Origin: Sutcliffiella horikoshii DSM 8719
Lineage (GTDB): Bacteria; Bacillota; Bacilli; Bacillales; Bacillaceae_I
Direction: 5' to 3'
NCBI GenBank assembly: GCA_001648575.1
Contig: LQXN01000059.1
Location: 62,001 to 126,000 of the forward strand
DNA length: 64,000 nt
Below the pieces are notes generated by a model. It made no database searches. It saw only the letters and a list, made by a program, of their open reading frames with translations, and was not told the DNA's origin. Below, one piece after another: positions 1-64,000 of the stretch. Numbering within the stretch: the first letter of the stretch is position 1; each line of letters begins with the position of its first letter. A program made the translations under genes and the position numbers.

Positions 1-557
1 AGCTGCCGCTTTCCTTCCAGACTCTCAAAATGATGGATCGCCTTGTTAAGGATGAACTCCGAAACTGCCGGAATGTTACTTTCCACAGAATGAAGCAAAT
101 GTGCGGGTAATACCTGTTGGATGGGTTTTGTGCGCAACTCGGTCATGACCTCTTCGTATTTACTTTCCACGATTTTGTACAAATTCTCTTTGAAAAGAGC
201 TTCAGCGTCCTCTATACCGAACTTGGCCAATACTTCCTGCACACTAATCCCTTTTTCCAAATAACAGTCAATCTCTTCTTTAATCCACTCTTCCGATTTC
301 TCCTGGAAGGTACTGTTCATTAGTTTTCTTTTCATGCTTTCTGCTGTCAGGAGGTGCTCCATTACCAACTTTCCGAGTTGGTCCGCTAGTTCTGAACGTC
401 TTTTTGGGATCAATCCCGGTGTAAATGGAACTCTTTTTCCAAAAAGAAAAATTGGCTTATATGGGCGGAATAACATCCTTATTGCAAGGGAATTGGTGAC
501 TCCACCAATCAATGCCCCGATCCCCATCATCAATAAAATTACAAACAAGATATCCAT
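1..557 (-). CDS. yheB: YheB-like DUF445 membrane protein (3' part cut off)
   Basis: This minus-strand reading frame starts at the ATG at 557-555 and runs off the window start, leaving about 185 N-terminal codons. The protein begins [19 protein letters not shown], a membrane segment, followed by [20 protein letters not shown] and [12 protein letters not shown], which are the N-terminal signature of the DUF445/YheB family. In B. subtilis yheB lies next to yheC/yheD, as here, where it is divergent from the ATP-grasp cluster. Its biochemical role is unknown. The family assignment is firm from memory of the signature; the C-terminus is not visible. Confidence 0.85.
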
Positions 558-674
558 CTATCGTCAACCTCTTTCCAATCACCGATTTATCTTTTCATCA
601 ATACTATAGATTGCGGGGCAAATTCCCCAGTTTATCAAATGATGCCTAACCTTATATAAAAATGAGGGAAAAAC

Positions 675-2051
675 ATGAATTTTCAAGCAGTCCGAGTAAT
701 TCCTATCGAAATTAAATCACTTGTACCAATTATACAAATAAGTGGAGCTTTGGCAAAAAAATTAAAGCTTCCTGAAAATATATCAATGTGCACTGTCCAA
801 TGCAGCCGGAATACAATCACCTGTAATATCGTAAATATCAATATAGAAGGAAATGAATTGAGAATGGATAAATCCATTCAAGAATCATTACTCTTATTTG
901 AAGAAGAACGAATATATCTGATCAGTTATGACATAGAAAATAACAAGCTTCATATTGGGCCGGTCATTGCACTATTAACCGAAATCGCCATTAACGAAGA
1001 CGATCTGATTGATCTTAAATCTATAGAAGAATACTGCATGGAACTAGCCAATTATTCAGAAGATATAGGAGCCATCTTCTATGTATTCACACTTCAGAAA
1101 CAGAGGATGGACAAAAGCATGGAAGGATTCTATCTTGACAACAATAGCTGGAACAAAGCCCTTCTGCCCTACCCTCAAATCGTACACAACCGGCTTCATA
1201 AACGTACGAATGAGAGGAGTGAAATGTTTCAGCAATTTACCGAACAATTACAAGAATGGAACATTCCTTATTTCAATCATCACTTTCTTAATAAATGGAC
1301 CGTTCATGAACAGCTTTGCGCGGTGGAACATCTGCTTCCATATTTACCAGAGACGGCACTCTTTTCTGCGACACAGCTTGAATCATGGCTTGAGAATTAT
1401 TCCATGGTATTTTTAAAACCAATTAACGGCAGCCAGGGAAAGCAGATCTTCAAAGTATGTAAAACACCTGATGGATATTCCTTGGACTACTCTTCTCTTC
1501 AGCAACAGATAACTCAAACATACAGCAGTTTCCATGATTTGTACAAGCGACTTTCCACTCATACAAAGAAAAGGCAATACATTCAGCAGCAAGGATTGAA
1601 TCTACTTCACTTGGATGGCAGACCTGTAGATTTCAGATATTTATGCCATCGCACTGAAGATGATCGCTGGCAAGTGACCTCCTCGACCGCCAGGGCTTCC
1701 AAAAGCGGGTCGTTTGTTTCTAACCTTGCTCAAGGAGGAGAGATGCTTTCAGTCAATCATGTGCTGAGCACTCAATTCACTCCCAAGGAAATGCCCCAGA
1801 TCCGTAAACACCTTAAAGAGCTTGCCTTGGAAGTGGCAAGGGAAATCGGCGCAGGGTCACAAGGACTATTTGGAGAGTTGGGAATTGACCTTGCATTAGA
1901 TGTATCTGGTCATCCTTGGATCATCGAAGTGAATACAAAGCCTTCCAAAAACCTTGATCAGCCGACAGGTAACAGGAAGATACGCCCCTCTGCCAAAGCA
2001 GTCATCCTCTATTGCCTTTATTTAATTCACGAACATATAAAGGAGAGATAA
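675..2051 (+). CDS. yheD: YheC/YheD-family ATP-grasp, spore coat-associated (copy 1, YheD size)
   Basis: The 458-residue product matches the YheC/YheD family of endospore coat-associated proteins with an ATP-grasp fold. The N-terminal ~130 residues form the family's beta-rich domain (HIGPVIALL). The ATP-grasp part carries a glycine loop, LKPINGSQGKQI (about residue 248), and the C-terminal metal/ATP-binding stretch GELGIDLALDVSG..WIIEVNTKPSK. The start ATG at 675 is preceded by GAGGGA. It is the first of four tandem paralogues; the next gene starts one base after the stop. ATP-grasp enzymes usually ligate a carboxylate to an amine, but the substrate of this family is not known to me. Expression during sporulation is inferred from the family, not from a clear promoter here. 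Confidence 0.87.
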   Translation: MNFQAVRVIPIEIKSLVPIIQISGALAKKLKLPENISMCTVQCSRNTITCNIVNINIEGNELRMDKSIQESLLLFEEERIYLISYDIENNKLHIGPVIALLTEIAINEDDLIDLKSIEEYCMELANYSEDIGAIFYVFTLQKQRMDKSMEGFYLDNNSWNKALLPYPQIVHNRLHKRTNERSEMFQQFTEQLQEWNIPYFNHHFLNKWTVHEQLCAVEHLLPYLPETALFSATQLESWLENYSMVFLKPINGSQGKQIFKVCKTPDGYSLDYSSLQQQITQTYSSFHDLYKRLSTHTKKRQYIQQQGLNLLHLDGRPVDFRYLCHRTEDDRWQVTSSTARASKSGSFVSNLAQGGEMLSVNHVLSTQFTPKEMPQIRKHLKELALEVAREIGAGSQGLFGELGIDLALDVSGHPWIIEVNTKPSKNLDQPTGNRKIRPSAKAVILYCLYLIHEHIKER

Positions 2052-2052
2052 C

Positions 2053-3111
2053 ATGATTACCCTAGGTATCCTCTCATTTTCACAACCAAGTCCATATCTT
2101 ACTAAAATTGCTGAACATGCGTTAAATAAGAATGTCAGAACCTGTTTCTTTTCTCCAAATCAATTATCAGCACCGATGTTATCAGGGAGAGTTTATTCTC
2201 CCGATAAAAAAATATGGGAGGACACCTCGTTTTCCCTTCCTTCTTTTATTTATGACCGTTGTTACTATGGAAACAAAGAAGCACATCTTTTTAAGACCCA
2301 TACTGATGCACTGAAACAAAGAGAGGATGTTCACTTTCTCGGTTACGGCCTTCCCGATAAATGGGAAGTATATAAAACCCTTTCTTCCATACCTGATTTA
2401 CAAAGCTATTTTCCCTCCACAAAGAAGTTGACTAGTGTTTCTTTTCTCCTGTCCCATTTTCACCACCACAACAATTGGTTGATAAAACCGGTAAATGGTT
2501 CCCAAGGCAGAGGCTTAATAAAAGTGGAGAGGCTAAGCGGACAATATGTAGTGAAAGAAGTCGTCCAGCCAGGAGAAAAACTTTTTGTATTCCGCTCACA
2601 TGGTCAGTTGAAAAAATGGCTACATACTAGAATGAAGCATGCAGAATATATTTTCCAGCCTTATCTTCCTTTACAAGATAAAAAGAATATCCCATTTGAC
2701 TTAAGGGTATTTCTGCAAAAAAACGATGAAGGAAAATGGACGGAAAGGGTTCGCGTCATCCGGACTGGTCCTAAAAATCATATCACTTCGAACTTGGCAG
2801 GCGGTGGCGAAATGCTTCCATTCTTTGTTCTTCTTCAGGGTGTGCCCTCTTCAAAAAGAAAAAAGTTGGAAGATCACTTGCAGATCATTGCAGAAATCCT
2901 ACCCCCTGCTTTAGAAAGTAATATAAAGCCCCTATTTGAACTTGGCATAGATATCGGAATAGATCCCGATTATAATTTATGGATTTTAGATATTAATTCC
3001 AAGCCAGGTCATAAGATAGTAACAATGGCTTCCCCTTCTGTCCAGACAGAAATCTATGAAGCACCGAGCAGGTACTGTACGTACTTGGCATCTATCAAAA
3101 AGGTGACCTAA
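2053..3111 (+). CDS. yheC: YheC/YheD-family ATP-grasp (copy 2, YheC size)
   Basis: At 352 residues this paralogue has the length of YheC and lacks much of the N-terminal extension of its neighbours. It keeps the glycine loop IKPVNGSQGRGL (about residue 143), the DLRVF strand and the C-terminal ELGIDIGIDPDYNLWILDINSKPG segment in which Asp and Asn supply metal ligands in ATP-grasp folds. The ATG at 2053 follows the previous stop directly and uses the AGGAGAG at 2040-2047, inside the preceding gene's 3' end. It overlaps the next ORF by one base (TAATG), so the genes are very probably translationally coupled. Confidence 0.85.
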   Translation: MITLGILSFSQPSPYLTKIAEHALNKNVRTCFFSPNQLSAPMLSGRVYSPDKKIWEDTSFSLPSFIYDRCYYGNKEAHLFKTHTDALKQREDVHFLGYGLPDKWEVYKTLSSIPDLQSYFPSTKKLTSVSFLLSHFHHHNNWLIKPVNGSQGRGLIKVERLSGQYVVKEVVQPGEKLFVFRSHGQLKKWLHTRMKHAEYIFQPYLPLQDKKNIPFDLRVFLQKNDEGKWTERVRVIRTGPKNHITSNLAGGGEMLPFFVLLQGVPSSKRKKLEDHLQIIAEILPPALESNIKPLFELGIDIGIDPDYNLWILDINSKPGHKIVTMASPSVQTEIYEAPSRYCTYLASIKKVT

Positions 3112-4484
3112 TGGGAGTTGATAAAATGAAAGCCCTCTTACAAGTCAAATGCAGGGAGGATTTAAGGGACCACCAAATTCTTGTCCCGTTCAAAATCAGC
3201 AACATGGCGATAGAATCAGTAGCTTTTGGTACACATCAGTTTCCTTGTAGTGCAAGCCTTCATAGCGGACATTCACTAATTGTTTCTAAATCATTATTTG
3301 AAAGACTTTTAGTCCCATATGAAGGAAACATCCATGTCTTTGTCCATGAAGGAACACTGCATCTTGGACCACTGATCGGAATATTCACTGCTGGTTTTAC
3401 TAGCTCCATCATCCGACCGATTGGGGAACGGTCTTTGTTTTTTTCAAAATTGCTTGCAACTGAGAGGAAAGTGGGAGCTTATATGTTCCTTTTTGGTGCA
3501 AACCATATCAATTGGGATGACGGCACCATGGAGGGGTTCATGTTTACTGAGCAAGGGTGGTGTAAAAAGACGGTGCCCTTTCCCCACGTCGTTTATGACC
3601 GTCTTCCGAATAGAAGGACGGAGAGACATAGGTTACTTGCGGAAACACGGGAAAAAATGCAAAAAGATTATGCCATCCCATGGTTCAACCCAGGCTTTTT
3701 CAACAAGTGGGATATTCATCAGAAGTTGATGATTGAAGAGAATATCGTCGATTACCTGCCAGAAACCCATAATGAGGTGACAATTGATAAAATAGAGAAA
3801 CTTTTGTCCAAATTTCCGTTCATTTATTTAAAACCAACCAATGGAAGTTTAGGGTTAGGTGTCTTTAAAATAATTTACAACCGTGAAGAGGAAACCTATT
3901 ATGCCCGTTATAAAACCGAGGAGTTTGTCAATAAACTTCAACGTTTCACCTCACTTGAAGCATTGTTGTCCCATATAATGAAAAACCGTGATCTTTCCGC
4001 CTATCTGATCCAACAAGGTATTCCATTATTAAAACTTGAGGAATCCTTCGTGGACTTCCGTGTGCACACGAACAAGGATGAAATTGGGAAATGGGTAGTG
4101 AGTGCTATGGCGGCTAAGCTTAGTGGGAAAGGCAGCATAACCACTCATGCAAATAGCGGTGGAATCATTAAAACCATTCCAGAAATTTTTTTGGATGCGA
4201 ATGAGCAGGAAGCAGTAATCAGTAAATTATCCCACGCCTCCATACTAATAAGCGAAGCAATCGATACTCATATGCCTGGTTTCATCGGCGAAATAGGATT
4301 TGATTTTGGAATTGATAAGGATCATAGACTTTGGTTGTTTGAAGCCAATTCCAAACCAGGCCGCTCTATATTTTATCATCCTAAATTACGAAATGAAGAT
4401 AATCTCACCAGGAAGCTTTCCATCGAATATGCAGTGTATTTAACAGAGAACACAATCAAGAATCCAGGAGGTGTTTTTTCATGA
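3111..4484 (+). CDS. YheC/YheD-family ATP-grasp (copy 3, YheD size)
   Basis: This 457-residue paralogue resembles copy 1 in length and layout: an N-terminal domain ending in HLGPLIGIF, a central VYDRLPNRRTER segment, the glycine loop LKPTNGSLGLGV and the C-terminal GEIGFDFGID..LWLFEANSKPGRS. Two starts are possible. The ATG at 3111 overlaps the previous stop, and the ATG at 3126 has a better-placed GGGAG eight bases upstream and begins MKALLQVKCRED. I keep the longer call for coverage but think 3126 is at least as likely. It overlaps copy 4 by four bases (ATGA). Confidence 0.84.
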   Translation: MGVDKMKALLQVKCREDLRDHQILVPFKISNMAIESVAFGTHQFPCSASLHSGHSLIVSKSLFERLLVPYEGNIHVFVHEGTLHLGPLIGIFTAGFTSSIIRPIGERSLFFSKLLATERKVGAYMFLFGANHINWDDGTMEGFMFTEQGWCKKTVPFPHVVYDRLPNRRTERHRLLAETREKMQKDYAIPWFNPGFFNKWDIHQKLMIEENIVDYLPETHNEVTIDKIEKLLSKFPFIYLKPTNGSLGLGVFKIIYNREEETYYARYKTEEFVNKLQRFTSLEALLSHIMKNRDLSAYLIQQGIPLLKLEESFVDFRVHTNKDEIGKWVVSAMAAKLSGKGSITTHANSGGIIKTIPEIFLDANEQEAVISKLSHASILISEAIDTHMPGFIGEIGFDFGIDKDHRLWLFEANSKPGRSIFYHPKLRNEDNLTRKLSIEYAVYLTENTIKNPGGVFS

Positions 4485-5674
4485 CAGAACTTTATTATGA
4501 ACTCGCCTCCCAAACCTGGTATCAGAACGTTGATCAGGAGGAAAAGGTGTCTCTTGGGAAGTATTTTTCCGTTCCCTATAAAAGTGAACATACGTCAAAA
4601 CACCTCACCATTCCTTTTCTTCTGAAAGACTCAAAAGCAGGACCTCTTGTCGGAATATTGGCCAGCCCCAAAAAGGATGGTTTTGTAGGAAACATCGGAC
4701 TATTCAAACGCATACAGGAAAATCTTCAGCAGCATGGTGGCCTTTCTATCGTATTCACTCCCAAGCACCTTACGGAGAATGGAGTCGACGGCTTCTGTTA
4801 TCTGCCTCATCATGACCATTGGATAAGAATGCAGATTCCTTTGCCTGACATTATTTATAATCGTTTGTCACGATATGAGGATGAAAAGCTTTTTCTACAT
4901 AACACGGAGAAGCTTGCATCTTTGTATCATATCCCGGTTTTCAATCCGCATTTTTTCGATAAATGGGAGTTATACCTTCAACTGCAGGATAATGATCAGC
5001 TTGTCCAACACCTGCCGAAAACGGACTTACTTACAGAAGATTCCTTAAGTGTGTTCTTATCAACCTACAAAGAAGTTTATATCAAAAAGCGAAAAAGCAA
5101 GAAAGGAAAAGGCATTTATCTGATAAGACGTAATGGGAATACTTTTTTACTGAGGACAACTTCGACGACAACCGTCCTATTCCCGTCTTTAACTAAATTG
5201 GCCCTCTTCCTTCAAAAGGAGGAAGCACTTGACTCCTATATTATCCAAGAAGCCATCCCCACCCTGCCCATGAAAGGGAAAAAGTTTGATTACCGGATCT
5301 TGGCCCACGCCAGCCATAATCGATTTACCATTACAGGTGTTGGGGTAAGATTGGCAAAAAAACAACAGGTTACCACCCACGTCCCTTCTGGGGGCGTAAT
5401 CGTCTCAACAGACGACTTACCTGTCAGTACCGATCTTGAAACAATGGCACATCTCATTAATCAGTGTGGAAAACAACTTACCTCCTTTTACGATGATATT
5501 GGGGAATTCTCCGCAGATGTAGGGTTGACGAGGGATGGCAAACTTTATATTTTTGAACTGAACGCCAAACCGATGGATTTTGATGAGCCAGCTATTAAAC
5601 AGCAGGCTGCCGAAAATATTACCAGGGTGTTTTATGAGAGGACGGAATATTCCCTGCAGGAATCCACTCCATGA
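4481..5674 (+). CDS. YheC/YheD-family ATP-grasp (copy 4, altered glycine loop)
   Basis: The 397-residue product is clearly homologous to the three genes before it: PLVGILAS, IIYNRLSRYEDE, FNPHFFDKWELY, FDYRILAH and the C-terminal GEFSADVGLTRDGKLYIFELNAKP all align. The conserved K-P-x-N-G-S-x-G glycine loop is replaced by a lysine-rich KKRKSKKGKGIY stretch, so nucleotide binding may be altered or lost. The Glu and Asn of the C-terminal metal site remain. It is coupled to copy 3 through an ATGA overlap and has GGAGG upstream of its ATG. It is intact and so under some selection. A structural or binding role is possible, but this is inference. Confidence 0.8.
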   Translation: MTELYYELASQTWYQNVDQEEKVSLGKYFSVPYKSEHTSKHLTIPFLLKDSKAGPLVGILASPKKDGFVGNIGLFKRIQENLQQHGGLSIVFTPKHLTENGVDGFCYLPHHDHWIRMQIPLPDIIYNRLSRYEDEKLFLHNTEKLASLYHIPVFNPHFFDKWELYLQLQDNDQLVQHLPKTDLLTEDSLSVFLSTYKEVYIKKRKSKKGKGIYLIRRNGNTFLLRTTSTTTVLFPSLTKLALFLQKEEALDSYIIQEAIPTLPMKGKKFDYRILAHASHNRFTITGVGVRLAKKQQVTTHVPSGGVIVSTDDLPVSTDLETMAHLINQCGKQLTSFYDDIGEFSADVGLTRDGKLYIFELNAKPMDFDEPAIKQQAAENITRVFYERTEYSLQESTP

Positions 5675-5728
5675 TGTAGAATATGGTTATAAGTAAAAAA
5701 ACAGACATACTCTGGGGAGGAAACTTGC

Positions 5729-5941
5729 TTGATTTCTCACTTCCAACTGAAACCTTTATATCAAAACAACCAGCTACCGGGATGGCACCTTTCCTTCTTT
5801 TACAAAGGACACGCAGTTAAAGCCGTCTATCATAAAAACGGCTCAATTGAATGGCCAGAATCGCAGGCACTTTCCGAAGAGGAAAAACAGGCAGCTGAAG
5901 CACAGATCCATGAATTGATGCTATTCCACGTCTATGATTAA
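5729..5941 (+). CDS. yheE: YheE-family small protein (DUF5342-like)
   Basis: A 70-residue soluble protein begins MISHFQLKPLYQNNQLPGW and ends QIHELMLFHVYD, which matches the B. subtilis YheE type that follows yheCD in Bacillus. The start is a TTG at 5729 with GGGGAGG eight bases upstream; no in-frame ATG would give this family N-terminus. It lies 54 bp after the fourth ATP-grasp gene and is followed by a strong terminator hairpin at 5951-5990. No function is known to me. Position suggests it belongs to the spore-related cluster. Confidence 0.75.
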   Translation: MISHFQLKPLYQNNQLPGWHLSFFYKGHAVKAVYHKNGSIEWPESQALSEEEKQAAEAQIHELMLFHVYD

Positions 5942-5950
5942 GAATCATTT

Positions 5951-5990
5951 TCCCTCCTTTAGATAAACTATCAATAAGGAGGGATTTTTT
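5951..5990 (+). terminator. Terminator hairpin containing the next gene's ribosome site
   Basis: A perfect 9-bp stem pairs TCCCTCCTT (5951-5959) with AAGGAGGGA (5976-5984), and an inner GATA/TATC pairing extends it; six Ts follow. It looks like the terminator of yheE. The right arm is also the only Shine-Dalgarno sequence of the ATG at 5991. Confidence 0.75.
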
Positions 5991-6176
5991 ATGTCCGAAA
6001 AGAAAAAGACACCGGCAGGACCGCAATATGAAGGTCGTGAAGAATATTATGTAGATATCGACCGTTACATCAACGAAGGAATGGCAGGCGGATCAGTTTT
6101 CGAACGTGACCGCTACACCAACATCGAAGAAGCCCGCGACCTAGGAAAAGAAGAACCGCCGATCGAAAGGGATTGA
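5991..6176 (+). CDS. Small acidic hypothetical protein
   Basis: The 61-residue hydrophilic protein contains PQYEGREEYYVDIDRYINEG and ends KEEPPIERD. It has no signal peptide or membrane segment. I do not recognise a named family, although its composition is typical of small conserved Bacillus proteins linked to sporulation. The start ATG at 5991 has a full-strength AAGGAGGGA seven bases upstream, but that site is buried in a terminator stem, so translation and transcription should both be low unless the hairpin is opened. A remnant of repeat family A begins just after the stop. Confidence 0.65.
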   Translation: MSEKKKTPAGPQYEGREEYYVDIDRYINEGMAGGSVFERDRYTNIEEARDLGKEEPPIERD

Positions 6177-6177
6177 C

Positions 6178-6217
6178 CACAGATAACCTAACTAAATTTT
6201 AGTTTGTCAACAGTCTG
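6178..6217 (+). repeat. Family A repeat, right end only
   Basis: This 40-bp stretch reads ACAGATAACC...TTTAGTTTGTC and ends AACAGTCTG. It matches the last 40 bp of the complete family A copies (for example 8688-8726) almost base for base. The core and left end are missing. As in complete copies, the CTG end directly abuts a terminator hairpin (6219-6239). No matching hairpin remains on the left. Confidence 0.8.
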
Positions 6218-6218
6218 G

Positions 6219-6246
6219 CTCTTCCTTTTGAGGAAGAGTTTTTATT
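6219..6246 (+). terminator. Intrinsic terminator after the repeat remnant
   Basis: CTCTTCC pairs with GGAAGAG around a TTTTGA loop, followed by TTTTTATT. It ends transcripts from the yhe cluster and the 5991 gene. Confidence 0.75.
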
Positions 6247-6350
6247 CTTGGCCATCGAAACGAGCCAAATTCTTTGTTTGTCCTCGCCACTTCGCTATAA
6301 TGAGGATATTCGCAGCATATAATCACTGCTTCAAAAGAAGAGGGATCAGA

Positions 6351-7265
6351 ATGTACAATCAGTTAAAGAAATTATATAAAGATGCAATCATACAATCAAC
6401 ATCCCCCAACAATTTTATCCAATATACATGGTTCATCACGCCGCACAATGATTATTATGGAATAGAAAAAGAATCGTTGAACCAAAGGGACCTTCTTTTA
6501 CTCGAAACTTTTTTAAAGAGGGTCGACGAAAACCAGCTTTCCATGTCAGATTCGGAAAAATGGTGGCATGAGTTGTTGTTCTTAAAACAACAGCCTGAAA
6601 GAGACCTTCTACAGAACTGGCAGAAATCTGTACGGTTAATTCATTTTCATTTTTCAGAACCATTGATGAATAAGGAAGAATGGAAAGAGGCACTCCTTGC
6701 ATTTTTTGACAGGGACCTCGTAATCGTATGGGATAGCTTGACAAGTGGAGTGATTGTTGACTTCATGCCGGAAACCAAAGGGGATGAGCTTGTTTCCTTT
6801 TCTGATATTGTGGATACCACCGCCTCTGATTTTTACACAAATGTTAAGTTGTATATTGGGGCCTATACCAGTTCCCCAGATAAACTGACAGAATTGTATC
6901 AGTGGCAAGATCACTGCTTTTCTCTATCCATGCAAGGTAGGAAACATGGCAGCATACATACATTCGAGCATGCTCTTCCCTTTATTGTAACGGATAAATT
7001 GGGGACTCCCCACCTCTCCCACATCAAAACGATGTTTGGGACGATCCTTGAGGACGATAAGGAACTATTGCAAAGTGTAAAAATTTATATCGAGAATAAT
7101 ATGAATGTATCGCTCACCGCTAAGAAGCTATTCATGCACCGCAACAGCCTTCAATATCGGATTGATAAATTCATTGAACGTACAGGAATAGATATTAAAA
7201 ACTTCCAAGGGGCGATGGCGGCCTACTTGGCCATCATCATCATGGAAAATGACCATAAAAGGTAA
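6351..7265 (+). CDS. PucR/CdaR-type transcription regulator (YxkF-like)
   Basis: The 304-residue protein ends in a PucR-type helix-turn-helix: LLQSVKIYIENNMNVSLTAK, KLFMHRNSLQYRIDKFIERT and GIDIKNFQGAMAAYLAI, about residues 235-295. This domain is typical of CdaR/PucR regulators. The N-terminal half shows no sensor domain that I can name. The frame is open further upstream to 6204, but the ATG at 6351 has GAGGGA at the right distance and gives a sensible N-terminus. In B. subtilis a regulator of this class (YxkF) also sits just upstream of msmX, which supports the assignment and suggests control of sugar uptake. That role is inference. Confidence 0.78.
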   Translation: MYNQLKKLYKDAIIQSTSPNNFIQYTWFITPHNDYYGIEKESLNQRDLLLLETFLKRVDENQLSMSDSEKWWHELLFLKQQPERDLLQNWQKSVRLIHFHFSEPLMNKEEWKEALLAFFDRDLVIVWDSLTSGVIVDFMPETKGDELVSFSDIVDTTASDFYTNVKLYIGAYTSSPDKLTELYQWQDHCFSLSMQGRKHGSIHTFEHALPFIVTDKLGTPHLSHIKTMFGTILEDDKELLQSVKIYIENNMNVSLTAKKLFMHRNSLQYRIDKFIERTGIDIKNFQGAMAAYLAIIIMENDHKR

Positions 7266-7303
7266 CGTTGCACAAAGACGTGCCTTTTTTTTGTGCAACT
7301 TGT
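7266..7303 (+). terminator. Intrinsic terminator between the regulator and msmX
   Basis: GTTGCACAAA pairs with TTTGTGCAAC across a T-rich loop. A smaller GCAC/GTGC hairpin followed by eight Ts is the alternative fold. Either would separate the regulator from msmX. Confidence 0.6.
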
Positions 7304-7315
7304 ACATTTACGAAA

Positions 7316-7329
7316 TGTAATCGTTTTCG
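7316..7329 (+). promoter_or_regulatory. Possible CcpA (cre) operator before msmX
   Basis: TGTAATCGTTTTCG matches the cre consensus TGWAANCGNTNWCA except at its last base and lies about 50 bp before msmX. CcpA control of a sugar importer ATPase would make sense, but this is a motif match only. Confidence 0.4.
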
Positions 7330-7377
7330 GTACACTGTAAACAGATTAAGAAAACGATTTCATTAGGGGGAAGAAAC

Positions 7378-8481
7378 ATGGCAGAGTTACAATTAGAGCA
7401 TATTTATAAAGTTTATGAAGGTGACGTAACAGCGGTAAAAGATTTCAACCTACACATTAAAGATAAAGAATTCATCGTTTTCGTAGGTCCATCAGGTTGC
7501 GGTAAATCGACGACTCTTCGTATGATTGCAGGTCTTGAGGAAATCTCCAAAGGTGAATTTGTAATCGACGGCAAAAGAATGAATGACGTTGCACCAAAAG
7601 ACCGCGACATCGCAATGGTATTCCAAAACTATGCACTATATCCTCATATGAATGTATATGACAATATGGCATTTGGATTGAAATTACGTAAGTTCCCAAA
7701 AGAAGAGATTGATCGTCGCGTTAAAGAAGCAGCGGCAATCCTAGGTTTAGAACAATACCTTGACCGTAAACCAAAAGCATTGTCTGGTGGTCAACGTCAG
7801 CGTGTGGCACTAGGTCGTGCAATCGTCCGTGATGCAAAAGTATTCTTAATGGATGAGCCTTTATCCAACCTTGATGCAAAACTTCGTGTGGCGATGCGTG
7901 CGGAAATCTCCAAGCTTCACCAACGTTTGCAAACTACTACTATTTATGTAACGCATGACCAAACAGAAGCGATGACAATGGCAACTCGCCTTGTTGTAAT
8001 GAAAGATGGAATCATCCAACAGGTTGGTTCTCCGAAAGAAGTTTATGAAAACCCTGAAAATGTATTTGTTGGCGGATTTATCGGTTCTCCGGCAATGAAC
8101 TTCTTCAATGGCAAGTTAGAAGATGGTTCTTTCACAATCGGTGAGCAAAAAATTTCCGTTCCAGAAGGAAAAATGAAAGTGCTTCGTGATCAAGGATACG
8201 TTGGAAAGGAAGTCATTCTTGGAATCCGTCCAGAAGATATCCATGATGAGCCTGTATTCATTGAATCTTCTGTAGGAAGCACCATCACTGCAATAATTGA
8301 AGTTTCTGAGCTACTAGGTGCAGAATCCATGCTTTACTCTCAAATTCACGGTCAAGATTTCGTAGCACGCGTAGATTCCCGTACAGATGTGAAGCCTCAA
8401 CAGGAGCTTCAACTTGCACTGGATATGAATAAATGCCATTTCTTCGATCTTGAAACAGAGTCCCGCATCCGTACTAAATAA
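7378..8481 (+). CDS. msmX: Multi-sugar ABC importer ATP-binding protein MsmX
   Basis: The 367-residue protein is a CUT1-type sugar importer ATPase. It has Walker A GPSGCGKST (about residue 38), Q-loop QNYALYPHM, signature LSGGQRQRVALGRA, Walker B VFLMDEPLSNLD, the switch His (VTHDQTEAM) and a C-terminal OB-like regulatory domain with GIRPEDI. MsmX in Bacillus is a shared ATPase energising several oligosaccharide permeases, so a lone gene without permease neighbours is the expected arrangement. The start ATG follows GGGGGAAGAAAC. Its 3' end runs into a family A repeat set inside its terminator. Confidence 0.93.
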   Translation: MAELQLEHIYKVYEGDVTAVKDFNLHIKDKEFIVFVGPSGCGKSTTLRMIAGLEEISKGEFVIDGKRMNDVAPKDRDIAMVFQNYALYPHMNVYDNMAFGLKLRKFPKEEIDRRVKEAAAILGLEQYLDRKPKALSGGQRQRVALGRAIVRDAKVFLMDEPLSNLDAKLRVAMRAEISKLHQRLQTTTIYVTHDQTEAMTMATRLVVMKDGIIQQVGSPKEVYENPENVFVGGFIGSPAMNFFNGKLEDGSFTIGEQKISVPEGKMKVLRDQGYVGKEVILGIRPEDIHDEPVFIESSVGSTITAIIEVSELLGAESMLYSQIHGQDFVARVDSRTDVKPQQELQLALDMNKCHFFDLETESRIRTK

Positions 8482-8494
8482 TATATTTTTACAA

Positions 8495-8750
8495 AAACAG
8501 GCCCTTACCGGCCTGTTTCAGTGTGTAGTCAAAGCTAAAAATAATGGAAATTCCCTAGTTGATCGTAGTGGAAGGAGCGTAGACTCCTGCGGGAGGAAGG
8601 GACAGGTAAGACCCCGCAACGGAGTGAGGAGGCTTACGGACCGCCCGCTGGAAAGCGAAGCTCCTGCAACGGAGAACAACCGTTCCAACAGATAACTCAA
8701 CTGATTTTTAGTTTGTCAACAGTCTGAAACAGGCCCTTACCGGCCTGTTT
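8495..8750 (+). mobile_element. Family A element (copy A1) with duplicated terminator hairpin
   Basis: The element itself is 8519-8726 (208 bp), starting CAGTGTGTAGTCAAAG and ending TTTGTCAACAGTCTG; these ends are imperfect inverted repeats. The same 24-bp hairpin (AAACAGGCC stem, CTTACC loop) stands on each side, at 8495-8518 and 8727-8750, in direct orientation and with an identical loop. The right copy is followed by eight Ts (msmX terminator) and the left one is preceded by an A-tract (terminator for the minus-strand gene at 8784). The core at 8558-8690 is GC-rich and highly structured. It encodes no credible protein. Confidence 0.85.
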
Positions 8751-8783
8751 TTTTTCCATTGGTAGGTTAAAACAACTTTTAGT

Positions 8784-9026
8784 TTATTCTTGGATTGTGA
8801 TAACCTGTTCATTTCTGCAGATTGGACAGCTGGTCAAATGCAGGCAATAATGATTTTTCACGCTGTTTACGTCCCCGTCGACAAGTTTCAAAAGGTTTAT
8901 CTCCATATATGCACTATAATCATCCATGTAGTCTGTTACCTTGCCTATATCAATCATTGTGCTCCCACAAGTTTCACAAGTACCAGAAAAGTTTTCAAAT
9001 CCATTGCACAACGGACAAATCTCCAT
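8784..9026 (-). CDS. Small zinc-ribbon-like protein
   Basis: The 80-residue product has paired metal-binding motifs: CPLCNG at the N-terminus, CETCGS near residue 20 and CPIC near the C-terminus, in an otherwise acidic protein (DYMDDYSAY). This suggests a structural zinc site. The ATG at 9026 has GGAGG seven bases upstream and is preferred over a longer start at 9050. I do not recognise a named family. The gene converges on msmX, sharing the terminator region that now holds repeat A1. Confidence 0.65.
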   Translation of the reverse strand: MEICPLCNGFENFSGTCETCGSTMIDIGKVTDYMDDYSAYMEINLLKLVDGDVNSVKNHYCLHLTSCPICRNEQVITIQE

Positions 9027-9141
9027 CACAGTTCCTCCAGTTACATTCACTCTGCGTTTTATATTTTTAAGTTTTACATCTTATCTTGAAATATCCCCTA
9101 TTCTTAAAAACAGAAATATCCATAATTTACCTAAAATAAAA

Positions 9142-9176
9142 TGCATAATGATTTTACGAATTTCCTATAATACAAG
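9142..9176 (+). promoter_or_regulatory. Possible forespore (sigma-G-like) promoter of the SASP gene
   Basis: TGCATA (9142-9147) and CTATAAT-like bases near 9165-9171, about 17 bp apart, resemble sigma-G elements. The downstream gene is an SASP, normally a sigma-G target. The -10 match is imperfect. Confidence 0.4.
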
Positions 9177-9290
9177 TAACAACTTATCAACCGATGGACC
9201 GAGCCTAGACGGCAGCAGAATCTTCTGCACTAACTGGTGCAATCCCAGTTGGTCCAACCAAAACTATATTACGAGGAGATGAATCACATC

Positions 9291-9491
9291 ATGGCAAACA
9301 GAAACAATTCGTCAAATCAATTAGTAGCACCTGGAGCTCAAGCAGCTATCGACCAAATGAAGTACGAAATCGCAACTGAGTTTGGAGTAAATCTTGGTGC
9401 AGACACAACTGCTCGCGCTAACGGATCTGTTGGTGGAGAAATCACTAAGCGTCTAGTTCAAATGGCTGAGCAATCCCTAGGCGGAAGATAA
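9291..9491 (+). CDS. Alpha/beta-type small acid-soluble spore protein
   Basis: The 66-residue protein has the alpha/beta SASP layout: a Asn/Ser/Gln-rich start, the protease (GPR) region [12 protein letters not shown] at about residues 26-37, and the conserved C-terminal block [20 protein letters not shown]. SASPs coat and protect DNA in the dormant spore and are degraded at germination. The ATG at 9291 with GAGGAGAT ten bases upstream is the right start; a longer frame from 9237 has no family support. It is monocistronic with its own terminator. Which SASP paralogue (SspA-D) it is cannot be decided here. Confidence 0.93.
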
Positions 9492-9534
9492 GTAACAGTT
9501 TTTAAGTACCAACCTAATTTTATATGCATGGCAG

Positions 9535-9570
9535 AAGACACCTCCAAATTTGGGGGTGTCTTACTTTGTT
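9535..9570 (+). terminator. SASP gene terminator
   Basis: AAGACACC pairs with GGTGTCTT around a TCCAAATTTGG loop that can pair further, followed by a T-rich run. Confidence 0.8.
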
Positions 9571-9667
9571 TGTTAATATCTTGCATTAATGGGTTATTGT
9601 TCAACTTTCTAGGGTAAAGGTATATAGCATCATTAATTTTACATAAATTTCTAGAGGAGGCTATTAA

Positions 9668-10057
9668 ATGAATTGGTATTTAGAAGGTTTCAGAAATTAT
9701 TTTAATTTTAGTGGGAGGGCGAGAAGAAAGGAATATTGGATTTTCACCATTGTTAATTTCTTAATTTTTTGGTCGGTTTTATATTTACTGGATATTACCG
9801 TACCAAGTGATCTGGTTGCTATCATTTTTGCAAGTGTATTCCTGCTTGTTACCCTTATACCCTCCCTTTCAGTAATGATCAGAAGACTGCATGATATAGG
9901 GAAAAGCGGATGGTGGTATTTCATTGTATTGATTCCTATTGCTGGGGCAATTACTCTCTTCGTTTTCACTTGCATGGAAAGCGAACCAGACAATCGATAT
10001 GGGACTAATCCTAGAAAGCTCCACACACCCCTAAAAGAGGAGGCCGTAAGCCACTAG
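9668..10057 (+). CDS. DUF805 family inner-membrane protein
   Basis: The 129-residue protein starts MNWYLEGFRNYFNFSGRARRKEYW, the hallmark of DUF805 proteins, and has three to four hydrophobic segments with the conserved RRLHDIGKSGWW motif near residue 78. GGAGG lies eight bases before the ATG. The family is widespread in bacteria without an agreed function. It precedes the FAD oxidoreductase by 62 bp and could be co-transcribed with it. Confidence 0.85.
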   Translation: MNWYLEGFRNYFNFSGRARRKEYWIFTIVNFLIFWSVLYLLDITVPSDLVAIIFASVFLLVTLIPSLSVMIRRLHDIGKSGWWYFIVLIPIAGAITLFVFTCMESEPDNRYGTNPRKLHTPLKEEAVSH

Positions 10058-10119
10058 AATAGTATTAATAACCGTAATCCTTTAAACTGTACCTAAAACC
10101 CTAAAGGCGGCGGTACTGC

Positions 10120-11199
10120 TTGAATATTGTTTTAGTCGGCGGAGGTCATGCGCACTTAAAATGTTTGACCCATATAAAAAAAGATACTAACTTATCTAAC
10201 CATACAATCATGCTGATATCACCTGATCGATATCAATATTATTCTGGTATGTTTTCAGGATTTACTGAAGGAATCTATTCGCTTGATGAGATCAGGATAG
10301 ATTTGAAAAAGCTTTCTGAAGAGGCTGGGGTGGTCTTTGTAGAGGAAAAGGTCACCGGGGTTTCATCTGCCAGTAAAACTCTTACGACTGCAAATGGAGA
10401 TAACATATCGTTTGATATTGTGTCATTTGATATCGGATCATTTATGGATGCCCCAAAAGATTTTGAAAAATGGTTGGTGCCCCTAAAACCAAACCATCTA
10501 TTTCCGGAAACGATAGAAGCTTATCGTAAACAGGATTATCCGGTTGTTATTGGTGGCGGTGCTTCAGGAGCGGAGATTGCCTTGGCCATTTCGGCATGGA
10601 GAAAAAAGAACGGCTACCCGATGAATGTGCTATTGATCACCTCATCCAAGCTATTACCCTCCTCTTCAAAGAAAGCAGGAGCAGTTTTAAAAAGGATCGC
10701 ATTACAAAAAGGGGTGCGAGTCATCGAGGATGACCGGTTGGAAGAGTTGAATGATACACATTGCAAAACTGAAAAAGGTGAATCCTTCCCACACTCTAAT
10801 GTTCTTTGGTTAACAGGACCGAAATCCAGTCCTATTTTCCGGAGCAGTGCCCTCCTGCATGACGGGGATGGATTTCTACTTGTCAAAGATTCACTTCAAG
10901 TACCAGGATTCCCTTTCATGTTTGGAGCAGGGGATTGCATTAGCCTGAAAGAGTACCCCCACCTTCCGAAAAACGGTGTGTACGCTGTAAAACAGGGGGA
11001 TGTACTCATAAAAAACATATTCAGGGTTGTACAGGAAGAGGATTGTCATTCTTTTATACCACAACAAAATTACTTATCGTTGATCTCCAGTGGAAATAAT
11101 GAGGCATTGCTTCAATACGGTAATTTCAGCACGCACGGTAAGTTTTACTGGAAAATAAAGAATATGATCGATAAGCGGTTTATAAAAAGGCATAAATAA
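10120..11199 (+). CDS. FAD/NAD(P)-dependent oxidoreductase (NDH-2/SelD-associated type)
   Basis: The 359-residue flavoprotein opens with a Rossmann motif, IVLVGGGHAHLKCL, and has a second nucleotide-binding motif, VVIGGGASGAEIALAIS, near residue 143, plus the FAD-binding FMFGAGDCI segment near residue 267. This layout fits pyridine-nucleotide disulfide oxidoreductase-fold proteins related to type II NADH dehydrogenase and to the oxidoreductases fused to or found beside selenophosphate synthetase. No redox-active CxxC is visible, arguing against a disulfide reductase. The start is a TTG at 10120 behind AAAGGCGG. The electron acceptor is unknown. Confidence 0.75.
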   Translation: MNIVLVGGGHAHLKCLTHIKKDTNLSNHTIMLISPDRYQYYSGMFSGFTEGIYSLDEIRIDLKKLSEEAGVVFVEEKVTGVSSASKTLTTANGDNISFDIVSFDIGSFMDAPKDFEKWLVPLKPNHLFPETIEAYRKQDYPVVIGGGASGAEIALAISAWRKKNGYPMNVLLITSSKLLPSSSKKAGAVLKRIALQKGVRVIEDDRLEELNDTHCKTEKGESFPHSNVLWLTGPKSSPIFRSSALLHDGDGFLLVKDSLQVPGFPFMFGAGDCISLKEYPHLPKNGVYAVKQGDVLIKNIFRVVQEEDCHSFIPQQNYLSLISSGNNEALLQYGNFSTHGKFYWKIKNMIDKRFIKRHK

Positions 11200-11230
11200 T
11201 CCCCGTTACACAGTAACAGGGATTATTTAT
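11198..11230. terminator. Bidirectional terminator between convergent genes
   Basis: AATCCC-C-GTTAC pairs with GTAAC-A-GGGATT, with A- and T-rich flanks on both sides. It serves the plus-strand oxidoreductase and the minus-strand tcyABC operon. Confidence 0.75.
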
Positions 11231-11233
11231 ATT

Positions 11234-11977
11234 TTATACTCCACTCTCTATCAATCGCAGAAATTGCTTTGTTCTATCAGTTCTAGGATTATCAAAAATA
11301 TCCGCAGGCTTCCCATTCTCGACAATCTTACCATCATCCATAAAGATCACTTCATCTGCCACTTCTTTGGCAAACTTCATCTCATGAGTGACGACAACCA
11401 TTGTCATGCCTTCTTGAGCCAACTCCTTCATTACGCGGAGTACTTCCCCTACCAATTCTGGGTCGAGGGCAGAAGTAGGTTCATCAAAAAGCATTACTTT
11501 CGGTTCCATTGCAAGTGCTCTTGCAATTCCGACGCGCTGTTGCTGACCGCCGGATAGTTGGAAAGGATAGAAATCGAGTTTGTCTCCGAGCCCCACCTTT
11601 TCAAGTAGTCTGCTCGCTCTCTCTTTCACTTTCGCTTTTGATTCTTTTTTTACGGTTATGGGACCTTCCATCACATTTTGCAAAGCAGTCATGTGAGGAA
11701 AAAGGTTATAGCTTTGAAACACCATCCCGGTCAGTCTTCTGAAGTCTGCAATTCTGCTTGCCGATACCTTAGCAGAAAAATCGAGTGATTGCTGATCAAT
11801 CACAACTTTTCCAGAGGTGGGGGTTTCCAAGATGTTCAGGCATCGAAGAAGGGTCGTTTTCCCAGATCCGGACGGACCGATGACAACCACTACCTTCCCC
11901 TGCTTTACTTCAAGATCAATGCCTTTAAGAACTTCCAAATCACCAAATTGCTTATATAAGCTCTCTACTGAAATCAT
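11234..11977 (-). CDS. tcyC: Amino acid (cystine-type) ABC importer ATPase
   Basis: The 247-residue protein is a polar amino acid importer ATPase: Walker [11 protein letters not shown]-loop [10 protein letters not shown], signature [14 protein letters not shown], Walker [15 protein letters not shown] and the switch His in VVTHEMKFA. It is the last gene of a minus-strand operon, 16 bp after the permease. Identity as TcyC rests on the binding protein, which resembles B. subtilis TcyA; the ATPase alone could belong to a glutamine or arginine system. Confidence 0.82.
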
Positions 11978-11993
11978 TTCTCGAGCTCCTTTA

Positions 11994-12695
11994 TTATTTT
12001 GCTACATAACGGTCCAATCGACGTTCCACTCTTCCTTGTACCAGGGATAGGCAGAAACAGATCACCCAGTAAACCATGGCCGCTTGTGTGTATAACAGTA
12101 AAAACTCATAGTTTGTAGCGGCTATTTGTTGTGCAATCCTAAACATTTCCGTGACCAAAATCAATGATGCCAGTGATGTATCTTTTACAAGACTGATGAA
12201 TGAGTTTGACAGCGGAGGGATGGAAACACGGGCTGCTTGTGGAAGAATGATTCTTCTTAAAGCCTGTGGATAGCTCATCCCCATTGAATATGCTGCTTCC
12301 CATTGCCCTTTTGGTGTGGACAAGATTGCGGCACGGATAATTTCCGATGCATATGCCCCTACATTCAATGAAAAAGCTATGACTGCTGCAGGAAACGAAT
12401 CAATGGTCACTCCGATGGAAGGCAGCCCATAGAAAATAATAAATAACTGTACCAATAACGGAGTTCCTCTAATGATGGAAACATAAACCCTCGCCAGCAT
12501 CTCTAAAGGTTTTATCGGCGAGATTCGCGCCAATGCCGTAAGAACGGCAATCGTCAATCCGATACTGAAAGCGGAAAGAGTAAGCGGTATTGTAGTAAAC
12601 AAAGCTCCCTTCACCAAAGGGAGAAGGGAGTTCTGTGCGATTGTCAACCATCTTTCTAAGCGTTCGGGATCTGCAAAGATACTAGTTAAGTACAT
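11994..12695 (-). CDS. tcyB: Amino acid (cystine-type) ABC importer permease
   Basis: The 233-residue HisM-type permease has about five membrane segments and the EAA loop [24 protein letters not shown] that docks onto the ATPase. The ATG at 12695 overlaps the 3' end of the binding-protein gene by 14 bp. The frame is open to 12764, but the shorter start gives the usual family length and begins [16 protein letters not shown]. It is expected to form a homodimeric channel with TcyC. Confidence 0.82.
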
Positions 12696-13503
12696 TTTCA
12701 CCAAACCATTTCTCTGCAATCTCTTCGTATGTTCCGTCTTCAATGATCTCAGCAAGTGCTGCATTTACTGCATCAACCAGCTCGTCACTGCCTTTACGGA
12801 ACATAAATCCGCTTTGTGCAGCATTGTCTGACTCCGCTACGATTTTAATTGCAGCATTCGGTCGGTTTTTCTGGAAATCAAGAACGGACAATTTATCATT
12901 GATTGTCACATCTACGCGGTTGGAGTTTATTAATTCAATTGCTTGGTTGAATCCTTCTACACCTTCTATTTCCGCATTATATTCACGGGCAATATCAGCA
13001 TAGTTACTTGTAAGAGATTGAGCAGATTTTTTTCCTTCAATGTCTTCAAAACCTTGAATTTCATCATTATCCTCTTTTGTTACCAATACAGCAGCTGATG
13101 TGATGTAGTGATCGGAGAAATCATATTTTTCAAGGCGGTCTTCACGAATCCCTACTTGATTGGCAATCATGTCAAAACGGTTGGAATCGAGTCCCGCAAA
13201 CATTGCATCCCATTGCGTCTCCATGAATTTTGCTTCAACACCCAACTTATCGGCAATGGCTTCAGCAATTTCCACATCAAAACCAGTCAATTTTCCAGAG
13301 TCATCGTGAAAAGTGAATGGCGGATATGTACCTTCTGTTCCAATCAGAAGCTCGCCTTCTCCTTCAACTTTGCTTAAAAGATTGCTCGTTTCTTCTTTCG
13401 TTTCATCTCCAGTAGAACCATTGTTATTATCAGTACCACAAGCGGCAAGCACCACTGCTGAGACAAAAATAAGTGCTAAAACGGATAGTAAATTCTTCTT
13501 CAT
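12682..13503 (-). CDS. tcyA: Cystine-type ABC importer substrate-binding lipoprotein
   Basis: The 273-residue protein has a lipoprotein signal peptide (MKKNLLSVLALIFVSAVVLA followed by ACG), then a type 3 solute-binding fold with GTEGTYPPFTFHD, TQWDAMFAGLDSNRFDMIAN, QSLTSNYADIAREYNAEIEG and a C-terminal KWFGENV. The last three stretches closely follow B. subtilis TcyA, supporting L-cystine as ligand. It is the first gene of tcyABC and has a good sigma-A promoter. I see no S-box or T-box upstream, so any cysteine control must come from a protein regulator. Confidence 0.83.
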   Translation of the reverse strand: MKKNLLSVLALIFVSAVVLAACGTDNNNGSTGDETKEETSNLLSKVEGEGELLIGTEGTYPPFTFHDDSGKLTGFDVEIAEAIADKLGVEAKFMETQWDAMFAGLDSNRFDMIANQVGIREDRLEKYDFSDHYITSAAVLVTKEDNDEIQGFEDIEGKKSAQSLTSNYADIAREYNAEIEGVEGFNQAIELINSNRVDVTINDKLSVLDFQKNRPNAAIKIVAESDNAAQSGFMFRKGSDELVDAVNAALAEIIEDGTYEEIAEKWFGENVLN

Positions 13504-13555
13504 TTCATCAAACCCCCAGTATTCTTATATGAATTACTTTATTGCAACATATTGT

Positions 13556-13584
13556 ATAGTATAAAATGTTGGATTACTTGTCAA
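13556..13584 (-). promoter_or_regulatory. Sigma-A promoter of tcyABC
   Basis: On the minus strand TTGACA (13584-13579) and TACTAT (13561-13556) are 17 bp apart; an alternative TATACT is also present. It lies about 50 bp before the tcyA start. Confidence 0.6.
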
Positions 13585-13624
13585 AGACTTTGCTCTCCTA
13601 ACTTACTATTCCCTTTTTAATTTC

Positions 13625-13662
13625 AAAATAACAAAGGTCATGGAGATTCCTCCCCATGACCT
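13625..13662 (-). terminator. Terminator of bmrCD
   Basis: AGGTCATGG pairs with CCATGACCT around a short loop. In the minus direction it is followed by TTTGTTATTTTG. It lies beyond a family B repeat remnant that follows the bmrD stop. Confidence 0.6.
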
Positions 13663-13668
13663 AGTTTT

Positions 13669-13783
13669 AAAGCTCTTTTCTCAAAGATTGTTGCTATTCA
13701 TATGAAAAATTCCGCAATTGGACCTTCTCTAATTACATAGTTCGAAATATACGAAAAAGCAACAAAGAATAAGAAAACTGCCA
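13669..13783 (-). repeat. Family B repeat, short copy (B3)
   Basis: The stretch from GCTCTTTTCTCAAAGATTG to AACAAAG..AAGAAAACTGCC matches both ends of the longer copy at 48451-48638 in opposite orientation and lacks about 75 bp of its middle. It fills the space between bmrD and its terminator. No coding potential is visible. Confidence 0.65.
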
Positions 13784-13790
13784 TTTCTTA

Positions 13791-15818
13791 TTATCCTGCA
13801 AGCCCTTTACTTCCCTGCTGCAGTTCATACATCTGATAGTACTTTCCTTTTCTCTCCATCAGCTCTTCATGATTACCACGCTCAGATATTTCACCACGGT
13901 CTAGAACAAGAATTTGATCCGCATTCTTAATGGTAGAAAGTCGATGGGCAATGATGAAGGTCGTTCTACCTTTTTTAAGGACTTCCAGTGCCTGCTGGAT
14001 TATGGCCTCGGTTTCTGTATCGATACTCGCTGTGGCCTCATCCAGAATAAGAATGGCCGGATCGAACGCAAGTGCCCGCGCAAACGAAATCAGTTGTCGT
14101 TGTCCGGAAGATAAGGTGCTGCCTTTTTCAATGACAGGTTCGTCAAGCCCATTTGGAAGTGCACTGATGAAATCCATGGCACCTACGTCCTCAAGTGCTT
14201 TCTTTACTCGTTCTATTGTAATAGAAGGATCATCCAAACTTACATTGGAAGCAATAGTTCCACTAAATAGGAACGGGTCCTGCAATACTATACCCATATG
14301 CTGTCTGACTGCCTGCTTCGGTAAATCCTGAATGTTCTCCCCATCGATGACAATTTTTCCTTTCTCGATATCATAAAATCGAAATAAGAGGTTCATGATG
14401 GAACTCTTCCCAGAACCTGTGTGCCCCACAAGTGCGACAGTCTCACCTTTTTTGGCAGTAAATGAGATATCTTTAAGAACATACTCATTCTCCTTGTAAC
14501 CAAACCAAACGGAATCAAACTGTACATTCCCTTCATATCGAGGGTGCTTGACATCTGAAACCTGAATACCAGCCTCATCCATCAATTCAAAGACACGAAC
14601 TGCTGAAACCCGCGCCTGTTCAAGGTTAGCCAGCTGGTTCACCATTCCGGTGATCGGCCCGAACATTCTTCCCAAGTAATCCACGAAAGCATAAAGCACT
14701 CCTAAAGAAACTATCGTGCCAATCCCAAGAGATGCACCGCCAAAATACCAAATGACTACCACAAATGAGATGTTTCGCAATACCCCCACAAGATTATGGG
14801 ATGTCAAGGCATTCAGGCTTAACAACTTATTTTGATAGGAAAAATGCTGTTCATTCCAGCCCTCAAATTCTTCCTTCGCCTTTTTCTGGCGACGGAAGGC
14901 TTGAATGATGGGCATCCCTTGTATCGATTCATTGATATTCCCGTTGATATCACTTAAAAGCGCACGTATTTTATGGTTGTAGACAGAAGCAAATTTCCTG
15001 TAGAAAATGAACCAAACGATCAAGATAGGAATGAGTGCCAAGCAGATTGCCGCAAGCTTTACATCAAGTAAAAAGAGCGCAATATAAATCCCTGTAATAT
15101 AGATCACTCCGGAAAAGAAGGTTGCCAACACGGTGACGTACAATTCCTTGATCGTTTCCGTATCATTCGTAATCCTTGAAACTACTTTACCTGCTGGCAG
15201 GTGATCAAAATACTGGATTGGCAGCTTCTGAATCTGGCCAAACACATCCTCCCTCATCTTCTGGATGATGCGATTTGCTGATGTCTGTAAATAATAGCTT
15301 TGTCCGTACTGAAAGAAGGATGCCAAAACCAATAAGGCAAAATATAGACCAACCAAGTAAATGATGTATTTTACATCCGGCTCATAAAAGCTGATTAGTT
15401 CACTAGTAGAAAGCCTCTTGGCAGGATAGGATTCATGTTCGCCACCACGACTGATGGTCACTTCACCATTTCGGGCAGTCCTCTCTCCATCAAAACGAAT
15501 ATCAGAAGGAAGAAAATAATATTCCCTCCCAACCTGAAGGATCCTTACTGTATTTCCTTGTGTTGCATCTAACTCAATCCGGTCCTCCCTGACATAGTAT
15601 TTCCCTTGGAAGAAAACATGGTCTTTGCCGTTCTCTTCCATTGCAATCCAGGACTTCTCTATTCCCAGAATATGATTATCAATCATTCGTTTTGCAATGA
15701 AGGGGCCAGTCAGTTCTGCTGCGACCGCAATCGAGAGCATCAATAATGCAATAATGATTATTTTCTTTTGTGTTAATGCATATTGAAATAGGCGTTTACC
15801 TGATTTTATTTTTTTCAT
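13791..15818 (-). CDS. bmrD: Heterodimeric multidrug ABC exporter, BmrD subunit
   Basis: The 675-residue half-transporter has six membrane helices and a C-terminal ATPase with Walker A GHTGSGKSS, Walker B LILDEATASID (catalytic Glu present) and a divergent signature, LSSGQRQLISFARA. About 100 residues between the first two membrane helices (roughly 50-155) form the extra extracellular domain typical of BmrD (YheH). Its length agrees with B. subtilis BmrD. It overlaps bmrC by four bases (ATGA) and is expected to pair with it to export drugs. Confidence 0.9.
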   Translation of the reverse strand: MKKIKSGKRLFQYALTQKKIIIIALLMLSIAVAAELTGPFIAKRMIDNHILGIEKSWIAMEENGKDHVFFQGKYYVREDRIELDATQGNTVRILQVGREYYFLPSDIRFDGERTARNGEVTISRGGEHESYPAKRLSTSELISFYEPDVKYIIYLVGLYFALLVLASFFQYGQSYYLQTSANRIIQKMREDVFGQIQKLPIQYFDHLPAGKVVSRITNDTETIKELYVTVLATFFSGVIYITGIYIALFLLDVKLAAICLALIPILIVWFIFYRKFASVYNHKIRALLSDINGNINESIQGMPIIQAFRRQKKAKEEFEGWNEQHFSYQNKLLSLNALTSHNLVGVLRNISFVVVIWYFGGASLGIGTIVSLGVLYAFVDYLGRMFGPITGMVNQLANLEQARVSAVRVFELMDEAGIQVSDVKHPRYEGNVQFDSVWFGYKENEYVLKDISFTAKKGETVALVGHTGSGKSSIMNLLFRFYDIEKGKIVIDGENIQDLPKQAVRQHMGIVLQDPFLFSGTIASNVSLDDPSITIERVKKALEDVGAMDFISALPNGLDEPVIEKGSTLSSGQRQLISFARALAFDPAILILDEATASIDTETEAIIQQALEVLKKGRTTFIIAHRLSTIKNADQILVLDRGEISERGNHEELMERKGKYYQMYELQQGSKGLAG

Positions 15819-17572
15819 GTTAAAACTTCGCCTCCTTTTGGCGACTGAACCTGTTGCCGTTCAAACTGTTCCTTGTACCACCCTCCGATGGCCATCAATT
15901 GGTCATGCATGCCTGATTCCACGATTTCCCCGTCCTCAAGAACGATAATCCAATCTGCATGCTGGACACCTGATAAGCGGTGAGTGGAGATAAGTGTTGT
16001 CTTTCCAGCCCGTTCATTTCTAATATTTTCAATGATGGTTGCTTCCGTTTTAGCATCCACTGCCGATAAGGAATCATCCAAAATGAGGATTTCCGGATTG
16101 GCAATCAGAGCACGCGCAATAGATATACGTTGCTTCTGCCCACCTGACAATGAGACCCCTTTCTCGCCAACCATTGTCTGTAACCCATCCGGCAGCATCT
16201 CTAAATCTTTTTCAAAGGCAGATGACCTGATCGCCTGGGCAATCTCTTCCGTTGAGGCGTCCTCTTTTCCAAAAAGGATATTCTCTTTGACAGACCTTGA
16301 AAAAAGGATATGGTCTTGTGGTACATACCCAATCCACCCCTGAATGGTGTGAAGGGGAATTTGTTGTAAGTTGACTTCATTGACACTGATTGTTCCACTT
16401 CCAAGCGGATATTCCCTTAATAGTTGTTTAATCAATGTCGTTTTTCCACTACCCGTTTTCCCTACGATCCCCAGTGTCTGCCCTGCTTTTAAATGGAAGG
16501 AGACATTTTTCAAATTATTTACTGCAGAGGATGGATATTTGAAAGTAACCTGATTAAATTCGATAGTCTCTGGCTTTGCTACATCTATCAACTCAGGGTT
16601 ATCTGCGACATCCTGTTTATAGGAAAGGGTTTCATTGACACGATCCAAAGATGCATTACCTCTTTGCATGACATTGATCAGTTCGCCAATTGCAAACATC
16701 GGCCAGATCAACATCCCAAGGTAAACATTGAATGCGACAAGTTCCCCAAGCGTTATAGTCTTGTGGAAAACCAAGTATGCACCATATCCAAGACCAATCA
16801 GGTAGCTTGCTCCTGTAAGTAACTTAATGGTCGGTTCGAAAAGCGAATCTATGATGGCAACTTTCACATTCTTCTTGTATACATCATCTGTCATCTGGTG
16901 GAATCTTCCTTGATCCGCTCTTTCCTGCACATATGCGCGAATGACACGGACTCCAGCAATTGATTCAAGTACTCGATCGTTCATATCTCCAAAAGCATCC
17001 TGTGCTTCAGTAAATCGTTGATGAATCTTCTTGCCATATATACTCATTGCAAGTGCCATCAAAGGCAGCGGGATGATAGCGGCAAGTGTCAGTTTCCAAC
17101 TGATCATAAAGCCCATCGTCCCCAATATGATAAGCATGAAGACACTTGAGTCGATTAGGGTCAATACCCCGAAGCCCGCTGTGGTGGAAATGGCCTTGAG
17201 GTCATTTGTCGCCCGGGCCATCAAATCTCCTGTCCGATTCTTCTCATAAAAGGTGGGAGTCATTTTTAACAGATGTCCCATCAATTTAGATCTTAATGAT
17301 CTTTCCACCAAAAAAGAACTTCCGAAAAGCTGATACATCCAAGTATAAGTGATTCCATAAATAATAATTGCCAAGATTGTTAAAAAGACTACGTATTGCA
17401 TGAGTTTTTCAGGTGTGAATGCACCAACTTGTATATCATCGATCGCCATCCCGATCATTTTCGGTGGAATGACCTCTAAAATGCCTGCAAAAATAAGTAA
17501 TGCAATGGCAACTGTATACCTCTTCCAATGTTGCTTAAAAAACCAACCCAATTTTCCTAGTACTGATAACAT
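15815..17572 (-). CDS. bmrC: Heterodimeric multidrug ABC exporter, BmrC subunit
   Basis: The 585-residue protein is the partner half-transporter (YheI): six membrane helices, then Walker A GKTGSGKTT, a canonical signature VSLSGGQKQRISIARA, and Walker B LILDDSLSAVD, in which the catalytic Glu is Asp. Together with the LSSGQ of BmrD this gives one degenerate and one working ATP site, as known for BmrCD. GGGAGA precedes the ATG. Upstream lies a leader with two small ORFs and two terminator hairpins, so expression is probably controlled by attenuation. Confidence 0.92.
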   Translation of the reverse strand: MLSVLGKLGWFFKQHWKRYTVAIALLIFAGILEVIPPKMIGMAIDDIQVGAFTPEKLMQYVVFLTILAIIIYGITYTWMYQLFGSSFLVERSLRSKLMGHLLKMTPTFYEKNRTGDLMARATNDLKAISTTAGFGVLTLIDSSVFMLIILGTMGFMISWKLTLAAIIPLPLMALAMSIYGKKIHQRFTEAQDAFGDMNDRVLESIAGVRVIRAYVQERADQGRFHQMTDDVYKKNVKVAIIDSLFEPTIKLLTGASYLIGLGYGAYLVFHKTITLGELVAFNVYLGMLIWPMFAIGELINVMQRGNASLDRVNETLSYKQDVADNPELIDVAKPETIEFNQVTFKYPSSAVNNLKNVSFHLKAGQTLGIVGKTGSGKTTLIKQLLREYPLGSGTISVNEVNLQQIPLHTIQGWIGYVPQDHILFSRSVKENILFGKEDASTEEIAQAIRSSAFEKDLEMLPDGLQTMVGEKGVSLSGGQKQRISIARALIANPEILILDDSLSAVDAKTEATIIENIRNERAGKTTLISTHRLSGVQHADWIIVLEDGEIVESGMHDQLMAIGGWYKEQFERQQVQSPKGGEVLT

Positions 17573-17613
17573 AATTGTAAACTCTCCCTTCTATGCTGAA
17601 TTCCAGTTTCTTG

Positions 17614-17670
17614 CTACCCTCCATCTGAAGCCACTTTGTACATCATCAAACGAACGTAAATATTTTGCAT
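17614..17670 (-). CDS. 18-residue leader ORF directly upstream of bmrC
   Basis: A near-ideal AGGAGG, eight bases from an ATG at 17670, starts an ORF encoding MQNIYVRLMMYKVASDGG. It ends 41 bp before bmrC and begins 51 bp after the second terminator hairpin. Being downstream of the attenuator, it could couple translation into bmrC or act as a second sensing peptide. No homologue is known to me; the strong ribosome site is the main evidence. Confidence 0.5.
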   Translation of the reverse strand: MQNIYVRLMMYKVASDGG

Positions 17671-17720
17671 TTTAATTTCCTCCTGAAGGTATATTTTTGG
17701 AAAATTATAGAAATGTTTTT

Positions 17721-17759
17721 AGACAAAAAATGGCATACCGAACGTTAATCGGTATGCCA
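17721..17759 (-). terminator. Second leader terminator before bmrC
   Basis: TGGCATACCG (17731-17740) pairs with CGGTATGCCA (17750-17759), a perfect 10-bp stem with a 9-base loop. In the minus direction it is followed by TTTTTTGTCT. It lies between the bmrB-like ORF and the bmrC genes. Confidence 0.8.
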
Positions 17760-17773
17760 CCTTTTTTCTCCAT

Positions 17774-17809
17774 AAAAAAGCACACGTCACGCCCTATTGG
17801 TGACCTGTG
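17774..17809 (-). terminator. First leader terminator, with competing antiterminator in bmrB
   Basis: CACACGTCAC (17781-17790) pairs with GTGACCTGTG (17800-17809), 9 of 10 positions, followed on the minus strand by CTTTTTT. Its arm at 17800-17808 is also perfectly complementary to 17882-17890, within the 3' part of the bmrB-like ORF. The two pairings exclude each other, the signature of ribosome-dependent attenuation. Confidence 0.75.
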
Positions 17810-17854
17810 TTCCCTTAAAAAGTTATCTATTAAGCAATAGGAACAGAAAAGGAG

Positions 17855-17983
17855 TTAAAAACAAACCCCAAAACTTTCAGGACAGGTCACAAGATTTATT
17901 AAGTTATTGTTTTTGACAGTATTGCCGATGTTGCCCAATTTCCCGATCACAATTTCAATTGTCATAAACTTAATCATCTTCAT
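17855..17983 (-). CDS. bmrB: BmrB-like leader peptide (42 residues)
   Basis: The ORF begins MKMIKFMTIEIVIGKLGNIG and ends LVTCPESFGVCF; GGGAGG precedes the ATG at 17983. In B. subtilis a small ORF, bmrB, is in the same place and controls bmrCD when translation-inhibiting drugs stall the ribosome on it (established for that system). Here the ORF contains one strand of an antiterminator pairing (17882-17890), so a ribosome stalled or absent at this point would change which hairpin forms. I cannot verify sequence homology to BmrB, so the name is by position and function. Confidence 0.7.
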   Translation of the reverse strand: MKMIKFMTIEIVIGKLGNIGNTVKNNNLINLVTCPESFGVCF

Positions 17984-18358
17984 AACCTCCCTTTCCTAAA
18001 ATTTAGTTTGTTTCATATAATTTCCACTTTTTTAACTTACCACCCTGTACAAGCACTTGTCAATCACCAATTTAACTAAAATTAAGATTGTTTGAATATT
18101 TCAGTCATGTTACATTTGTTAAATTTTATGAAGGGGGACAGACCCACACAGGAGTTTTCCCTGCTACAACGAAGCCTCACGCATTTTTGGGCATTTGTGT
18201 TCTCCTCTTGCTATTTTTGGATTAAACTGTTATTCTAAAGAAGAATTATTTTTGTTCGGTATGTAAGGATTCAAAGTTAAGATTTAACTTTCGCCTTGAT
18301 ATTTTTAAGAGCAAGAATAGTAATACATTGTGTGGCAAGCACACTAGGAGGTAACAAC

Positions 18359-18559
18359 ATGTTACAAGGTACAGTAAAATGGTTTAACGCAGAAAAAGGA
18401 TTCGGATTCATCGAACGCCAAGACGGAGACGACGTATTCGTTCACTTCTCAGCGATCCAAGGCGAAGGTTTCAAATCTTTAGAAGAAGGTCAGTCTGTTA
18501 CATTTGAAATCGTTCAAGGTAACCGTGGCGACCAAGCTGCTAACGTTAACAAAGCATAA
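18359..18559 (+). CDS. Cold-shock protein (CspB/CspD type)
   Basis: The 66-residue OB-fold protein has both RNP motifs: KGFGFIE (residues 16-22) and VFVHFSAI. It binds single-stranded RNA/DNA and acts as an RNA chaperone. The ATG at 18359 follows TAGGAGG at eight bases. A long AT-rich stretch upstream probably gives a long 5' UTR, as is usual for csp genes. From 17984 to 18358 I find only the bmr promoter region, this leader and a short GGGGGACAGACCCA motif, no further gene. Confidence 0.93.
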
Positions 18560-18580
18560 TTTATAGCACAGCATATAAAA

Positions 18581-18608
18581 GGCTCCCAGCGATGGGAGCC
18601 TTTTTGTT
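18581..18608 (+). terminator. csp terminator
   Basis: GGCTCCCA pairs with TGGGAGCC around GCGA, followed by TTTTTGTTTT. Confidence 0.88.
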
Positions 18609-18744
18609 TTGCACTTTTTATTTAATTCTGCACAGTTCTAAACTTCCGAATACCTCCATTTAGCCCCTCCCCTCCCAATTAACACCTATTTCCCGCACTT
18701 CTTTTAATGAGTAAAGCACTTTATCAACTTGTGACTAATTTGTT

Positions 18745-18816
18745 AAAGATGTATTTTATATATTACTTTAATGGTGACCTTCATATATAATAAAGATGTA
18801 TTTAAAATATATCTTT
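18745..18816 (+). promoter_or_regulatory. Two NsrR-like operators before hmp
   Basis: Two related AT-rich palindromes, both starting AAAGATGTATTT, lie at 18745-18769 and 18792-18816. The second is the better dyad (AAAGATGTAT facing ATATATCTTT) and ends 20 bp before the hmp start. They resemble NsrR-type NO-responsive sites, which control hmp in Bacillus. The protein binding is inferred. Confidence 0.55.
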
Positions 18817-18835
18817 AAAGGGGAGGCATTTTTAG

Positions 18836-20068
18836 ATGCTTAGCTCAAAAACAATTGAAATTGTTAAATCAACCGCTCCAGTTCTAGCCGTAAAGGGTGA
18901 GGAGATTACCACCCATTTCTATAAAACTCTATTTTCCAATCATCCTGAACTATTAAATATCTTTAATCATGCTAATCAAAAGAAAGGACGCCAGCAAACC
19001 GCTTTGGCAAACACCGTCTATGCCGCAGCTACATACATCGATAAGCTGGAAGTCCTGCTGCCAGCCGTAAAGCAGATTGCCCACAAGCATAGGAGTTTGG
19101 CTGTTAAACCTGAGCATTATCCGATTGTTGGAGAACATTTGCTTGAAGCAATAAAGGCCGTGCTTGGAGATGCAGCAACAGATGAGATTATTGAAGCATG
19201 GGGAGAAGCCTATGGAGTCATTGCAGATGTGTTCATATCCGTAGAAAAAGAAATGTATGAGGCAGCGTCACATCAGCCTGCCGGTTGGGAAGATTTTAAA
19301 GACTTTGAAGTGGTGGAAAAAGTGAAGGAAAGCGACCTTATTACTTCCTTCTACTTGAAGCCTGTTGATGGATCTGCTGTACCGTCTTTCACACCAGGAC
19401 AATACATTACAATCAGACTCTCCATTCCCGGAGAAACTAACTTATTCAATCGTCAGTACAGTTTATCTGATGCCACCAACGGGGAGTGCTTCCGGATCTC
19501 TGTCAAAAAAGAAAATGGGGACCCTGATGGGGTAGTATCCAATTATCTTCACGATCAGGTAGAACCAGGCTATACCTTGGAAGTGACAGCACCAGCGGGT
19601 GATTTTATTCTTGAAACAAATCTAGACTCACCTGTTTACTTAATAAGTGGAGGTGTCGGCATCACACCAATGTTAAGTATGTTGAAGACCATAGCCAAAG
19701 AACAACCGGCAAGACCAACCACTTTCATTCACGCTGCCAGGAATGGCTCTGTACATGCATTCAAAGATGAGGTCAGAGAATCCATTGAAATAATGGAGAA
19801 CGGGAAAAAGCTATTTGTTTATGAGAGTCCATCAGATGAGGATATAAGATTAGGTTCTTTCCATGAACAAGGTTATATCACGGAATCTATGTTAAAAGCA
19901 TTAAACATAGATAAAGAAGCACTGTATTATGTGTGTGGACCAGTTCCATTCATGAAGTTTGTCATCTCGTTGCTTGGTAAACTTGGAGCGGCTGAGGAAA
20001 ATATCAGATACGAGTTTTTCGGACCTTCTATTGATATGAAAAAGGAAAAAGAGATGGCGGTTAAATAA
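18836..20068 (+). CDS. hmp: Flavohaemoglobin, nitric oxide dioxygenase
   Basis: The 410-residue protein has a globin domain (residues 1-135) with proximal-His region KHRSLAVKPEHYPIVGEHLL, an FAD-binding reductase domain with RQYSLSD near residue 205, and an NAD(P)H domain with GGVGITPMLSML near residue 275. Hmp converts nitric oxide and oxygen to nitrate. Its length and domain order are those of the family. GGGGAGG precedes the ATG. Two palindromes upstream suggest NO-dependent regulation through NsrR. Confidence 0.95.
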   Translation: MLSSKTIEIVKSTAPVLAVKGEEITTHFYKTLFSNHPELLNIFNHANQKKGRQQTALANTVYAAATYIDKLEVLLPAVKQIAHKHRSLAVKPEHYPIVGEHLLEAIKAVLGDAATDEIIEAWGEAYGVIADVFISVEKEMYEAASHQPAGWEDFKDFEVVEKVKESDLITSFYLKPVDGSAVPSFTPGQYITIRLSIPGETNLFNRQYSLSDATNGECFRISVKKENGDPDGVVSNYLHDQVEPGYTLEVTAPAGDFILETNLDSPVYLISGGVGITPMLSMLKTIAKEQPARPTTFIHAARNGSVHAFKDEVRESIEIMENGKKLFVYESPSDEDIRLGSFHEQGYITESMLKALNIDKEALYYVCGPVPFMKFVISLLGKLGAAEENIRYEFFGPSIDMKKEKEMAVK

Positions 20069-20078
20069 TTCTAACGGA

Positions 20079-20117
20079 AGAGCTTGCTGCCTTTTGTCCA
20101 GCAGGCTCTTTGTTGTT
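20079..20117 (+). terminator. hmp terminator
   Basis: AGAGCTTGCTG pairs with CAGCAGGCTCT (one G-T pair), followed by TTGTTGTTT. Confidence 0.75.
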
Positions 20118-20132
20118 TGGGATCATTGGGAG

Positions 20133-20169
20133 CAAAAAAAATACCCCCGCTCTTAATCAAGAGCAGGGG
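20133..20169 (-). terminator. Terminator of the tenI-thiE operon
   Basis: CCCCGCTCTT pairs with AAGAGCAGGGG with one bulge. Read on the minus strand it is followed by TATTTTTTTT. It lies about 120 bp beyond thiE. Confidence 0.78.
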
Positions 20170-20286
20170 ACTAAATGCAAACATGTTATAAAGTAAATGG
20201 TGACTTTATTATAACACTTCTTTTAGAGATTAGTGATTATTTTTTGACAATATTGTGAATAGAACTACAAAGAAGTCTACCGTTTA

Positions 20287-20925
20287 TCATTTCCCTATAC
20301 AACGAGAAAATTCTGATGCAGCGGCAAATGGGGATCCGGCCTTTGTGATAGCTGATATCACTGCAACTCCATCAGCTCCCGACTTCAATACCTCCCCAGT
20401 ATGTTCCACAGAAATACCACCTATGCCAACTATCGGGATCGTCATACCAGCATTCCGGATTTGCCTGATAACCTCTGGTCCTTTCACTTCCCTGATGTCT
20501 TTTTTGGTGGTGGTGAAGTACATGGGACCGACTCCTATGTAATCTGCACCATGGTTTACAGCCGCTTCGGCCTCTTCAACCGTGTGACAAGAAACACCGA
20601 TGATCATCCCGGAAATCAGCTTTTCCTTCGCCACCGGAAAAGCTGTATCCTCCTGTCCGATATGGACACCATCCGCTCCAATTTCCACTGCCAGGTCGAT
20701 ATCGTCATTTACGATAAATCGGATATCATGCCTCTTGCATGTTTTCTTAAGCTCTAGTGCAAGTTCTTTTTTTTCGGCCCCGACCTTTGCATCGTGGCCT
20801 TTTTCACGAAATTGAAAAAGAGTGATTCCTCCATTAATTGCTTCTTGCAGAACACCACTTGGGTCGCGACCATTACAATCAGAACTCCCCATAACAAAAT
20901 ACAGGTTCAATTCTTCCCTTTTCAT
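20287..20925 (-). CDS. thiE: Thiamine-phosphate synthase
   Basis: The 212-residue TIM-barrel protein joins HMP-pyrophosphate with the thiazole phosphate to give thiamine phosphate. Supporting motifs are LFQFREKG (about residue 36), VNDDIDLAVEIGADGVHIGQED, YIGVGPMY..TTTK (phosphate and pyrophosphate site) and VGIGGI near residue 168. It is the last gene of the operon, overlapping thiD by four bases. A second ThiE-like protein, TenI, is encoded at the other end; the intact substrate motifs here identify this one as the synthase. Confidence 0.93.
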   Translation of the reverse strand: MKREELNLYFVMGSSDCNGRDPSGVLQEAINGGITLFQFREKGHDAKVGAEKKELALELKKTCKRHDIRFIVNDDIDLAVEIGADGVHIGQEDTAFPVAKEKLISGMIIGVSCHTVEEAEAAVNHGADYIGVGPMYFTTTKKDIREVKGPEVIRQIRNAGMTIPIVGIGGISVEHTGEVLKSGADGVAVISAITKAGSPFAAASEFSRCIGK

Positions 20926-21725
20926 ACCCCTACACCAGACTTTCTGTAGGCCCAGTGATTTGTGGGACCGTGACCATTGCCTATACCAAGCTCATTCTCG
21001 ATTGCACAATGAATAAAACGTTTCGCCGTCAAGATCGCCTGCTCAGGTGTATTACCTTTAGCAAGGCCTGCTGCAATGGCGGCCGCAAATGTACAGCCGG
21101 TGCCATGGGTATGCCTAGTATTGATCCGCATGCTTTTCAATTCCTGAAAACTGCTGCCGTCATACACAAGGTCTATCAGTTCCTCCCCTTCGCCATGTCC
21201 GCCTTTGATCACCACATGGGAGGCTCCGAGTTTGTGAAGGATCCGAGCAGCTTCCTTTCTCCTGCCCATTGTATCCAAGCTCATTTCCGTCAGCACTTCG
21301 GCCTCTGGAATATTGGGCGTAGTTACAGTTGCTAGTGGTAAAAGTTTTTCCCGGATGGCCCGGATGGCGTCTTCTTGTAAAAGCCTTGCTCCACCCTTGG
21401 CTATCATGACAGGGTCTACCACTACATTCCCCCAGCCAAATTCTGCGATTTTGTTGGCTATCGACTCAATGATGACTCCACTGAAAAGCATTCCAGTCTT
21501 TAATGCATCGGGACGTAGATCTTCTGAAATGGAATGCAATTGATCCAAAACCATGTCAACTGGTATCGGATAGACACTTTGGACCCCTAAAGTGTTTTGT
21601 GCGGTCAAAGCAGTGATGGCCGACATCCCATATACATCCAGTTCCTGAAAAGTTTTGATATCTGCCTGAATGCCTGCCCCTCCGCCACTATCGGAACCTG
21701 CTATCGTCAATACTTTTGCTATCAT
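20922..21725 (-). CDS. thiD: Hydroxymethylpyrimidine/phosphomethylpyrimidine kinase
   Basis: The 267-residue ribokinase-fold enzyme phosphorylates HMP and HMP-phosphate. It shows the substrate motif GSDSGGGAGIQADIKTFQ near the N-terminus, DPVMIAKGG near residue 105 and the C-terminal catalytic HTHGTGCTFAAAIAAGLAKG motif with its anion hole. It lies between thiF and thiE in the TPP-riboswitch-controlled operon. Confidence 0.94.
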   Translation of the reverse strand: MIAKVLTIAGSDSGGGAGIQADIKTFQELDVYGMSAITALTAQNTLGVQSVYPIPVDMVLDQLHSISEDLRPDALKTGMLFSGVIIESIANKIAEFGWGNVVVDPVMIAKGGARLLQEDAIRAIREKLLPLATVTTPNIPEAEVLTEMSLDTMGRRKEAARILHKLGASHVVIKGGHGEGEELIDLVYDGSSFQELKSMRINTRHTHGTGCTFAAAIAAGLAKGNTPEQAILTAKRFIHCAIENELGIGNGHGPTNHWAYRKSGVGV

Positions 21726-21741
21726 AGATTTCCTCAGTCCC

Positions 21742-22770
21742 TTATCCTAAATATCGGTGATATAATGTTTTCGCTCTAGCGATATCTTTTGTCCCATGAA
21801 CCAGCACTCTACCGTCCTGGAATGCTACCAGACGATGTCCTTCCACCTGAAAGGACATCAGGTATGGATTGGATTCCACTCCTATCCCCTGGGATGTCAA
21901 AAGATTTTTTATTGCAATCAGGCTCCTACCTTCCGCCATAGATTCCGCAGGCCTTATCTGTACAGAATCTCTCCCGCAAAGAACGGCAGTTTTTGTCTGA
22001 TTTTCAAAGGATAGATGGGGGTGCGTCTGATTTTCTCCACAACTTGAACATCCGGGATCCTTTAATTTTTCCACATTCAATGAAACATACTGATTCTTCC
22101 ACATATCAAAAGAAACTAGCTTTCGATTGCAGTCCATGAGATTTCCGGATAATATTTTCAATGCCTCTGCGACTTGATGGGCAACCACCATTCCTACAGC
22201 CGGAGCAATGATACCTACTGTATCGCAGGTTGCCCCGCCTAAAGGAACTGTTTTCAGCAAACACTGCAAGCATGGTGTTTCTCCAGGAAAGATCGTAAAA
22301 GAAATACCGTAACTCCCCACACATGCCCCATAAATCCATGGAATACCATGCTTTTGACTTATATCATTCATTATCATTCGGATATCAAAGTTATCGGTTG
22401 CATCAAGCATTAGGTCGAATTTTTCTTTTCTCACAAGTGACTCCAGGGCATCTGCAGTGACATCTGCAACCTGTGCGTCAATTTCCACACCCGAATTGAT
22501 CAGCTTTAACCGTGCCTTTGCTGCCACAGCTTTGGGCATCTTTTCTTGTGCATCCTTTTCGCTATAAAGCTGTTGGCGTTGAAGATTGCTCCACTCCACA
22601 TAATCCCTGTCTATGATGGTGAGTTTTCCGACTCCCGCTCTTACCAGCGCCTCCGCATTTCCTGTGCCCAATGCTCCTGCACCGATGAGCAACACGTTTT
22701 TCTCACCAATGCGTTTTTGACCTTCCACTCCAATCGGTGCGAACAAGGTCTGCCGTGAATATCGATCCAT
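21742..22770 (-). CDS. thiF: ThiF-type adenylyltransferase of thiazole synthesis
   Basis: The 342-residue E1-like enzyme adenylates the C-terminal Gly of ThiS before sulfur transfer. It has the nucleotide motif LIGAGALGTGNAEAL (about residue 27), the catalytic region MLDATDNFDIRMI, and Zn-binding cysteines in CLQC and CSSC. A C-terminal extension past residue 250 is present. The ATG overlaps the thiG stop (TAATG). It could be called MoeB from sequence alone; the operon decides for ThiF. Confidence 0.92.
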   Translation of the reverse strand: MDRYSRQTLFAPIGVEGQKRIGEKNVLLIGAGALGTGNAEALVRAGVGKLTIIDRDYVEWSNLQRQQLYSEKDAQEKMPKAVAAKARLKLINSGVEIDAQVADVTADALESLVRKEKFDLMLDATDNFDIRMIMNDISQKHGIPWIYGACVGSYGISFTIFPGETPCLQCLLKTVPLGGATCDTVGIIAPAVGMVVAHQVAEALKILSGNLMDCNRKLVSFDMWKNQYVSLNVEKLKDPGCSSCGENQTHPHLSFENQTKTAVLCGRDSVQIRPAESMAEGRSLIAIKNLLTSQGIGVESNPYLMSFQVEGHRLVAFQDGRVLVHGTKDIARAKTLYHRYLG

Positions 22771-23537
22771 TACCCGACACTCATTCCTTCACTCGGGCTG
22801 CTGGCTGTCGCGTAGCGTTTCTTTTCCATTCTTCCAGCCTCATATCCGAGACGCCCAGCTTCAATTGCAAGTTTCATGGCTTCTGCCATTTTCACGGGAT
22901 CTTTTGCTGCTGAAACGGCCGTATTCAATAACACGCCATCCGCTCCCAATTCCATCGCCTTCGCAGCGTCTGCCGGCGAACCAATTCCTGCATCCACAAT
23001 AACCGGTACATTGGATTGCTCGATAATGAAGCCCAAGTTCAATTCGTTAATGATTCCTTGTCCGGAACCGATTGGAGAGGCACCTGGCATGATGGCGTGG
23101 GCACCAAGCTCCTCTAGTTTTCTAGCAAGCACAACATCATCTGAAGTGTAAGGTAGCACCGTAAAGCCCTCTTTTAATAGTTCTTCTGTTGCCTTCAACG
23201 TTTCAACCGGATCAGGCAATAGTGTTTTCCAACAACCGATCACTTCTACCTTGATCATGTCACAAAGACCAGAAGCCTTCGCAAGCTTGGCGATTCTTAC
23301 AGCTTCTTCCGCTGTTTTTGCACCTGCTGTGTTTGGTAGCAGTGTATATTTCTTTAAATCTAGTTTTTCCAAAAAGTTTGGCTGACCTGCTTCAAAGATG
23401 TTCATCCTTCTGACTGCGAATGTCAGTATTTCTGATTCTGAAACATCCACCGCCTGTTTTTGTATATCGAAGTCCGGGTACTTCCCTGTTCCTAATAACA
23501 ACCTTGAATTAAATGAATATGAACCAATTTTCAACAT
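22770..23537 (-). CDS. thiG: Thiazole synthase
   Basis: The 255-residue TIM-barrel enzyme forms the thiazole ring from deoxyxylulose phosphate, dehydroglycine and ThiS thiocarboxylate. The lysine in MIKVEVIG (about residue 96) is the Schiff-base residue, and PIGSGQGI and [13 protein letters not shown] form the phosphate site. It follows thiS by one base. Its length and motifs are standard. Confidence 0.95.
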
Positions 23538-23538
23538 A

Positions 23539-23742
23539 TTAACCGCCTCCTACGAAATGTACTAATTCTAATTGATCCCCGTCTTGTACGTTTTCTGCAC
23601 TGTGATGATCTTTTTGTAAAATTTCTTTGTTCTTTTCCACAATGACTACCTTCTGATCCAGTTGAAAGTGTTCTAACACTTCTGCTACCGTTGTGACAGT
23701 ATCAGGAATTTCAATCGGGTCACCATTGATGATAAGTTTCAT
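23539..23742 (-). CDS. thiS: Sulfur carrier protein ThiS
   Basis: The 67-residue ubiquitin-like protein begins [19 protein letters not shown] and ends in the di-glycine tail HFVGGG, which is adenylated by ThiF and then thiocarboxylated. The ATG at 23742 has AAGGGGTGA upstream. A GTG at 23751 would add three residues and overlap the thiO stop, but fits the family less well. Confidence 0.92.
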
Positions 23743-23747
23743 GTAAC

Positions 23748-24875
23748 TCACCCCTTTGCATATTCTTCTGATCTATTTAACTTGAACGCCTCCATATAAA
23801 CTGGCAGAGGTTCATTCTGAATCATTTTTGTTACAAATTTCCCCGTGATTGGTGAAAGGAGAATGCCGTTTCGGTAATGTCCGGTTGCGATGACGAGATT
23901 CTTATATTTCAGGTGTCGCCCAAGATATGGTAGACCATCGCCTGTTTGAGGACGTATTCCCGACCAGAACCGTTCAAAAGTGGCAGACTTTACTGCAGGG
24001 AGCACTTTAGCAGCCTCTTTCATTAATTGAAAAAGCCCTCCTACCGTGACATTCTCTGAAAATGTATCAGGGACCATGGTGGCTCCGATAACCAATCGGT
24101 TTCCACTCTTCGGAACTAGATAGCAGCTTTCTGTAAAAACCGTGCTGGAGAGCAACGGCCGTTCTGTGATGACAGAAAAGCATTCCCCCTTTACAGGATA
24201 AGCGGGTAAGGGAATCCCACACTCATCTAAGAGCCTTTTACTCCAAGCACCTGTTGCAACGACTATATTTGCCCCGTGGAACTTACCGTCACTTGTCTCT
24301 ACTCCACTAATCTCATCTCCATCTTTAATGAGGGAATACACTTCTGCATACTCTTTCACATCAGCTCCTAGGTTCACTGCCGATTTTGCAAATGCATGTG
24401 TCAGCCTTTCAGGGTTGACATGGCCATCCATCGGTATGTCCATCCCTCCCAAAAGAGCATCCGAAAGTTGCCCCTCCCTTTCTGCCACTTGTTGCGGAGC
24501 AAGCCATTCTGCCCGCTCGCCTAACATTTGTTGAAAGGCAATCGTGCTTTTCAGATGCCGTGCCTCTTCCTCTTTCAATGCAAGCTTCAGCATCCCTTTC
24601 TGCACAAGCTCTATATCGATGCCCGAGTGTTCTTTTAATTCGTATTGCAGAGAGGGGAACATGGCCCTGCTTTCCTTGGCAATATCAAAAAGAGCACCTT
24701 CTTCTGTCACTTCCACCTGTGCTCCAAGCATGCCGGCAGCTGCACTCGATGCCTTTCCAGCCAGCTTATCCCTCTCTAAAAGCAATACTTTCTTTCCCTC
24801 TCTGGCAAGGTAGTAGGCAATTGAACAGCCGTTGACACCACCACCGATGATAATCACGTCATAGCTTCTATTCAT
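23748..24875 (-). CDS. thiO: Glycine oxidase ThiO
   Basis: The 375-residue FAD amino acid oxidase makes dehydroglycine for ThiG. It opens with VIIIGGGVNGCSIAYYLARE and an acidic ribose-binding LLERD, has a central MDIPMDGHVNPERLTHAF, and ends with the DAO-family GIRPQTGDGLPYLG and ATGHYRNGILLSPITG. It overlaps tenI by four bases. Confidence 0.93.
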   Translation of the reverse strand: MNRSYDVIIIGGGVNGCSIAYYLAREGKKVLLLERDKLAGKASSAAAGMLGAQVEVTEEGALFDIAKESRAMFPSLQYELKEHSGIDIELVQKGMLKLALKEEEARHLKSTIAFQQMLGERAEWLAPQQVAEREGQLSDALLGGMDIPMDGHVNPERLTHAFAKSAVNLGADVKEYAEVYSLIKDGDEISGVETSDGKFHGANIVVATGAWSKRLLDECGIPLPAYPVKGECFSVITERPLLSSTVFTESCYLVPKSGNRLVIGATMVPDTFSENVTVGGLFQLMKEAAKVLPAVKSATFERFWSGIRPQTGDGLPYLGRHLKYKNLVIATGHYRNGILLSPITGKFVTKMIQNEPLPVYMEAFKLNRSEEYAKG

Positions 24876-25486
24876 CCAATCTCCTCCTTTTCTGCATGCA
24901 AGGCTGCTTGAAAGGATTTAGCTGCCTGAACCGTATCTTCTGCATCCATAATTCCGGACATGACCGCAATTCCTCCGGCACCGGAAACCCTAAGCTCCTT
25001 AAGCTTGTCAGGAGTTATTCCACCTATTGCAATAACGGGAATCCTCAATGATTTTGTTAGCCTTCTTAATTCCATCAGACCTTTTGGTATCAAACCTTCC
25101 TTAGAAGAGGTCGAATAGATATGGCCATATAGGATAAAATCAGCGCCGTCCCTTTCTGCCTGTATAGCCTCTTCATAACTATGTACCGACTTACCAACCC
25201 TTAAATCAGCAAAATTTCTGCGAATCTCTGAAACTCCGAGACTGTGAAAGGCCAGTTGTACACCTCCGACATTAAGTACATGGGCAACATCGACACGGTC
25301 GTTTATGATGATTTTTCCCGGCCTGACACCAGATCTAATTAATTCATCCACTAGCTCAAAGACTTCATTAGCACTTCGGTGTTTTTCTCTTACATGGATG
25401 AAATCCACTGACTCATGGACTTCACTCAAGATGGCAACAAGCTCTTCCTTTGTTTTTTTGCCATCTGTAATTAGATGTAATTGCAA
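24872..25486 (-). CDS. tenI: Thiazole tautomerase TenI
   Basis: The 204-residue ThiE-like barrel has FIHVREKHRS, NDRVDVAHVLNVGGVQLAFH and AIGGITPDKLKEL. It lacks ThiE's GTTK-like pyrophosphate loop, having FILYGHIYSTSSKEG instead. In Bacillus TenI aromatises the ThiG product to the thiazole carboxylate. It is the first gene of the operon, followed by thiO as in B. subtilis, though tenA is in the second operon here. Confidence 0.9.
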   Translation of the reverse strand: MQLHLITDGKKTKEELVAILSEVHESVDFIHVREKHRSANEVFELVDELIRSGVRPGKIIINDRVDVAHVLNVGGVQLAFHSLGVSEIRRNFADLRVGKSVHSYEEAIQAERDGADFILYGHIYSTSSKEGLIPKGLMELRRLTKSLRIPVIAIGGITPDKLKELRVSGAGGIAVMSGIMDAEDTVQAAKSFQAALHAEKEEIG

Positions 25487-25533
25487 AGATCCTCACCCTT
25501 TTTTAAAAATCTTAAATGTCTGTTTAACTCCTC

Positions 25534-25660
25534 TTGATTTCCGTTTCAGGGGTTCGCTTTCCGCGGGGCGATGCTTGAGCCTCCTCACAACGCTTCAGGG
25601 GTCTCAAGCTACCGCTACCTCCCGCAGGAGTCTCTCCCCTTACACTCCAATCAACAGGGG
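25534..25660 (-). repeat. Family A repeat core in the thi operon leader (copy A9)
   Basis: On the minus strand the stretch runs from TGTTGATTGGAG through GACTCCTGCGGGAGG and GAGGAGGCTCAAGC to CCCCGCGGAAAGCG and GGAAATCAAG. It corresponds to the GC-rich core of family A without the CAGTGTG and CAGTCTG ends. Its helix GCTTGAG/CTCAAGC (25603-25609 with 25573-25579) covaries with the other copies. It lies between the riboswitch terminator and tenI, so it is transcribed in the 5' UTR. Confidence 0.75.
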
Positions 25661-25683
25661 ATTCTCGTGTAATATTATTAAGC

Positions 25684-25720
25684 AAACAAAAAACCCACTC
25701 TTTAACGTAAAGAGTGGGTT
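25684..25720 (-). terminator. TPP riboswitch terminator before tenI
   Basis: AAACCCACTCTTT-type arms pair over 12 bp (25692-25703 with 25709-25720), followed on the minus strand by TTTTTGTT. It is about 40 bp downstream of the aptamer and is the expression platform. Confidence 0.85.
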
Positions 25721-25759
25721 TCATCTATGTGTGGTATGTAGAGCCAACAGTGATAGAAC

Positions 25760-25858
25760 ATTTCCACTTCCCTACGCTAGTACGATCTAGATCAGGTTCA
25801 AAGGGTCTGGAAATCACTCTTTCCATCTCAGTCACTATTGACTCCCCCAGTGTTACGG
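25760..25858 (-). promoter_or_regulatory. TPP riboswitch (THI element) of tenI-thiE
   Basis: The minus strand has ACTGGGGGAGTC, CTGAGATGG, and then GAACCTGATCTAGATC and CTAGCGTAGGGAAGTGG, the invariant pieces of the TPP aptamer in order. Binding of thiamin pyrophosphate should favour the terminator at 25684-25720 and switch the operon off. Confidence 0.95.
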
Positions 25859-25878
25859 GTTATTTAATTGATGGCTTC

Positions 25879-25906
25879 AGTATAGCACACAATTCCTTAT
25901 TTTCAA
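25879..25906 (-). promoter_or_regulatory. Sigma-A promoter of the tenI-thiE operon
   Basis: TTGAAA (25906-25901) and TATACT (25884-25879) on the minus strand are 16 bp apart. The site fits between the ykoC stop and the riboswitch. Confidence 0.65.
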
Positions 25907-25918
25907 AAGATATGCATA

Positions 25919-26713
25919 CTACCCGCTGTATCTGACATCCGTTACTGGAACATATGGTAACCTCATGCCAAGGTATAGGGATAAAGCAATCATCAAGAAT
26001 ATTAATAATACGAACCACAAATCCATTCGGGAATAGCCAAGCTCGTAATAAAAGGTACGGTTTTTTTGATTACTGAATCGTTTCGCTTCCATTGCCACCG
26101 CAATTCGGTGCGCTCTTCTGATACTCTGAGAGAGTAATGGGATGCTGTAAAAATACACTTTTTTCAATAAATTCCCTTTCTGTTCGACTCCCCTAACAAT
26201 CAACGCCTTCCTTAAGGTGAGAAATTCCTCCAAGATTAACGGCAAGAGACGGATCCCTGCCATAAAGCTATAAGCAAATTTCGGAGGTAATTTCCACTGT
26301 TGCATCAAGGAATAAAATAAATATACCGGTTGAGTCGTCAATGCGAAGATCAACCCGCAAAAAGCAAAAGCAAGGGATCGTAAACCTAAATGAATCCCAC
26401 GGTAGAAACTTTCCTCAGATACATTTATCAATCCGAATTCTAACCAAGTGGTTTCTCCTTTTCCAAATAGGACCATAGAAATGGACGAAGTGAAAAATAA
26501 AAAGATAAACGGTATCAGTAAAAAAAGCTTCAACTTATATGTTTGCCCCGTCATTAAAAGATAGACTAGCATTAGAATACCTGTCAGGTTCAGCATAATA
26601 TTGACATTATGAATGAACAGGATCCCAAAGAATAACAGGACCATCCCCAAAAGCTTGAAGCTTGGATTAATATCATGCATCCACGTTCTGTTTTTATAAA
26701 GCTCCAACTGCAT
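25919..26713 (-). CDS. ykoC: ECF transporter transmembrane (T) component YkoC-like
   Basis: The 264-residue CbiQ/EcfT-family protein has five to six membrane helices. Its cytoplasmic motif RGVEQKGNLLK and the following SIRRAHRIAVAMEAKRF contain the coupling helices that contact the ATPase. It begins MQLELYKNRTWMHDINPSFK and overlaps the ATPase gene by 20 bp. With YkoD and YkoE it forms an energy-coupling factor importer for a thiamin precursor, most likely HMP. Substrate is inferred from the riboswitch. Confidence 0.87.
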   Translation of the reverse strand: MQLELYKNRTWMHDINPSFKLLGMVLLFFGILFIHNVNIMLNLTGILMLVYLLMTGQTYKLKLFLLIPFIFLFFTSSISMVLFGKGETTWLEFGLINVSEESFYRGIHLGLRSLAFAFCGLIFALTTQPVYLFYSLMQQWKLPPKFAYSFMAGIRLLPLILEEFLTLRKALIVRGVEQKGNLLKKVYFYSIPLLSQSIRRAHRIAVAMEAKRFSNQKNRTFYYELGYSRMDLWFVLLIFLMIALSLYLGMRLPYVPVTDVRYSG

Positions 26714-28151
26714 TCTTTACTCCCCTGCCTCTTAATCTCCCATTACATCTCTTTTCGAGTAACGTTCCATCCTTTACCGTCCAGATGGTGTCTGAAAACT
26801 CAGATACGATCTGCTCATCATGAGTGACCATCAAGATAGCTACGCCAGCTTCCTTTAACCCCTCCAACCATTCCAGCATGGCAAACGTGTTTCTGCTGTC
26901 CTGGCCAAATGTCGGTTCATCTAATAAAAGGATACTAGGTTGGTGAATGACAGCAGCCGCTACACTCAGCCTGCGCTTTTGACCGACTGACAATTGGTAT
27001 GGATGATGATGTCGAACGTGGTCAAGCTGAAAGAGTTTCAGCATTCCCTCCACTTTTTTCATAATTAAAGCTTCATCCATTTTCTTCAGACGCAGTGTAT
27101 AGGCAACTTCCGCTTCCACAGATTTGGTAACAAACTGAAATTCAGGGTTTTGAAAAACAAATGTCACAAGATCTGCAGGGATATTCACTACCAGTTCTCC
27201 GCTAATTTCAAGAATTCCCTCTGTTTTTATAAGCTTCATGATTGATTCCAAAAGCGTACTTTTCCCTGCGCCGTTTTCCCCTACAACAGAAATCCATTCC
27301 CCCTCATGTATTTCAGCATCATCGACCGTTATCTTTCGTTCTTTACCGCGGTAGCCAGAAAAGCCTTTTACTTTTAACACGGTATCATTTTTGTCAGCAC
27401 TCCGGGCAGTTGGTTTTCTGTTTTTCAAGTACTCTGTCCATGCACCTGGGTACCAAATTCCATATTCATTTAAAAGGGAAGTACTGGATTGAAATATGTC
27501 GGCGGTTGTTCCATCAGCAACTACCATTCCATATGCATCCAATACAATGATTCTCTCTACAAATCCAAGCAGATGTTCCACCTTATGTTCAACGATGATG
27601 ACTGTTTTATCGTCTGCAACATTCTTAATGGTGTCCCATACCTCCTTGGTTCCTTGTGGATCCAATAGGGCAGTCGGCTCATCCAAAAAGAGCACATCAG
27701 GTTCCATCGAGAGGACGGAAGCAATGGCAAGCCGTTGCTTCATCCCCCCTGAAAGATGTTGAATCTTCATGTGTGAATCAGGTAAGTCCAACCCTACCAT
27801 CTCCAGCAGTTCATTTATTCTTCCCTTCATCTTCTCCCTTGGAACAGCAAGGTTCTCCAGTACAAACGCTAACTCTTCATCCACATACGGCATACAAAAC
27901 TGTGCATCCGGATCTTGGAAAACATAACCCCAAGACTCAGGCAGAAGCTGATTCTCGGCTATCATCGGCACTTCCACCACATTTGGGATCAGCCCTGCCA
28001 AAACTTGAATAAGGGTTGATTTCCCGCTTCCAGAAGGGCCAAGGATTAATACCTTTTCCCCTTTCTTAATCTCGATGGACAAGTCATCAAAAATCTTTTC
28101 GCCTCCAGGGTATTTAAGTCTTAAGTGGGATAATTGTATGATTGGTTCCAT
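26694..28151 (-). CDS. ykoD: ECF transporter fused double ATPase YkoD-like
   Basis: The 485-residue protein has two ABC ATPase domains in one chain. Domain 1 carries GPSGSGKST (about residue 37), QHLSGGMKQRLAIA and LFLDEPTALLDP; domain 2 carries GENGAGKST (about residue 291), LSVGQKRRLSVAAA and LLDEPTFGQD. This fused form is characteristic of YkoD-type ECF systems. It lies 11 bp downstream of ykoE. Confidence 0.9.
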   Translation of the reverse strand: MEPIIQLSHLRLKYPGGEKIFDDLSIEIKKGEKVLILGPSGSGKSTLIQVLAGLIPNVVEVPMIAENQLLPESWGYVFQDPDAQFCMPYVDEELAFVLENLAVPREKMKGRINELLEMVGLDLPDSHMKIQHLSGGMKQRLAIASVLSMEPDVLFLDEPTALLDPQGTKEVWDTIKNVADDKTVIIVEHKVEHLLGFVERIIVLDAYGMVVADGTTADIFQSSTSLLNEYGIWYPGAWTEYLKNRKPTARSADKNDTVLKVKGFSGYRGKERKITVDDAEIHEGEWISVVGENGAGKSTLLESIMKLIKTEGILEISGELVVNIPADLVTFVFQNPEFQFVTKSVEAEVAYTLRLKKMDEALIMKKVEGMLKLFQLDHVRHHHPYQLSVGQKRRLSVAAAVIHQPSILLLDEPTFGQDSRNTFAMLEWLEGLKEAGVAILMVTHDEQIVSEFSDTIWTVKDGTLLEKRCNGRLRGRGVKNAVGAL

Positions 28152-28162
28152 CTCTGCCTCCT

Positions 28163-28744
28163 TTAATGCCTTAAGGACTCATAATCATCCTTGCTAGCCG
28201 GCCTTAGTAGACTAGTGACTCCCGTTGCCTCAAGTGCCTTTACCAAGGCATAAGCAAGTACTCCCGCCAAAAGGACTGCTCCGATCAATCGGAAAGATAT
28301 CAGCAATGTCACATTCCACCATACATAATCAAACAGGTATCCTCTAAAAAGATCCAATAGAAGCGAGCCGATTCCTGCTGCGGCACCTGCAAGAGATGCG
28401 ACAAGGACATCAAAGCGTTTATAGCGGAAAGCCATGAATACCATTTCAGCAAATAGCCCTTGTATCACACCATATATTAAAACCATCAACCCATATTCCG
28501 ACCCGACCAGAAATTCACCCGATGCGGCTGCCACCTCTGCCAGAAAAGCGACACCAGCTTTCCTTATCAGGAGGTAAGCAACTGTTGCGGCAATGAACCA
28601 CATGCCATATGTCAGCTCTTGAAGTTGAAGGCCGAATGGTGCAAGCATGTTATAAACCGGAGCCCAAATTTTATAAACAATCCCGAACACCAAAGCAATA
28701 ATGACCGTCACAAGTATATCTGTAAGCTTTAATCCTTTTTTCAT
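28163..28744 (-). CDS. ykoE: ECF transporter substrate-binding (S) component YkoE-like
   Basis: The 193-residue membrane protein has about five helices and matches the YkoE family, which captures HMP or thiamin in riboswitch-controlled loci. The ATG at 28744 (MKKGLKLTDILVTVIIALVF) is preferred; a TTG nine bases earlier (28753) is closer to the GGGGG ribosome site and is possible. No ykoF homologue lies beside it, unlike the B. subtilis ykoFEDC operon. Confidence 0.87.
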   Translation of the reverse strand: MKKGLKLTDILVTVIIALVFGIVYKIWAPVYNMLAPFGLQLQELTYGMWFIAATVAYLLIRKAGVAFLAEVAAASGEFLVGSEYGLMVLIYGVIQGLFAEMVFMAFRYKRFDVLVASLAGAAAGIGSLLLDLFRGYLFDYVWWNVTLLISFRLIGAVLLAGVLAYALVKALEATGVTSLLRPASKDDYESLRH

Positions 28745-28759
28745 ATGAATCAAAACCCC

Positions 28760-29443
28760 CTATGCCTTCAATACTGTTTCAGATACAGGCCACTTTTCCA
28801 AGGTGTAAGCCATTTCCCAGAAGGAATATTCATACTGGCTGCTGATGATGAAGTACTCAAGCATCCTTGCTTTCTCTTCTTCTGTCGCTTTTTCAGCCAA
28901 TTCATCCAATCTATTGATTTGCTCTTCCACAAGCTCCTTGAACCATTCCCCGCCATACGCTGCAATCCATTCTTGATAGATTGGTTCAGCAGGAGTGGAG
29001 TCTTTTAACCTCTCACCAATTTCATAATATAACCAGTAGCACGGAAGCAAGGCTGCTATCACCTCTCCCAACCCGCCGGTCAATACCGCACGATACATAT
29101 GGGATGTATAAGCGTGGGCTGTCGGGGCTGCCTGGAATGCTTCCTTTTCTGCTTCTGTCACCCCAAGACGTTTAGAAAAGTTTTCATGTAAGGATAATTC
29201 GGCTTCAAATGTCCCTTGTGCATGCGCTGCAAGTCTTGCTGTGGTCTGCAAATCAAAAGCTTTTGCTCCTGCATATGCTTGGACTTTTGCAAAGTGGCTC
29301 AAATAATAGGCGTCCTGCAATACATAATACTTGAACGACTCCAATGATAAATTCCCATCTGCTATCCCTTTTACAAACGGGTGATGAAAGCTCGCCTCCC
29401 AAATATGATCTGCCTTTTCTCTTACAAGCTGTGAAAATTTCAT
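28760..29443 (-). CDS. tenA: Thiaminase II / aminopyrimidine aminohydrolase TenA
   Basis: The 227-residue all-helical protein is TenA, which hydrolyses aminopyrimidine products of thiamin breakdown to recover HMP. The catalytic Cys is in ALLPCYWLYYEIG (about residue 135) and the C-terminal Glu in FIISSQYEYSFWEMAY. Its place at the head of the ykoEDC uptake operon, under its own TPP riboswitch, indicates a salvage unit: import the pyrimidine, deaminate it, and pass HMP to ThiD. Confidence 0.94.
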   Translation of the reverse strand: MKFSQLVREKADHIWEASFHHPFVKGIADGNLSLESFKYYVLQDAYYLSHFAKVQAYAGAKAFDLQTTARLAAHAQGTFEAELSLHENFSKRLGVTEAEKEAFQAAPTAHAYTSHMYRAVLTGGLGEVIAALLPCYWLYYEIGERLKDSTPAEPIYQEWIAAYGGEWFKELVEEQINRLDELAEKATEEEKARMLEYFIISSQYEYSFWEMAYTLEKWPVSETVLKA

Positions 29444-29473
29444 TCTCCATTCCTCCTAAAATAGTTAGTAAAA

Positions 29474-29513
29474 TGCCAAAAACCACCTTCCTCGCTTGCG
29501 CAAAGAAGGTGGT
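29474..29513 (-). terminator. TPP riboswitch terminator before tenA
   Basis: ACCACCTTC (29482-29490) pairs with GAAGGTGGT (29505-29513), followed on the minus strand by TTTTTGGC. It ends about 30 bp before the tenA start. Confidence 0.82.
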
Positions 29514-29559
29514 GAATACACTAATACAGCTTCAGCTGAAGATTAAAGTCAAAGTGTTT

Positions 29560-29655
29560 CGACCCCACTTCCCTACGCTGGTGTTAACCAGATCAGGTTC
29601 TAAGAGTCTTGAAGTCACACTTCAATCTCAGCCTTATTAAGGCACCCCTAGTGGT
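29560..29655 (-). promoter_or_regulatory. TPP riboswitch of tenA-ykoEDC
   Basis: The minus strand shows TAGGGGTGCC, GCTGAGATTG, GAACCTGATCTGGTTAAC and CAGCGTAGGGAAGTGG, the conserved TPP aptamer blocks. It controls the salvage/uptake operon, separately from the biosynthesis operon. Confidence 0.95.
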
Positions 29656-29695
29656 AGATTCGTATCGAGTTGTCGGAAAGCAATTTCTGATACCT

Positions 29696-29724
29696 ATGTT
29701 AATCAGCTTTTTCTATTTTGTCAA
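29696..29724 (-). promoter_or_regulatory. Sigma-A promoter of tenA-ykoEDC
   Basis: TTGACA (29724-29719) and TAACAT (29701-29696) are 17 bp apart on the minus strand, between the MFS gene stop and the riboswitch. Confidence 0.55.
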
Positions 29725-29732
29725 AGAATAAT

Positions 29733-31013
29733 TTACAATGAAGCCGAATTTTCCAATTCTGCAGGAGTCTCTTCCTCTTCTGTAGCGTGTTTGGGCAAGG
29801 TGAACATATAAAATAATCCGACAAATACCAGGCACCCGCCGACAACAAGATGCAGTCCTTCCACAGTAAGCATCTTTTGAAATGTCAATGCAATCACCCC
29901 GAGCGTAATTGATTGAGATAACATCATCAACGGAGTGATCCACCCTTGAACCCTTCCCATCATCTTAGGGTCAACAATCCTAGGCAGCCATCCTCCAATT
30001 CCGATGTTGACAAATGGCAGTCCAAGACCAATCAATGCAGTAAAAGCAAGATAGTAATACGTACTAGGGCTATATCCGCTGGCTATGACAAACGCACCTG
30101 AAATGCTAAGACCGATAATGATCATCTGATACAATTTCAGTTTTTTCGCCATCATGGAGGCAACGATGCTTCCAATCAAGATTGAGATACCAAATACTAC
30201 TCCCATCACCATCATGATCTGTTCATAGTCTGCTGGGGCAAGTTTATATTTAAGGATATAGGCCGGCATGACGGAGAGCCCCCCGTTCACAATCCCAAAA
30301 ACAAAGAAACCGATGATAAGGTAAACCAACAAAGGATTTTTCAAAATGTAGAACATTCCATCTTTAAAATCCTTTGCCACAAACCTGACATTTAGTTGAT
30401 TCCACTTGTGCCGCCCATTTGGTAGGACAACCGTTTCTTCCAACTTGCATGCATGTATGAGTACCGCACTGACCATATACGTGACAAAACACACAAATAT
30501 TGCACCCTGCAGGCCAACTGTCCAATAGATGAAGATGCCAAGCGCATTTCCGAACAACATGAACAAGCTGCTTGTCATTTGATTTAATCCTGCTGCCACT
30601 GTATATTCATCCTTCGTCAGGATGCCTTGAATGATGGCAGCTTGTGCTGGGTGAAAGAATTTCGATACAGCACTTCTTAAAAACAGCAACGCGAATACGA
30701 GCGGCATCCAATCGATATATATTGCCCCCATTAGCGCCAGCGACAAAATGGCACAGACCACATCACTGTAAACAGCAATCTTCTGCCGGTCCATCCTGTC
30801 CGCTAATACTCCTACCAGAAAGAATACTGCAAGCGTCGGCAAGGAATACATCAGTTCCGTCAGTGCAGCATAGAATGGCTGATCTGTATATCTGTCCAAC
30901 AAATACAGCATCAAAGCAGCAATGCCAACGATGCTCCCCATCGTGGACGTAAAAGATGACCAGAACAGCAAACTGTAATTCGGCTTTTTAAATATAGTGA
31001 TCATTTCATTCAT
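29733..31013 (-). CDS. MFS-type exporter
   Basis: The 426-residue protein has about 12 membrane helices and the MFS loop motif GVLADRMDRQKIAVYSD after helix 2. It resembles the macrolide/drug efflux branch in which helix 1 reads YSLLFWSSFTSTMGS. The start at 31013 (MNEMITIFKKPNYS) has GGAGG seven bases upstream; a start at 31034 is also open. No neighbouring regulator gives a substrate, so drug export is only a class-level guess. Confidence 0.78.
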   Translation of the reverse strand: MNEMITIFKKPNYSLLFWSSFTSTMGSIVGIAALMLYLLDRYTDQPFYAALTELMYSLPTLAVFFLVGVLADRMDRQKIAVYSDVVCAILSLALMGAIYIDWMPLVFALLFLRSAVSKFFHPAQAAIIQGILTKDEYTVAAGLNQMTSSLFMLFGNALGIFIYWTVGLQGAIFVCFVTYMVSAVLIHACKLEETVVLPNGRHKWNQLNVRFVAKDFKDGMFYILKNPLLVYLIIGFFVFGIVNGGLSVMPAYILKYKLAPADYEQIMMVMGVVFGISILIGSIVASMMAKKLKLYQMIIIGLSISGAFVIASGYSPSTYYYLAFTALIGLGLPFVNIGIGGWLPRIVDPKMMGRVQGWITPLMMLSQSITLGVIALTFQKMLTVEGLHLVVGGCLVFVGLFYMFTLPKHATEEEETPAELENSASL

Positions 31014-31216
31014 AATTTTGCCTCCACCATTCATTCTCTATCATCAGTTTACCGGCATTATCGTTCACCGTTAACAGACTGCCGGTACTTTTTTTCTCGG
31101 TCTGGAGGTGGAGGGTCAATAAGACAGGGAAGCAACAATGAATTAAACTGCATAATACATGTTGTAACTTAAAAATACATATAGCTGTGTAACCGAAACT
31201 AAAAAGGAGGTTTTAG

Positions 31217-32197
31217 ATGGATTCTTATAACAAGCAGCGGAACACAGAGGAGCTTAAGCAATTTCAAGAATGGTTTGAATCTAATAAACAAAATGACCCT
31301 TACCCCTTATATCCTAACTACGGAAAAATCACAGAATATCAAGAAATACCAATCAATTTCCCGGAACAGCGACAACTACAGCAGCCAGGACTGGAAAAAT
31401 ACATGGTGCCAAAGCCGATCATTGAAAATCAACATTATAAAGGCAGTGGTAAGCTGAAGGGAAAGGTAGCACTCATTACTGCAGGGGATAGCGGGATAGG
31501 TGCAGCAACAGCAATTTCTTATGCTAAAGAAGGTGCAGATTTAGCCATTTCCTACCTTGATGAACATGAAGATGCGAACAGGACAAAAGCTAGAATTGAA
31601 GAGCTTGGGCAACGTTGTATTCTAATGCCTGGGGATTTAAGAGAGAAAAAACAATGTGTGGCAATTGTAGAAGAAACTGTCCGGACTTTCGGAAGGTTGG
31701 ATATTCTGGTGAATCATGTGGGAATTCAATTCCAACAATTAAGTTTGCTAGATATAACGGATGAACAGTTTGACGATACATTCAAGGTGAATATATACTC
31801 CCATTTCTATACAACCAGAGCTGCCCTGCCCCACTTAAAACCTGGCAGTTCCATCATAAATACAGCCTCTGTAGTTGCTTATGCGGGGGAAAAACAGTTG
31901 ATTGATTATACAGCAACAAAAGCCGCCAATGTCGGCTTTACACGTGCCCTCGCAAATAGTGTCGTCGACCAAGGTATTCGCGTAAATGCTGTCGCACCTG
32001 GTAGAACCTGGACACCACTCATCCCTGCAAGTTTTTCGTCAGATCAAGTAGCGGTGTTTGGTGCAAATAATCCGATGAAACGGGCTGCTCAACCATTTGA
32101 ATTAGCCCCAACCTATGTTTATCTCGCATCTGATGATTCCCGATTCGTTACAGGACAAGTGCTTCATGTAAATGGAGGGGAATTTACAGCTTCATGA
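31217..32197 (+). CDS. Short-chain dehydrogenase with N-terminal extension (YhdF/YhxC type)
   Basis: The 326-residue SDR has about 80 N-terminal residues ahead of the Rossmann motif [14 protein letters not shown], and the active-site Ser, Tyr and Lys in NTASVVAY and DYTATKAA. The usual TGGxxGIG and NNAG/NVAA are here TAGDSGIG and NHVG. The extension with [19 protein letters not shown] is typical of the Bacillus YhdF/YhxC/YdaD group, often linked to stress or sporulation. AAGGAGG precedes the ATG. The substrate is unknown. Confidence 0.85.
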
Positions 32198-32265
32198 TCA
32201 GCTGGCAGGAGGTGTCCTTCCAGTCGCCCTAAAAAAGAATCAGAATGAGTGAAGGAGTCGATAGA

Positions 32266-32431
32266 TTTGCGTTATGAATTCAATCCTGAAGTCAAGCTAT
32301 TGTTGGTCAATCAATCGGATGTAGTTGTCCAAATGGTTTATCGACCTGCTAAGTGGCCGATGCCAAAGATCGGACCGCGCCCTCCCTACTACACAGACCC
32401 AATATATGAAGCGGAATATCCCGTTATTTAG
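32266..32431 (+). CDS. Small hypothetical protein
   Basis: The frame encodes about 54 residues starting at a TTG (32266) with GGAG nine bases upstream: MRYEFNPEVKLLLVNQSD, then PKIGPRPPYYTDPIYEAEYP. A GTG at 32249 would add six residues. The proline- and tyrosine-rich C-terminus is reminiscent of small spore proteins, but I do not recognise the family. It lies 68 bp after the SDR and may share its transcript. Confidence 0.5.
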
Positions 32432-32442
32432 TATAGAAACCA

Positions 32443-32703
32443 CAAAAAAGCCCCCTGCAATTTGGAGGCCACTGAAATACCCAATAACTAATCTTATTTT
32501 GAATTTCTAGCTGTTGATTGGAGCAATAGGCGAAGACTCCTGTGGGGGGATAGCGACATTCTTGAGACCCCGCAGGGCGCAGCCCGAGGAGGCTCAAGGT
32601 CGCCCCGCGGAAAGCGCAGCCGTTTGCGGAAATCAACAGCGGTATGAAACAGATAACTAAAATATTGTACTTTTTCAGTGGCCTCGCAATTTTGGGGCTT
32701 CAT
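32443..32703 (+). repeat. Family A repeat with exchanged hairpin arms (copy A7)
   Basis: The core (about 32509-32640, from GCTGTTGATTGG to AAATCAACAGC) matches family A, including GAAGACTCCTG, GACCCCGCAGG, GAGGAGGCTCAAGG and CGCGGAAAGCGCAGC. The CAGTGTG/CAGTCTG ends are absent. A hairpin stands on each side with the same loop (GCAATTT), but the arms are exchanged: 32465-32477 pairs perfectly with 32673-32685 (13 bp), and AAGCCCC (32448-32454) with GGGGCTT (32694-32700). It separates two convergent genes. Confidence 0.75.
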
Positions 32704-32711
32704 TTAGGAAG

Positions 32712-33518
32712 TTAAGCCAATAACTTCTCTAACACAGTATTCTCATTTTCGTTTAAAAGATTCTTCTGAATAATGGCATCCACCTTTTTATTCATATTTC
32801 CCTCAAGCAATTCGGCTTCACCTTTGTCCCCTACTAATATTATTTTGTCCCATTGCTTATCAGCAGCTTTTTTATCAAGCATGCTGCCAAGGCTCTTTAC
32901 CCATCTCTTTTGATTTGCATTGATGCGATCTTCATAATGGTCCACTTGGCTCGCTGTTTTAACCGCTCCACTTCCCATACTGGAACTATGATGAGAAGGG
33001 CCTTGGTGCATTCTCCAATCGTCAATTTCCAAATCAAATTCCATCGATTCGCTGTCTTCAATCAGAGAAAAAATGGATGTAAGAATTTTGATTTCATTCT
33101 GTTGCATTAGAATAAAACCTGTTAAAGGGTAAGCCTGGTACATCTTTTGGAGTTCATCGAGTACAGGATACTCCTCCCAATAAAAGTTTGTCGGCACAGA
33201 AACCTGTAATTCAAATGTCTCCCAAAGACCGCTATCTGCAGATGCAAAAATGATCAAGCCTCTCGGCATTTTGCGTTCCTTGCTTTCTACAAACTTTTCA
33301 ACGTCTTCACGGATGGAACGCAATCTCTTCAACTCGTCCTTACTGCTGGCTTCTATATATTCTTCTAACCGATTAAATCCATTCTTCAAGGCTATCTTCC
33401 ATTCGCCGCCTTGCTGGTCGGGATGACTGCGATCAGTGTGTAAATATAAGCTTAATACTTTGTCTGGTTTTACAAATTTCATGTTTGAAAGTTTCTTCAT
33501 TGTCTTATGATAGGTCAA
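32712..33518 (-). CDS. VLRF1/aeRF1-type release factor-like protein
   Basis: The 268-residue soluble protein begins MTYHKTMKKLSNMKFVKPDKV and contains VLSLYLHTDRSHPDQQGGEW, PRGLIIFASADSGLWETFEL and a C-terminal KIILVGDKGEAELLE. This pattern fits bacterial proteins annotated as VLRF1-family aeRF1-type release factors, related to eukaryotic eRF1/Vms1. Such proteins may act on stalled peptidyl-tRNA, but function in Bacillus is not established as far as I know. The start is a TTG at 33518 behind GGAGGGG. A short Ser/His-rich linker lies at residues 175-190. Confidence 0.65.
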   Translation of the reverse strand: MTYHKTMKKLSNMKFVKPDKVLSLYLHTDRSHPDQQGGEWKIALKNGFNRLEEYIEASSKDELKRLRSIREDVEKFVESKERKMPRGLIIFASADSGLWETFELQVSVPTNFYWEEYPVLDELQKMYQAYPLTGFILMQQNEIKILTSIFSLIEDSESMEFDLEIDDWRMHQGPSHHSSSMGSGAVKTASQVDHYEDRINANQKRWVKSLGSMLDKKAADKQWDKIILVGDKGEAELLEGNMNKKVDAIIQKNLLNENENTVLEKLLA

Positions 33519-33586
33519 AAAATCCCCTCCATTAATCTTGTGGTTTAATAGTCTTTATCACGAAAGTGGATAATTTAAACATAAAT

Positions 33587-33621
33587 AAACACCTTCCCCA
33601 TTAATTAAGGAAAGGTGTTTA
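33587..33621 (-). terminator. Terminator of the class A PBP gene
   Basis: AAACACCTT-CC pairs with GG-AAAGGTGTTT with one bulge, followed on the minus strand by a T-rich run. It starts four bases after the PBP stop codon. Confidence 0.65.
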
Positions 33622-33624
33622 TTG

Positions 33625-35664
33625 TCAATCGTTGTCATCCCGGTCTTTCTTCTTGCCGCGATCTTTCTTTTTCTCTTCTTTTTTCTTTTTTTCTTTCTTC
33701 TCATCTTTTTTCTTTTGTTCTTTTTTACTTTGCTGTTCTTGCTCCCGCTTATTCTCATCCTTCTTCACAGTGTCCTTCTTATTTTGAAGGTTTGCAGGCA
33801 AGTTGAACGATTCTACCGGTTCCCCATCCAAGGCTTCACTGACGACCTGTTGAAACACCTTGGCTGATGGACTCCCGGCACCAGAAATGATTGGGAGTAC
33901 ATTTTCAGAAGACTCTTTATCAAATCCTATCCAGAATGCCCCGACAATCTGAGGGGTGTATCCAACAAACCATTGGTTGGATGTAGCACCATGGTTATTG
34001 TCACTTGTTTGGGTGGATCCAGTTTTTCCAGCTACTTCACGCCCCTCTATGATGGCGTTCTTTCCGCTGCCTTCTTCCACGACACCTTTGAGCATGAAAT
34101 TCATTTTCTCTACCGTTTCTTCTGAAAAGACCCGTTCTTTTTCTTCTTCGAATGACGCCACTTCTTTTCCAGTAACTGTCTCAATCTTTACAATTGCATG
34201 TGATTCGATGATTTCCCCATTATTGGCATAGACCGAATAAGCTTCTGCCATATGTTTAGGAGATACACCGTAAAATCCACCTAAAGCTATATTCCCTAAT
34301 GTTCTATCTTCTTTCTCATCAACCGGGAGATAGAGCTTCTTTGCTGCATCCATCCCTTTTTGAATCCCCATATCATAAAGCAGGGATACAGCAGGGATAT
34401 TATAGGAATTCAACACTGCATCATACATCGAGACTTCGCCGCGAAAATCCAATGTGTGGTTCTGTGGAGTATATTCCCCGAATTCCGTAGGGGAGTCGTT
34501 CAGCATGTCATTAACATCATATCCCTCTTCTAGAGCAGGGGAATAAACCAGTAATGGCTTGGCTGTTGACCCTGGCGGCTTTTTCAATCTGGATGCACGG
34601 TTGAAATTGCGGAACTCATAGTCCCTTCCGCCTATCATTCCAAGAATACCGCCTGATTTCGGATCAAGTAGAACCCCACTGCTTTGTGCAATCTCTCCGG
34701 TTGGAGCAGCCGGAAAGTTCTCTGGGTCAGCATATACCTTTTCAAGAGCTTCTTGCACTTTCGGCTCCAATGTCGTGTACACACGATACCCGCCTGCAAG
34801 CAACTCACTTTCACTGATGCCGTATATTCTTTCAGCTTCTTCAATTATGTAATCCGTAAAGCTGGGATACTTAGCTCTGTACGGATCAACGTGCCTTGAT
34901 TCGAGCCTCAGCTCTTCTTGTTTCGCCTCTTCCACTTCTTCTGCTGTAATAAAACCTTGTTTATGCATTAAAGAAAGCACAAGATTTCTGCGCTGAATCG
35001 AACGTTCCTCATTATTTAACGGAGATAAGGCAGATGGGGCTTTAATCACCCCGGCCAAGGTAGCAGCTTCTGCCAATGTGAGGTCATTTGGTTCCTTGGC
35101 AAAATAAACCGCTGCTGCCCGCTTTATTCCCCATGCACCTTCCCCAAAATAAATCTGATTGAGGTATAGACTGATAATCTGGTCCTTTGAATAAGATTTC
35201 TCCACCTTCTTCGCCAAAAAGAATTCATCTGTTTTCCTTTTCAAGGTTTTATCATGTGATAAAAAGACGTTTTTCGCCAATTGCTGGGTAATGGTGCTTC
35301 CACCTTGTACATAGCCCCCTGCCTTTACATTTGTAGTCAAGGCACGAACAGTTCCTATAAAATCAAAGCCATCATGCTCATAAAAACGCTGGTCCTCCAC
35401 CGCTACCACCGCCTGCTTGAGCACTTCCGGTATTTCATCTGATGGTACACCCTCTATTTGGTTGGAAGTGATCCTGCTTGCAACTTCCCCGTGACGATCA
35501 TAGATGACCGAGGACTGAGGGAGTGGGTCAGTCAAAGCACTTACATCCCGTGTATTAATATAAAATTGCATTCCTAACAATATAATTAAAGCCAATAAAC
35601 CTGCAATGAGCAGCAATGCCCTCAAGCTCACTCTACGTTTATGCTTACTTGCTCTTACAGCCAT
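33625..35664 (-). CDS. Class A penicillin-binding protein (PbpG/PBP1A type)
   Basis: The 679-residue bifunctional enzyme has a cytoplasmic basic start and one membrane anchor (residues 15-32). Its glycosyltransferase domain shows EDQRFYEHDGFD, QGGSTITQQLAKN and KVEKSYSKDQIISLYLNQIYFG. Its transpeptidase domain has the catalytic Ser in GSTAKPL (SxxK), SYN (SxN) and KTGST (KTG). The last 50 residues are an unstructured Lys/Glu/Asp-rich tail (KKEKKKKEEKKK). It polymerises and cross-links peptidoglycan. Size resembles sporulation-linked PbpG, but PbpF/PbpD cannot be excluded. Confidence 0.9.
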   Translation of the reverse strand: MAVRASKHKRRVSLRALLLIAGLLALIILLGMQFYINTRDVSALTDPLPQSSVIYDRHGEVASRITSNQIEGVPSDEIPEVLKQAVVAVEDQRFYEHDGFDFIGTVRALTTNVKAGGYVQGGSTITQQLAKNVFLSHDKTLKRKTDEFFLAKKVEKSYSKDQIISLYLNQIYFGEGAWGIKRAAAVYFAKEPNDLTLAEAATLAGVIKAPSALSPLNNEERSIQRRNLVLSLMHKQGFITAEEVEEAKQEELRLESRHVDPYRAKYPSFTDYIIEEAERIYGISESELLAGGYRVYTTLEPKVQEALEKVYADPENFPAAPTGEIAQSSGVLLDPKSGGILGMIGGRDYEFRNFNRASRLKKPPGSTAKPLLVYSPALEEGYDVNDMLNDSPTEFGEYTPQNHTLDFRGEVSMYDAVLNSYNIPAVSLLYDMGIQKGMDAAKKLYLPVDEKEDRTLGNIALGGFYGVSPKHMAEAYSVYANNGEIIESHAIVKIETVTGKEVASFEEEKERVFSEETVEKMNFMLKGVVEEGSGKNAIIEGREVAGKTGSTQTSDNNHGATSNQWFVGYTPQIVGAFWIGFDKESSENVLPIISGAGSPSAKVFQQVVSEALDGEPVESFNLPANLQNKKDTVKKDENKREQEQQSKKEQKKKDEKKEKKKKEEKKKDRGKKKDRDDND

Positions 35665-35956
35665 AAGAACCCCCTACTTTACCACAAAATATTCATAGTT
35701 ATTCGAAATGGACCTTTTCTTTTTTAGGGTAAGATGAATAAACATCTTCTGGATCCCTTAAGATTTAAAGGACATGTATATGTTGTATGATAGCATTCCT
35801 CTATCATATCTTAAACACTATTACATACCCTTTTGAATAAAAAGTGAACCCCTTTACTTATATTCGAAATTTTCCGCCTATAAATTCCCGCTTGACTCTA
35901 AATACCCCACACTTCTATAATGAGGAACAATTATCTAAAAAATACTCAAATAGAAC

Positions 35957-36026
35957 TACTCGTATAATCTTGGAGATATGGTCCATAAGTTTCTACCAAA
36001 CTACCGTAAAGAGTTTGACTACGAGA
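35957..36026 (+). promoter_or_regulatory. Purine riboswitch, guanine class, before adenine deaminase
   Basis: The aptamer reads CTCGTATAAT, P2 CTTGGA/TCCATAAG with loop GATATGG, TTTCTACC, P3 AAACT/AGTTT with CCGTAAA, and closes GACTACGAG. The C in GACTACG is the specificity base of guanine/hypoxanthine aptamers (adenine aptamers have T). GAGTTTGAC (36011-36019) can pair with GTCAAACTC (36061-36069), which blocks the terminator arm, so ligand binding should cause termination. Confidence 0.92.
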
Positions 36027-36063
36027 TATCCCATAGTTTAAAGTGTGGGAATTTTCTCTTGTC

Positions 36064-36100
36064 AAACTCCAAGTTATTGCTTGGAGTTTTATTTGTTTTG
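36064..36100 (+). terminator. Riboswitch terminator before adeC
   Basis: AAACTCCAAG pairs with CTTGGAGTTT around TTATTG, followed by TTATTTGTTTT, just ahead of the adeC ribosome site. Confidence 0.88.
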
Positions 36101-36111
36101 GAGGGAAAAGC

Positions 36112-37839
36112 ATGAGACGAAACTTGGAATCAATGATAAAAACTGCTGCAAAGCATACAATTGCAGATCTTGTAATCAAAAATGGAAGAATTATCGATGT
36201 TTTTAATCTGGAAATTATTGAAGAGGATCTTGCCATAAAGGACGGAATGATTGTAGGGATTGGAGATTATGAGGGAGTTGAAGTGGTAGATGCTAGGGGT
36301 GCTTTTATTTGTCCTGGACTTATAGACGGTCATGTTCATATGGAATCATCCATGATCCACCCCTTTTATTTTACTAGAACCATTTTATCTCATGGGGTTA
36401 CAACTATTATCACTGACCCTCATGAAATTGCAAACGTAAGCGGCATAAATGGAATACAATTTATGCTCGATGCAACAGAAGATGTTCCTGTTGATGTGTT
36501 TTTCATGCTGCCTTCTTGTGTACCTGCCACCTCATTCGAACATAATGGTGCAACCATTCAGGCCACTGATCTGGAGCCTTTTTATTCTCATGAAAGAGTA
36601 ATAGGATTAGCGGAAGTTATGGATTTTCCTGCAGTCCGTGACACAGATGAAAATATGATCGCTAAGATCGCTCAGGCTGTCAAGCATAATAAAAAGATTG
36701 ACGGACATGGAGCAGGACTTGCCGCTGCAGACTTAAATATATATGCCTCTGCCAAAATAAAGACAGACCATGAGTGTGTAACACCTCAAGAAGCTAAAGA
36801 ACGCATAAGACGGGGAATGTATGTAATGATGCGGGAAGGTTCGGTCGCAAAGGATGTCAAAGCCCTTCTTCCGCTGGTAAACGAGAAAAACGCTCGCCGC
36901 TTTCTCTTTTGCACAGATGACAAGCACCTTGATGATCTAGTGATTGAAGGAAGCATTGATCACAATATTCGCATTGCAATCGGAGAAGGACTTGATCCGT
37001 TAATTGCCATTCAAATTGCTACCTTGAATGCAGCTGAATGCTTTTCTCTTTCTGACAGAGGAGCAATTGCACCTGGATATCGCGCTGACTTCCTATTCAT
37101 AGAAGATCTTGAGAAATTTACGATAAAGGATATTTTTAAAGACGGCGTTAAGATGGAAAATAAATCCTCTATGAGTTTACCACACCATATTTCTGACAAT
37201 GTTTTGGGTTCAGTAAAATTAGCTACATTAACAAGTAATGATATAGAACTAAAGGTTTCAGAGGATAGACCATGTAACATAATTGAAATCATTCCAAATA
37301 GTCTTGTCACTCGCCATATTACTGAAATTGCTCCAGTGAAGCAGGGCAAGTTTGTTCCCAGTGTGGCAAGGGATCTTCTTAAACTGGCAGTTATAGAAAG
37401 ACATAAACAGACAGGGAATATCGGACTTGGTATCGTAAAAGGCTTCAAAATAAAGAACGGTGCCATTGCATCAACTGTTGCTCACGACTCTCACAACATT
37501 GTTAGCGTAGGAACAAATGATGAGGACATGTTGGTTGCTGTACGGACCCTTGAAGAAATGCAAGGCGGTCTGGTTGTGGTTAAAAACGGTAAAGTTCTAT
37601 CAAAATTGGCACTGCAAATTTCAGGCCTAATGGCGAGCTCACCAACTGAGTCAGTACTTCACTCTTTAAAAGAACTTCACCAAGCACTACATTTGCTCGG
37701 CAGCCAAACTACCTTCAATCCATTTGTTGCACTGTCTTTCTTAAGCCTTCCTGTCATCCCTGCTCTAAAGTTGACGGATACCGGCCTGTTTGATGTAACA
37801 CGATTTAACCATATTGACATTTCAGTAAAAACAAAATAG
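36112..37839 (+). CDS. adeC: Adenine deaminase
   Basis: The 575-residue amidohydrolase converts adenine to hypoxanthine and ammonia. It has the metal motif PGLIDGHVHMESSM (about residue 67), TIITDPHEIANVSG, KIDGHGAGLAAADL and CTDDKHLDDLV, and a C-terminal domain with VAHDSHNIVSVGTND, typical of bacterial Ade/AdeC. The ATG at 36112 with GGAGGG is used; the frame extends to 36043, but that part is the terminator. Control by a guanine-class switch implies repression by the hypoxanthine or guanine pool. No clear terminator follows. Confidence 0.94.
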   Translation: MRRNLESMIKTAAKHTIADLVIKNGRIIDVFNLEIIEEDLAIKDGMIVGIGDYEGVEVVDARGAFICPGLIDGHVHMESSMIHPFYFTRTILSHGVTTIITDPHEIANVSGINGIQFMLDATEDVPVDVFFMLPSCVPATSFEHNGATIQATDLEPFYSHERVIGLAEVMDFPAVRDTDENMIAKIAQAVKHNKKIDGHGAGLAAADLNIYASAKIKTDHECVTPQEAKERIRRGMYVMMREGSVAKDVKALLPLVNEKNARRFLFCTDDKHLDDLVIEGSIDHNIRIAIGEGLDPLIAIQIATLNAAECFSLSDRGAIAPGYRADFLFIEDLEKFTIKDIFKDGVKMENKSSMSLPHHISDNVLGSVKLATLTSNDIELKVSEDRPCNIIEIIPNSLVTRHITEIAPVKQGKFVPSVARDLLKLAVIERHKQTGNIGLGIVKGFKIKNGAIASTVAHDSHNIVSVGTNDEDMLVAVRTLEEMQGGLVVVKNGKVLSKLALQISGLMASSPTESVLHSLKELHQALHLLGSQTTFNPFVALSFLSLPVIPALKLTDTGLFDVTRFNHIDISVKTK

Positions 37840-37912
37840 AGGTTAATTCGTAGTAGCATTCACTTTTCTGGGGGTTTTGGTAAGGTAAAGTTTTTCTGCA
37901 TCCTTTTATCAC

Positions 37913-37937
37913 GTTTAAAAGTTGTGGCAGAGGGTAA
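37913..37937 (+). promoter_or_regulatory. Sigma-B-type promoter of the universal stress protein
   Basis: GTTTAA (37913-37918) and GGGTAA (37932-37937) are 13 bp apart, a near-perfect sigma-B pair (GTTTAA-N12-15-GGGTAT), about 50 bp upstream of a stress protein gene. Confidence 0.75.
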
Positions 37938-37990
37938 TTAATCTACAACATTAGAGTTAAACAAATCAATCGAAAAGGAGCAGATGCATA

Positions 37991-38506
37991 ATGGGACCTT
38001 TTAAAAATATAGTGATTGCCTATGACGGTTCACAGAGCAGCTTAAAAGCTGTGAAGATGGGTATCGACATGAAAAAGAACACGCAGGCCAATATAACCAT
38101 CCTTCATGTCCTTGAAGAAACTCCAGTTAACGTCCCCATCGAATCTACAAGACCGGATGCGGTACCTGCAGGCGGAATGGGTGGTATAGATGGATTGAAC
38201 ATTTACACAAATAATGTGAAAGGTCAGGTGCCATCACAAAAGCATGTAGCTACGAGAAATCACGATGGAACAGAACAATCATTAAATGAAATTCACGCTC
38301 TTCTATCCCAAGAAAGGGTGGAAGCACCTGTAGAGGTTTTGCAAGGCGATCCTGCCAAAACAATCTGCAATTTCGCGGATACGCAAGAATCAGATTTAAT
38401 CATCATTGGCAGCAGAGGCCTCGGGGGCTTAAAAAAGCTGATTTTAGGAAGTGTGAGCGATAAAGTAACCAACACCGCAAACTGTCCAGTCCTAATTGCC
38501 AAATGA
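37991..38506 (+). CDS. Universal stress protein (UspA family)
   Basis: The 171-residue protein has the Usp fold: strand 1 NIVIAYDGSQSSLKAVKMG and the ATP-binding signature GSRGLGGLKKLILGSVSDKV with terminal CPVLIAK. It is longer than usual because of a 40-residue Gly/Asn-rich insertion at about residues 53-92. GGAG precedes the ATG. The sigma-B-type promoter upstream fits induction by general stress. Its molecular role in Bacillus is unclear. Confidence 0.9.
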   Translation: MGPFKNIVIAYDGSQSSLKAVKMGIDMKKNTQANITILHVLEETPVNVPIESTRPDAVPAGGMGGIDGLNIYTNNVKGQVPSQKHVATRNHDGTEQSLNEIHALLSQERVEAPVEVLQGDPAKTICNFADTQESDLIIIGSRGLGGLKKLILGSVSDKVTNTANCPVLIAK

Positions 38507-38521
38507 ATCGTTTGAAGACAC

Positions 38522-38555
38522 AGCAGGCTCCACTATGGAGGCTGCTATTTTTTAT
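38522..38555 (+). terminator. usp terminator
   Basis: AGCAG and CTCC pair with GGAG and CTGCT across a short loop with one G-G mismatch, followed by ATTTTTTA. The rest of the gap to 38740 has no gene that I can support. Confidence 0.75.
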
Positions 38556-38742
38556 GAGTAAATATTTCATTCAGCGGTTTTATAGTAAGCTATCAGGCTG
38601 CTTAATTAACGATATTTACACAAAAAGAACGCCTCACCCCAAGCTCAATCTTCACCTCAAATGACTTTTTCCTTCTTATGAAGACCTTTCCTCTGCGCCT
38701 TTGACCTCAGCAAAGCTTTTTAGCATCCTGGTATTTCCGTTC

Positions 38743-38770
38743 ACCAACCTCTGGGCAAATGCATACCGTA
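38743..38770 (+). promoter_or_regulatory. Sigma-K/E-like promoter of the Pro/Gly-rich protein gene
   Basis: CATACCGTA (38762-38770) fits the mother-cell -10 CATANNNTA, with an ACC -35 core 16 bp upstream. The short consensus makes chance matches possible. Confidence 0.5.
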
Positions 38771-38799
38771 TATAGAACTTACTAGAAAGGAGAAATCCT

Positions 38800-39231
38800 A
38801 TGTATCCTTATCGTCAACTTAGTATCCCTCCATTCGGACCACCTCCTGGAGGTGGTCAGGGTCCTGGTTTTGGCCCTCCTCCCGGTGGCGGACAAGGGCC
38901 AGGTTTTGGACCGCCCGGGGGTGGACCTCCTGGTGGTGGTGGAGGACCGGGAAGCGGTCCGCCACCTGGGCCGCCACCATCCAGTCCACCGCCACAAACG
39001 GCAGCAAGTTTAAGCGGACCAGGTGGACCAACTGCATTCGCTGTTGACCCAGGAGCATTTTTCGGCTGCTTGTATCGCTTTACATGGGTAAGATTAAACA
39101 ATGGTGAACAATTTTGGTTCTATCCGACCTTTATCGGAAGAAGATCTGTCGCTGGTTATAGATGGTTTTTCTTTAGATGGGGGTACTTCGGAATAGATAC
39201 AAACCGCATTCGTTCTTTCCAATGTATTTAA
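38800..39231 (+). CDS. Pro/Gly-rich protein with aromatic C-terminal domain, probably spore-associated
   Basis: The 143-residue protein has a Gly-Pro-rich N-terminal half (repeats of GPGFGPPPGGGQ up to about residue 70) and a compact Trp/Phe/Arg-rich C-terminal domain, CLYRFTWVRLNNGEQFWFYP followed by GYRWFFFRWGYFGIDTNRI. Related proteins occur in spore formers, often mis-annotated as transporters; no transport feature is present. AAAGGAG precedes the ATG. A mother-cell-type promoter upstream supports a coat or crust role, which remains inference. Confidence 0.65.
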   Translation: MYPYRQLSIPPFGPPPGGGQGPGFGPPPGGGQGPGFGPPGGGPPGGGGGPGSGPPPGPPPSSPPPQTAASLSGPGGPTAFAVDPGAFFGCLYRFTWVRLNNGEQFWFYPTFIGRRSVAGYRWFFFRWGYFGIDTNRIRSFQCI

Positions 39232-39251
39232 TGACTCCCCATGGCACAATA

Positions 39252-39285
39252 AAACACACCACAAACGATGTGGTGTGTTTTTGTT
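39252..39285. terminator. Bidirectional terminator
   Basis: AAACACACCACA pairs perfectly with TGTGGTGTGTTT around AACGA, with TTTTG after it and AATAAA before it. It serves the convergent genes at 38800 and 39284. Confidence 0.85.
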
Positions 39286-39613
39286 ATCCTTGTATCCTTT
39301 TTGCTTCAATATTTACGTCTTCCTCTTTTTCCTTCATTTTATTGACCATGTTATGAAAGGCGCTCCATTTGGAAAGCTTATCAATCGCTTCCTGTTCTGA
39401 GTTCACGCCTGTCACTTTGAAGGTATTATCATTTACGGAAACTTCATAAGCAGGTTGTGCTGCTTTTTGCTCTTTCCTGTTCTTTTCACGCTCCATATGC
39501 CGGTTGATTCTCCGAACACTTTTAGCGTCTTTCTTCAGGTCTGAGCCCTCTTCTGCGTACTTGGCCTTTTCCATCAAAGTTTGATTTTTCTTTTTTAATG
39601 TATTTTCACCCAA
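39284..39613 (-). CDS. Charged hypothetical protein
   Basis: The 109-residue protein has a Lys/Glu/Arg-rich first half (KKDAKSVRRINRHMEREKNR) likely to be helical or coiled coil, and a second half (YEVSVNDNTFKVTGVNSEQE) with a small beta-rich pattern. It begins at a TTG behind GGAGGG, six bases upstream. I do not recognise it. It follows another small basic gene by 12 bp, so the two are probably co-transcribed. Confidence 0.55.
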   Translation of the reverse strand: MGENTLKKKNQTLMEKAKYAEEGSDLKKDAKSVRRINRHMEREKNRKEQKAAQPAYEVSVNDNTFKVTGVNSEQEAIDKLSKWSAFHNMVNKMKEKEEDVNIEAKRIQG

Positions 39614-39625
39614 GGTAGTCCCTCC

Positions 39626-39784
39626 TTATTGTTGTTGCTCTTTTGGTGTAGGTCGATGTGTATTGCTTTCAGCTCTTTGACGCGAGGCCACTAAACGATT
39701 TGTATGGCCTATGGCACGATGCTCTGATTGAGATTTAAAAAGAGCCTGCCTTTTCTCCAACTTAGCTTTCAACCGTTTTTTCAC
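39626..39784 (-). CDS. Small basic hypothetical protein
   Basis: A 52-residue, Arg/Lys/Gln-rich protein (KKRLKAKLEKRQALFKSQSE, ending TPKEQQQ) starts at a GTG (39784) with GAGGGAGG seven bases upstream. The annotated-length alternative from an ATG at 39811 has no ribosome site. No family is recognised; composition resembles small spore or nucleic acid-binding proteins. Confidence 0.5.
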   Translation of the reverse strand: MKKRLKAKLEKRQALFKSQSEHRAIGHTNRLVASRQRAESNTHRPTPKEQQQ

Positions 39785-39850
39785 ATCAATTCCTCCCTCA
39801 TCTCTTAACATATAAATACCCTAATTGTCCCAGTACAAAACCATGAAAGG

Positions 39851-39906
39851 TTGATTTCCCTTGGGTCGGATAGTATAATGACATCATCACCTAACGAACG
39901 GTAGGT
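39851..39906 (+). promoter_or_regulatory. Promoter and TetR-type operator of the SMR operon
   Basis: TTGATT (39851-39856) and TATAAT (39874-39879) are exactly 17 bp apart. An imperfect 18-bp palindrome, ACCTAACGAACGGTAGGT, lies at 39889-39906, over the likely transcription start, where an autorepressor would bind. Confidence 0.65.
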
Positions 39907-39938
39907 AGGTAGATGATTGAGCGAGGTGAAAGTTAACG

Positions 39939-40532
39939 ATGTCCATTTCTACATCAGAACAGATTAAGCAAAGCGCACTTCAGTTATTTGCACAAAAAGG
40001 ATACTTTGGAACTTCTTTGAATGATGTCGCAACAAAAGTAGGGATCAAGAAGCCTTCCCTGTATGCACATTTTAAGAATAAAGATGATTTGTATCTCTCT
40101 ATTCTCCATGAACTTATGGATACATTTAAAGAAAGTGTCAGCATTGATTCTTCAATAATGGAACAATATTCAACTAAAGACCTTTTGTATCTTTTCTTGA
40201 AAAACATGGTGGATTTTTGGAAGGATGAAACAATGGGTCTTTTGTATAAAAGGACTTTGCTTTTTCCTGAGGAACATTTTCGCTCTACCATACAAGAGCA
40301 ATTCCTTCAAACAGAAGCGCATACAACAGCTATCCTTAGGGAGATCATGGAAAAAGGGAAACGCAAACAGGAGATCTCTAATCAGCCCATCGAACCACTT
40401 ATTGATTCTTTTTATTGTTTGGTTGATGGCCTTTTTGTTCAACGTTTCTTCTATCCTTTACCTCAATATGACATGAAGGTCGAGCATGCCTTCACACATT
40501 TTTGGAAAGCAGCAGAGACAGGAGGAGAATAA
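39939..40532 (+). CDS. TetR-family repressor of the SMR pair
   Basis: The 197-residue protein has an N-terminal TetR helix-turn-helix, ALQLFAQKGYFGTSLNDVAT followed by KKPSLYAHFKNKDDLY (residues 12-55), and a helical ligand-binding C-terminal domain. GAGG precedes the ATG. Its stop is two bases before the first SMR gene, and a palindrome sits at its own promoter, so it very likely represses the whole operon and senses a compound that the SMR pair exports. The arrangement matches yvdT-yvdS-yvdR in B. subtilis. Confidence 0.85.
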   Translation: MSISTSEQIKQSALQLFAQKGYFGTSLNDVATKVGIKKPSLYAHFKNKDDLYLSILHELMDTFKESVSIDSSIMEQYSTKDLLYLFLKNMVDFWKDETMGLLYKRTLLFPEEHFRSTIQEQFLQTEAHTTAILREIMEKGKRKQEISNQPIEPLIDSFYCLVDGLFVQRFFYPLPQYDMKVEHAFTHFWKAAETGGE

Positions 40533-40534
40533 TC

Positions 40535-40885
40535 ATGCAATGGGTGTACATTTTTATCGCCGGCCTTTTAGAAATAATATGGGTTTTAGGCTTGAGATTT
40601 TCAGAAGGATTTACTGTTTTGGTACCAAGCATCGTCACCGTCATTACGTTGGCAATAAGTTTTTATCTGTTTTCTAAATCACTTAAATTTATCCCCATCG
40701 GGACGGCATATGCCATTTTCACTGGTTTTGGTGCTGCCGGTACTGCTGTTGTTGGAATATTGTTCTTTGGTGAATCTGCCGGTTTCTCCAAGTTATTTTT
40801 CATCAGTCTTATGTTAGTAGGGATTATTGGGTTAAAAATGACCACTCCTAATGAAGACAAAGAAATCTATGAGGAGGGGATTTAA
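40535..40885 (+). CDS. Small multidrug resistance (SMR) subunit 1
   Basis: The 116-residue four-helix membrane protein has the SMR pattern: Glu in GLLEIIWVLGLRFSEGF (essential Glu13-type residue), GTAYAIFTGFGAAGT and GIIGLKM. The ATG at 40535 has GGAGGA upstream. Paired SMR genes make heterodimers of opposite topology. The sequence is closer to the SugE/Gdx branch (guanidinium-type export) than to EmrE, judged by eye. Confidence 0.85.
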   Translation: MQWVYIFIAGLLEIIWVLGLRFSEGFTVLVPSIVTVITLAISFYLFSKSLKFIPIGTAYAIFTGFGAAGTAVVGILFFGESAGFSKLFFISLMLVGIIGLKMTTPNEDKEIYEEGI

Positions 40886-40886
40886 G

Positions 40887-41201
40887 ATGGCATGGATATT
40901 TCTAGCGATTGCAGGGGCTTGTGAAATCGGTGCGGTAGTATCATTAAAAATGGCCGATGGGTTCAAAAAGCTCATACCTTCCATCAGCTTTGCCGTGATC
41001 GGAATGTTAAGTTTTTATTTCCTATCGCTTGCCCTAAAAGAAATACCTATGGGCACCGCATATGCTGTTTGGACGGGAATCGGCTCTGCGGGTAGTGTAC
41101 TACTTGGGATGATTTTATTTAAAGAATCCAAGGAGAGAATACGACTTGTGTTGCTATCTCTGATTATCATCGGGGTGATTGGTTTGAAAATCACTCAATA
41201 A
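40887..41201 (+). CDS. Small multidrug resistance (SMR) subunit 2
   Basis: The 104-residue partner has IAGACEIGAVVSLKMADGFK with the essential Glu, GTAYAVWTGIGSAGSVLLGM and VIGLKI. It starts one base after the first SMR stop, with GGAGGGG inside the preceding gene. Loops differ in positive charge from subunit 1, as expected of an antiparallel heterodimer. Confidence 0.86.
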   Translation: MAWIFLAIAGACEIGAVVSLKMADGFKKLIPSISFAVIGMLSFYFLSLALKEIPMGTAYAVWTGIGSAGSVLLGMILFKESKERIRLVLLSLIIIGVIGLKITQ

Positions 41202-41207
41202 GCAAAA

Positions 41208-41246
41208 AAAAGCCATTCCGATCATGATGACCTGGAATGGCTTTAC
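41208..41246. terminator. Bidirectional terminator after the SMR operon
   Basis: AGCCATTCC pairs with GGAATGGCT; it is preceded by eight As (T-tract for the minus-strand gene at 41251) and followed by TTACC on the plus strand. Confidence 0.78.
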
Positions 41247-41250
41247 CTTC

Positions 41251-42507
41251 TTATATTTGTTGTTCTTTAGGTATGTTGATTTCGCCTTCTTCAGACTTTG
41301 CCACAATAAAGGCACATGCTGCATCACCTGTAATGTTGACTGCCGTTCTTGTCATATCCAATAAACGGTCAATTCCAAGTATAAGGGCAATTCCTTCAAC
41401 AGGCAGACCTACCTGGCCAAGCACCATGGCTAGCAGGATAAAGCCTACTCCCGGAACACCAGCAGTCCCGATACTAGCCACAACTGCCAAGCCGACTACT
41501 GTAAGCAACTGAGTCAATGACAGGTCAATTCCATATACCTGAGCAATAAAGACAGTGGCTACACCCTGCATGATTGCTGTCCCGTCCATGTTGATGGTGG
41601 CACCAAGCGGCTGCACGAAACTACTGATCCGTTTTGGTACACCAAGGTTTTCCTGAGCCACATCCATTGACATCGGAAGGGTCGCATTACTGCTCGAAGT
41701 ACTGAAAGCAACACTCATTGCCGGAATGAAACGTTTAAAGAACATAAACGGATTTATTTTCCCTAGCAGGAATAATGCACCGCCGTATGTGATAAAGAAA
41801 TGCAAGAACAAGGCGATCAGCACGACGACAAAATATGCACCCATCGCTTTAATTGCATCAATCCCAAGTCCCCCAACCGCTGAAGCGATTAAACCAAATG
41901 CCCCATATGGCGCAGTTTTAATAACAATATGAACAAGGAACATTACTATATCATTTGCTTGTTCTAGTAAGGTCTTGACTCTGCCTGCTTTTTCTCCTAA
42001 TGCATTGATGGCAAATCCAAGAAGCACGGAAAAGGAAATTATCTGGAGCATTTCCCCCTCTGCCATTGCCTTAATAGGGTTTGTCGGAATGATATTCAAT
42101 AGTGTTTCCATAACAGGCGGAGCTTCTTCTGGCTTTTCATCTTCAGCCAGCTCATCCACCATCATGTTTTCAAAGTCACCTGCAAGTCCCGGCTGGATGA
42201 CAGATGCAAGTGTCAGGCCGATTGTAATGGCGACACAGGTGGTAGCTAGGAAGAATAAAATGGTTTTTAGCCCGATTGTCCCTAGTTTTTTTGTATCGCC
42301 AAGCCCCACAACTCCCAGTGTGATGGAGATAAGGACTATCGGGACAACCAGCATGGTGATAAGATTTAGGAATATCTTCCCTAAAGGTTGAAAGAGATAT
42401 GTATCAAATGGCTGAAAGAGCGATGGTGCATAAATATTCAATGCAAGACCTACTAAAATACCTAAGATAAGACCGATAATTATTTTCTTTGTTAATGTCA
42501 TTTTCAC
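41251..42507 (-). CDS. Dicarboxylate/amino acid:cation symporter (DAACS, GltP/GltT type)
   Basis: The 418-residue membrane protein has the DAACS signature: SVAFSTSSSNATLPMS (hairpin 1 serine-rich loop), NMDGTAIMQGVATVFIAQ (helix 7) and GTAGVPGVGFILL (hairpin 2), with DMTRTAVNITGDAACAFIVA in helix 8. These coordinate substrate and sodium or proton. Glutamate/aspartate is the likeliest cargo; C4-dicarboxylates are possible. GGAGG precedes the GTG start. The 308-bp gap upstream has only scattered AT-rich promoter-like sequence. Confidence 0.88.
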   Translation of the reverse strand: MKMTLTKKIIIGLILGILVGLALNIYAPSLFQPFDTYLFQPLGKIFLNLITMLVVPIVLISITLGVVGLGDTKKLGTIGLKTILFFLATTCVAITIGLTLASVIQPGLAGDFENMMVDELAEDEKPEEAPPVMETLLNIIPTNPIKAMAEGEMLQIISFSVLLGFAINALGEKAGRVKTLLEQANDIVMFLVHIVIKTAPYGAFGLIASAVGGLGIDAIKAMGAYFVVVLIALFLHFFITYGGALFLLGKINPFMFFKRFIPAMSVAFSTSSSNATLPMSMDVAQENLGVPKRISSFVQPLGATINMDGTAIMQGVATVFIAQVYGIDLSLTQLLTVVGLAVVASIGTAGVPGVGFILLAMVLGQVGLPVEGIALILGIDRLLDMTRTAVNITGDAACAFIVAKSEEGEINIPKEQQI

Positions 42508-42815
42508 ATGAAATTCCTCCCTTTTGTAATATTAATATAATTTCTTTTTCAGAATCCTTGTATAATATTCTGTAATTCGACAAAAGGCGACTTTTTTCAT
42601 TCTACGAGGTATTTTTAAATCTGTAAAGTGATTTATGATAGACCGGTCTCTGGTTGTCTGTTATAATACACTATAAAAAGTCCTAAAGTCTTATTGTTTT
42701 CCTTTCTTCATTTTGATATATTTAACAACGGTTTTCTACTTTTATTTACCCATTAATTTAACTTTTATAGCATTCACAAATAGAAAATTTTTCATGCAAC
42801 GATGGAGGGGTTCAA

Positions 42816-43046
42816 ATGAAATTACTTTGGAGGGTTATGGTGGCAATATTTATCCTTCTTGCAGCTAAAGTTGCCCTAGATTCTTACCAAATCATTAAAA
42901 TCGCGGCGGGCGGGGAACATGTTAGGATAGATCCTGCACTCTACTTTAATTTATCCTATGTTATTTTTGGTTGTGTCGGATTGATGTTTTTATCAGATGT
43001 GTATAAGAAGTACGTAGAAAAGAGAAACAATCAGTTCAAATTTTAA
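42816..43046 (+). CDS. Small membrane protein, two helices
   Basis: The 76-residue protein has a hydrophobic N-terminal helix (VMVAIFILLAAKVAL) and a second helix (NLSYVIFGCVGLMFLSDVY) with a basic tail (KKYVEKRNNQFKF). GGAGGGG lies ten bases before the ATG. No family is recognised. It is alone, with a terminator. Confidence 0.65.
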   Translation: MKLLWRVMVAIFILLAAKVALDSYQIIKIAAGGEHVRIDPALYFNLSYVIFGCVGLMFLSDVYKKYVEKRNNQFKF

Positions 43047-43082
43047 TGGAAACTCATCCAATATATAGTATTTCCAAACAAA

Positions 43083-43113
43083 AAAACCAGGACAAATGTC
43101 CCGGTTTTTTTGT
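43083..43113. terminator. Bidirectional terminator
   Basis: AACC-A-GGAC pairs with GTCC-C-GGTT around AAAT, flanked by six As and eight Ts, between convergent genes. Confidence 0.82.
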
Positions 43114-43130
43114 TATTAAAATATAATATA

Positions 43131-44033
43131 TCAGGCTACTTCTGTTCCTTTGGAAGCTTCTAAAATTTCAAACCATTGTTGTCTTGAAAGATTAAGTTTC
43201 AAAGCGCCAGCTGCTGTTTTTATCCGGTCCAACTTGCCAGATCCTACGATTGGAATAATTTTCGCTGGATGAGCAAGTAACCATGCAAATAATACTTGAT
43301 CGATTGATGTGGCTCCTGTTTCTTCTTTTATTTTCTCTAACACTTTTCTGACCCGTTGAAACTTCTCCTCTGTACTAGTGAAAATACTGCCTCCTCCTAG
43401 AGGGGACCAAGCCATTGGCGAAATTCGGTCGCTTTGGCATTGTTCCATTGCTCCATTTTCAAAATGCTCCAGATGAGTTGCAGAAATTTCGATTTGATTA
43501 GTTACCAATGGATCGTCCAAATAGGAATTAAGCATGTTATATTGTGCCGGTAAGAAATTCGATACCCCGAATCTCTTTACCTTCCCATCCCTTTTCAGGC
43601 TTGCAAAAGCTTCTGCCACTTCACTCGGGTCCATCATTGGATCAGGTCTATGTATCAATAGTACATCTATATAATCTGTCTGGAAATTTCTTAAAGATTG
43701 ATGAACAGATTGAATGATATGGTCTCTGCTTGTATCATAATGCTTTATTCGATGTTCTGATCTATTGGAAGAAATCAATTTGATTCCGCATTTAGTTACC
43801 AGTTCCATCTGGTCTCTTAAAGACGGTTTAAGTGCCAATGCCTGGCCGAACTGTTCCTCGACTGTGTAGTTGCCGTAAATATCTGCATGATCAAAGGATG
43901 TAATGCACATATACAAACAGCTTTCGATGAAATTCAATGTCTCTTCCTTGCTGTAACCCCAATCACTCAACCGCCACATTCCGTGTACGATTCTTGAAAG
44001 GGAAACATCTTGCGCTAACTGAATACGCTCCAT
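43131..44033 (-). CDS. Aldo/keto reductase
   Basis: The 300-residue NADPH-dependent oxidoreductase has the AKR tetrad: Asp and Tyr in FDHADIYGNY (about residue 50), Lys in ELVTKCGIK and His in VLLIHRPDPMMDP. The C-terminal IIPIVGSGKLDRI binds cofactor. ATG 44033 with AGGAGT is preferred to the longer frame to 44093. It resembles the YdhF/YcsN group; the substrate is unknown. Confidence 0.87.
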   Translation of the reverse strand: MERIQLAQDVSLSRIVHGMWRLSDWGYSKEETLNFIESCLYMCITSFDHADIYGNYTVEEQFGQALALKPSLRDQMELVTKCGIKLISSNRSEHRIKHYDTSRDHIIQSVHQSLRNFQTDYIDVLLIHRPDPMMDPSEVAEAFASLKRDGKVKRFGVSNFLPAQYNMLNSYLDDPLVTNQIEISATHLEHFENGAMEQCQSDRISPMAWSPLGGGSIFTSTEEKFQRVRKVLEKIKEETGATSIDQVLFAWLLAHPAKIIPIVGSGKLDRIKTAAGALKLNLSRQQWFEILEASKGTEVA

Positions 44034-44251
44034 TTTATCACTCCTACTATTCATTTCAGAAAGATTATACCTCTTCCATGCCCTAATAGCCAAAGATACT
44101 GTTTTACTTTTATAAAACTTCTAAAATATCTATCCTTAAATGTCTTGCCATTTGGATTTGGTTCATTTATGATAGTACTATCATTCACGATTAACACTAC
44201 ATATTGTATTTACAATTATATTTATATCTATATACAGTATTTTTATAACTA

Positions 44252-44425
44252 CGCGATAATGGTGTCTATTAATGGACTTAATAGGGAATCCGGTGCAACT
44301 CCGGAACTGTCCCCGCAACTGTAAGTGCAGACAATCTTGAAAAACCACTGTATAAGCAGGCTTAACGGCTCTTATACGGGAAGGTTCAAGATAGGAAGAA
44401 GCACGAGTCAGGAGACCTGCCTTTA
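44252..44425 (+). promoter_or_regulatory. Cobalamin riboswitch upstream of nrdAB
   Basis: The B12-box pieces appear in order: AATAGGGAATCCGGTGC, AACTCCGGAACTGTCCCCGC, AACTGTAA and GAAGCACGAGTCAGGAGACC. It is followed by a terminator at 44565-44596. It should turn the B12-independent reductase off when adenosylcobalamin is plentiful. Confidence 0.95.
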
Positions 44426-44564
44426 GCGATTAGTTTCTCTTTCTTCGGGAGTTGAGAAGATGAAACGATCTATAGAATCTAGCAGAAAGGCAGTAATTTT
44501 CCACTTCAGGACATAAGTGGACGTATTCGGTCCCTTCGCCTTTCTGCCTTTCTATGATCGTTTG

Positions 44565-44597
44565 ATCCACTCAGCTGCCTGAGTGGATTTTTTTATT
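44565..44597 (+). terminator. Cobalamin riboswitch terminator
   Basis: ATCCACTCAG pairs with CTGAGTGGAT around CTGC, followed by TTTTTTA. An alternative long pairing of AGAAAGGCAG (44483-44492) with CTGCCTTTCT (44544-44553) just upstream could alter its formation. Confidence 0.88.
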
Positions 44598-44648
44598 TCA
44601 CAAAGACTCATTTTTACCTAATTTACATTTGAAATGGAGTGGAAAAAT

Positions 44649-46910
44649 ATGACCTTACATACCGATATACATCCCCCCAAAAAACAGGATTCCTTGCAAT
44701 CCTTCCAAGTATTGATGGATTCGACTCTGCAAGAATTCCCTACCCTTGATTCGGGTGCTTACTTGCAAAAAGCCGTAAAACTGGCCGATAGACTTTTGCC
44801 ACTTAATCAGGGACAAGAACTATATAATCAATTGATACTTGAAGCTCTCAGTAATTTAACAGAAGAAGAACCCGACTGGACCTACGTCGCATCCAGGATA
44901 CTCATCCATAAACTACAACAAGATGTCTGTCATATCAGGCAAACTTCGTACCCATACACTAATTTGTATCAATTGATAGAGGCATTAACCGAACAAGGGA
45001 TCTACCATCCTCAACTCCTTTCGTCTTATCAAGAAAAGGAAATAAAAGAATTGGAGTCAGTCCTTCAACCAGCTAGAGACCATCTGTTCACCTATATCGG
45101 GTTGAAGACTTTAGCTGACAGATATTTAACTCGTGACCATAACAAGCAGCTTTGGGAGCTTCCACAAGAGCGTTTTATGATAATTGCCATGACGCTCATG
45201 AAAAACGAACCCTCAAATAGGCTGCAATATGTGAAAGAAGCATACTGGGCATTAAGCAATCTGTATATGACAGTAGCCACTCCTACCTTTGCCAATGCAG
45301 GTAAAACATACGGCCAGCTTTCTAGTTGCTTCATAGATACCGTAGATGATAGTCTACAAGGAATTTATGACAGCAATACAGATATCGCAAACCTCTCTAA
45401 ATCAGGAGGGGGAATCGGCGTTTATCTAGGTAAAATCAGAAGCAGAGGGAGTGATATACGCGGATTTAAAGGGGTATCAAGCGGTGTCATTCCATGGATG
45501 AAACAATTGAACAATACCGCAGTCAGCGTCGACCAGCTCGGGCAGCGCAAAGGAGCCATCTCAGTTTACCTTGATATTTGGCATAAGGACATCTTCTCAT
45601 TTCTAGACAGCAAGCTGAACAACGGTGATGAGCGCATGCGTACACATGACCTGTTTAATGGCGTTTGTATTCCTGATATTTTTATGGAACAGGTTGAAAA
45701 AAGAGGGGACTGGTATTTATTTGATCCGCATGAGGTCAGGAAGACGATGGGATACTCCCTCGAAGATTTCTATGATGAGGATAAAGGTTCGGGCAGTTTC
45801 CGGACAAAATATGCAGAATGTGTCAATCACCCTGAACTTGATAAAGAAAAAGTGGCTGCGATCGATATCATGAAATCAATCATGAGGGGGCAGCTTGAGA
45901 CAGGGAGTCCCTTTATGTTTTACCGTGATGAAGTGAATCGGATGAATCCCAACCATCATAAAGGGATGATTTATTGTACTAACCTTTGTACGGAAATCAC
46001 CCAGAACCAAAGTGCCACAGTAACCAATACACAACAAGTGAAGGATGGAACCATCATCACCATCAAAACACCTGGCGATTTCGTCGTTTGCAACCTCTCT
46101 TCCATTAACCTTGCTCGAGCCGTCAAAGCAGATGTACTGCAACGTCTAATACCCATACAGGTCCGTATGCTTGATAATGTCATTGATTTAAATGATATCC
46201 CAGTATTACAGGCAAAAATAACCAATCAGAAATATCGTGCCGTAGGATTGGGTACCTTTGGCTGGCATCACCTTTTGGCATTAGAAGGAATCAAATGGGA
46301 ATCAGAGATAGCAATAAATTATGCAGATGAACTTTACGAGAAAATTGCTTATTATACCATTCAAGCAAGCGTGTATCTTGCCAAAGAGAAGGGGGCATAT
46401 CCCGCATTTGAAGGCTCTGACTGGCAAACCGGCCAATACTTCTCGAAAAGAAATTATCCTTCTACCGGTACTTTGAATTGGAAAGAGCTTCAACAACAAG
46501 TTTTAGAAAATGGGATCCGAAATGGCTATTTAATGGCAGTTGCCCCAAATGCAACAACATCCATCATTGCCGGAAGCACAGCAAGTATCGACCCTATCTT
46601 TTTAAAAGTATATTCTGAAGAGAAAAAGGATTACAAGATACCAGTAACAGCACCTGATCTAAATGCAGAAACTACCTGGTTCTATAAATCTGCTTATCAT
46701 ATTGACCAACATTGGAGCATTGCTCAAAATGCTGCAAGGCAAAAGCATATTGATCAGGCCATCTCGTTCAACCTTTATGTTACTAATACCATTAAAGCTA
46801 AGGCGTTATTGGATTTGCACGTGGATGCGTGGAAGCAAGGACTGAAAACCACCTACTACGTCCGGTCGACCTCAACAGATATAGAAGAGTGCGATTCATG
46901 TGCAAGCTAA
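44649..46910 (+). CDS. nrdA: Class I ribonucleotide reductase, alpha subunit
   Basis: The 753-residue catalytic subunit reduces ribonucleoside diphosphates. Active-site pieces are present: LSSCFIDTVDD (first cysteine), NLCTEIT (Asn, thiyl-radical Cys and Glu), VVCNLSSINLA (second cysteine), the radical-transfer Tyr pair in KTTYYVRS, and a C-terminal CDSC redox pair. The N-terminus lacks the KRDG motif of an ATP-cone although the following helix remains, so ATP/dATP activity control may be lost. ATG 44649, with GGAG at 44635-44638, is preferred to 44634. Confidence 0.92.
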   Translation: MTLHTDIHPPKKQDSLQSFQVLMDSTLQEFPTLDSGAYLQKAVKLADRLLPLNQGQELYNQLILEALSNLTEEEPDWTYVASRILIHKLQQDVCHIRQTSYPYTNLYQLIEALTEQGIYHPQLLSSYQEKEIKELESVLQPARDHLFTYIGLKTLADRYLTRDHNKQLWELPQERFMIIAMTLMKNEPSNRLQYVKEAYWALSNLYMTVATPTFANAGKTYGQLSSCFIDTVDDSLQGIYDSNTDIANLSKSGGGIGVYLGKIRSRGSDIRGFKGVSSGVIPWMKQLNNTAVSVDQLGQRKGAISVYLDIWHKDIFSFLDSKLNNGDERMRTHDLFNGVCIPDIFMEQVEKRGDWYLFDPHEVRKTMGYSLEDFYDEDKGSGSFRTKYAECVNHPELDKEKVAAIDIMKSIMRGQLETGSPFMFYRDEVNRMNPNHHKGMIYCTNLCTEITQNQSATVTNTQQVKDGTIITIKTPGDFVVCNLSSINLARAVKADVLQRLIPIQVRMLDNVIDLNDIPVLQAKITNQKYRAVGLGTFGWHHLLALEGIKWESEIAINYADELYEKIAYYTIQASVYLAKEKGAYPAFEGSDWQTGQYFSKRNYPSTGTLNWKELQQQVLENGIRNGYLMAVAPNATTSIIAGSTASIDPIFLKVYSEEKKDYKIPVTAPDLNAETTWFYKSAYHIDQHWSIAQNAARQKHIDQAISFNLYVTNTIKAKALLDLHVDAWKQGLKTTYYVRSTSTDIEECDSCAS

Positions 46911-46926
46911 TTGGGGAGGAAGAAAA

Positions 46927-47970
46927 ATGAGCAGTAATTTAAAAACACGTTCCATAATGGACAGTCAGGCGCCAAATAGATCCACTAGAATCATAAACGG
47001 TGAAAGTTCCAATGTCTTGAATTGGGATGACGTTGCCTTTTCATGGGCATACCCAAAATATAAGAAAATGCTGGCCAATTTCTGGTCCCCTTTTGAAATC
47101 AATATGTCCCAGGACATCAAGCAATTTCCCGCTTTATCTCCAAAAGAACAAGAAGCTTTTTTGAAGATTATCGGACTTCTTGCCTTGTTGGACAGTATTC
47201 AAACCGATTATGCAGGAAAGGTAGCTGACTATTTAACCGACTCCAGCTTAAATGCATTGATGATTATGCTCGCCCAACAGGAAGTCGTTCATAATCACTC
47301 GTATTCTTACGTTTTATCAAGTCTTGTTACACGCTCAAAGCAAGAAGAGGTATTCGAATATTGGCGTACAGAACCAACCTTGAGGAAAAGGAATGACTTC
47401 ATAACAAATGGCTATAAAGCTTTTGCAGAGGATCCAACTGTAGAAAACTTATTAAAATCCATTGTTTATGATGTGATATTAGAAGGGCTTTTCTTTTATT
47501 CAGGATTCGCTTTCTTTTATCACCTTGCCAGAAATCAAAAAATGGTCGCATCAAGCACGATGATTAATTATATCAATAGAGATGAGCAAATTCATGTTGA
47601 CTTGTTTGTGAAAATTTTTCAAGAAATCCTCCAGGAATACCCTGAATATGAGACTAGGGAGCTTGCTCTTTTTGTAGAGGAGACATTTAAGCAAGCAGCG
47701 AAGCTTGAGATTGATTGGGCCAGGATGATCATCGGTAATCATTTTACAGGAATTGAACTGGAGGACGTAGAAGCCTATATCAAATTTTATGCCAATGTCC
47801 GCTCTAATCAGCTTGGTTTCAGCCGACCGTTTGAAGGGTACCGGACCAATCCGTTGAAGTGGATCAAAGCCTATGAAGAAGTTGACCTTGGAAAATCGGA
47901 TTTCTTTGAACAAAAATCGAGGCAATATACAAAAGTGAACGTAGTGGATAATGGATTTGATGATCTTTAA
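46927..47970 (+). CDS. nrdB: Class I ribonucleotide reductase, beta subunit
   Basis: The 347-residue radical-generating subunit keeps all metal ligands: Asp in ALLDSIQTD, Glu and His in QQEVVHNHSYSYV (which also has the radical Tyr), Glu in VILEGLFFYSGF, and Glu and His in NRDEQIHVDL. These are the residues of the NrdB type, so it is a Tyr-radical class I protein. GGGGAGG precedes the ATG. No nrdI or nrdH lies beside it, which argues for class Ia over the usual Bacillus class Ib set. Confidence 0.92.
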   Translation: MSSNLKTRSIMDSQAPNRSTRIINGESSNVLNWDDVAFSWAYPKYKKMLANFWSPFEINMSQDIKQFPALSPKEQEAFLKIIGLLALLDSIQTDYAGKVADYLTDSSLNALMIMLAQQEVVHNHSYSYVLSSLVTRSKQEEVFEYWRTEPTLRKRNDFITNGYKAFAEDPTVENLLKSIVYDVILEGLFFYSGFAFFYHLARNQKMVASSTMINYINRDEQIHVDLFVKIFQEILQEYPEYETRELALFVEETFKQAAKLEIDWARMIIGNHFTGIELEDVEAYIKFYANVRSNQLGFSRPFEGYRTNPLKWIKAYEEVDLGKSDFFEQKSRQYTKVNVVDNGFDDL

Positions 47971-48057
47971 ATGATTCTGCAAAAGAAAAGGTCATGGGTG
48001 ACCTTGCGCAGCCATGGCCACTGATTGTACTTTTTCCTGTGGGCTTGGCGAAGCCAG

Positions 48058-48094
48058 CAAAAAGGCCGTGGACCAACCAGTCCACGACCTTTAT
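48058..48094. terminator. Bidirectional terminator
   Basis: AAAGG-C-CGTGGAC pairs with GTCCACG-A-CCTTT around CAACCA. The minus-strand side has a clear T-tract for the gene at 48106. Confidence 0.78.
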
Positions 48095-48105
48095 CATTCA
48101 AGAGT

Positions 48106-48366
48106 TCACCATATAGGGTAGACCAAAAAAGAAAAAGCAAGATAAAAAATCCCCATTAGTATAAAGCCAACATAGCTTTGTTTTTCTAATAGCAAACGTT
48201 CAAATCCCCTAATCAGAAAAGCACCTGCAAAAAGCCAAAACATCCAGCCCAAATGTGTCGGACTATCCAGGTATGCACCCATCCCCCCTAAAATGAGTCC
48301 ACCGATTACAAGCATAAGTTGAAGGATAACAATAGGTTTCTTTCTTGTTTTTATGTCTTTGAACAC
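48106..48366 (-). CDS. Small membrane protein, three helices
   Basis: The 86-residue protein has hydrophobic segments IVILQLMLVIGGLILGG, LGWMFWLFAGAFLIRGF and VGFILMGIFYLAFSFLV. The start is a GTG (48366) with GGGGGAG six bases upstream. I do not recognise the family. Upstream, 48367-48677 holds only family B repeat sequence. Confidence 0.6.
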   Translation of the reverse strand: MFKDIKTRKKPIVILQLMLVIGGLILGGMGAYLDSPTHLGWMFWLFAGAFLIRGFERLLLEKQSYVGFILMGIFYLAFSFLVYPIW

Positions 48367-48433
48367 AAATACTCCCCCTTTGTCCACCTTCTATAATAAC
48401 AGAATGTTTCGTCAAAAAGAAAATCCGATTTTA

Positions 48434-48680
48434 AATAGGCTCTTATTAAAAGGCTGTTTTCGTAAACTTTGTTGCTGGTTCGAATACTCAAACTAGCCGT
48501 TATTTTACTTGCTGTCGTGCCCTTTTCTTGGTTAAAAGTAATAGAATGCATGCCTATTTTACTGTTTCTAAGCTATGAAAAGTCCAATTACCGACTTTTC
48601 ACTAGTGAATAGCAACAATCTTTGAGAAAAGAGCCTATTAAAAAGATTGCGGTTAGTTGGTTGGTACGAAAACAGCCTTA
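48434..48680 (+). repeat. Family B repeat, full copy nested in an older copy (B1)
   Basis: An inner element at 48451-48638 has 26-bp imperfect terminal inverted repeats, beginning AGGCTGTTTTCGTAAAC and, from the other end, AGGCTCTTTTCTCAAAG; both continue to TTGTTGCT. It is flanked by direct ATTAAA. Outside lie extra end fragments, ATAGGCTCTT (48434-48443) and TACGAAAACAGCCTT (48665-48679), as if it had entered an older copy. The right fragment overlaps the uppP stop codon. No ORF of note. Confidence 0.65.
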
Positions 48681-49457
48681 AAATAACCCAAGGTATTGTA
48701 AAATCAACACGATTATTCCCAATACCCACACATATACTGCAAAAGTGCGCAGCGAATGTTTTTTCAGGTAGTTAATCATCCATTTAACTGCGATGTATCC
48801 AAAGAAACAGGATGCAAGAATACCGATTATCAAGGAAATCAGCGAGATATCTTCCCTTCCCACTTGGGCAACTTCCACTGTCTGCAACAACACCGCCCCT
48901 GCAATTGCTGGTGTAGATAAAAGGAAGGAAAAATATGCAGCAGTTTCCCTATCCAGTTTTCTGAACAGGCCGGCTACGATTGTAAGACCTGAACGGGAGA
49001 TTGCAGGAAAAATCGCGGCCGCCTGAAAAGAACCAATGAACAGGGCATCCTTCCAAGTGATATCCTCCATTTTCTTCGCTCCCTTTTTGATGGAGTCCGC
49101 AAACCAAAGAAATGCCCCTGTGATCAGAAATTCCCAGCCGATTGTAACACCAGTTTTAGAGATATCCTCAAAATAGTCCTTAAAAGCAAGTCCAATGACC
49201 ACTGCAGGAACCGTCCCGACCACCAACAGCATGGATAGTTTGTGAAAAGGATTCCGGATGATTTTGATGAATTCCTCCCGATAAAAATATAGAACGGCTA
49301 TCAAGGTGCCAAAATGCAGCATTGTATCAAGAAGCAATCCCGCTTCTTGCAGGTCAAATAAGTTCCGTCCTATATACAGATGCCCTGTACTTGAAATTGG
49401 AAGAAATTCTGTTAGTCCTTGAATAATACCTAAAATGAACGCCTCAATTTTGGACAT
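48678..49457 (-). CDS. uppP: Undecaprenyl-diphosphatase UppP/BacA (copy 1)
   Basis: The 259-residue membrane enzyme dephosphorylates undecaprenyl diphosphate. It has both signatures: IQGLTEFLPISSTGHL (residues 13-28, catalytic Glu and Ser/His) and PAISRSGLTI (catalytic Arg). Eight hydrophobic segments are visible. It starts 12 bp after a DedA-family gene and is very probably co-transcribed with it. A second UppP is encoded at 61705. Its last codons adjoin a family B repeat. Confidence 0.94.
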   Translation of the reverse strand: MSKIEAFILGIIQGLTEFLPISSTGHLYIGRNLFDLQEAGLLLDTMLHFGTLIAVLYFYREEFIKIIRNPFHKLSMLLVVGTVPAVVIGLAFKDYFEDISKTGVTIGWEFLITGAFLWFADSIKKGAKKMEDITWKDALFIGSFQAAAIFPAISRSGLTIVAGLFRKLDRETAAYFSFLLSTPAIAGAVLLQTVEVAQVGREDISLISLIIGILASCFFGYIAVKWMINYLKKHSLRTFAVYVWVLGIIVLILQYLGLF

Positions 49458-49469
49458 GCGCTTCCCCTC

Positions 49470-50057
49470 CTATATCGAACGTTTCCTATCAAAAACAAAA
49501 TAAGTAATGGCTCCTAAAATGATTAATAACATCAACGGGATAATAAGCGGTTGGGCAGCGTGCTTGATGTCACGCCAATTTTCTCCCAATTGAAAACCTA
49601 TATAGAGAAACAGGACCGTCCAAGGTATTACCGCAGCCACTGTGTAAAGAAAAAAGGGCAAGAACTTCATTTTCGCTACGCCTGCCGGTATTGATATGGC
49701 ATGTCTTACCACAGGTATGAATCGGGCTGTGAAAATCACAATCGGCCCATAATTCTCAAACCACTTTTCCGAAATATCCAAGTGCTTTGGCTGAATCAAT
49801 ATGTATTTTCCATACTTTTCAAGAAATGGCCTCCCTCCTATACTTCCAGCCCAGTACAAAAACAACTGCGCAAGAGTTCCGCCTGTCACACCGGCTGCAA
49901 AGGCACCTATAAATCCAATCTTGCCGATTGAAATCAAATAACCACCATATCCCAAAACAATTTCGCTCGGAATGACTTCCACCATTAATCCCAACGCAAT
50001 CCCCCAAACTCCCATCGCTTGGAAAAATTCAAAAACAGATAAGAAAAAGTGCTCCAT
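49470..50057 (-). CDS. DedA-family membrane protein (possible C55-P flippase)
   Basis: The 195-residue protein has the DedA pattern: PSEIVLGYGGYL with an acidic residue in a membrane helix, ARFIPVVRHAISIPAGVAKM (the conserved Arg-rich segment) and VIPWTVLFLYIGFQLGENW. Some DedA members (UptA/YngC) recycle undecaprenyl phosphate across the membrane. Being directly upstream of uppP strongly suits that role here. GAGGTGAGGAC precedes the ATG. A hairpin at 50208-50234, T-rich on the minus strand, lies in its leader and could attenuate it. Confidence 0.85.
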   Translation of the reverse strand: MEHFFLSVFEFFQAMGVWGIALGLMVEVIPSEIVLGYGGYLISIGKIGFIGAFAAGVTGGTLAQLFLYWAGSIGGRPFLEKYGKYILIQPKHLDISEKWFENYGPIVIFTARFIPVVRHAISIPAGVAKMKFLPFFLYTVAAVIPWTVLFLYIGFQLGENWRDIKHAAQPLIIPLMLLIILGAITYFVFDRKRSI

Positions 50058-50276
50058 GTCCTCACCTCATTTATTAGAGAGTCGTCCCTAACAATGTATG
50101 AAGGCAAGTCCATGAAAAGCACTAAAAAAAGAATGTACCTAATTTCCAGAGATGAACAGATTGAACCCAAGGATCTATCTTAAGAACGTTCAATCCTTCA
50201 ACAAAAAAATTCCTTTGATAAACAAACAGGAATTCTCCAAAATATGTCGAATACTAACTATTGGAGGTGCTGATAA

Positions 50277-50630
50277 ATGAAGAAAATCATTCTTCTGTCC
50301 TTATTCCTCCTTTTTCTAACAGCCTGCGGTATGCCGACACACATCCCTGATCGATTTTCCTATATTGAAATTGTCGACAAGAAAGAAGATGCCTCCCTTT
50401 CAGAAATTGAGGATATTGAATTCATTCTTAGAGACAGTGAAGTAATAGTCGGTTTGGATGAGGCAACCGAGAATTACCCCAATTACAAAATTGAAAAATC
50501 TCCTGCTTATATAGTGTTTGAATATACAGGGTATCTCACAGACGATATGATATTATTCACCTATGACAAGGAAGAGGCTGTATCGTTATTGAAAGAAAAA
50601 ATTCAAGACGAGAAAGAAAGAGCGGAATAA
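50277..50630 (+). CDS. Small lipoprotein
   Basis: The 117-residue protein has a lipoprotein signal (MKKIILLSLFLLFLTACG, Cys at 17) and a mainly acidic mature part with FILRDSEVIVGLDEATENYP. GGAGGTG lies before the ATG. No family is recognised. It starts the run of small secreted or membrane proteins up to 52.9 kb. A possible terminator with GCCG/CGGC arms lies at about 50640-50686. Confidence 0.65.
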   Translation: MKKIILLSLFLLFLTACGMPTHIPDRFSYIEIVDKKEDASLSEIEDIEFILRDSEVIVGLDEATENYPNYKIEKSPAYIVFEYTGYLTDDMILFTYDKEEAVSLLKEKIQDEKERAE

Positions 50631-50742
50631 CCTTAGTCGAGCCGTGGGAATATTTTTAGCATAAACCACGGTCCGGCTTTCTTAATATCCTTTTTTGAAA
50701 CCGCTTACCTTAAGGAATAAATGAATAGTATTCATCATATTA

Positions 50743-50857
50743 TTAGACTGTTTTCGAATACTTTGGTGATTTTTGCAAATTCAATACTATGTAAACCATG
50801 AAAAGTCCAATTGCTGACTTTCCATCTGTGAATAACAACAATTTTTGAGAACATTAT
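50743..50857 (+). repeat. Family B repeat, short copy (B2)
   Basis: The stretch from AGACTGTTTTCGAATACTTT to ATGAAAAGTCCAATTGCTGA and GAATAACAACAATTTTTGAGAA matches the two ends and inner part of the copy at 48451-48638, lacking about 75 bp of its middle. Confidence 0.65.
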
Positions 50858-50884
50858 TAATATAATATTTAATGGAGGGCATAT

Positions 50885-50998
50885 ATGGGGGAACTATGTC
50901 TGCAAGCATCATGTGTTGGTTATGATTTGATTTTTATCACGTTGGGATGCCTATTGGTTCTATACATCGGCTACCGTTTTCTTGGACATGAAGACTGA
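50885..50998 (+). CDS. Very small membrane protein (37 residues)
   Basis: The ORF encodes MGELCLQASCVGYDLIFITL followed by GCLLVLYIGYRFLGHED, one membrane helix with a short charged tail. GGAGGG lies five bases before the ATG. It sits between a family B repeat and the secreted protein at 51047. It is too short for similarity to be judged; the strong ribosome site and clean helix support translation. Confidence 0.45.
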   Translation: MGELCLQASCVGYDLIFITLGCLLVLYIGYRFLGHED

Positions 50999-51046
50999 TC
51001 TCATGATTTCGCTTCTTTTGCTAATACTAACAAAGAGGTGATTAAA

Positions 51047-51460
51047 ATGAGGAAAGTCTTCTTTTTTCTGCTCCTTTCTTGGGGAGTTATGGCTGTCACT
51101 GTAACGGCCCAGCCCCTTCAAATAGAAGTATTTGATGTCACACAAAGCAAAGTGGTCAAAACGGTTCCATTGGACGAGAAAACGAAGTCGGAGGCCCTAA
51201 AGCTTGTTAAAAGTACAAATGCCCTCTATCCAAAGCTGAACCCCACTCCAAAGACAGGGTTCATGCTCAAAGTGCCTTTGGAACCCGAGGAAAATATCGA
51301 CACCATTGTTTTAAAGCAAACCGTCAAGCAGGTGATCTTCATTTTCCCTGAAGGAGAAAAGCCTTATTTACTCATCTTCAATGAAAAAGAACAGCCTATG
51401 TTCTACTATTTCAGTGAAGATTTCACAGAGTTTCTCGAGATGCTGGGTATAAAAAGATAG
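51047..51460 (+). CDS. Secreted or membrane-anchored hypothetical protein
   Basis: The 137-residue protein has an N-terminal signal sequence (MRKVFFFLLLSWGVMAVTVTAQP) and a mature domain with KSTNALYPKLNPTPKTGFML and QVIFIFPEGEKPYLLIFNEK, predicted beta-rich. No lipobox Cys is present. ATG 51047 is eight bases after AGAGGT; a GTG at 51038 is possible. The family is conserved in Bacillus to my recollection, without a function. Confidence 0.65.
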   Translation: MRKVFFFLLLSWGVMAVTVTAQPLQIEVFDVTQSKVVKTVPLDEKTKSEALKLVKSTNALYPKLNPTPKTGFMLKVPLEPEENIDTIVLKQTVKQVIFIFPEGEKPYLLIFNEKEQPMFYYFSEDFTEFLEMLGIKR

Positions 51461-51532
51461 GATTATTCACTTAAAAAATGGAATAATGGGTACACTATCA
51501 TCAACTTGAACCTTTTTTAGGAGGGGTTTTAT

Positions 51533-52204
51533 TTGAAAAATGTACTCATTATTCTTTTTATAGGCATGATCCTTTCAGTAATTACTGCAGGTTGTGGTTC
51601 AGCAAAAGAAGGTGTACCCGGAACAATGCAAAAATCACCTCCCTTGCTGCCATCCAGTGGTGACTATACCTTTCAGCGCTTTATTGAAGAAAAAGAACAT
51701 ACAGAATACAGAGTGCTCTACAGCAAGGTTCCTGACAGCAATATAGTACAGGTGAAAACGGTAGTGGAACTCGATTCAGATTCTTCTTCACAAGACACTT
51801 CTGAAACGATCAACTTCTACGAAGAAAAACAAGATGGGATATTTGGATATATTGTTGTTTCTGAAGATTTTCCTTCTGATTGGAGTGCTGATGATATTAA
51901 GAAGTTTCCAAAAACAAAAATAATCGCCTTTCCACTGGAAGAAAGTAAGGAATGGACAGAAACTATAGAGGATTTCAACCTGGATATAACTTATCATATC
52001 AGATCAATAGACGCTGAAATTGAAACGCCTGCAGATACATTCAAGGACTGTATCATTATTGATTTTGAAGAAATGGATCAGGAAGGAAATACTTTACGTA
52101 AAGGAAGCTCGGTTTTTGCACCGCAATTCGGATGGATTCGTCATGAAATCAAAGAAGAAGTATTAAAAGATGTTCATAAGTTAATAAAGATAAATGAAAG
52201 ATAA
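51533..52204 (+). CDS. Lipoprotein of unknown function
   Basis: The 223-residue protein has a lipoprotein signal (ILSVITAGCGSA, Cys near 21). The mature part has FIEEKEHTEYRVLYSKVPDS, SKEWTETIEDFNLDITYHIR and a C-terminal FKDCIIIDFEEMDQEGNTLR then VFAPQFGWIRHEI, a layout seen in proteins that assess a surface-exposed beta domain. It starts at a TTG with GGAGGGG upstream. Its last codons and stop lie inside the left hairpin of family A element A2. Confidence 0.7.
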   Translation: MKNVLIILFIGMILSVITAGCGSAKEGVPGTMQKSPPLLPSSGDYTFQRFIEEKEHTEYRVLYSKVPDSNIVQVKTVVELDSDSSSQDTSETINFYEEKQDGIFGYIVVSEDFPSDWSADDIKKFPKTKIIAFPLEESKEWTETIEDFNLDITYHIRSIDAEIETPADTFKDCIIIDFEEMDQEGNTLRKGSSVFAPQFGWIRHEIKEEVLKDVHKLIKINER

Positions 52205-52460
52205 TAATCACTTATCTTTCTCAGTGTGTAGACAAAGCTTTAAAATAATGAAATTCCCTAGTTGATCGCAGTGGAGGGAGCGTAGACTCCTGCGGGAGGA
52301 AGGGACAGGTAAGACCCCGCAGGCGTAAGCCGAGGAGGCTTACGGACCGCCCGCTGGAAAGCGAAGCTCCTGCAACGAAGATCAACTGTTCCAACAGATA
52401 ACTCATCTTATTTAAGTTTGTGACAGTCTGTGAAAGATAATAATCACTTATCTTTCTTTT
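52195..52460 (+). mobile_element. Family A element (copy A2) with duplicated terminator and stop codon
   Basis: The element is 52221-52430 (210 bp), TCAGTGTGTAGACAAAG to GACAGTCTG. An identical 26-bp hairpin (stem GAAAGATAA, loop TAATCAC) flanks it at 52195-52220 and 52431-52456. The left copy includes the last codons and TAA of the upstream lipoprotein gene; the right copy carries the TTTTTT tract. The pre-insertion order was therefore gene, hairpin, T-tract. Confidence 0.88.
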
Positions 52461-52671
52461 TTATTTTAAATCATTCTATAACGGAACCTTTTTCTAAAAA
52501 AAGCCGTCTTAGTAATAGATACTTCGCTCTACGAATATTTTACATAACTGTAATGAAGAGAAAACCATAAATGTAGTATAATTACACACATATCATTCCC
52601 TAATCATGGGTATATAGATACCGAAAGCCATAATTATGTTATACTTCTATAATTAAGGAGGAGATGTACCA

Positions 52672-52866
52672 TTGAGTTTAAGTAAAGTTATTTTTGTCGT
52701 TAGTATCATGGCTAGCTTCCTCATGCTTGTTGCATCTGTTATAGCATTTGTCATTCATGATATCGGATATTTCTGGATAATGTTCGCTCTAATGGTTGTT
52801 AGCATCCTTCAAAATATTTCAGTATATAAACATATTTCTACCTCTGATGAACCTGTTAAAGGCTAG
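52672..52866 (+). CDS. Small membrane protein, two helices
   Basis: The 64-residue protein has two hydrophobic segments, VIFVVSIMASFLMLVASVIA and YFWIMFALMVVSILQNI, and a short polar tail. It starts at a TTG with AAGGAGGAG upstream. No family is recognised. A GACCGCTT/AAGCGGTC hairpin follows the stop. Confidence 0.6.
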   Translation: MSLSKVIFVVSIMASFLMLVASVIAFVIHDIGYFWIMFALMVVSILQNISVYKHISTSDEPVKG

Positions 52867-52902
52867 ACCGCTTCCTGTACATACACTTTAAGCGGTCTTA
52901 TA
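52865..52902 (+). terminator. Terminator-like hairpin
   Basis: AGACCGCTT pairs with AAGCGGTCT over a 16-base loop, followed by TATACC. The T-tract is weak. Confidence 0.55.
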
Positions 52903-52944
52903 CCCCAAAACACTCCACCTCCCGGAGTTAAAATAAACTCAATG

Positions 52945-52975
52945 ACAAAAAGCCAGCAAATTGCTAGCTCTTCAT
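52945..52975 (-). terminator. Terminator at the stop of the 52964 gene
   Basis: On the minus strand AGCTAGCA pairs with TGCTGGCT across a three-base loop and is followed by TTTTTGTC. The arm includes the stop codon. Confidence 0.5.
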
Positions 52976-53962
52976 TTCTGTGCGTATATAATTTCCATCC
53001 TTATCATAAAAATGGAATTTCTTGATTACGTTATCATCTGTTTCCAAAACTTCTGGATGAGATATGTAAATCAGGAACTGATTCGCTATTACGTTGCCAG
53101 AAAACTGAAATATCACTTCTTCTTTCCTTTCTACTTCAAGCACTACTTTCTGAACCTGCTCACCTTTTGGTACCAAACCATGAAGATATGTTTGCTCAGT
53201 AAGATGAGCCTTCACCTTTTTCTCTTCGAAACAGAAAGCTTTTTCTTCCGTCATAGAGTAATAGTCCGGCTCCTCGTAACCCGCAATCACAAATCCATCT
53301 TCATTCTGTCGATAACCACCTAAAACAGTTTTTAATACGGAATCTTTCTCAGAATATATGAGGAATGATTGATTGCTTTCATCTACAAACATTAATTCCA
53401 TACCTTCCAATTCTTCTCCATGACCTGTACCGGAAAGTGCTCCGTTTAAACTTCTGTAAATATAAGTGGGTTCTATGTTTACTTTCTTTGCATCCTCTAC
53501 TTTTCCTATGTGAGTGAAATATTTTTGTGGAGGAACAGCTATCTTTACTCTTTCTCCCTGACTCTCAATATCCGTCTCAATTGTCTTGACTGAAGAATGC
53601 AAGTTTTCCCCTATAAAAAGGACACGGGTATTTGACTTGGTTTTGATTATTTCCGAATAAAAAGGATGGTCGAGTAAGAATTTTTCAAGCTTCAATTTAC
53701 CATATATACCTTTTTGGAAAATGACAGCCCCCAACTCATTTTGATTATATTCAAACGTGGCAACCACTTTATTAGTATCATCTATCTGGAAAACTTCCAA
53801 TAACAATGGCTCATCCTCCGCTAACTCCAGTTGCTCTTGGATGAGGCTGGTAATTTCCCTTTCGGAGTGTTTCAAGGTGTAACTCGTATACTCATAAATC
53901 GAATAAACTCCCGCAATTATCAGACTGGATATTGACATGATTATAAATAACCTTTTCAACAC
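52964..53962 (-). CDS. Membrane-anchored hypothetical protein
   Basis: The 332-residue protein has one N-terminal membrane segment (LFIIMSISSLIIAGVYSIY) and a large extracytoplasmic part without Cys-rich or enzyme motifs that I can name. EEPDYYSMTEEKAFCFEEKK and VVLEVERKEEVIFQFSGNV suggest repeated beta structure. The start at 53962 follows GGGGG. It is alone on its strand. From 53963 to 54290 I find only AT-rich promoter-like sequence. Confidence 0.6.
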   Translation of the reverse strand: MLKRLFIIMSISSLIIAGVYSIYEYTSYTLKHSEREITSLIQEQLELAEDEPLLLEVFQIDDTNKVVATFEYNQNELGAVIFQKGIYGKLKLEKFLLDHPFYSEIIKTKSNTRVLFIGENLHSSVKTIETDIESQGERVKIAVPPQKYFTHIGKVEDAKKVNIEPTYIYRSLNGALSGTGHGEELEGMELMFVDESNQSFLIYSEKDSVLKTVLGGYRQNEDGFVIAGYEEPDYYSMTEEKAFCFEEKKVKAHLTEQTYLHGLVPKGEQVQKVVLEVERKEEVIFQFSGNVIANQFLIYISHPEVLETDDNVIKKFHFYDKDGNYIRTEMKS

Positions 53963-54294
53963 CGTTACCCCCTTGTTCCATTTCTACCTCCTAGGAAAAA
54001 AACTAAATATAGTTCTATAGCCCTACCTTTAATCTTAATGCAATTATTCTGTGGCGGCTATTGGGAAAGTGAACCCTCATTTATTGATTTAATTCAATTT
54101 TTCAGTGGATTACTTTCCTAAACCAAATATTTTTTATTTTGGATTATCTTGGATTTTTTGGATTGCTTTTTTACAATTTCCGAACTTCATTCTACATTTT
54201 CTTAACTTTATTCGGCTTTTTGGACAAAAAACCTTTTCAAATTCAATATTTTCCTATATAATCACTTCATAATCCAAACAACTCAATAATCAAC

Positions 54295-54366
54295 AACTCG
54301 TATAATAGTAGGAATATGGCCTACAAGTCTCTACCAAGCTACCGTAAATGGCTTGACTACGGGTGA
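54295..54366 (+). promoter_or_regulatory. Purine riboswitch, guanine class, of xpt
   Basis: The aptamer has ACTCGTATAATAGTAGG, ATATGGCCTAC, GTCTCTACCAAGCTACCG and TAAATGGCTTGACTACGGGT. The C in GACTACG marks guanine/hypoxanthine specificity. GACTACGGGTGA (54355-54366) can pair over 12 bp with TCACTTGTAGTC (54433-54444), an antiterminator that competes with P1 and with the terminator. Confidence 0.93.
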
Positions 54367-54413
54367 TACTTTAATTTTCCTGTACTCAGATTCGTCTGAG
54401 TAGTATTTTACAT

Positions 54414-55092
<679 letters not shown>

Positions 55093-55112
55093 GAAAAAAT
55101 GGAGGTCATCTT

Positions 55113-56642
55113 ATGAAAGCAACTACTGTTCACTATCCATGGTATAAAAAAGAAGACACTGATGCATTCTTCGCACTCTTTCAAAATAATTTAGCGAACT
55201 TTGTCATCATTGCAGTAACAATGCTTGGAATGGGCTTTCCTGCAAGCATTGTATTCGGAAAAGTGATTCCTGGAGCGGCGGTTGCCGTAATGGTCGGTAA
55301 CCTTTATTATGCATTCATGGCAAAACGCCTGGCTCAAAAAGAGGGACGGACAGATGTCACTGCCCTCTCCTATGGGATCAGCACTCCAGTCATGTTCGTT
55401 TTTTTATTCGGGGTATTAGCGCCTGCTAACGCTTTGACTGGTGATCCAGAGCTAGCATGGAAAATTGCTGTTGCTGCTGCCTTTTTAAGTGGACTGATTG
55501 AAACCTTGGTCAGCTTCACAGGAAACTGGGTGCGAAACCACCTGCCTCGTGCAGCTATGCTTGGCGCACTTGCAGGGGTAGCTCTTACCTTCATTGCCGG
55601 AGAAATGTTATTCAACACTTTTTCCATCCCGGTTGTAGGGTTAGTCGCCCTGATTATCATCATAGTCGGGGTAGTTGGGAAAATGGCCATGCCATTCAAG
55701 ATTCCAGCTTCCTTGTTTGCTGTCATCATCGGTACGGTACTTGCTTTCGCATTGGGCTATCAATCCCCATCACAAATTTCTGAAGGGCTTGCTCACATCG
55801 GTTTTTACCCTATTTTACCTACTCTGGCTGCTTTTGAAGGTATGACATATCTATTTGGAGCACTTATCGGACTACTGGCTATCATATTACCAATCACACT
55901 TTATAATGCGATTGAGACCATGAACAATGTGGATGCGATGTCAGCAGAAGGCGATTCCTATGATGTTCGGGAATGTCAGGCAGTGGATGGGGTCGGCACG
56001 ATGCTCGGAGCAGTTTTTGGTGGCCTTTTTCCCACTACTGTTTATATTGCGACAGTTGGATCGAAATGGATGGGTGCCGGAAGAGGATATAGCATCTTAA
56101 ATGCCATCGTTTTTGGAATGGCAGCCATGACAGGTGTAATAGCGGCCCTCGCTGCCATCATCCCTCTTGCGGCGGTTGCGCCAATCTTAGTATTCGTCGG
56201 AATCTCCATGGTAGCTACTGCATTCCAATCCAATGACAAGAAGTATTTCCCTGCAGTTGCGATAGCGATGCTTCCTTACTTCGCAAACTATGTCATGACA
56301 CGCTTTAACAACAGTGCAGGTGAAGTCGTCTCCGGCATCTCCGAGGGTATTGTCCCTCTAGGTCAAGGTGCCATGTTTACAGCCATTGTCCTTGGTGCTA
56401 TTACCGTTTATATCATCGACCAGGATTATCGTCGAGCTTCCTATTTTGCACTAATTGGAGCATTTCTGTCCTTCGTTGGTTTTATGCATGCACCAAAACT
56501 TGCATTCAATGCAGCTCCTGACTTTGCGGTAGGCTATGTCCTAGTAGCTGTATTCTTGGTTTATTGTTCGTACCAACAGGCAACAAACATAGTCAAACAA
56601 ACCGAACGGAAGGTTTCTGTTAAACAGCAGGCAGCTTCATAA
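55113..56642 (+). CDS. NCS2/AzgA-like purine permease
   Basis: The 509-residue membrane protein has about 13 helices. Motifs such as NLANFVIIAVTMLGMGFPAS, VTALSYGIST, YNAIETMNNVDAMSAEGDSY and LGAVFGGLFPTTVYIATVG fit the nucleobase:cation symporter-2 superfamily, closer to its AzgA-like side than to the shorter xanthine permease PbuX. It is 20 bp after xpt and so under the same guanine riboswitch, which makes xanthine, hypoxanthine or guanine the likely cargo. GGAGG precedes the ATG. Confidence 0.78.
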   Translation: MKATTVHYPWYKKEDTDAFFALFQNNLANFVIIAVTMLGMGFPASIVFGKVIPGAAVAVMVGNLYYAFMAKRLAQKEGRTDVTALSYGISTPVMFVFLFGVLAPANALTGDPELAWKIAVAAAFLSGLIETLVSFTGNWVRNHLPRAAMLGALAGVALTFIAGEMLFNTFSIPVVGLVALIIIIVGVVGKMAMPFKIPASLFAVIIGTVLAFALGYQSPSQISEGLAHIGFYPILPTLAAFEGMTYLFGALIGLLAIILPITLYNAIETMNNVDAMSAEGDSYDVRECQAVDGVGTMLGAVFGGLFPTTVYIATVGSKWMGAGRGYSILNAIVFGMAAMTGVIAALAAIIPLAAVAPILVFVGISMVATAFQSNDKKYFPAVAIAMLPYFANYVMTRFNNSAGEVVSGISEGIVPLGQGAMFTAIVLGAITVYIIDQDYRRASYFALIGAFLSFVGFMHAPKLAFNAAPDFAVGYVLVAVFLVYCSYQQATNIVKQTERKVSVKQQAAS

Positions 56643-56651
56643 GTTAATTTC

Positions 56652-56920
56652 AAGCCGAGAGTTCTTCTCTCGGCTTCAGTGTGTAGACAAAGTTCAAATA
56701 TGATAAAAATCCTTAGTTGATTGCAGTGGAAGGCGCGAAGACTCCCGCGGGAGGAAGGGACATGTATGACCCCGCAGGCGTAAGCCGAGGAGGCTTACGG
56801 ACCGCCCTTCGGATAAGCGAAGCGCCTGGAACTAAAATCAACTGTTCCAACAGATAACTTAACTATTTCTTAGTTTGTCAACAGTCTGAAGCCGAGAGTT
56901 CTTCTCTCGGCTTTTTTTAT
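56652..56920 (+). mobile_element. Family A element (copy A3) with duplicated terminator
   Basis: The element is 56677-56888 (212 bp), CAGTGTGTAGACAAAG to TTTGTCAACAGTCTG. The same 25-bp hairpin (stem AAGCCGAGAG, loop TTCTT) flanks it at 56652-56676 and 56889-56913 in direct orientation; the right copy has the TTTTTTT tract. The permease mRNA should therefore carry the whole element in its 3' UTR. Confidence 0.88.
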
Positions 56921-57012
56921 TTCTGTATAAAACTACCACCTTATAATGCAAGCTATATTTCTTATTTACAAAAAGAACAGACATAATTTTTCTCTTAATA
57001 AGGCTAACGCCC

Positions 57013-57041
57013 ACGAGTTTTGGACGAATGCACATACAATA
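57013..57041 (+). promoter_or_regulatory. Sigma-K/E-like promoter of the glycine-rich protein gene
   Basis: CATACAATA (57033-57041) fits CATANNNTA, with ACG 17 bp upstream, about 30 bp before the ATG. The consensus is short. Confidence 0.5.
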
Positions 57042-57070
57042 CAAAGTAGGCAGAGTGAGGAGGAGAACAA

Positions 57071-57592
57071 ATGTATTTACAAAATAATATGTACGGAAAA
57101 TTTCAACCTGGACAGCGTTCTATTGGCATAGGATATGGAAGAAGACCTGGCCCTGGATATGGGGGGCTCGGCTTTGGAAGCTTTGGCTTTCCACTTTTAG
57201 GCGGGCTTGCCGGTGGATTGTTGGGTAGCGCTCTATTTAATAATTTTGGTTATGGTGGCGGATTTGGTGGACCGGGATTTGGCGGTGCTCCTGGTTTCGG
57301 CGGTGGACCGGGATTCGGTGGTGCTGCTGGTTTCGGTGGTGGACCGGGATTCGGTGGTGCTCCAGGTTTCGGTGGTGGACCGGGATTCGGTGGTGCTCCA
57401 GGTTTCGGTGGTGGACCGGGATTCGGTGGTGCTCCAGGTTTCGGTGGTGGACCGGGATTCGGTGGTGCTCCTGGTTTCGGCGGTGGACCGGGATTCGGTG
57501 GTGCTCCAGGTTTTAGCGGTGGACCGGGATTCAGCGGTACTCCTGGTGTTGGCGGAGGGTCTGGGTCCACAGGCTTTCAAGGTAACTTTTAA
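57071..57592 (+). CDS. Glycine-rich tandem-repeat protein, probably spore surface
   Basis: The 173-residue protein starts MYLQNNMYGKFQPGQRSIGI, has a hydrophobic Gly-rich stretch (FPLLGGLAGGLLGSALF, residues 37-56), and then about seven copies of a 12-residue unit, GFGGGPGFGGAP. Low complexity prevents a family call. Such proteins in Bacillus often belong to the spore coat or exosporium, and the promoter-like motif upstream agrees. Ribosome site GAGGAGGAG is 6 bp from the ATG. Antisense frames through the repeat are open only because of its composition. Confidence 0.7.
   Translation: MYLQNNMYGKFQPGQRSIGIGYGRRPGPGYGGLGFGSFGFPLLGGLAGGLLGSALFNNFGYGGGFGGPGFGGAPGFGGGPGFGGAAGFGGGPGFGGAPGFGGGPGFGGAPGFGGGPGFGGAPGFGGGPGFGGAPGFGGGPGFGGAPGFSGGPGFSGTPGVGGGSGSTGFQGNF
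57255..57535 (+). repeat. 36-bp tandem repeat inside the glycine-rich gene
   Basis: About seven to eight units of 36 bp (each GGTTTCGGTGGTGGACCGG plus GATTCGGTGGTGCTCCA) follow one another, with synonymous differences growing toward both ends. The central units are identical. Length variation between strains is likely. Confidence 0.85.
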
Positions 57593-57600
57593 TTAACAAA

Positions 57601-57630
57601 TGGTCCTTATAATTTATTATAAGGGCCTTC
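57601..57630 (+). terminator. Terminator-like hairpin
   Basis: GGTCCTTATAA pairs with TTATAAGGGCC (one G-T pair) with a short loop; the following tract TTCCTAAA is weak. Confidence 0.5.
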
Positions 57631-57642
57631 CTAAACTATTGA

Positions 57643-58056
57643 ATGACAGGACTGGTAGGTTTGGAAAAAGATAATGAAATAAAAGAATTGGAACAACGGC
57701 TACAGGAGAACATAGCTTTCGCAGTATGGCTTCAAGTGATAGGGCAAGTTTTGGAGGCAATAAACTTGTGTAAGTTATATAATTTGACGAATAATCCATT
57801 ATCGGATGTAGAGAAAGGGATTCTTACAGGGGCATGGGTACAGGTCATTGGAGATATAGTAGGGGCTATCGGGACGACTGCTGAGGTACTGTCAGAAGAT
57901 CCACAAACAGATTTACAAGCCCAGATTGTTGCCACTCAGGGTCTTTGGATTCAAACATTCGGTTCAGGAATTGAAGCCACAAGCGCTACTGAGGCAGTCA
58001 AGAGAGAACTGCAGACTATCCCGCCCCCACCACTTGTATTCATACCAGGTTCTTAA
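57643..58056 (+). CDS. Hypothetical repetitive helical protein (DUF6944-like)
   Basis: The 137-residue protein contains three diverged repeats of a pattern like WLQVIGQVLEAI, WVQVIGDIVGAIGTTAEVL and WIQTFGSGIEATSATEAV, suggesting amphipathic helices. It ends in a proline-rich IPPPPLVFIPGS. The family looks like Bacillus repetitive proteins of DUF6944 type, from memory. The ATG at 57643 lacks a good ribosome site; TTG 57661 behind GGTAGG is an alternative. A spore role is possible by neighbourhood. Confidence 0.55.
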   Translation: MTGLVGLEKDNEIKELEQRLQENIAFAVWLQVIGQVLEAINLCKLYNLTNNPLSDVEKGILTGAWVQVIGDIVGAIGTTAEVLSEDPQTDLQAQIVATQGLWIQTFGSGIEATSATEAVKRELQTIPPPPLVFIPGS

Positions 58057-58129
58057 GCATTGGATGTATCTTTTTTTAAAATTCTAGAAAAACTACTGAT
58101 ATCTTTAATAATGAGAGCAGGCACAGATC

Positions 58130-58675
58130 ATGTTCATTGAACAACAATACATTGAAGTTTTTGAAAAAAATCAATCCTCTGTCCAATCCCATTTTAACTT
58201 CTGGCTAGAATATGTTTTATTTTCATGGCAATGGTGGGTGATGGTGGGAATATTCATCCTCTTATGGGTTTTATTTTGGAAGCTTAAAAAAATCGAGGAA
58301 CTGCCGAGGATAACCATCTTCGGGCTATTATGGATAATTGTTGCCTCAAACCTTGACGGGTTGGGGTATGAACTAGGTCTATGGGGATATACATACAACC
58401 TTAGTCCATTCCTGCCTAAATCCTATGTTTTTGATTACTGCTTGATCCCCATTACATATATGCTTATATATCAATACTTTCCCAGTGGTAAGAAGTTCCT
58501 CTATTCAAATGTGGTGTTGGCACTAGGAGCGTCCTTGATTGCTGAACCAATAGCGGAAAAGGTAGGTTTGTACACTCCTTTTAATTGGAACATATTAATT
58601 TCTATACCGCTCTATATCATAATTTCCTATATACTGAAATTCTTCACAGAAAAAATATGTCAATCTATAAGATAG
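58130..58675 (+). CDS. CBO0543-type membrane protein
   Basis: The 181-residue protein has five hydrophobic segments. The motifs WQWWVMVGIFILLWVLFW, ASNLDGLGYELGLWGYTYNL and PKSYVFDYCLIPITYMLIYQ are those of the CBO0543 family found in spore formers. A weak ribosome site precedes the ATG. Function unknown. Two family A elements follow in its terminator. Confidence 0.72.
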   Translation: MFIEQQYIEVFEKNQSSVQSHFNFWLEYVLFSWQWWVMVGIFILLWVLFWKLKKIEELPRITIFGLLWIIVASNLDGLGYELGLWGYTYNLSPFLPKSYVFDYCLIPITYMLIYQYFPSGKKFLYSNVVLALGASLIAEPIAEKVGLYTPFNWNILISIPLYIIISYILKFFTEKICQSIR

Positions 58676-58677
58676 GA

Positions 58678-58934
58678 AAAGGATGCCTAGTCAGGCATCC
58701 TTTCAGACTGTTGACAAACTAAGAATCAGTTGAGTTATCTGTTGGAACGGTTGTTCTCCGTTGCAGGAGCTTCGCTTTCCAGCGGGCGGTCCGTAAGCCT
58801 CCTCACTCCGTTGCGGGGTCTTACCTGTCCCTTCCTCCCGCAGGAGTCTTCGCTCCTTCCACTACGATCAACTAGGGAATTTCATTATTTTAAGCTTTGT
58901 CTACACACTGAAAGGATGCCTACTCAGGCATCCT
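58678..58934 (-). mobile_element. Family A element (copy A4), first of a tandem pair
   Basis: The element is 58704-58910 (207 bp, minus orientation: plus strand starts CAGACTGTTGACAAAC and ends CTACACACTG). Hairpins with the same AGGATGCCT/AGGCATCCT stem flank it at 58678-58703 (loop AGTC) and 58911-58934 (loop ACTC). Stems are identical while loops differ. Confidence 0.87.
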
Positions 58935-59173
58935 CAGACTGTTGACAAACTAAAAATCAGTTGAGTTATCTGTTGGAACGGTTGTTCTCCGTTGCAGGAG
59001 CTTCGCTTTCCAGCGGGCGGTCCGTAAGCCTCCTCACTCCGTTGCGGGGTCTTACCTGTCCCTTCCTCCCGCAGGAGTCTACGCTCCTTCCACTACAATC
59101 AACAGGGAATTTCTATCTCGAAAATAACTTTGTCTACACACTGAAAGGATGCCTAGGAAGGCATCCTTTTTTA
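58935..59173 (-). mobile_element. Family A element (copy A5), second of a tandem pair
   Basis: The element is 58935-59143 (209 bp), nearly identical to A4 and in the same orientation. It shares the middle hairpin with A4 and ends at the third hairpin 59144-59169 (loop AGGA), which is followed by TTTTTTATA. Three hairpins and two elements thus lie between the convergent genes at 58675 and 59171. Confidence 0.87.
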
Positions 59174-60730
59174 TACAGTTTCTTTTATTTCCTCATTGTT
59201 TGTTTCTTCTTCAGTGGTGTCATATTGATCATCATGGTCATTGTTTTCATCGTTATCTTCTTTCTTCTTCTTTAAAAATTCCTCTAGTGCAAGCTTGCTC
59301 TTTCTAGATGTAAGAATATACAAGAAATCCTTATCCCTGATTTCTGTATCACCAGAAGGCGTTACAAGTATGCCCGATCTTATAATAGCATTAATTAATG
59401 TTTTCTCTGGAAATTCAAGTTCTGCAAGATTTTTTCCAACCATATCTAAATCTTCTTCTACTTGAAACTCGATGATTTCTGCATTTGCTTTACCAATTGA
59501 TACCAGCTCTAAAGAATGGATCGGAGCTATTTTCTTTGGACCTGTGAGATTCAACTTTTTAGCAAGCATCGTTATCGTTGAGCCTTGGACAAGGGTAGAT
59601 GTCAATACGACGAAGAACACAACATTAAAGAACACTTGAGCATTTGGAATTCCTGCAATCATCGGAAATGTCGCAAGTACGATTGGCACTGCCCCCCGAA
59701 GACCGGCCCACGATAAAAACACTTTCTCCTTTATACTGAAATTCATTCCAATTGTCGAAAGGAAAACAGCAACAGGTCGTGCTATGACAATTAATATCAC
59801 TGAAAGCAATAAGCCCTTGAGCATTATATCCAATTGGAATAACTGTCCCGGAAAGACAAGTAGTCCTAATATGATAAACATTAGAATCTGCATCATCCAT
59901 GCAAACCCTTCATTAAAGCGGAAGATAGATTGTCGATAAGTTAATTCATTGTTACCTATGATCAAAGCTGCAACATACACAGCTAATAAACCGCTCGCCC
60001 CCATCAATGCAGCGATGCTATAAGTTAAAAGCGCGAATGCCATTGCAAAGACAGGATATAGACCTGAAGAATCCAGGTTGATTTTATTTATGGAGAGAGA
60101 AGCTAGTTTCCCAAACCCTAGCCCCAATATAAGCCCTATTCCCATTTGCCAGAAAAAGCTTCCGATGAACCCTATGTAGCTAGGATTAGAGGCATTAATT
60201 AATTCAATAAAGGATAATGTCAAAAACACTGCCATCGGATCATTCGTACCTGACTCCGCCTCAAGAGTTGCGCCCATCCGCGCTTTAATATTCTGACCTT
60301 TAAGTACAGCAAAAACTGCAGCAGCATCTGTTGAACCTACAATTGCACCAAATAGAAATGCTTCTAACCATGAGACATCAAGTATCAGTTTAGCTGCTGC
60401 TGCTACCAATGCAGAGGTTAGAATAACACCGACTGTTGCTAATGAAAGGGAAGGTTTAACAACTTTTCGAACCGTCGTCCATTTAGTTTGAAGACCACCT
60501 TCAAATAGAATGATGACAAGAGCGAAAATACCGATCAACTGAGCGTATTTCACATTATCAAAGTAAATAAACCCTAATCCATCGCTTCCAGCCATCATAC
60601 CGACGATGATAAACAGAACAAGTGCAGGCACACCAAGTCTTGAAGAAAACTTAGTGGTAATGACTCCAACAATTAATAGAAATGCGGTTAACAAAATAAA
60701 ATGATCAACATTAAATGCACCTTGGAGCAT
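59171..60730 (-). CDS. K+/H+ antiporter with RCK-C domain (CPA1, NhaP2 type)
   Basis: The 519-residue protein has 12-13 membrane helices (residues 1-395) with the CPA1 ion-site region GAIVGSTDAAAVFAVLKGQN and FLSWAGLRGAVPIVLATFP, then a TrkA-C (RCK-C) domain at about residues 405-485 (IIEFQVEEDLDMVGKNLAEL, GDTEIRDKDFLYIL) and an acidic, Asn/Asp-rich tail. This layout fits potassium/proton antiporters gated by a cytoplasmic ligand. AAGGGAGGG precedes the ATG. It starts 12 bp after the recombinase gene. Confidence 0.87.
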   Translation of the reverse strand: MLQGAFNVDHFILLTAFLLIVGVITTKFSSRLGVPALVLFIIVGMMAGSDGLGFIYFDNVKYAQLIGIFALVIILFEGGLQTKWTTVRKVVKPSLSLATVGVILTSALVAAAAKLILDVSWLEAFLFGAIVGSTDAAAVFAVLKGQNIKARMGATLEAESGTNDPMAVFLTLSFIELINASNPSYIGFIGSFFWQMGIGLILGLGFGKLASLSINKINLDSSGLYPVFAMAFALLTYSIAALMGASGLLAVYVAALIIGNNELTYRQSIFRFNEGFAWMMQILMFIILGLLVFPGQLFQLDIMLKGLLLSVILIVIARPVAVFLSTIGMNFSIKEKVFLSWAGLRGAVPIVLATFPMIAGIPNAQVFFNVVFFVVLTSTLVQGSTITMLAKKLNLTGPKKIAPIHSLELVSIGKANAEIIEFQVEEDLDMVGKNLAELEFPEKTLINAIIRSGILVTPSGDTEIRDKDFLYILTSRKSKLALEEFLKKKKEDNDENNDHDDQYDTTEEETNNEEIKETV

Positions 60731-60742
60731 TTTATCCCTCCC

Positions 60743-61285
60743 TTATAAATTGACGTCGATTTTGACTGGTATTTTTTCTTGTTTGTTTATACCCAAGTAA
60801 CGGAGTGTTTCAGAAGGTGTAGCATGGTGAAAGTGTTTTTGAAGCAACGAGACAGCTACCCCGCTTCTGTATGCATGATAGCCAAAAGTTTTGCGCAAAG
60901 TGTGCGTTCCCACTTTTCCGGGAACTCCTACATCTTTTGCAGCTTTATTGATGATGCGGTAGGCTTGTTGCCTTGTAATAGGGGATGCGCATTTCTGTGA
61001 CTTGAATAAATAGTCTGTGGAGTCAAGCTGTCTCTTATGAAGATATTCAATTATTGCCTGTTTGACGTGTTTATTCATATAGATAAAAGGGTTATTTCCA
61101 TAAAAATCTTTAATCTTGCCGTCCTCTGATACATCTTCTACTTTTACATGCAGAAGTTCACTTAAACGAAGGCCCATATTAATTCCCATAACAAAAAACA
61201 AGTAATCTCTTAAGGAGTTGCTCTTTAAATGTTGTTTTATTTGTTGGATATATTTACGATCTTTCAATGCTTCAACATATTCCAT
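60743..61285 (-). CDS. One-domain tyrosine recombinase (YoeC-like)
   Basis: The 180-residue protein is the catalytic domain of a tyrosine recombinase alone: Arg in INMGLRLSELLH, His-x-x-Arg in GTHTLRKTFGYHAY, His in LQKHFHHATPSETL and the nucleophile Tyr in RYLGINKQ. The core-binding N-terminal domain of XerC/D and phage integrases is absent. Similar solitary proteins exist in Bacillus (YoeC). It is intact, with AGGGGG upstream, and stands between family A copies A5 and A6. No phage gene is near. Its substrate is unknown. Confidence 0.82.
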   Translation of the reverse strand: MEYVEALKDRKYIQQIKQHLKSNSLRDYLFFVMGINMGLRLSELLHVKVEDVSEDGKIKDFYGNNPFIYMNKHVKQAIIEYLHKRQLDSTDYLFKSQKCASPITRQQAYRIINKAAKDVGVPGKVGTHTLRKTFGYHAYRSGVAVSLLQKHFHHATPSETLRYLGINKQEKIPVKIDVNL

Positions 61286-61399
61286 AATAACTTCCCCCTA
61301 ATGTTACTTAACTTCATTATAACATATATATATGTCACATTTTAATAAAATGCTTCAGAAAAAATAGATTTTAATGCACAAATGATTTACACACAAAAA

Positions 61400-61667
61400 A
61401 GCACCGCTCGTCAGCGGTGCTCAATGTGTAGACAAAGTTATATTATCTTTGAGAAATGCAAAACCTGTGTTGATCGTAGTGGAAGGCGCGCAGACTTCTG
61501 CGGGAGGAAGGGACAGGGAAGACCCCGCAGGGCGTAAGCCCGAGGAGGCTTCCGGACCGCCCGCGAAAAGCGAAGCGCCTGGAACGAAGATCAACAGCAG
61601 GATGCAAATTTAAAAATATTTAGGGCTTTGTCAACAGTCTGAGCACCGCTCGTCAGCGGTGCTTTTA
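61400..61667 (+). mobile_element. Family A element (copy A6) with duplicated terminator
   Basis: The element is 61422-61641 (220 bp), CAATGTGTAGACAAAG to CTTTGTCAACAGTCTG. The 22-bp hairpin (stem AGCACCGCT, loop CGTC) is duplicated exactly at 61400-61421 and 61642-61663. The left hairpin is preceded by six As, giving a strong T-tract for the minus-strand uppP operon. Its helix GGAAG/CTTCC (61517-61521 with 61549-61553) replaces GTAAG/CTTAC of other copies. Confidence 0.88.
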
Positions 61668-61704
61668 CAGTATGCATTCGATATAGGTTTTGTCGTTTTC
61701 GTAC

Positions 61705-62517
61705 TTATAAAAATAGAACTACAAGCGTTCCCACAATGAAACAATAGATAGAGAAGTAAATCAGGTTTCCTTTAGCCATTATCCCCATAAACCATTTTAA
61801 TGAAAAATAGGATGCAATCAATGACGCAATAAAAGCAAGTGAATATGGAAGAATAATTTCATTCAGGTTATCCATTCCAAGTATATCTTTTATTGCAAGC
61901 AGGATGCTCCCTACACTTACAGGGATGAAAAGCAAGAAGGAAAATCTCAATGCAGTTTCTTGTTTCATTCCACGTGCCATTGCCGCAACAATGGTGGCAC
62001 CAGATCTGCTGACGCCAGGAATCAATGCTACCGCTTGAGCAAATCCTACAATGATAGCATCCAAGGTGGATAGCTCTGCATCATTTTTTCTTCCTCTAAG
62101 GTTACGGATCAGCCAAAGAGCGATACCAGTGGCAATAAGTGTAAAACCAATCACTTTAATGTTCTCCAATGCCCCTGAGATGGCATCACCATAAACAACT
62201 CCGATAATTCCAGCGGGAATGGTTCCTATGATCAGATAAATGACAAACATGAAATCAGCTTTATCATCTTGATCCTTCTTCGCGATAAACCTCAACGCTC
62301 CAAAGAAAAGCCTTGAAATTGATTCGCGATAGATAATAAGAATTGCTATCAGGGATGCAGCATTTACCACAATTTCAAATGTTAAACCTTCAAGTCTCAT
62401 TCCCATTAGCTCTTGCAGAATCATGACATGGCCGCTCGATGAAACTGGAATCGGCTCTGTAATACCTTGGAATATCCCAAGGAAAATATACTTCAGTAAA
62501 TTTAAAATATCTTCCAT
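61705..62517 (-). CDS. uppP: Undecaprenyl-diphosphatase UppP/BacA (copy 2)
   Basis: The 270-residue membrane enzyme has [16 protein letters not shown] (catalytic Glu, Ser and His) and [17 protein letters not shown] (Arg). It is clearly diverged from copy 1 at 48678 (Pro in place of Phe after the Glu). ATG 62517, nine bases after GAGG, gives [14 protein letters not shown]; a TTG at 62532 overlaps the preceding stop. Two UppP enzymes in one window suggest condition-specific use, for example vegetative versus sporulation. Confidence 0.92.
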
Positions 62518-62528
62518 ATAACTGAACC

Positions 62529-63482
62529 TCAATTTCTAATAATAATGAATACTAAGTATAACACATATGCAACAGCCAAAAAGCTGCCTTCTTTTTTTCC
62601 AATCCGGTAGTTGGTTCTTGAGAATATTAACAGAATAACAGTAAGTATCAACATCAAAGCTATATCCACAAAGACTTTTCCGTTTACAGGTAAAGGAGTG
62701 ATCAATGAGGAAGTACCTAGAACGAAAAAGATATTAAAAATATTGCTTCCGACTATATTCCCTAGAGCTATTTCACTTTGCTTCTTAATCGCTGCCATAA
62801 TGGATGTCACTAGCTCAGGCAAAGAAGTACCTATTGCAATGATGGTCAAACCCACTAAAGTCTCACTCATCCCAAGAGATACCGCAATTTCTGTACTGTT
62901 TCTTACAACAAGTTCTCCACCGAAGATAATTGCACCTAACCCGATTACTGTCCGGATGCTATTTTTCCCCCATTTGGCTTTTTCTGACTCATCTTGTACT
63001 TCCAACTTGTCTCTGCTATTTCTTGCAACCTCAAAAATATAATACATGAAGATACTGAAAAACAACAGAAATATCAATCCATCGCTTCTTGTAATCAGAT
63101 TTTCTGTGAGACTTTGAAGGACTACATCACTAATTAGAATCAGAAGAACTGTACTGCCAAGTAGTGTGAAAGGGATTTCCTTTCTGATTGTCTCGCTTTC
63201 CACTTTCAAAGGGTTAATTAGGGCGGTTAGACCTACTACGAGCGTAATATTAAAAATATTACTTCCAATGACATTACCAAGTGATACTTCTGCACTTCCA
63301 TCTAGTGCAGCTAAGATACTTACCGTCGCCTCGGGTGAACTGGTTCCGAATGCAACGATTGTCAGGCCGATAAGCAAAGGAGATATGCGAAGAATTTTTG
63401 CGATCTTTGATGCTCCATCTACAAACCAGTCTGCCCCTTTAATAAGCAATGCAAATCCGACAACCAGCAATATGTAACTCAT
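62529..63482 (-). CDS. Ca2+/Na+ antiporter (CaCA family, YrbG type)
   Basis: The 317-residue protein has ten helices and the two inverted alpha repeats of CaCA exchangers: [28 protein letters not shown] and [28 protein letters not shown], which form the ion-binding centre. GAAGGGAATACGCTC precedes the ATG. It is coupled to uppP copy 2 downstream. Proton instead of sodium coupling is possible. Confidence 0.92.
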
Positions 63483-63517
63483 GAGCGTATTCCCTTCTTT
63501 AGGAAAATAATAATTCT

Positions 63518-64000
63518 TTATTCAGATTTTCTACCCTGTTCTTCCAAATGATCATACCAAGCTTTTGTTTGTTCTGCACTTTTTGAGTTAATAAAGATTT
63601 TATCATGTTCCGTTTCGATATATAAATAGGGAGATTTTCCTTTATGGATGAAAAGTAAGCTTTTCCCTAGGTCCTTGACCTTAAAATTTCCCTTGGAGAT
63701 AGTAGGAGTACCATAGCCATTCGTTCTAAGAGTGACTTCTGGCATTTCATCTAATAGTTCTACATTAAGGATTTCACTGTACTCCCATTCATCTCCATAC
63801 ACACCGCTGATTTCGAAAGAGTTTTGCTGAAAAGACATCTCCGGCTCTTGAAAACCCAGAAAGAATACAACTGCTAATGTACCAGCTGTGATCACCGTTA
63901 TAACAATACTAATAATATAACTTCTTTTTCGTTTGCTGGGCAAATCATATTTGGAAACATAAATGAATCCACCCAATAACATTATTACCATTACCCCGAC
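63518..64000 (-). CDS. PH-like membrane protein (N-terminus probably outside the window)
   Basis: The visible frame has a membrane segment at residues 1-12, a second at 23-45 (YIISIVITVITAGTLAVVFF), and a C-terminal domain of about 100 residues with WEYSEILNVELLDEMPEVTL and KSLLFIHKGKSPYLYIETEH, which resembles a bacterial PH domain. A start at 63991 is possible, but the frame stays open to the window edge, so the true start may be further upstream. It is on the same strand as the CaCA gene, 35 bp before it. Confidence 0.6.
   Translation of the reverse strand, partial: VGVMVIMLLGGFIYVSKYDLPSKRKRSYIISIVITVITAGTLAVVFFLGFQEPEMSFQQNSFEISGVYGDEWEYSEILNVELLDEMPEVTLRTNGYGTPTISKGNFKVKDLGKSLLFIHKGKSPYLYIETEHDKIFINSKSAEQTKAWYDHLEEQGRKSE

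Follow-up and report, generated by a model that had tools for sequence, protein, structure and literature searches.

A short interspersed repeat of Sutcliffiella horikoshii DSM 8719 stands, in most of its copies, between two direct copies of one hairpin. The best overall explanation, with a probability of about 0.8, is that the repeat is a MITE moved by an IS1182 transposase into an extruded cruciform, the whole hairpin being duplicated. The parts of this reading are held with different firmness. It is nearly certain that the repeat is an IS1182-derived MITE and duplicates whole hairpins; the substrate is probably an extruded cruciform with its 5' feet as the points of cutting; and that movement of the junction sets the length of the duplication has about an even chance. 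The ends, the family of like-ended IS elements, the target, its duplication and symmetry, the single-hairpin sites and the hairpin-sharing neighbours were all read from sequence.

Inspection of the window, that is, the whole stretch of 64,000 nt that was analysed, revealed six copies of the repeat, each with hairpins at its flanks. The features are listed by window position, with the strand where one applies.

8495-8518: left copy of a duplicated putative terminator hairpin (24 bp, AAACAGGCCCTTACCGGCCTGTTT), with an identical copy at 8727-8750; an element-free single hairpin in genomes G008, G003 and G014 of the genus
8519-8726, plus strand: MITE copy 1 (208 bp)
8727-8750: right hairpin copy, T-tract on the outer side
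52195-52221: left copy of a duplicated hairpin (27 bp, TGAAAGATAATAATCACTTATCTTTCT)
52222-52430, plus strand: MITE copy 2 (209 bp)
52261-52386, plus strand: core within copy 2, representative of the structured core of about 124 bp common to the leader of some IS1182 elements and an order-wide repeat
52431-52457: right hairpin copy of copy 2
56652-56676: left copy of a duplicated putative terminator hairpin (25 bp, AAGCCGAGAGTTCTTCTCTCGGCTT), single in contig C30 of the same assembly and in G008, G014 and G003
56677-56888, plus strand: MITE copy 3 (212 bp)
56889-56913: right hairpin copy of copy 3
58678-58703: first of three hairpins (AAAGGATGCCTAGTCAGGCATCCTTT); one such hairpin, element-free, in G008 and G014
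58704-58910, minus strand: MITE copy 4 (207 bp)
58911-58934: middle hairpin, common to two insertions (copies 4 and 5)
58935-59143, minus strand: MITE copy 5 (209 bp)
59144-59169: third hairpin, T-tract on the outer side
61400-61421: left copy of a duplicated hairpin (22 bp, AGCACCGCTCGTCAGCGGTGCT), single in G003; another insertion in G014
61422-61641, plus strand: MITE copy 6 (220 bp subfamily)
61642-61663: right hairpin copy of copy 6

Copies and ends of the repeat

Six complete copies with the same hairpin on either side had been reported in a first-pass annotation of the window, and all six were located with their hairpins. The coordinates given there hold overall, except for copy 2, which really starts at 52222, the T at 52221 being part of the duplicated target. 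The ends described as common needed correction: the left end of copy 1 has one mismatch (CAGTGTGTAGTCAAAG) and copy 6 has another (CAATGTG), the right end of copy 2 has a deletion, and ..GTTTGT.., not ..CTTTGT.., stands at the end of five of the six copies. The terminal inverted repeat of 12 out of 15 bases was given correctly.

In the genome, taken as the assembly that contains the window (4,677,891 bases or 4.68 Mb, 67 contigs), 128 occurrences of the end motif CTTTGTCWACAVNCTG were counted, and none of the reversed control. The exact 16-mer of the left end was counted 87 times in the source genome and is present in eight of 16 genomes of the genus, the source genome included; the counts elsewhere are 33 (G014), 30 (G008), 20 (G009), 5 (G010), 4 (G006) and 1 each (G003 and G005). 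A profile of the six window copies gave 117 matches in the window and 102 loci, and the analysed set was made up of the 95 distinct matches that are full-length and have 60 nt or more of flank on each side; the 22 matches left out were partial copies or had too short a flank. The loci did not cover every one of the 128 motif places, and covered the copies on the last contigs only in part. About 100 hairpins of the genome bear the element.

The length of the repeat is typically about 210-220 bp, with a range of 176-221 bp over the full copies. It is short, has no transposase gene and is present in many copies (95 full ones), as is characteristic of a MITE; copies 1 and 5 are overlapped only by short frames. 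The 95 copies cluster in groups of 38, 29, 18 and 4 plus five smaller clusters, and the 220-bp cluster, which comprises 29 copies with a mean identity of 0.946 and a best pair at 1.000, appears to be recent. At the repeat, no Rfam family was found at the gathering threshold, one match lying far below its gathering score (E up to 1).

Other features were recorded in the window. A frame at 57071-57592 holds an 18-bp tandem array coding for a glycine-rich GFGGAPGFGGGP repeat. A second, unrelated interspersed repeat (AAAAGTCCAATTACCGACTTTTC...) is located at 48569-48628 and 50792-50851, and a similar stretch lies downstream of a pbuG-like gene in G003. Five riboswitches were identified, one cobalamin (44243), two purine (54278 and 29553) and two TPP (35940 and 18228), together with a cspA thermoregulator (25752).

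The duplicated hairpin and sites without the element

Of the 95 copies, 77 have a hairpin directly at each end and 91 have one at one end or both. None was found in windows 26-60 nt further out (0/95 on each side), and shuffled left flanks gave 3/475. A strict target duplication abutting both ends was present in 79 of the 95 copies, compared with 3 of 1880 re-paired flanks. Within a copy, the left and right hairpins had a mean identity of 0.933 (24 perfect; n = 77), against 0.477 when re-paired, and the central nine bases matched better in direct than in inverted orientation in 74/77; the second hairpin is therefore a direct copy of the first. The within-copy identity and the element-free single-hairpin sites bear out the first-pass view of the hairpin as a target duplication and not a part of the element. 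Eighteen of the 95 copies fell below the two-sided hairpin threshold and 40 were without a duplication at one mismatch or less; most of the copies failing a threshold we take, as a conjecture, to be aged.

At least four of the eight bases outside the right hairpin were T in 63/77 copies (24/77 in far flanks), and at least four of the eight outside the left hairpin were A in 60/77 (31/77 in far flanks). A T-rich or A-rich tract was present on an outer side in 74 of the 77 two-hairpin copies, which speaks against most copies lying outside terminators, a possibility raised for checking in the earlier annotation. Among the 92 copies with enough flank to count gene context, an open frame of at least 80 codons, reading toward the element, ended no more than 130 nt away on at least one side in 81, and an 80-codon frame ran into the junction in up to four left and three right flanks. 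The control for this count, at points 250 nt further out, comprised 8 usable copies only, 5 of them with a gene end nearby, and is too small for comparison. Based on the outer tracts and the neighbouring frame ends, most targets look like intrinsic terminators at gene ends. Nine pairs of adjacent copies with one hairpin between them were found by eye, three of which include a partial copy.

The site comparison covered five of the six window insertions (8519, 56677, 58704, 58935 and 61422), and for each of them an element-free site with one hairpin was found in some species of the genus. The proposed check of empty sites, where two hairpins without an element would have counted against a target duplication, thus gave a single hairpin in relatives at the loci compared. 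Both the 8519 and the 56677 locus have one hairpin and no element in G003, G008 and G014. The 56677 locus is also element-free, with one hairpin, in contig C30 of the same assembly, at 100% identity over 3108 + 417 bp; a further 1240-bp end piece of this contig is 99.9% identical and breaks off where the next element has its right end. Contig C30 is short and allelic to window positions 52431-57305, and this allele may be a real polymorphism within the sample or a product of assembly; the contamination estimate of the assembly is 3.79%. The 58704/58935 locus, with its two elements and three hairpins in the window, is element-free in G008 and G014, where a single such hairpin stands, and G003 has one different hairpin there. 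The 61422 locus has one hairpin and no element in G003, and G008 also carries an element there. In G014 an element of the shorter type is inserted at the orthologous hairpin and points the other way with respect to the neighbouring genes, so this terminator was struck at least twice.

Like-ended IS1182 elements and the origin of the repeat

Full-length IS elements with like ends, for which the first-pass annotation had advised a search, proved to be of the IS1182 type, decayed in the same genome and with intact genes in other genomes. In the same genome a full-length decayed element (L007 5189-6686) lies between two imperfect hairpin copies, and another IS1182-type relative has its end at a terminator. 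An intact cognate transposase was not found in the window's assembly among five PF05598 matches, of which two are in decayed relatives with these ends and the others in an element with different-looking ends. The PF05598 transposase G000:C67:28568 (466 codons open) was considered as a partner and rejected, its ends being unlike those of the MITE by eye.

A search with one piece of the transposase in 120 genomes of the genus, family and order gave matches in 69. In total 39 IS loci were inspected: 30 from this search, 8 from another transposase search, and L007. In 13 IS copies both ends were present and the duplicated 20-42 bp corresponded to a hairpin; the remaining loci were truncated or decayed, had one unrecognisable end or N-masked flanks (L107), or were chance pairings. 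In the distant IS elements L105 and L109 the left and right hairpins differ, which recombination between copies would produce; L145 has a hairpin on one side only. Twenty further copies from four genomes included 19 with both ends, with hairpin duplications of 18-34 bp in 19/19. With one copy counted in both sets, 31 distinct like-ended IS copies have whole-hairpin duplications of 18-42 bp, all dyad-symmetric, at palindromic targets such as have been reported for some IS1182 members. Four transposases scored 477, 483, 497 and 490 bits on the IS1182 model NF033551 (cut-off 270), with PF05598, PF13751 and PF01609 above their cut-offs. Of the two families guessed beforehand, IS1182 could be retained and IS1202 could not, as the duplication lengths are variable and the transposases match the IS1182 model.

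In genome G086 three IS copies (L216-L218) are located behind 5S rRNA genes (Rfam), L217 at 11 nt, L216 at about 210 nt and L218 at about 300 nt. The hairpin is CACACCAATTATGGTGTG in all three, apart from small differences in the outer stem; the duplications measure 22, 18 and 34 bp, and every one of them is symmetric. These copies lie amid repeats of the 5S tail and terminator. In L162, L144, L146, L161, L139 and L143, the left IS end was seen by eye to consist of an inward hairpin followed by a T-run, which is likely a terminator and would protect the transposase gene against transcription from outside.

The long-type MITE has a right end (CAGACTGTTGACAAAG) that is identical in 16/16 bases to the left end of a broken IS1182 copy from S. 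rhizosphaerae, and the motif CAGnnTGTnGACAAA is present in IS elements with intact genes, so that MITE and IS1182 elements have ends in common. Neither an intact IS with both exact MITE ends nor one with those ends and the core was found among the IS loci inspected. A core of about 124 bp, homologous to the MITE interior, lies between the left end and the transposase gene in L162 (G005), L161, L160, L146 and L144. L162 matches the MITE profile with an E-value of 1e-46 over model positions 20-211, and in four of the five core-bearing IS elements the match extends to the last position of the profile. Since the right part of the MITE (end and core) matches the left end and leader of these IS elements, the MITE is probably an internal-deletion derivative of a core-bearing IS1182 element.

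The core is an order-wide repeat present in 103 of 150 genomes, for which no close precedent was found among the matches listed from the open-licence literature. Its structure covaries: six of 20 pairs are changed on both sides, a number reached by 17 of 500 shuffles, and the covariation score is 0.214 against 0.097, with no shuffle reaching it. The core was also considered as a mobile unit in itself and rejected, as core-only copies in G003, G004, G005, G006, G007, G012 and G013 are without such a duplication. Core-only copies without IS ends (L123-L134) were observed, several of them just before a terminator-like hairpin. The window has two more core copies without MITE ends, at 25514-25669 and 32454-32695. 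The latter has ends (CACTGAAA.../...TTTCAGTG) like those of the other, 8-9 bp IS1182 group described below, and is also flanked by imperfect hairpins with direct GCAATTT loops.

Mechanism of insertion and comparison with known systems

In the preferred mechanism the MITE would be moved in trans by an IS1182-family DDE transposase. The target would be a palindrome extruded as a cruciform, chiefly an intrinsic terminator. Both 3' ends of the element would be joined to the 5' foot of each of the opposed hairpins, which are two dyad-symmetric points, and gap repair would yield the whole hairpin on both sides. The four-way junction would move along the stem, and because it can do so the duplication would be symmetric yet variable in length. 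The outer T- and A-tracts would stay outside and the element would end up between two hairpins; judged from this anatomy, a bidirectional terminator should stay usable both ways. That termination would be kept, and that this may be why the element accumulates, fits the anatomy. Spread at low harm is suggested, with the terminator copied and not broken and each insertion offering hairpins for the next, as in the nine adjacent pairs.

The symmetry was assessed on a clean set of 55 MITE copies with duplications at one mismatch or less. These duplications measure 18-38 bp, and in 55/55 their centre is no more than 0.5 nt away from that of the hairpin, against 5% for random shifts. For the IS copies, the offsets are equal on both sides in 13/13 and 19/19. 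Duplication length is correlated with the hairpin span in the rejoined site (rho 0.69 for the 55 MITE copies and 0.71 for 13 IS copies). Upon comparison of the MITE and IS duplications, the repeat makes the same duplication as its presumed parent IS; over both it covers 18-42 bp and tracks the target palindrome. For most DDE transposases, duplication length is fixed by active-site spacing. In 26/55 copies the duplication ends 2-4 bp inside the longest possible palindrome and in 10/55 it ends 1-3 bp beyond, so the cut is not made strictly at the base of the stem.

Symmetric cuts are expected of any two-fold symmetric complex, and a dimer reading the dyad of the palindrome in linear double-stranded DNA, with no cruciform, would account for the same element and duplication. 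We consider this unlikely. The loci have no evident target sequence in common (0.477 identity when re-paired) beyond a preference for an outer A-T pair, with T as the last base on the left in 81/95 and A as the first on the right in 78/95. A cut spacing that varies from 18 to 42 bp is hard for a rigid dimer on linear DNA, and the three G086 copies have duplications of 18, 22 and 34 bp from one and the same hairpin core. The habit of the like-ended elements points to a transposase reading DNA shape, not sequence.

A hairpin on single-stranded DNA, arising from replication or transcription (R-loop), is a still less probable target. Terminators are transcribed, and for group IIC introns the use of terminator hairpins has been reported. 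Direct duplication of a whole hairpin, however, needs staggered joining on both strands, and no clear orientation bias was found against terminator polarity, with a T-run on the right only in 21 and an A-run on the left only in 16 of the 77 copies. The IS1202 family makes a near-constant duplication of 24-29 bp at Xer sites; duplications of that length are common among the MITE copies, but the probability of an IS1202-type element with a long near-constant duplication at Xer/dif-like sites is negligible, given lengths of 18-42 bp that vary with the hairpin and four transposases far above the IS1182 cut-off. Hairpins at both ends in 77/95 copies could also be expected if both belonged to the repeat and not to the target, for which there is practically no chance, as they differ between loci (0.477), match within a locus (0.933), and stand singly at element-free sites in other species, which refutes it.

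Besides the elements to which we ascribe insertion into a cruciform with duplication of the whole hairpin, a second IS1182 group was found, with ends GAGnCnnCTGAAA and transposases of 491-537 aa in those translated; on NF033551, two members reached 361 and 332 bits (cut-off 270). Of its 31 copies with both ends, 30 show a duplication of 8 or 9 bp. The middle of the duplication is no more than 2 nt from the best local hairpin centre in 21/30, against 7/60 control windows (11/30 against 2/60 in the strong-hairpin subset), and 9/30 are not hairpin-centred. In alignments that cover most of the length, the transposases of this group are about 20-24% identical to that of L136, the IS1182 element of G007 with an open frame of 448 aa. 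A tree of 28 distinct transposases, taken from 36 loci and rooted at the midpoint, places the ten whole-hairpin transposases in one clade (support 1.0), and the 18 others, which include a few with other ends or without demonstrated loop use, join at low support (0.36). Three IS1182 copies in three genomes (L201, L203 and L204) have a common 9-bp target, GGACGGTTC or its complement, and five loop-type IS1182 copies (L170-L173 and L196) were seen by eye to be inserted in copies of the core repeat.

The closest known system is IS1272/TnSha1 of staphylococci, in the IS1182 family, for which a structure-guided choice of hairpins, several of them terminators, has been described, with 16-bp terminal repeats and no common target sequence (PMC4923244, PMC5678879). 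Wan et al. (2017) proposed that IS1272 attacks at the 3' feet of the cruciform and that the hairpin is lost; their alternatives are attack at the 5' feet with duplication of the whole hairpin (pathway b) and attack at the loop with duplication of the loop (pathway c), which are alternatives of the model given without an example in the first part of the discussion (PMC5678879). The MITE and the like-ended IS elements have in common with IS1272 the transposase family, the hairpin targets, the terminators, the 16-bp terminal repeats and the lack of a common target sequence. IS1272, however, removes or replaces the hairpin without target duplication, whereas the MITE and the like-ended IS elements duplicate it whole; hairpin replacement of the IS1272 type was not seen for the repeat, which has hairpins on both sides in 77/95 copies and single hairpins at element-free sites. 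The second IS1182 group is likewise of the same family with targets that are often hairpins, but duplicates 8-9 bp, often at the hairpin centre, and not the whole hairpin.

The two groups look, from their duplications, like the alternatives of Wan et al. (whole hairpin and loop), each typical of one group. We put forward, at somewhat less than even odds, a more general proposal: IS1182 transposases would be cruciform-directed, and each group would have its own place of strand transfer with respect to the four-way junction: the 5' feet outside (whole hairpin; the clade of about 450 aa and the MITE), the loop inside (8-9 bp; the group of about 490 aa) or, as in IS1272, the 3' feet, with loss of the hairpin. 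Every duplication of a whole hairpin would then be a fossil of the extent of terminator extrusion in a living cell.

Palindromic targets were reported for the IS1182 family by Siguier et al., as cited by Furi et al. (2016) and Wan et al. (PMC4923244, PMC5678879), according to the latter without detailed data (PMC5678879). Membership of this family and palindrome targeting are what the like-ended IS elements have in common with it in general. For whole-hairpin duplication no paper was found among the matches listed from the open-licence literature, with subscription papers mostly outside, IS1272/TnSha1 being the only close precedent; the available sections of PMC3196728 and PMC3281130 hold nothing on hairpin targets. 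The repeat resembles bacterial MITEs, which are short and non-coding with IS-like ends and a high copy number, and differs from them in its specificity for terminator hairpins and the duplication of the whole hairpin. The IS1182 family table lists duplications of 0-60 bp, and its curators may know long ones. Palindrome targeting was already known for the IS1182 family, and what is new is the element described here, the evidence for dyad symmetry and the modes typical of each group. With a duplication length that follows the target's own palindrome, the formation and use of short cruciforms in bacterial cells, a long-standing question, become testable.
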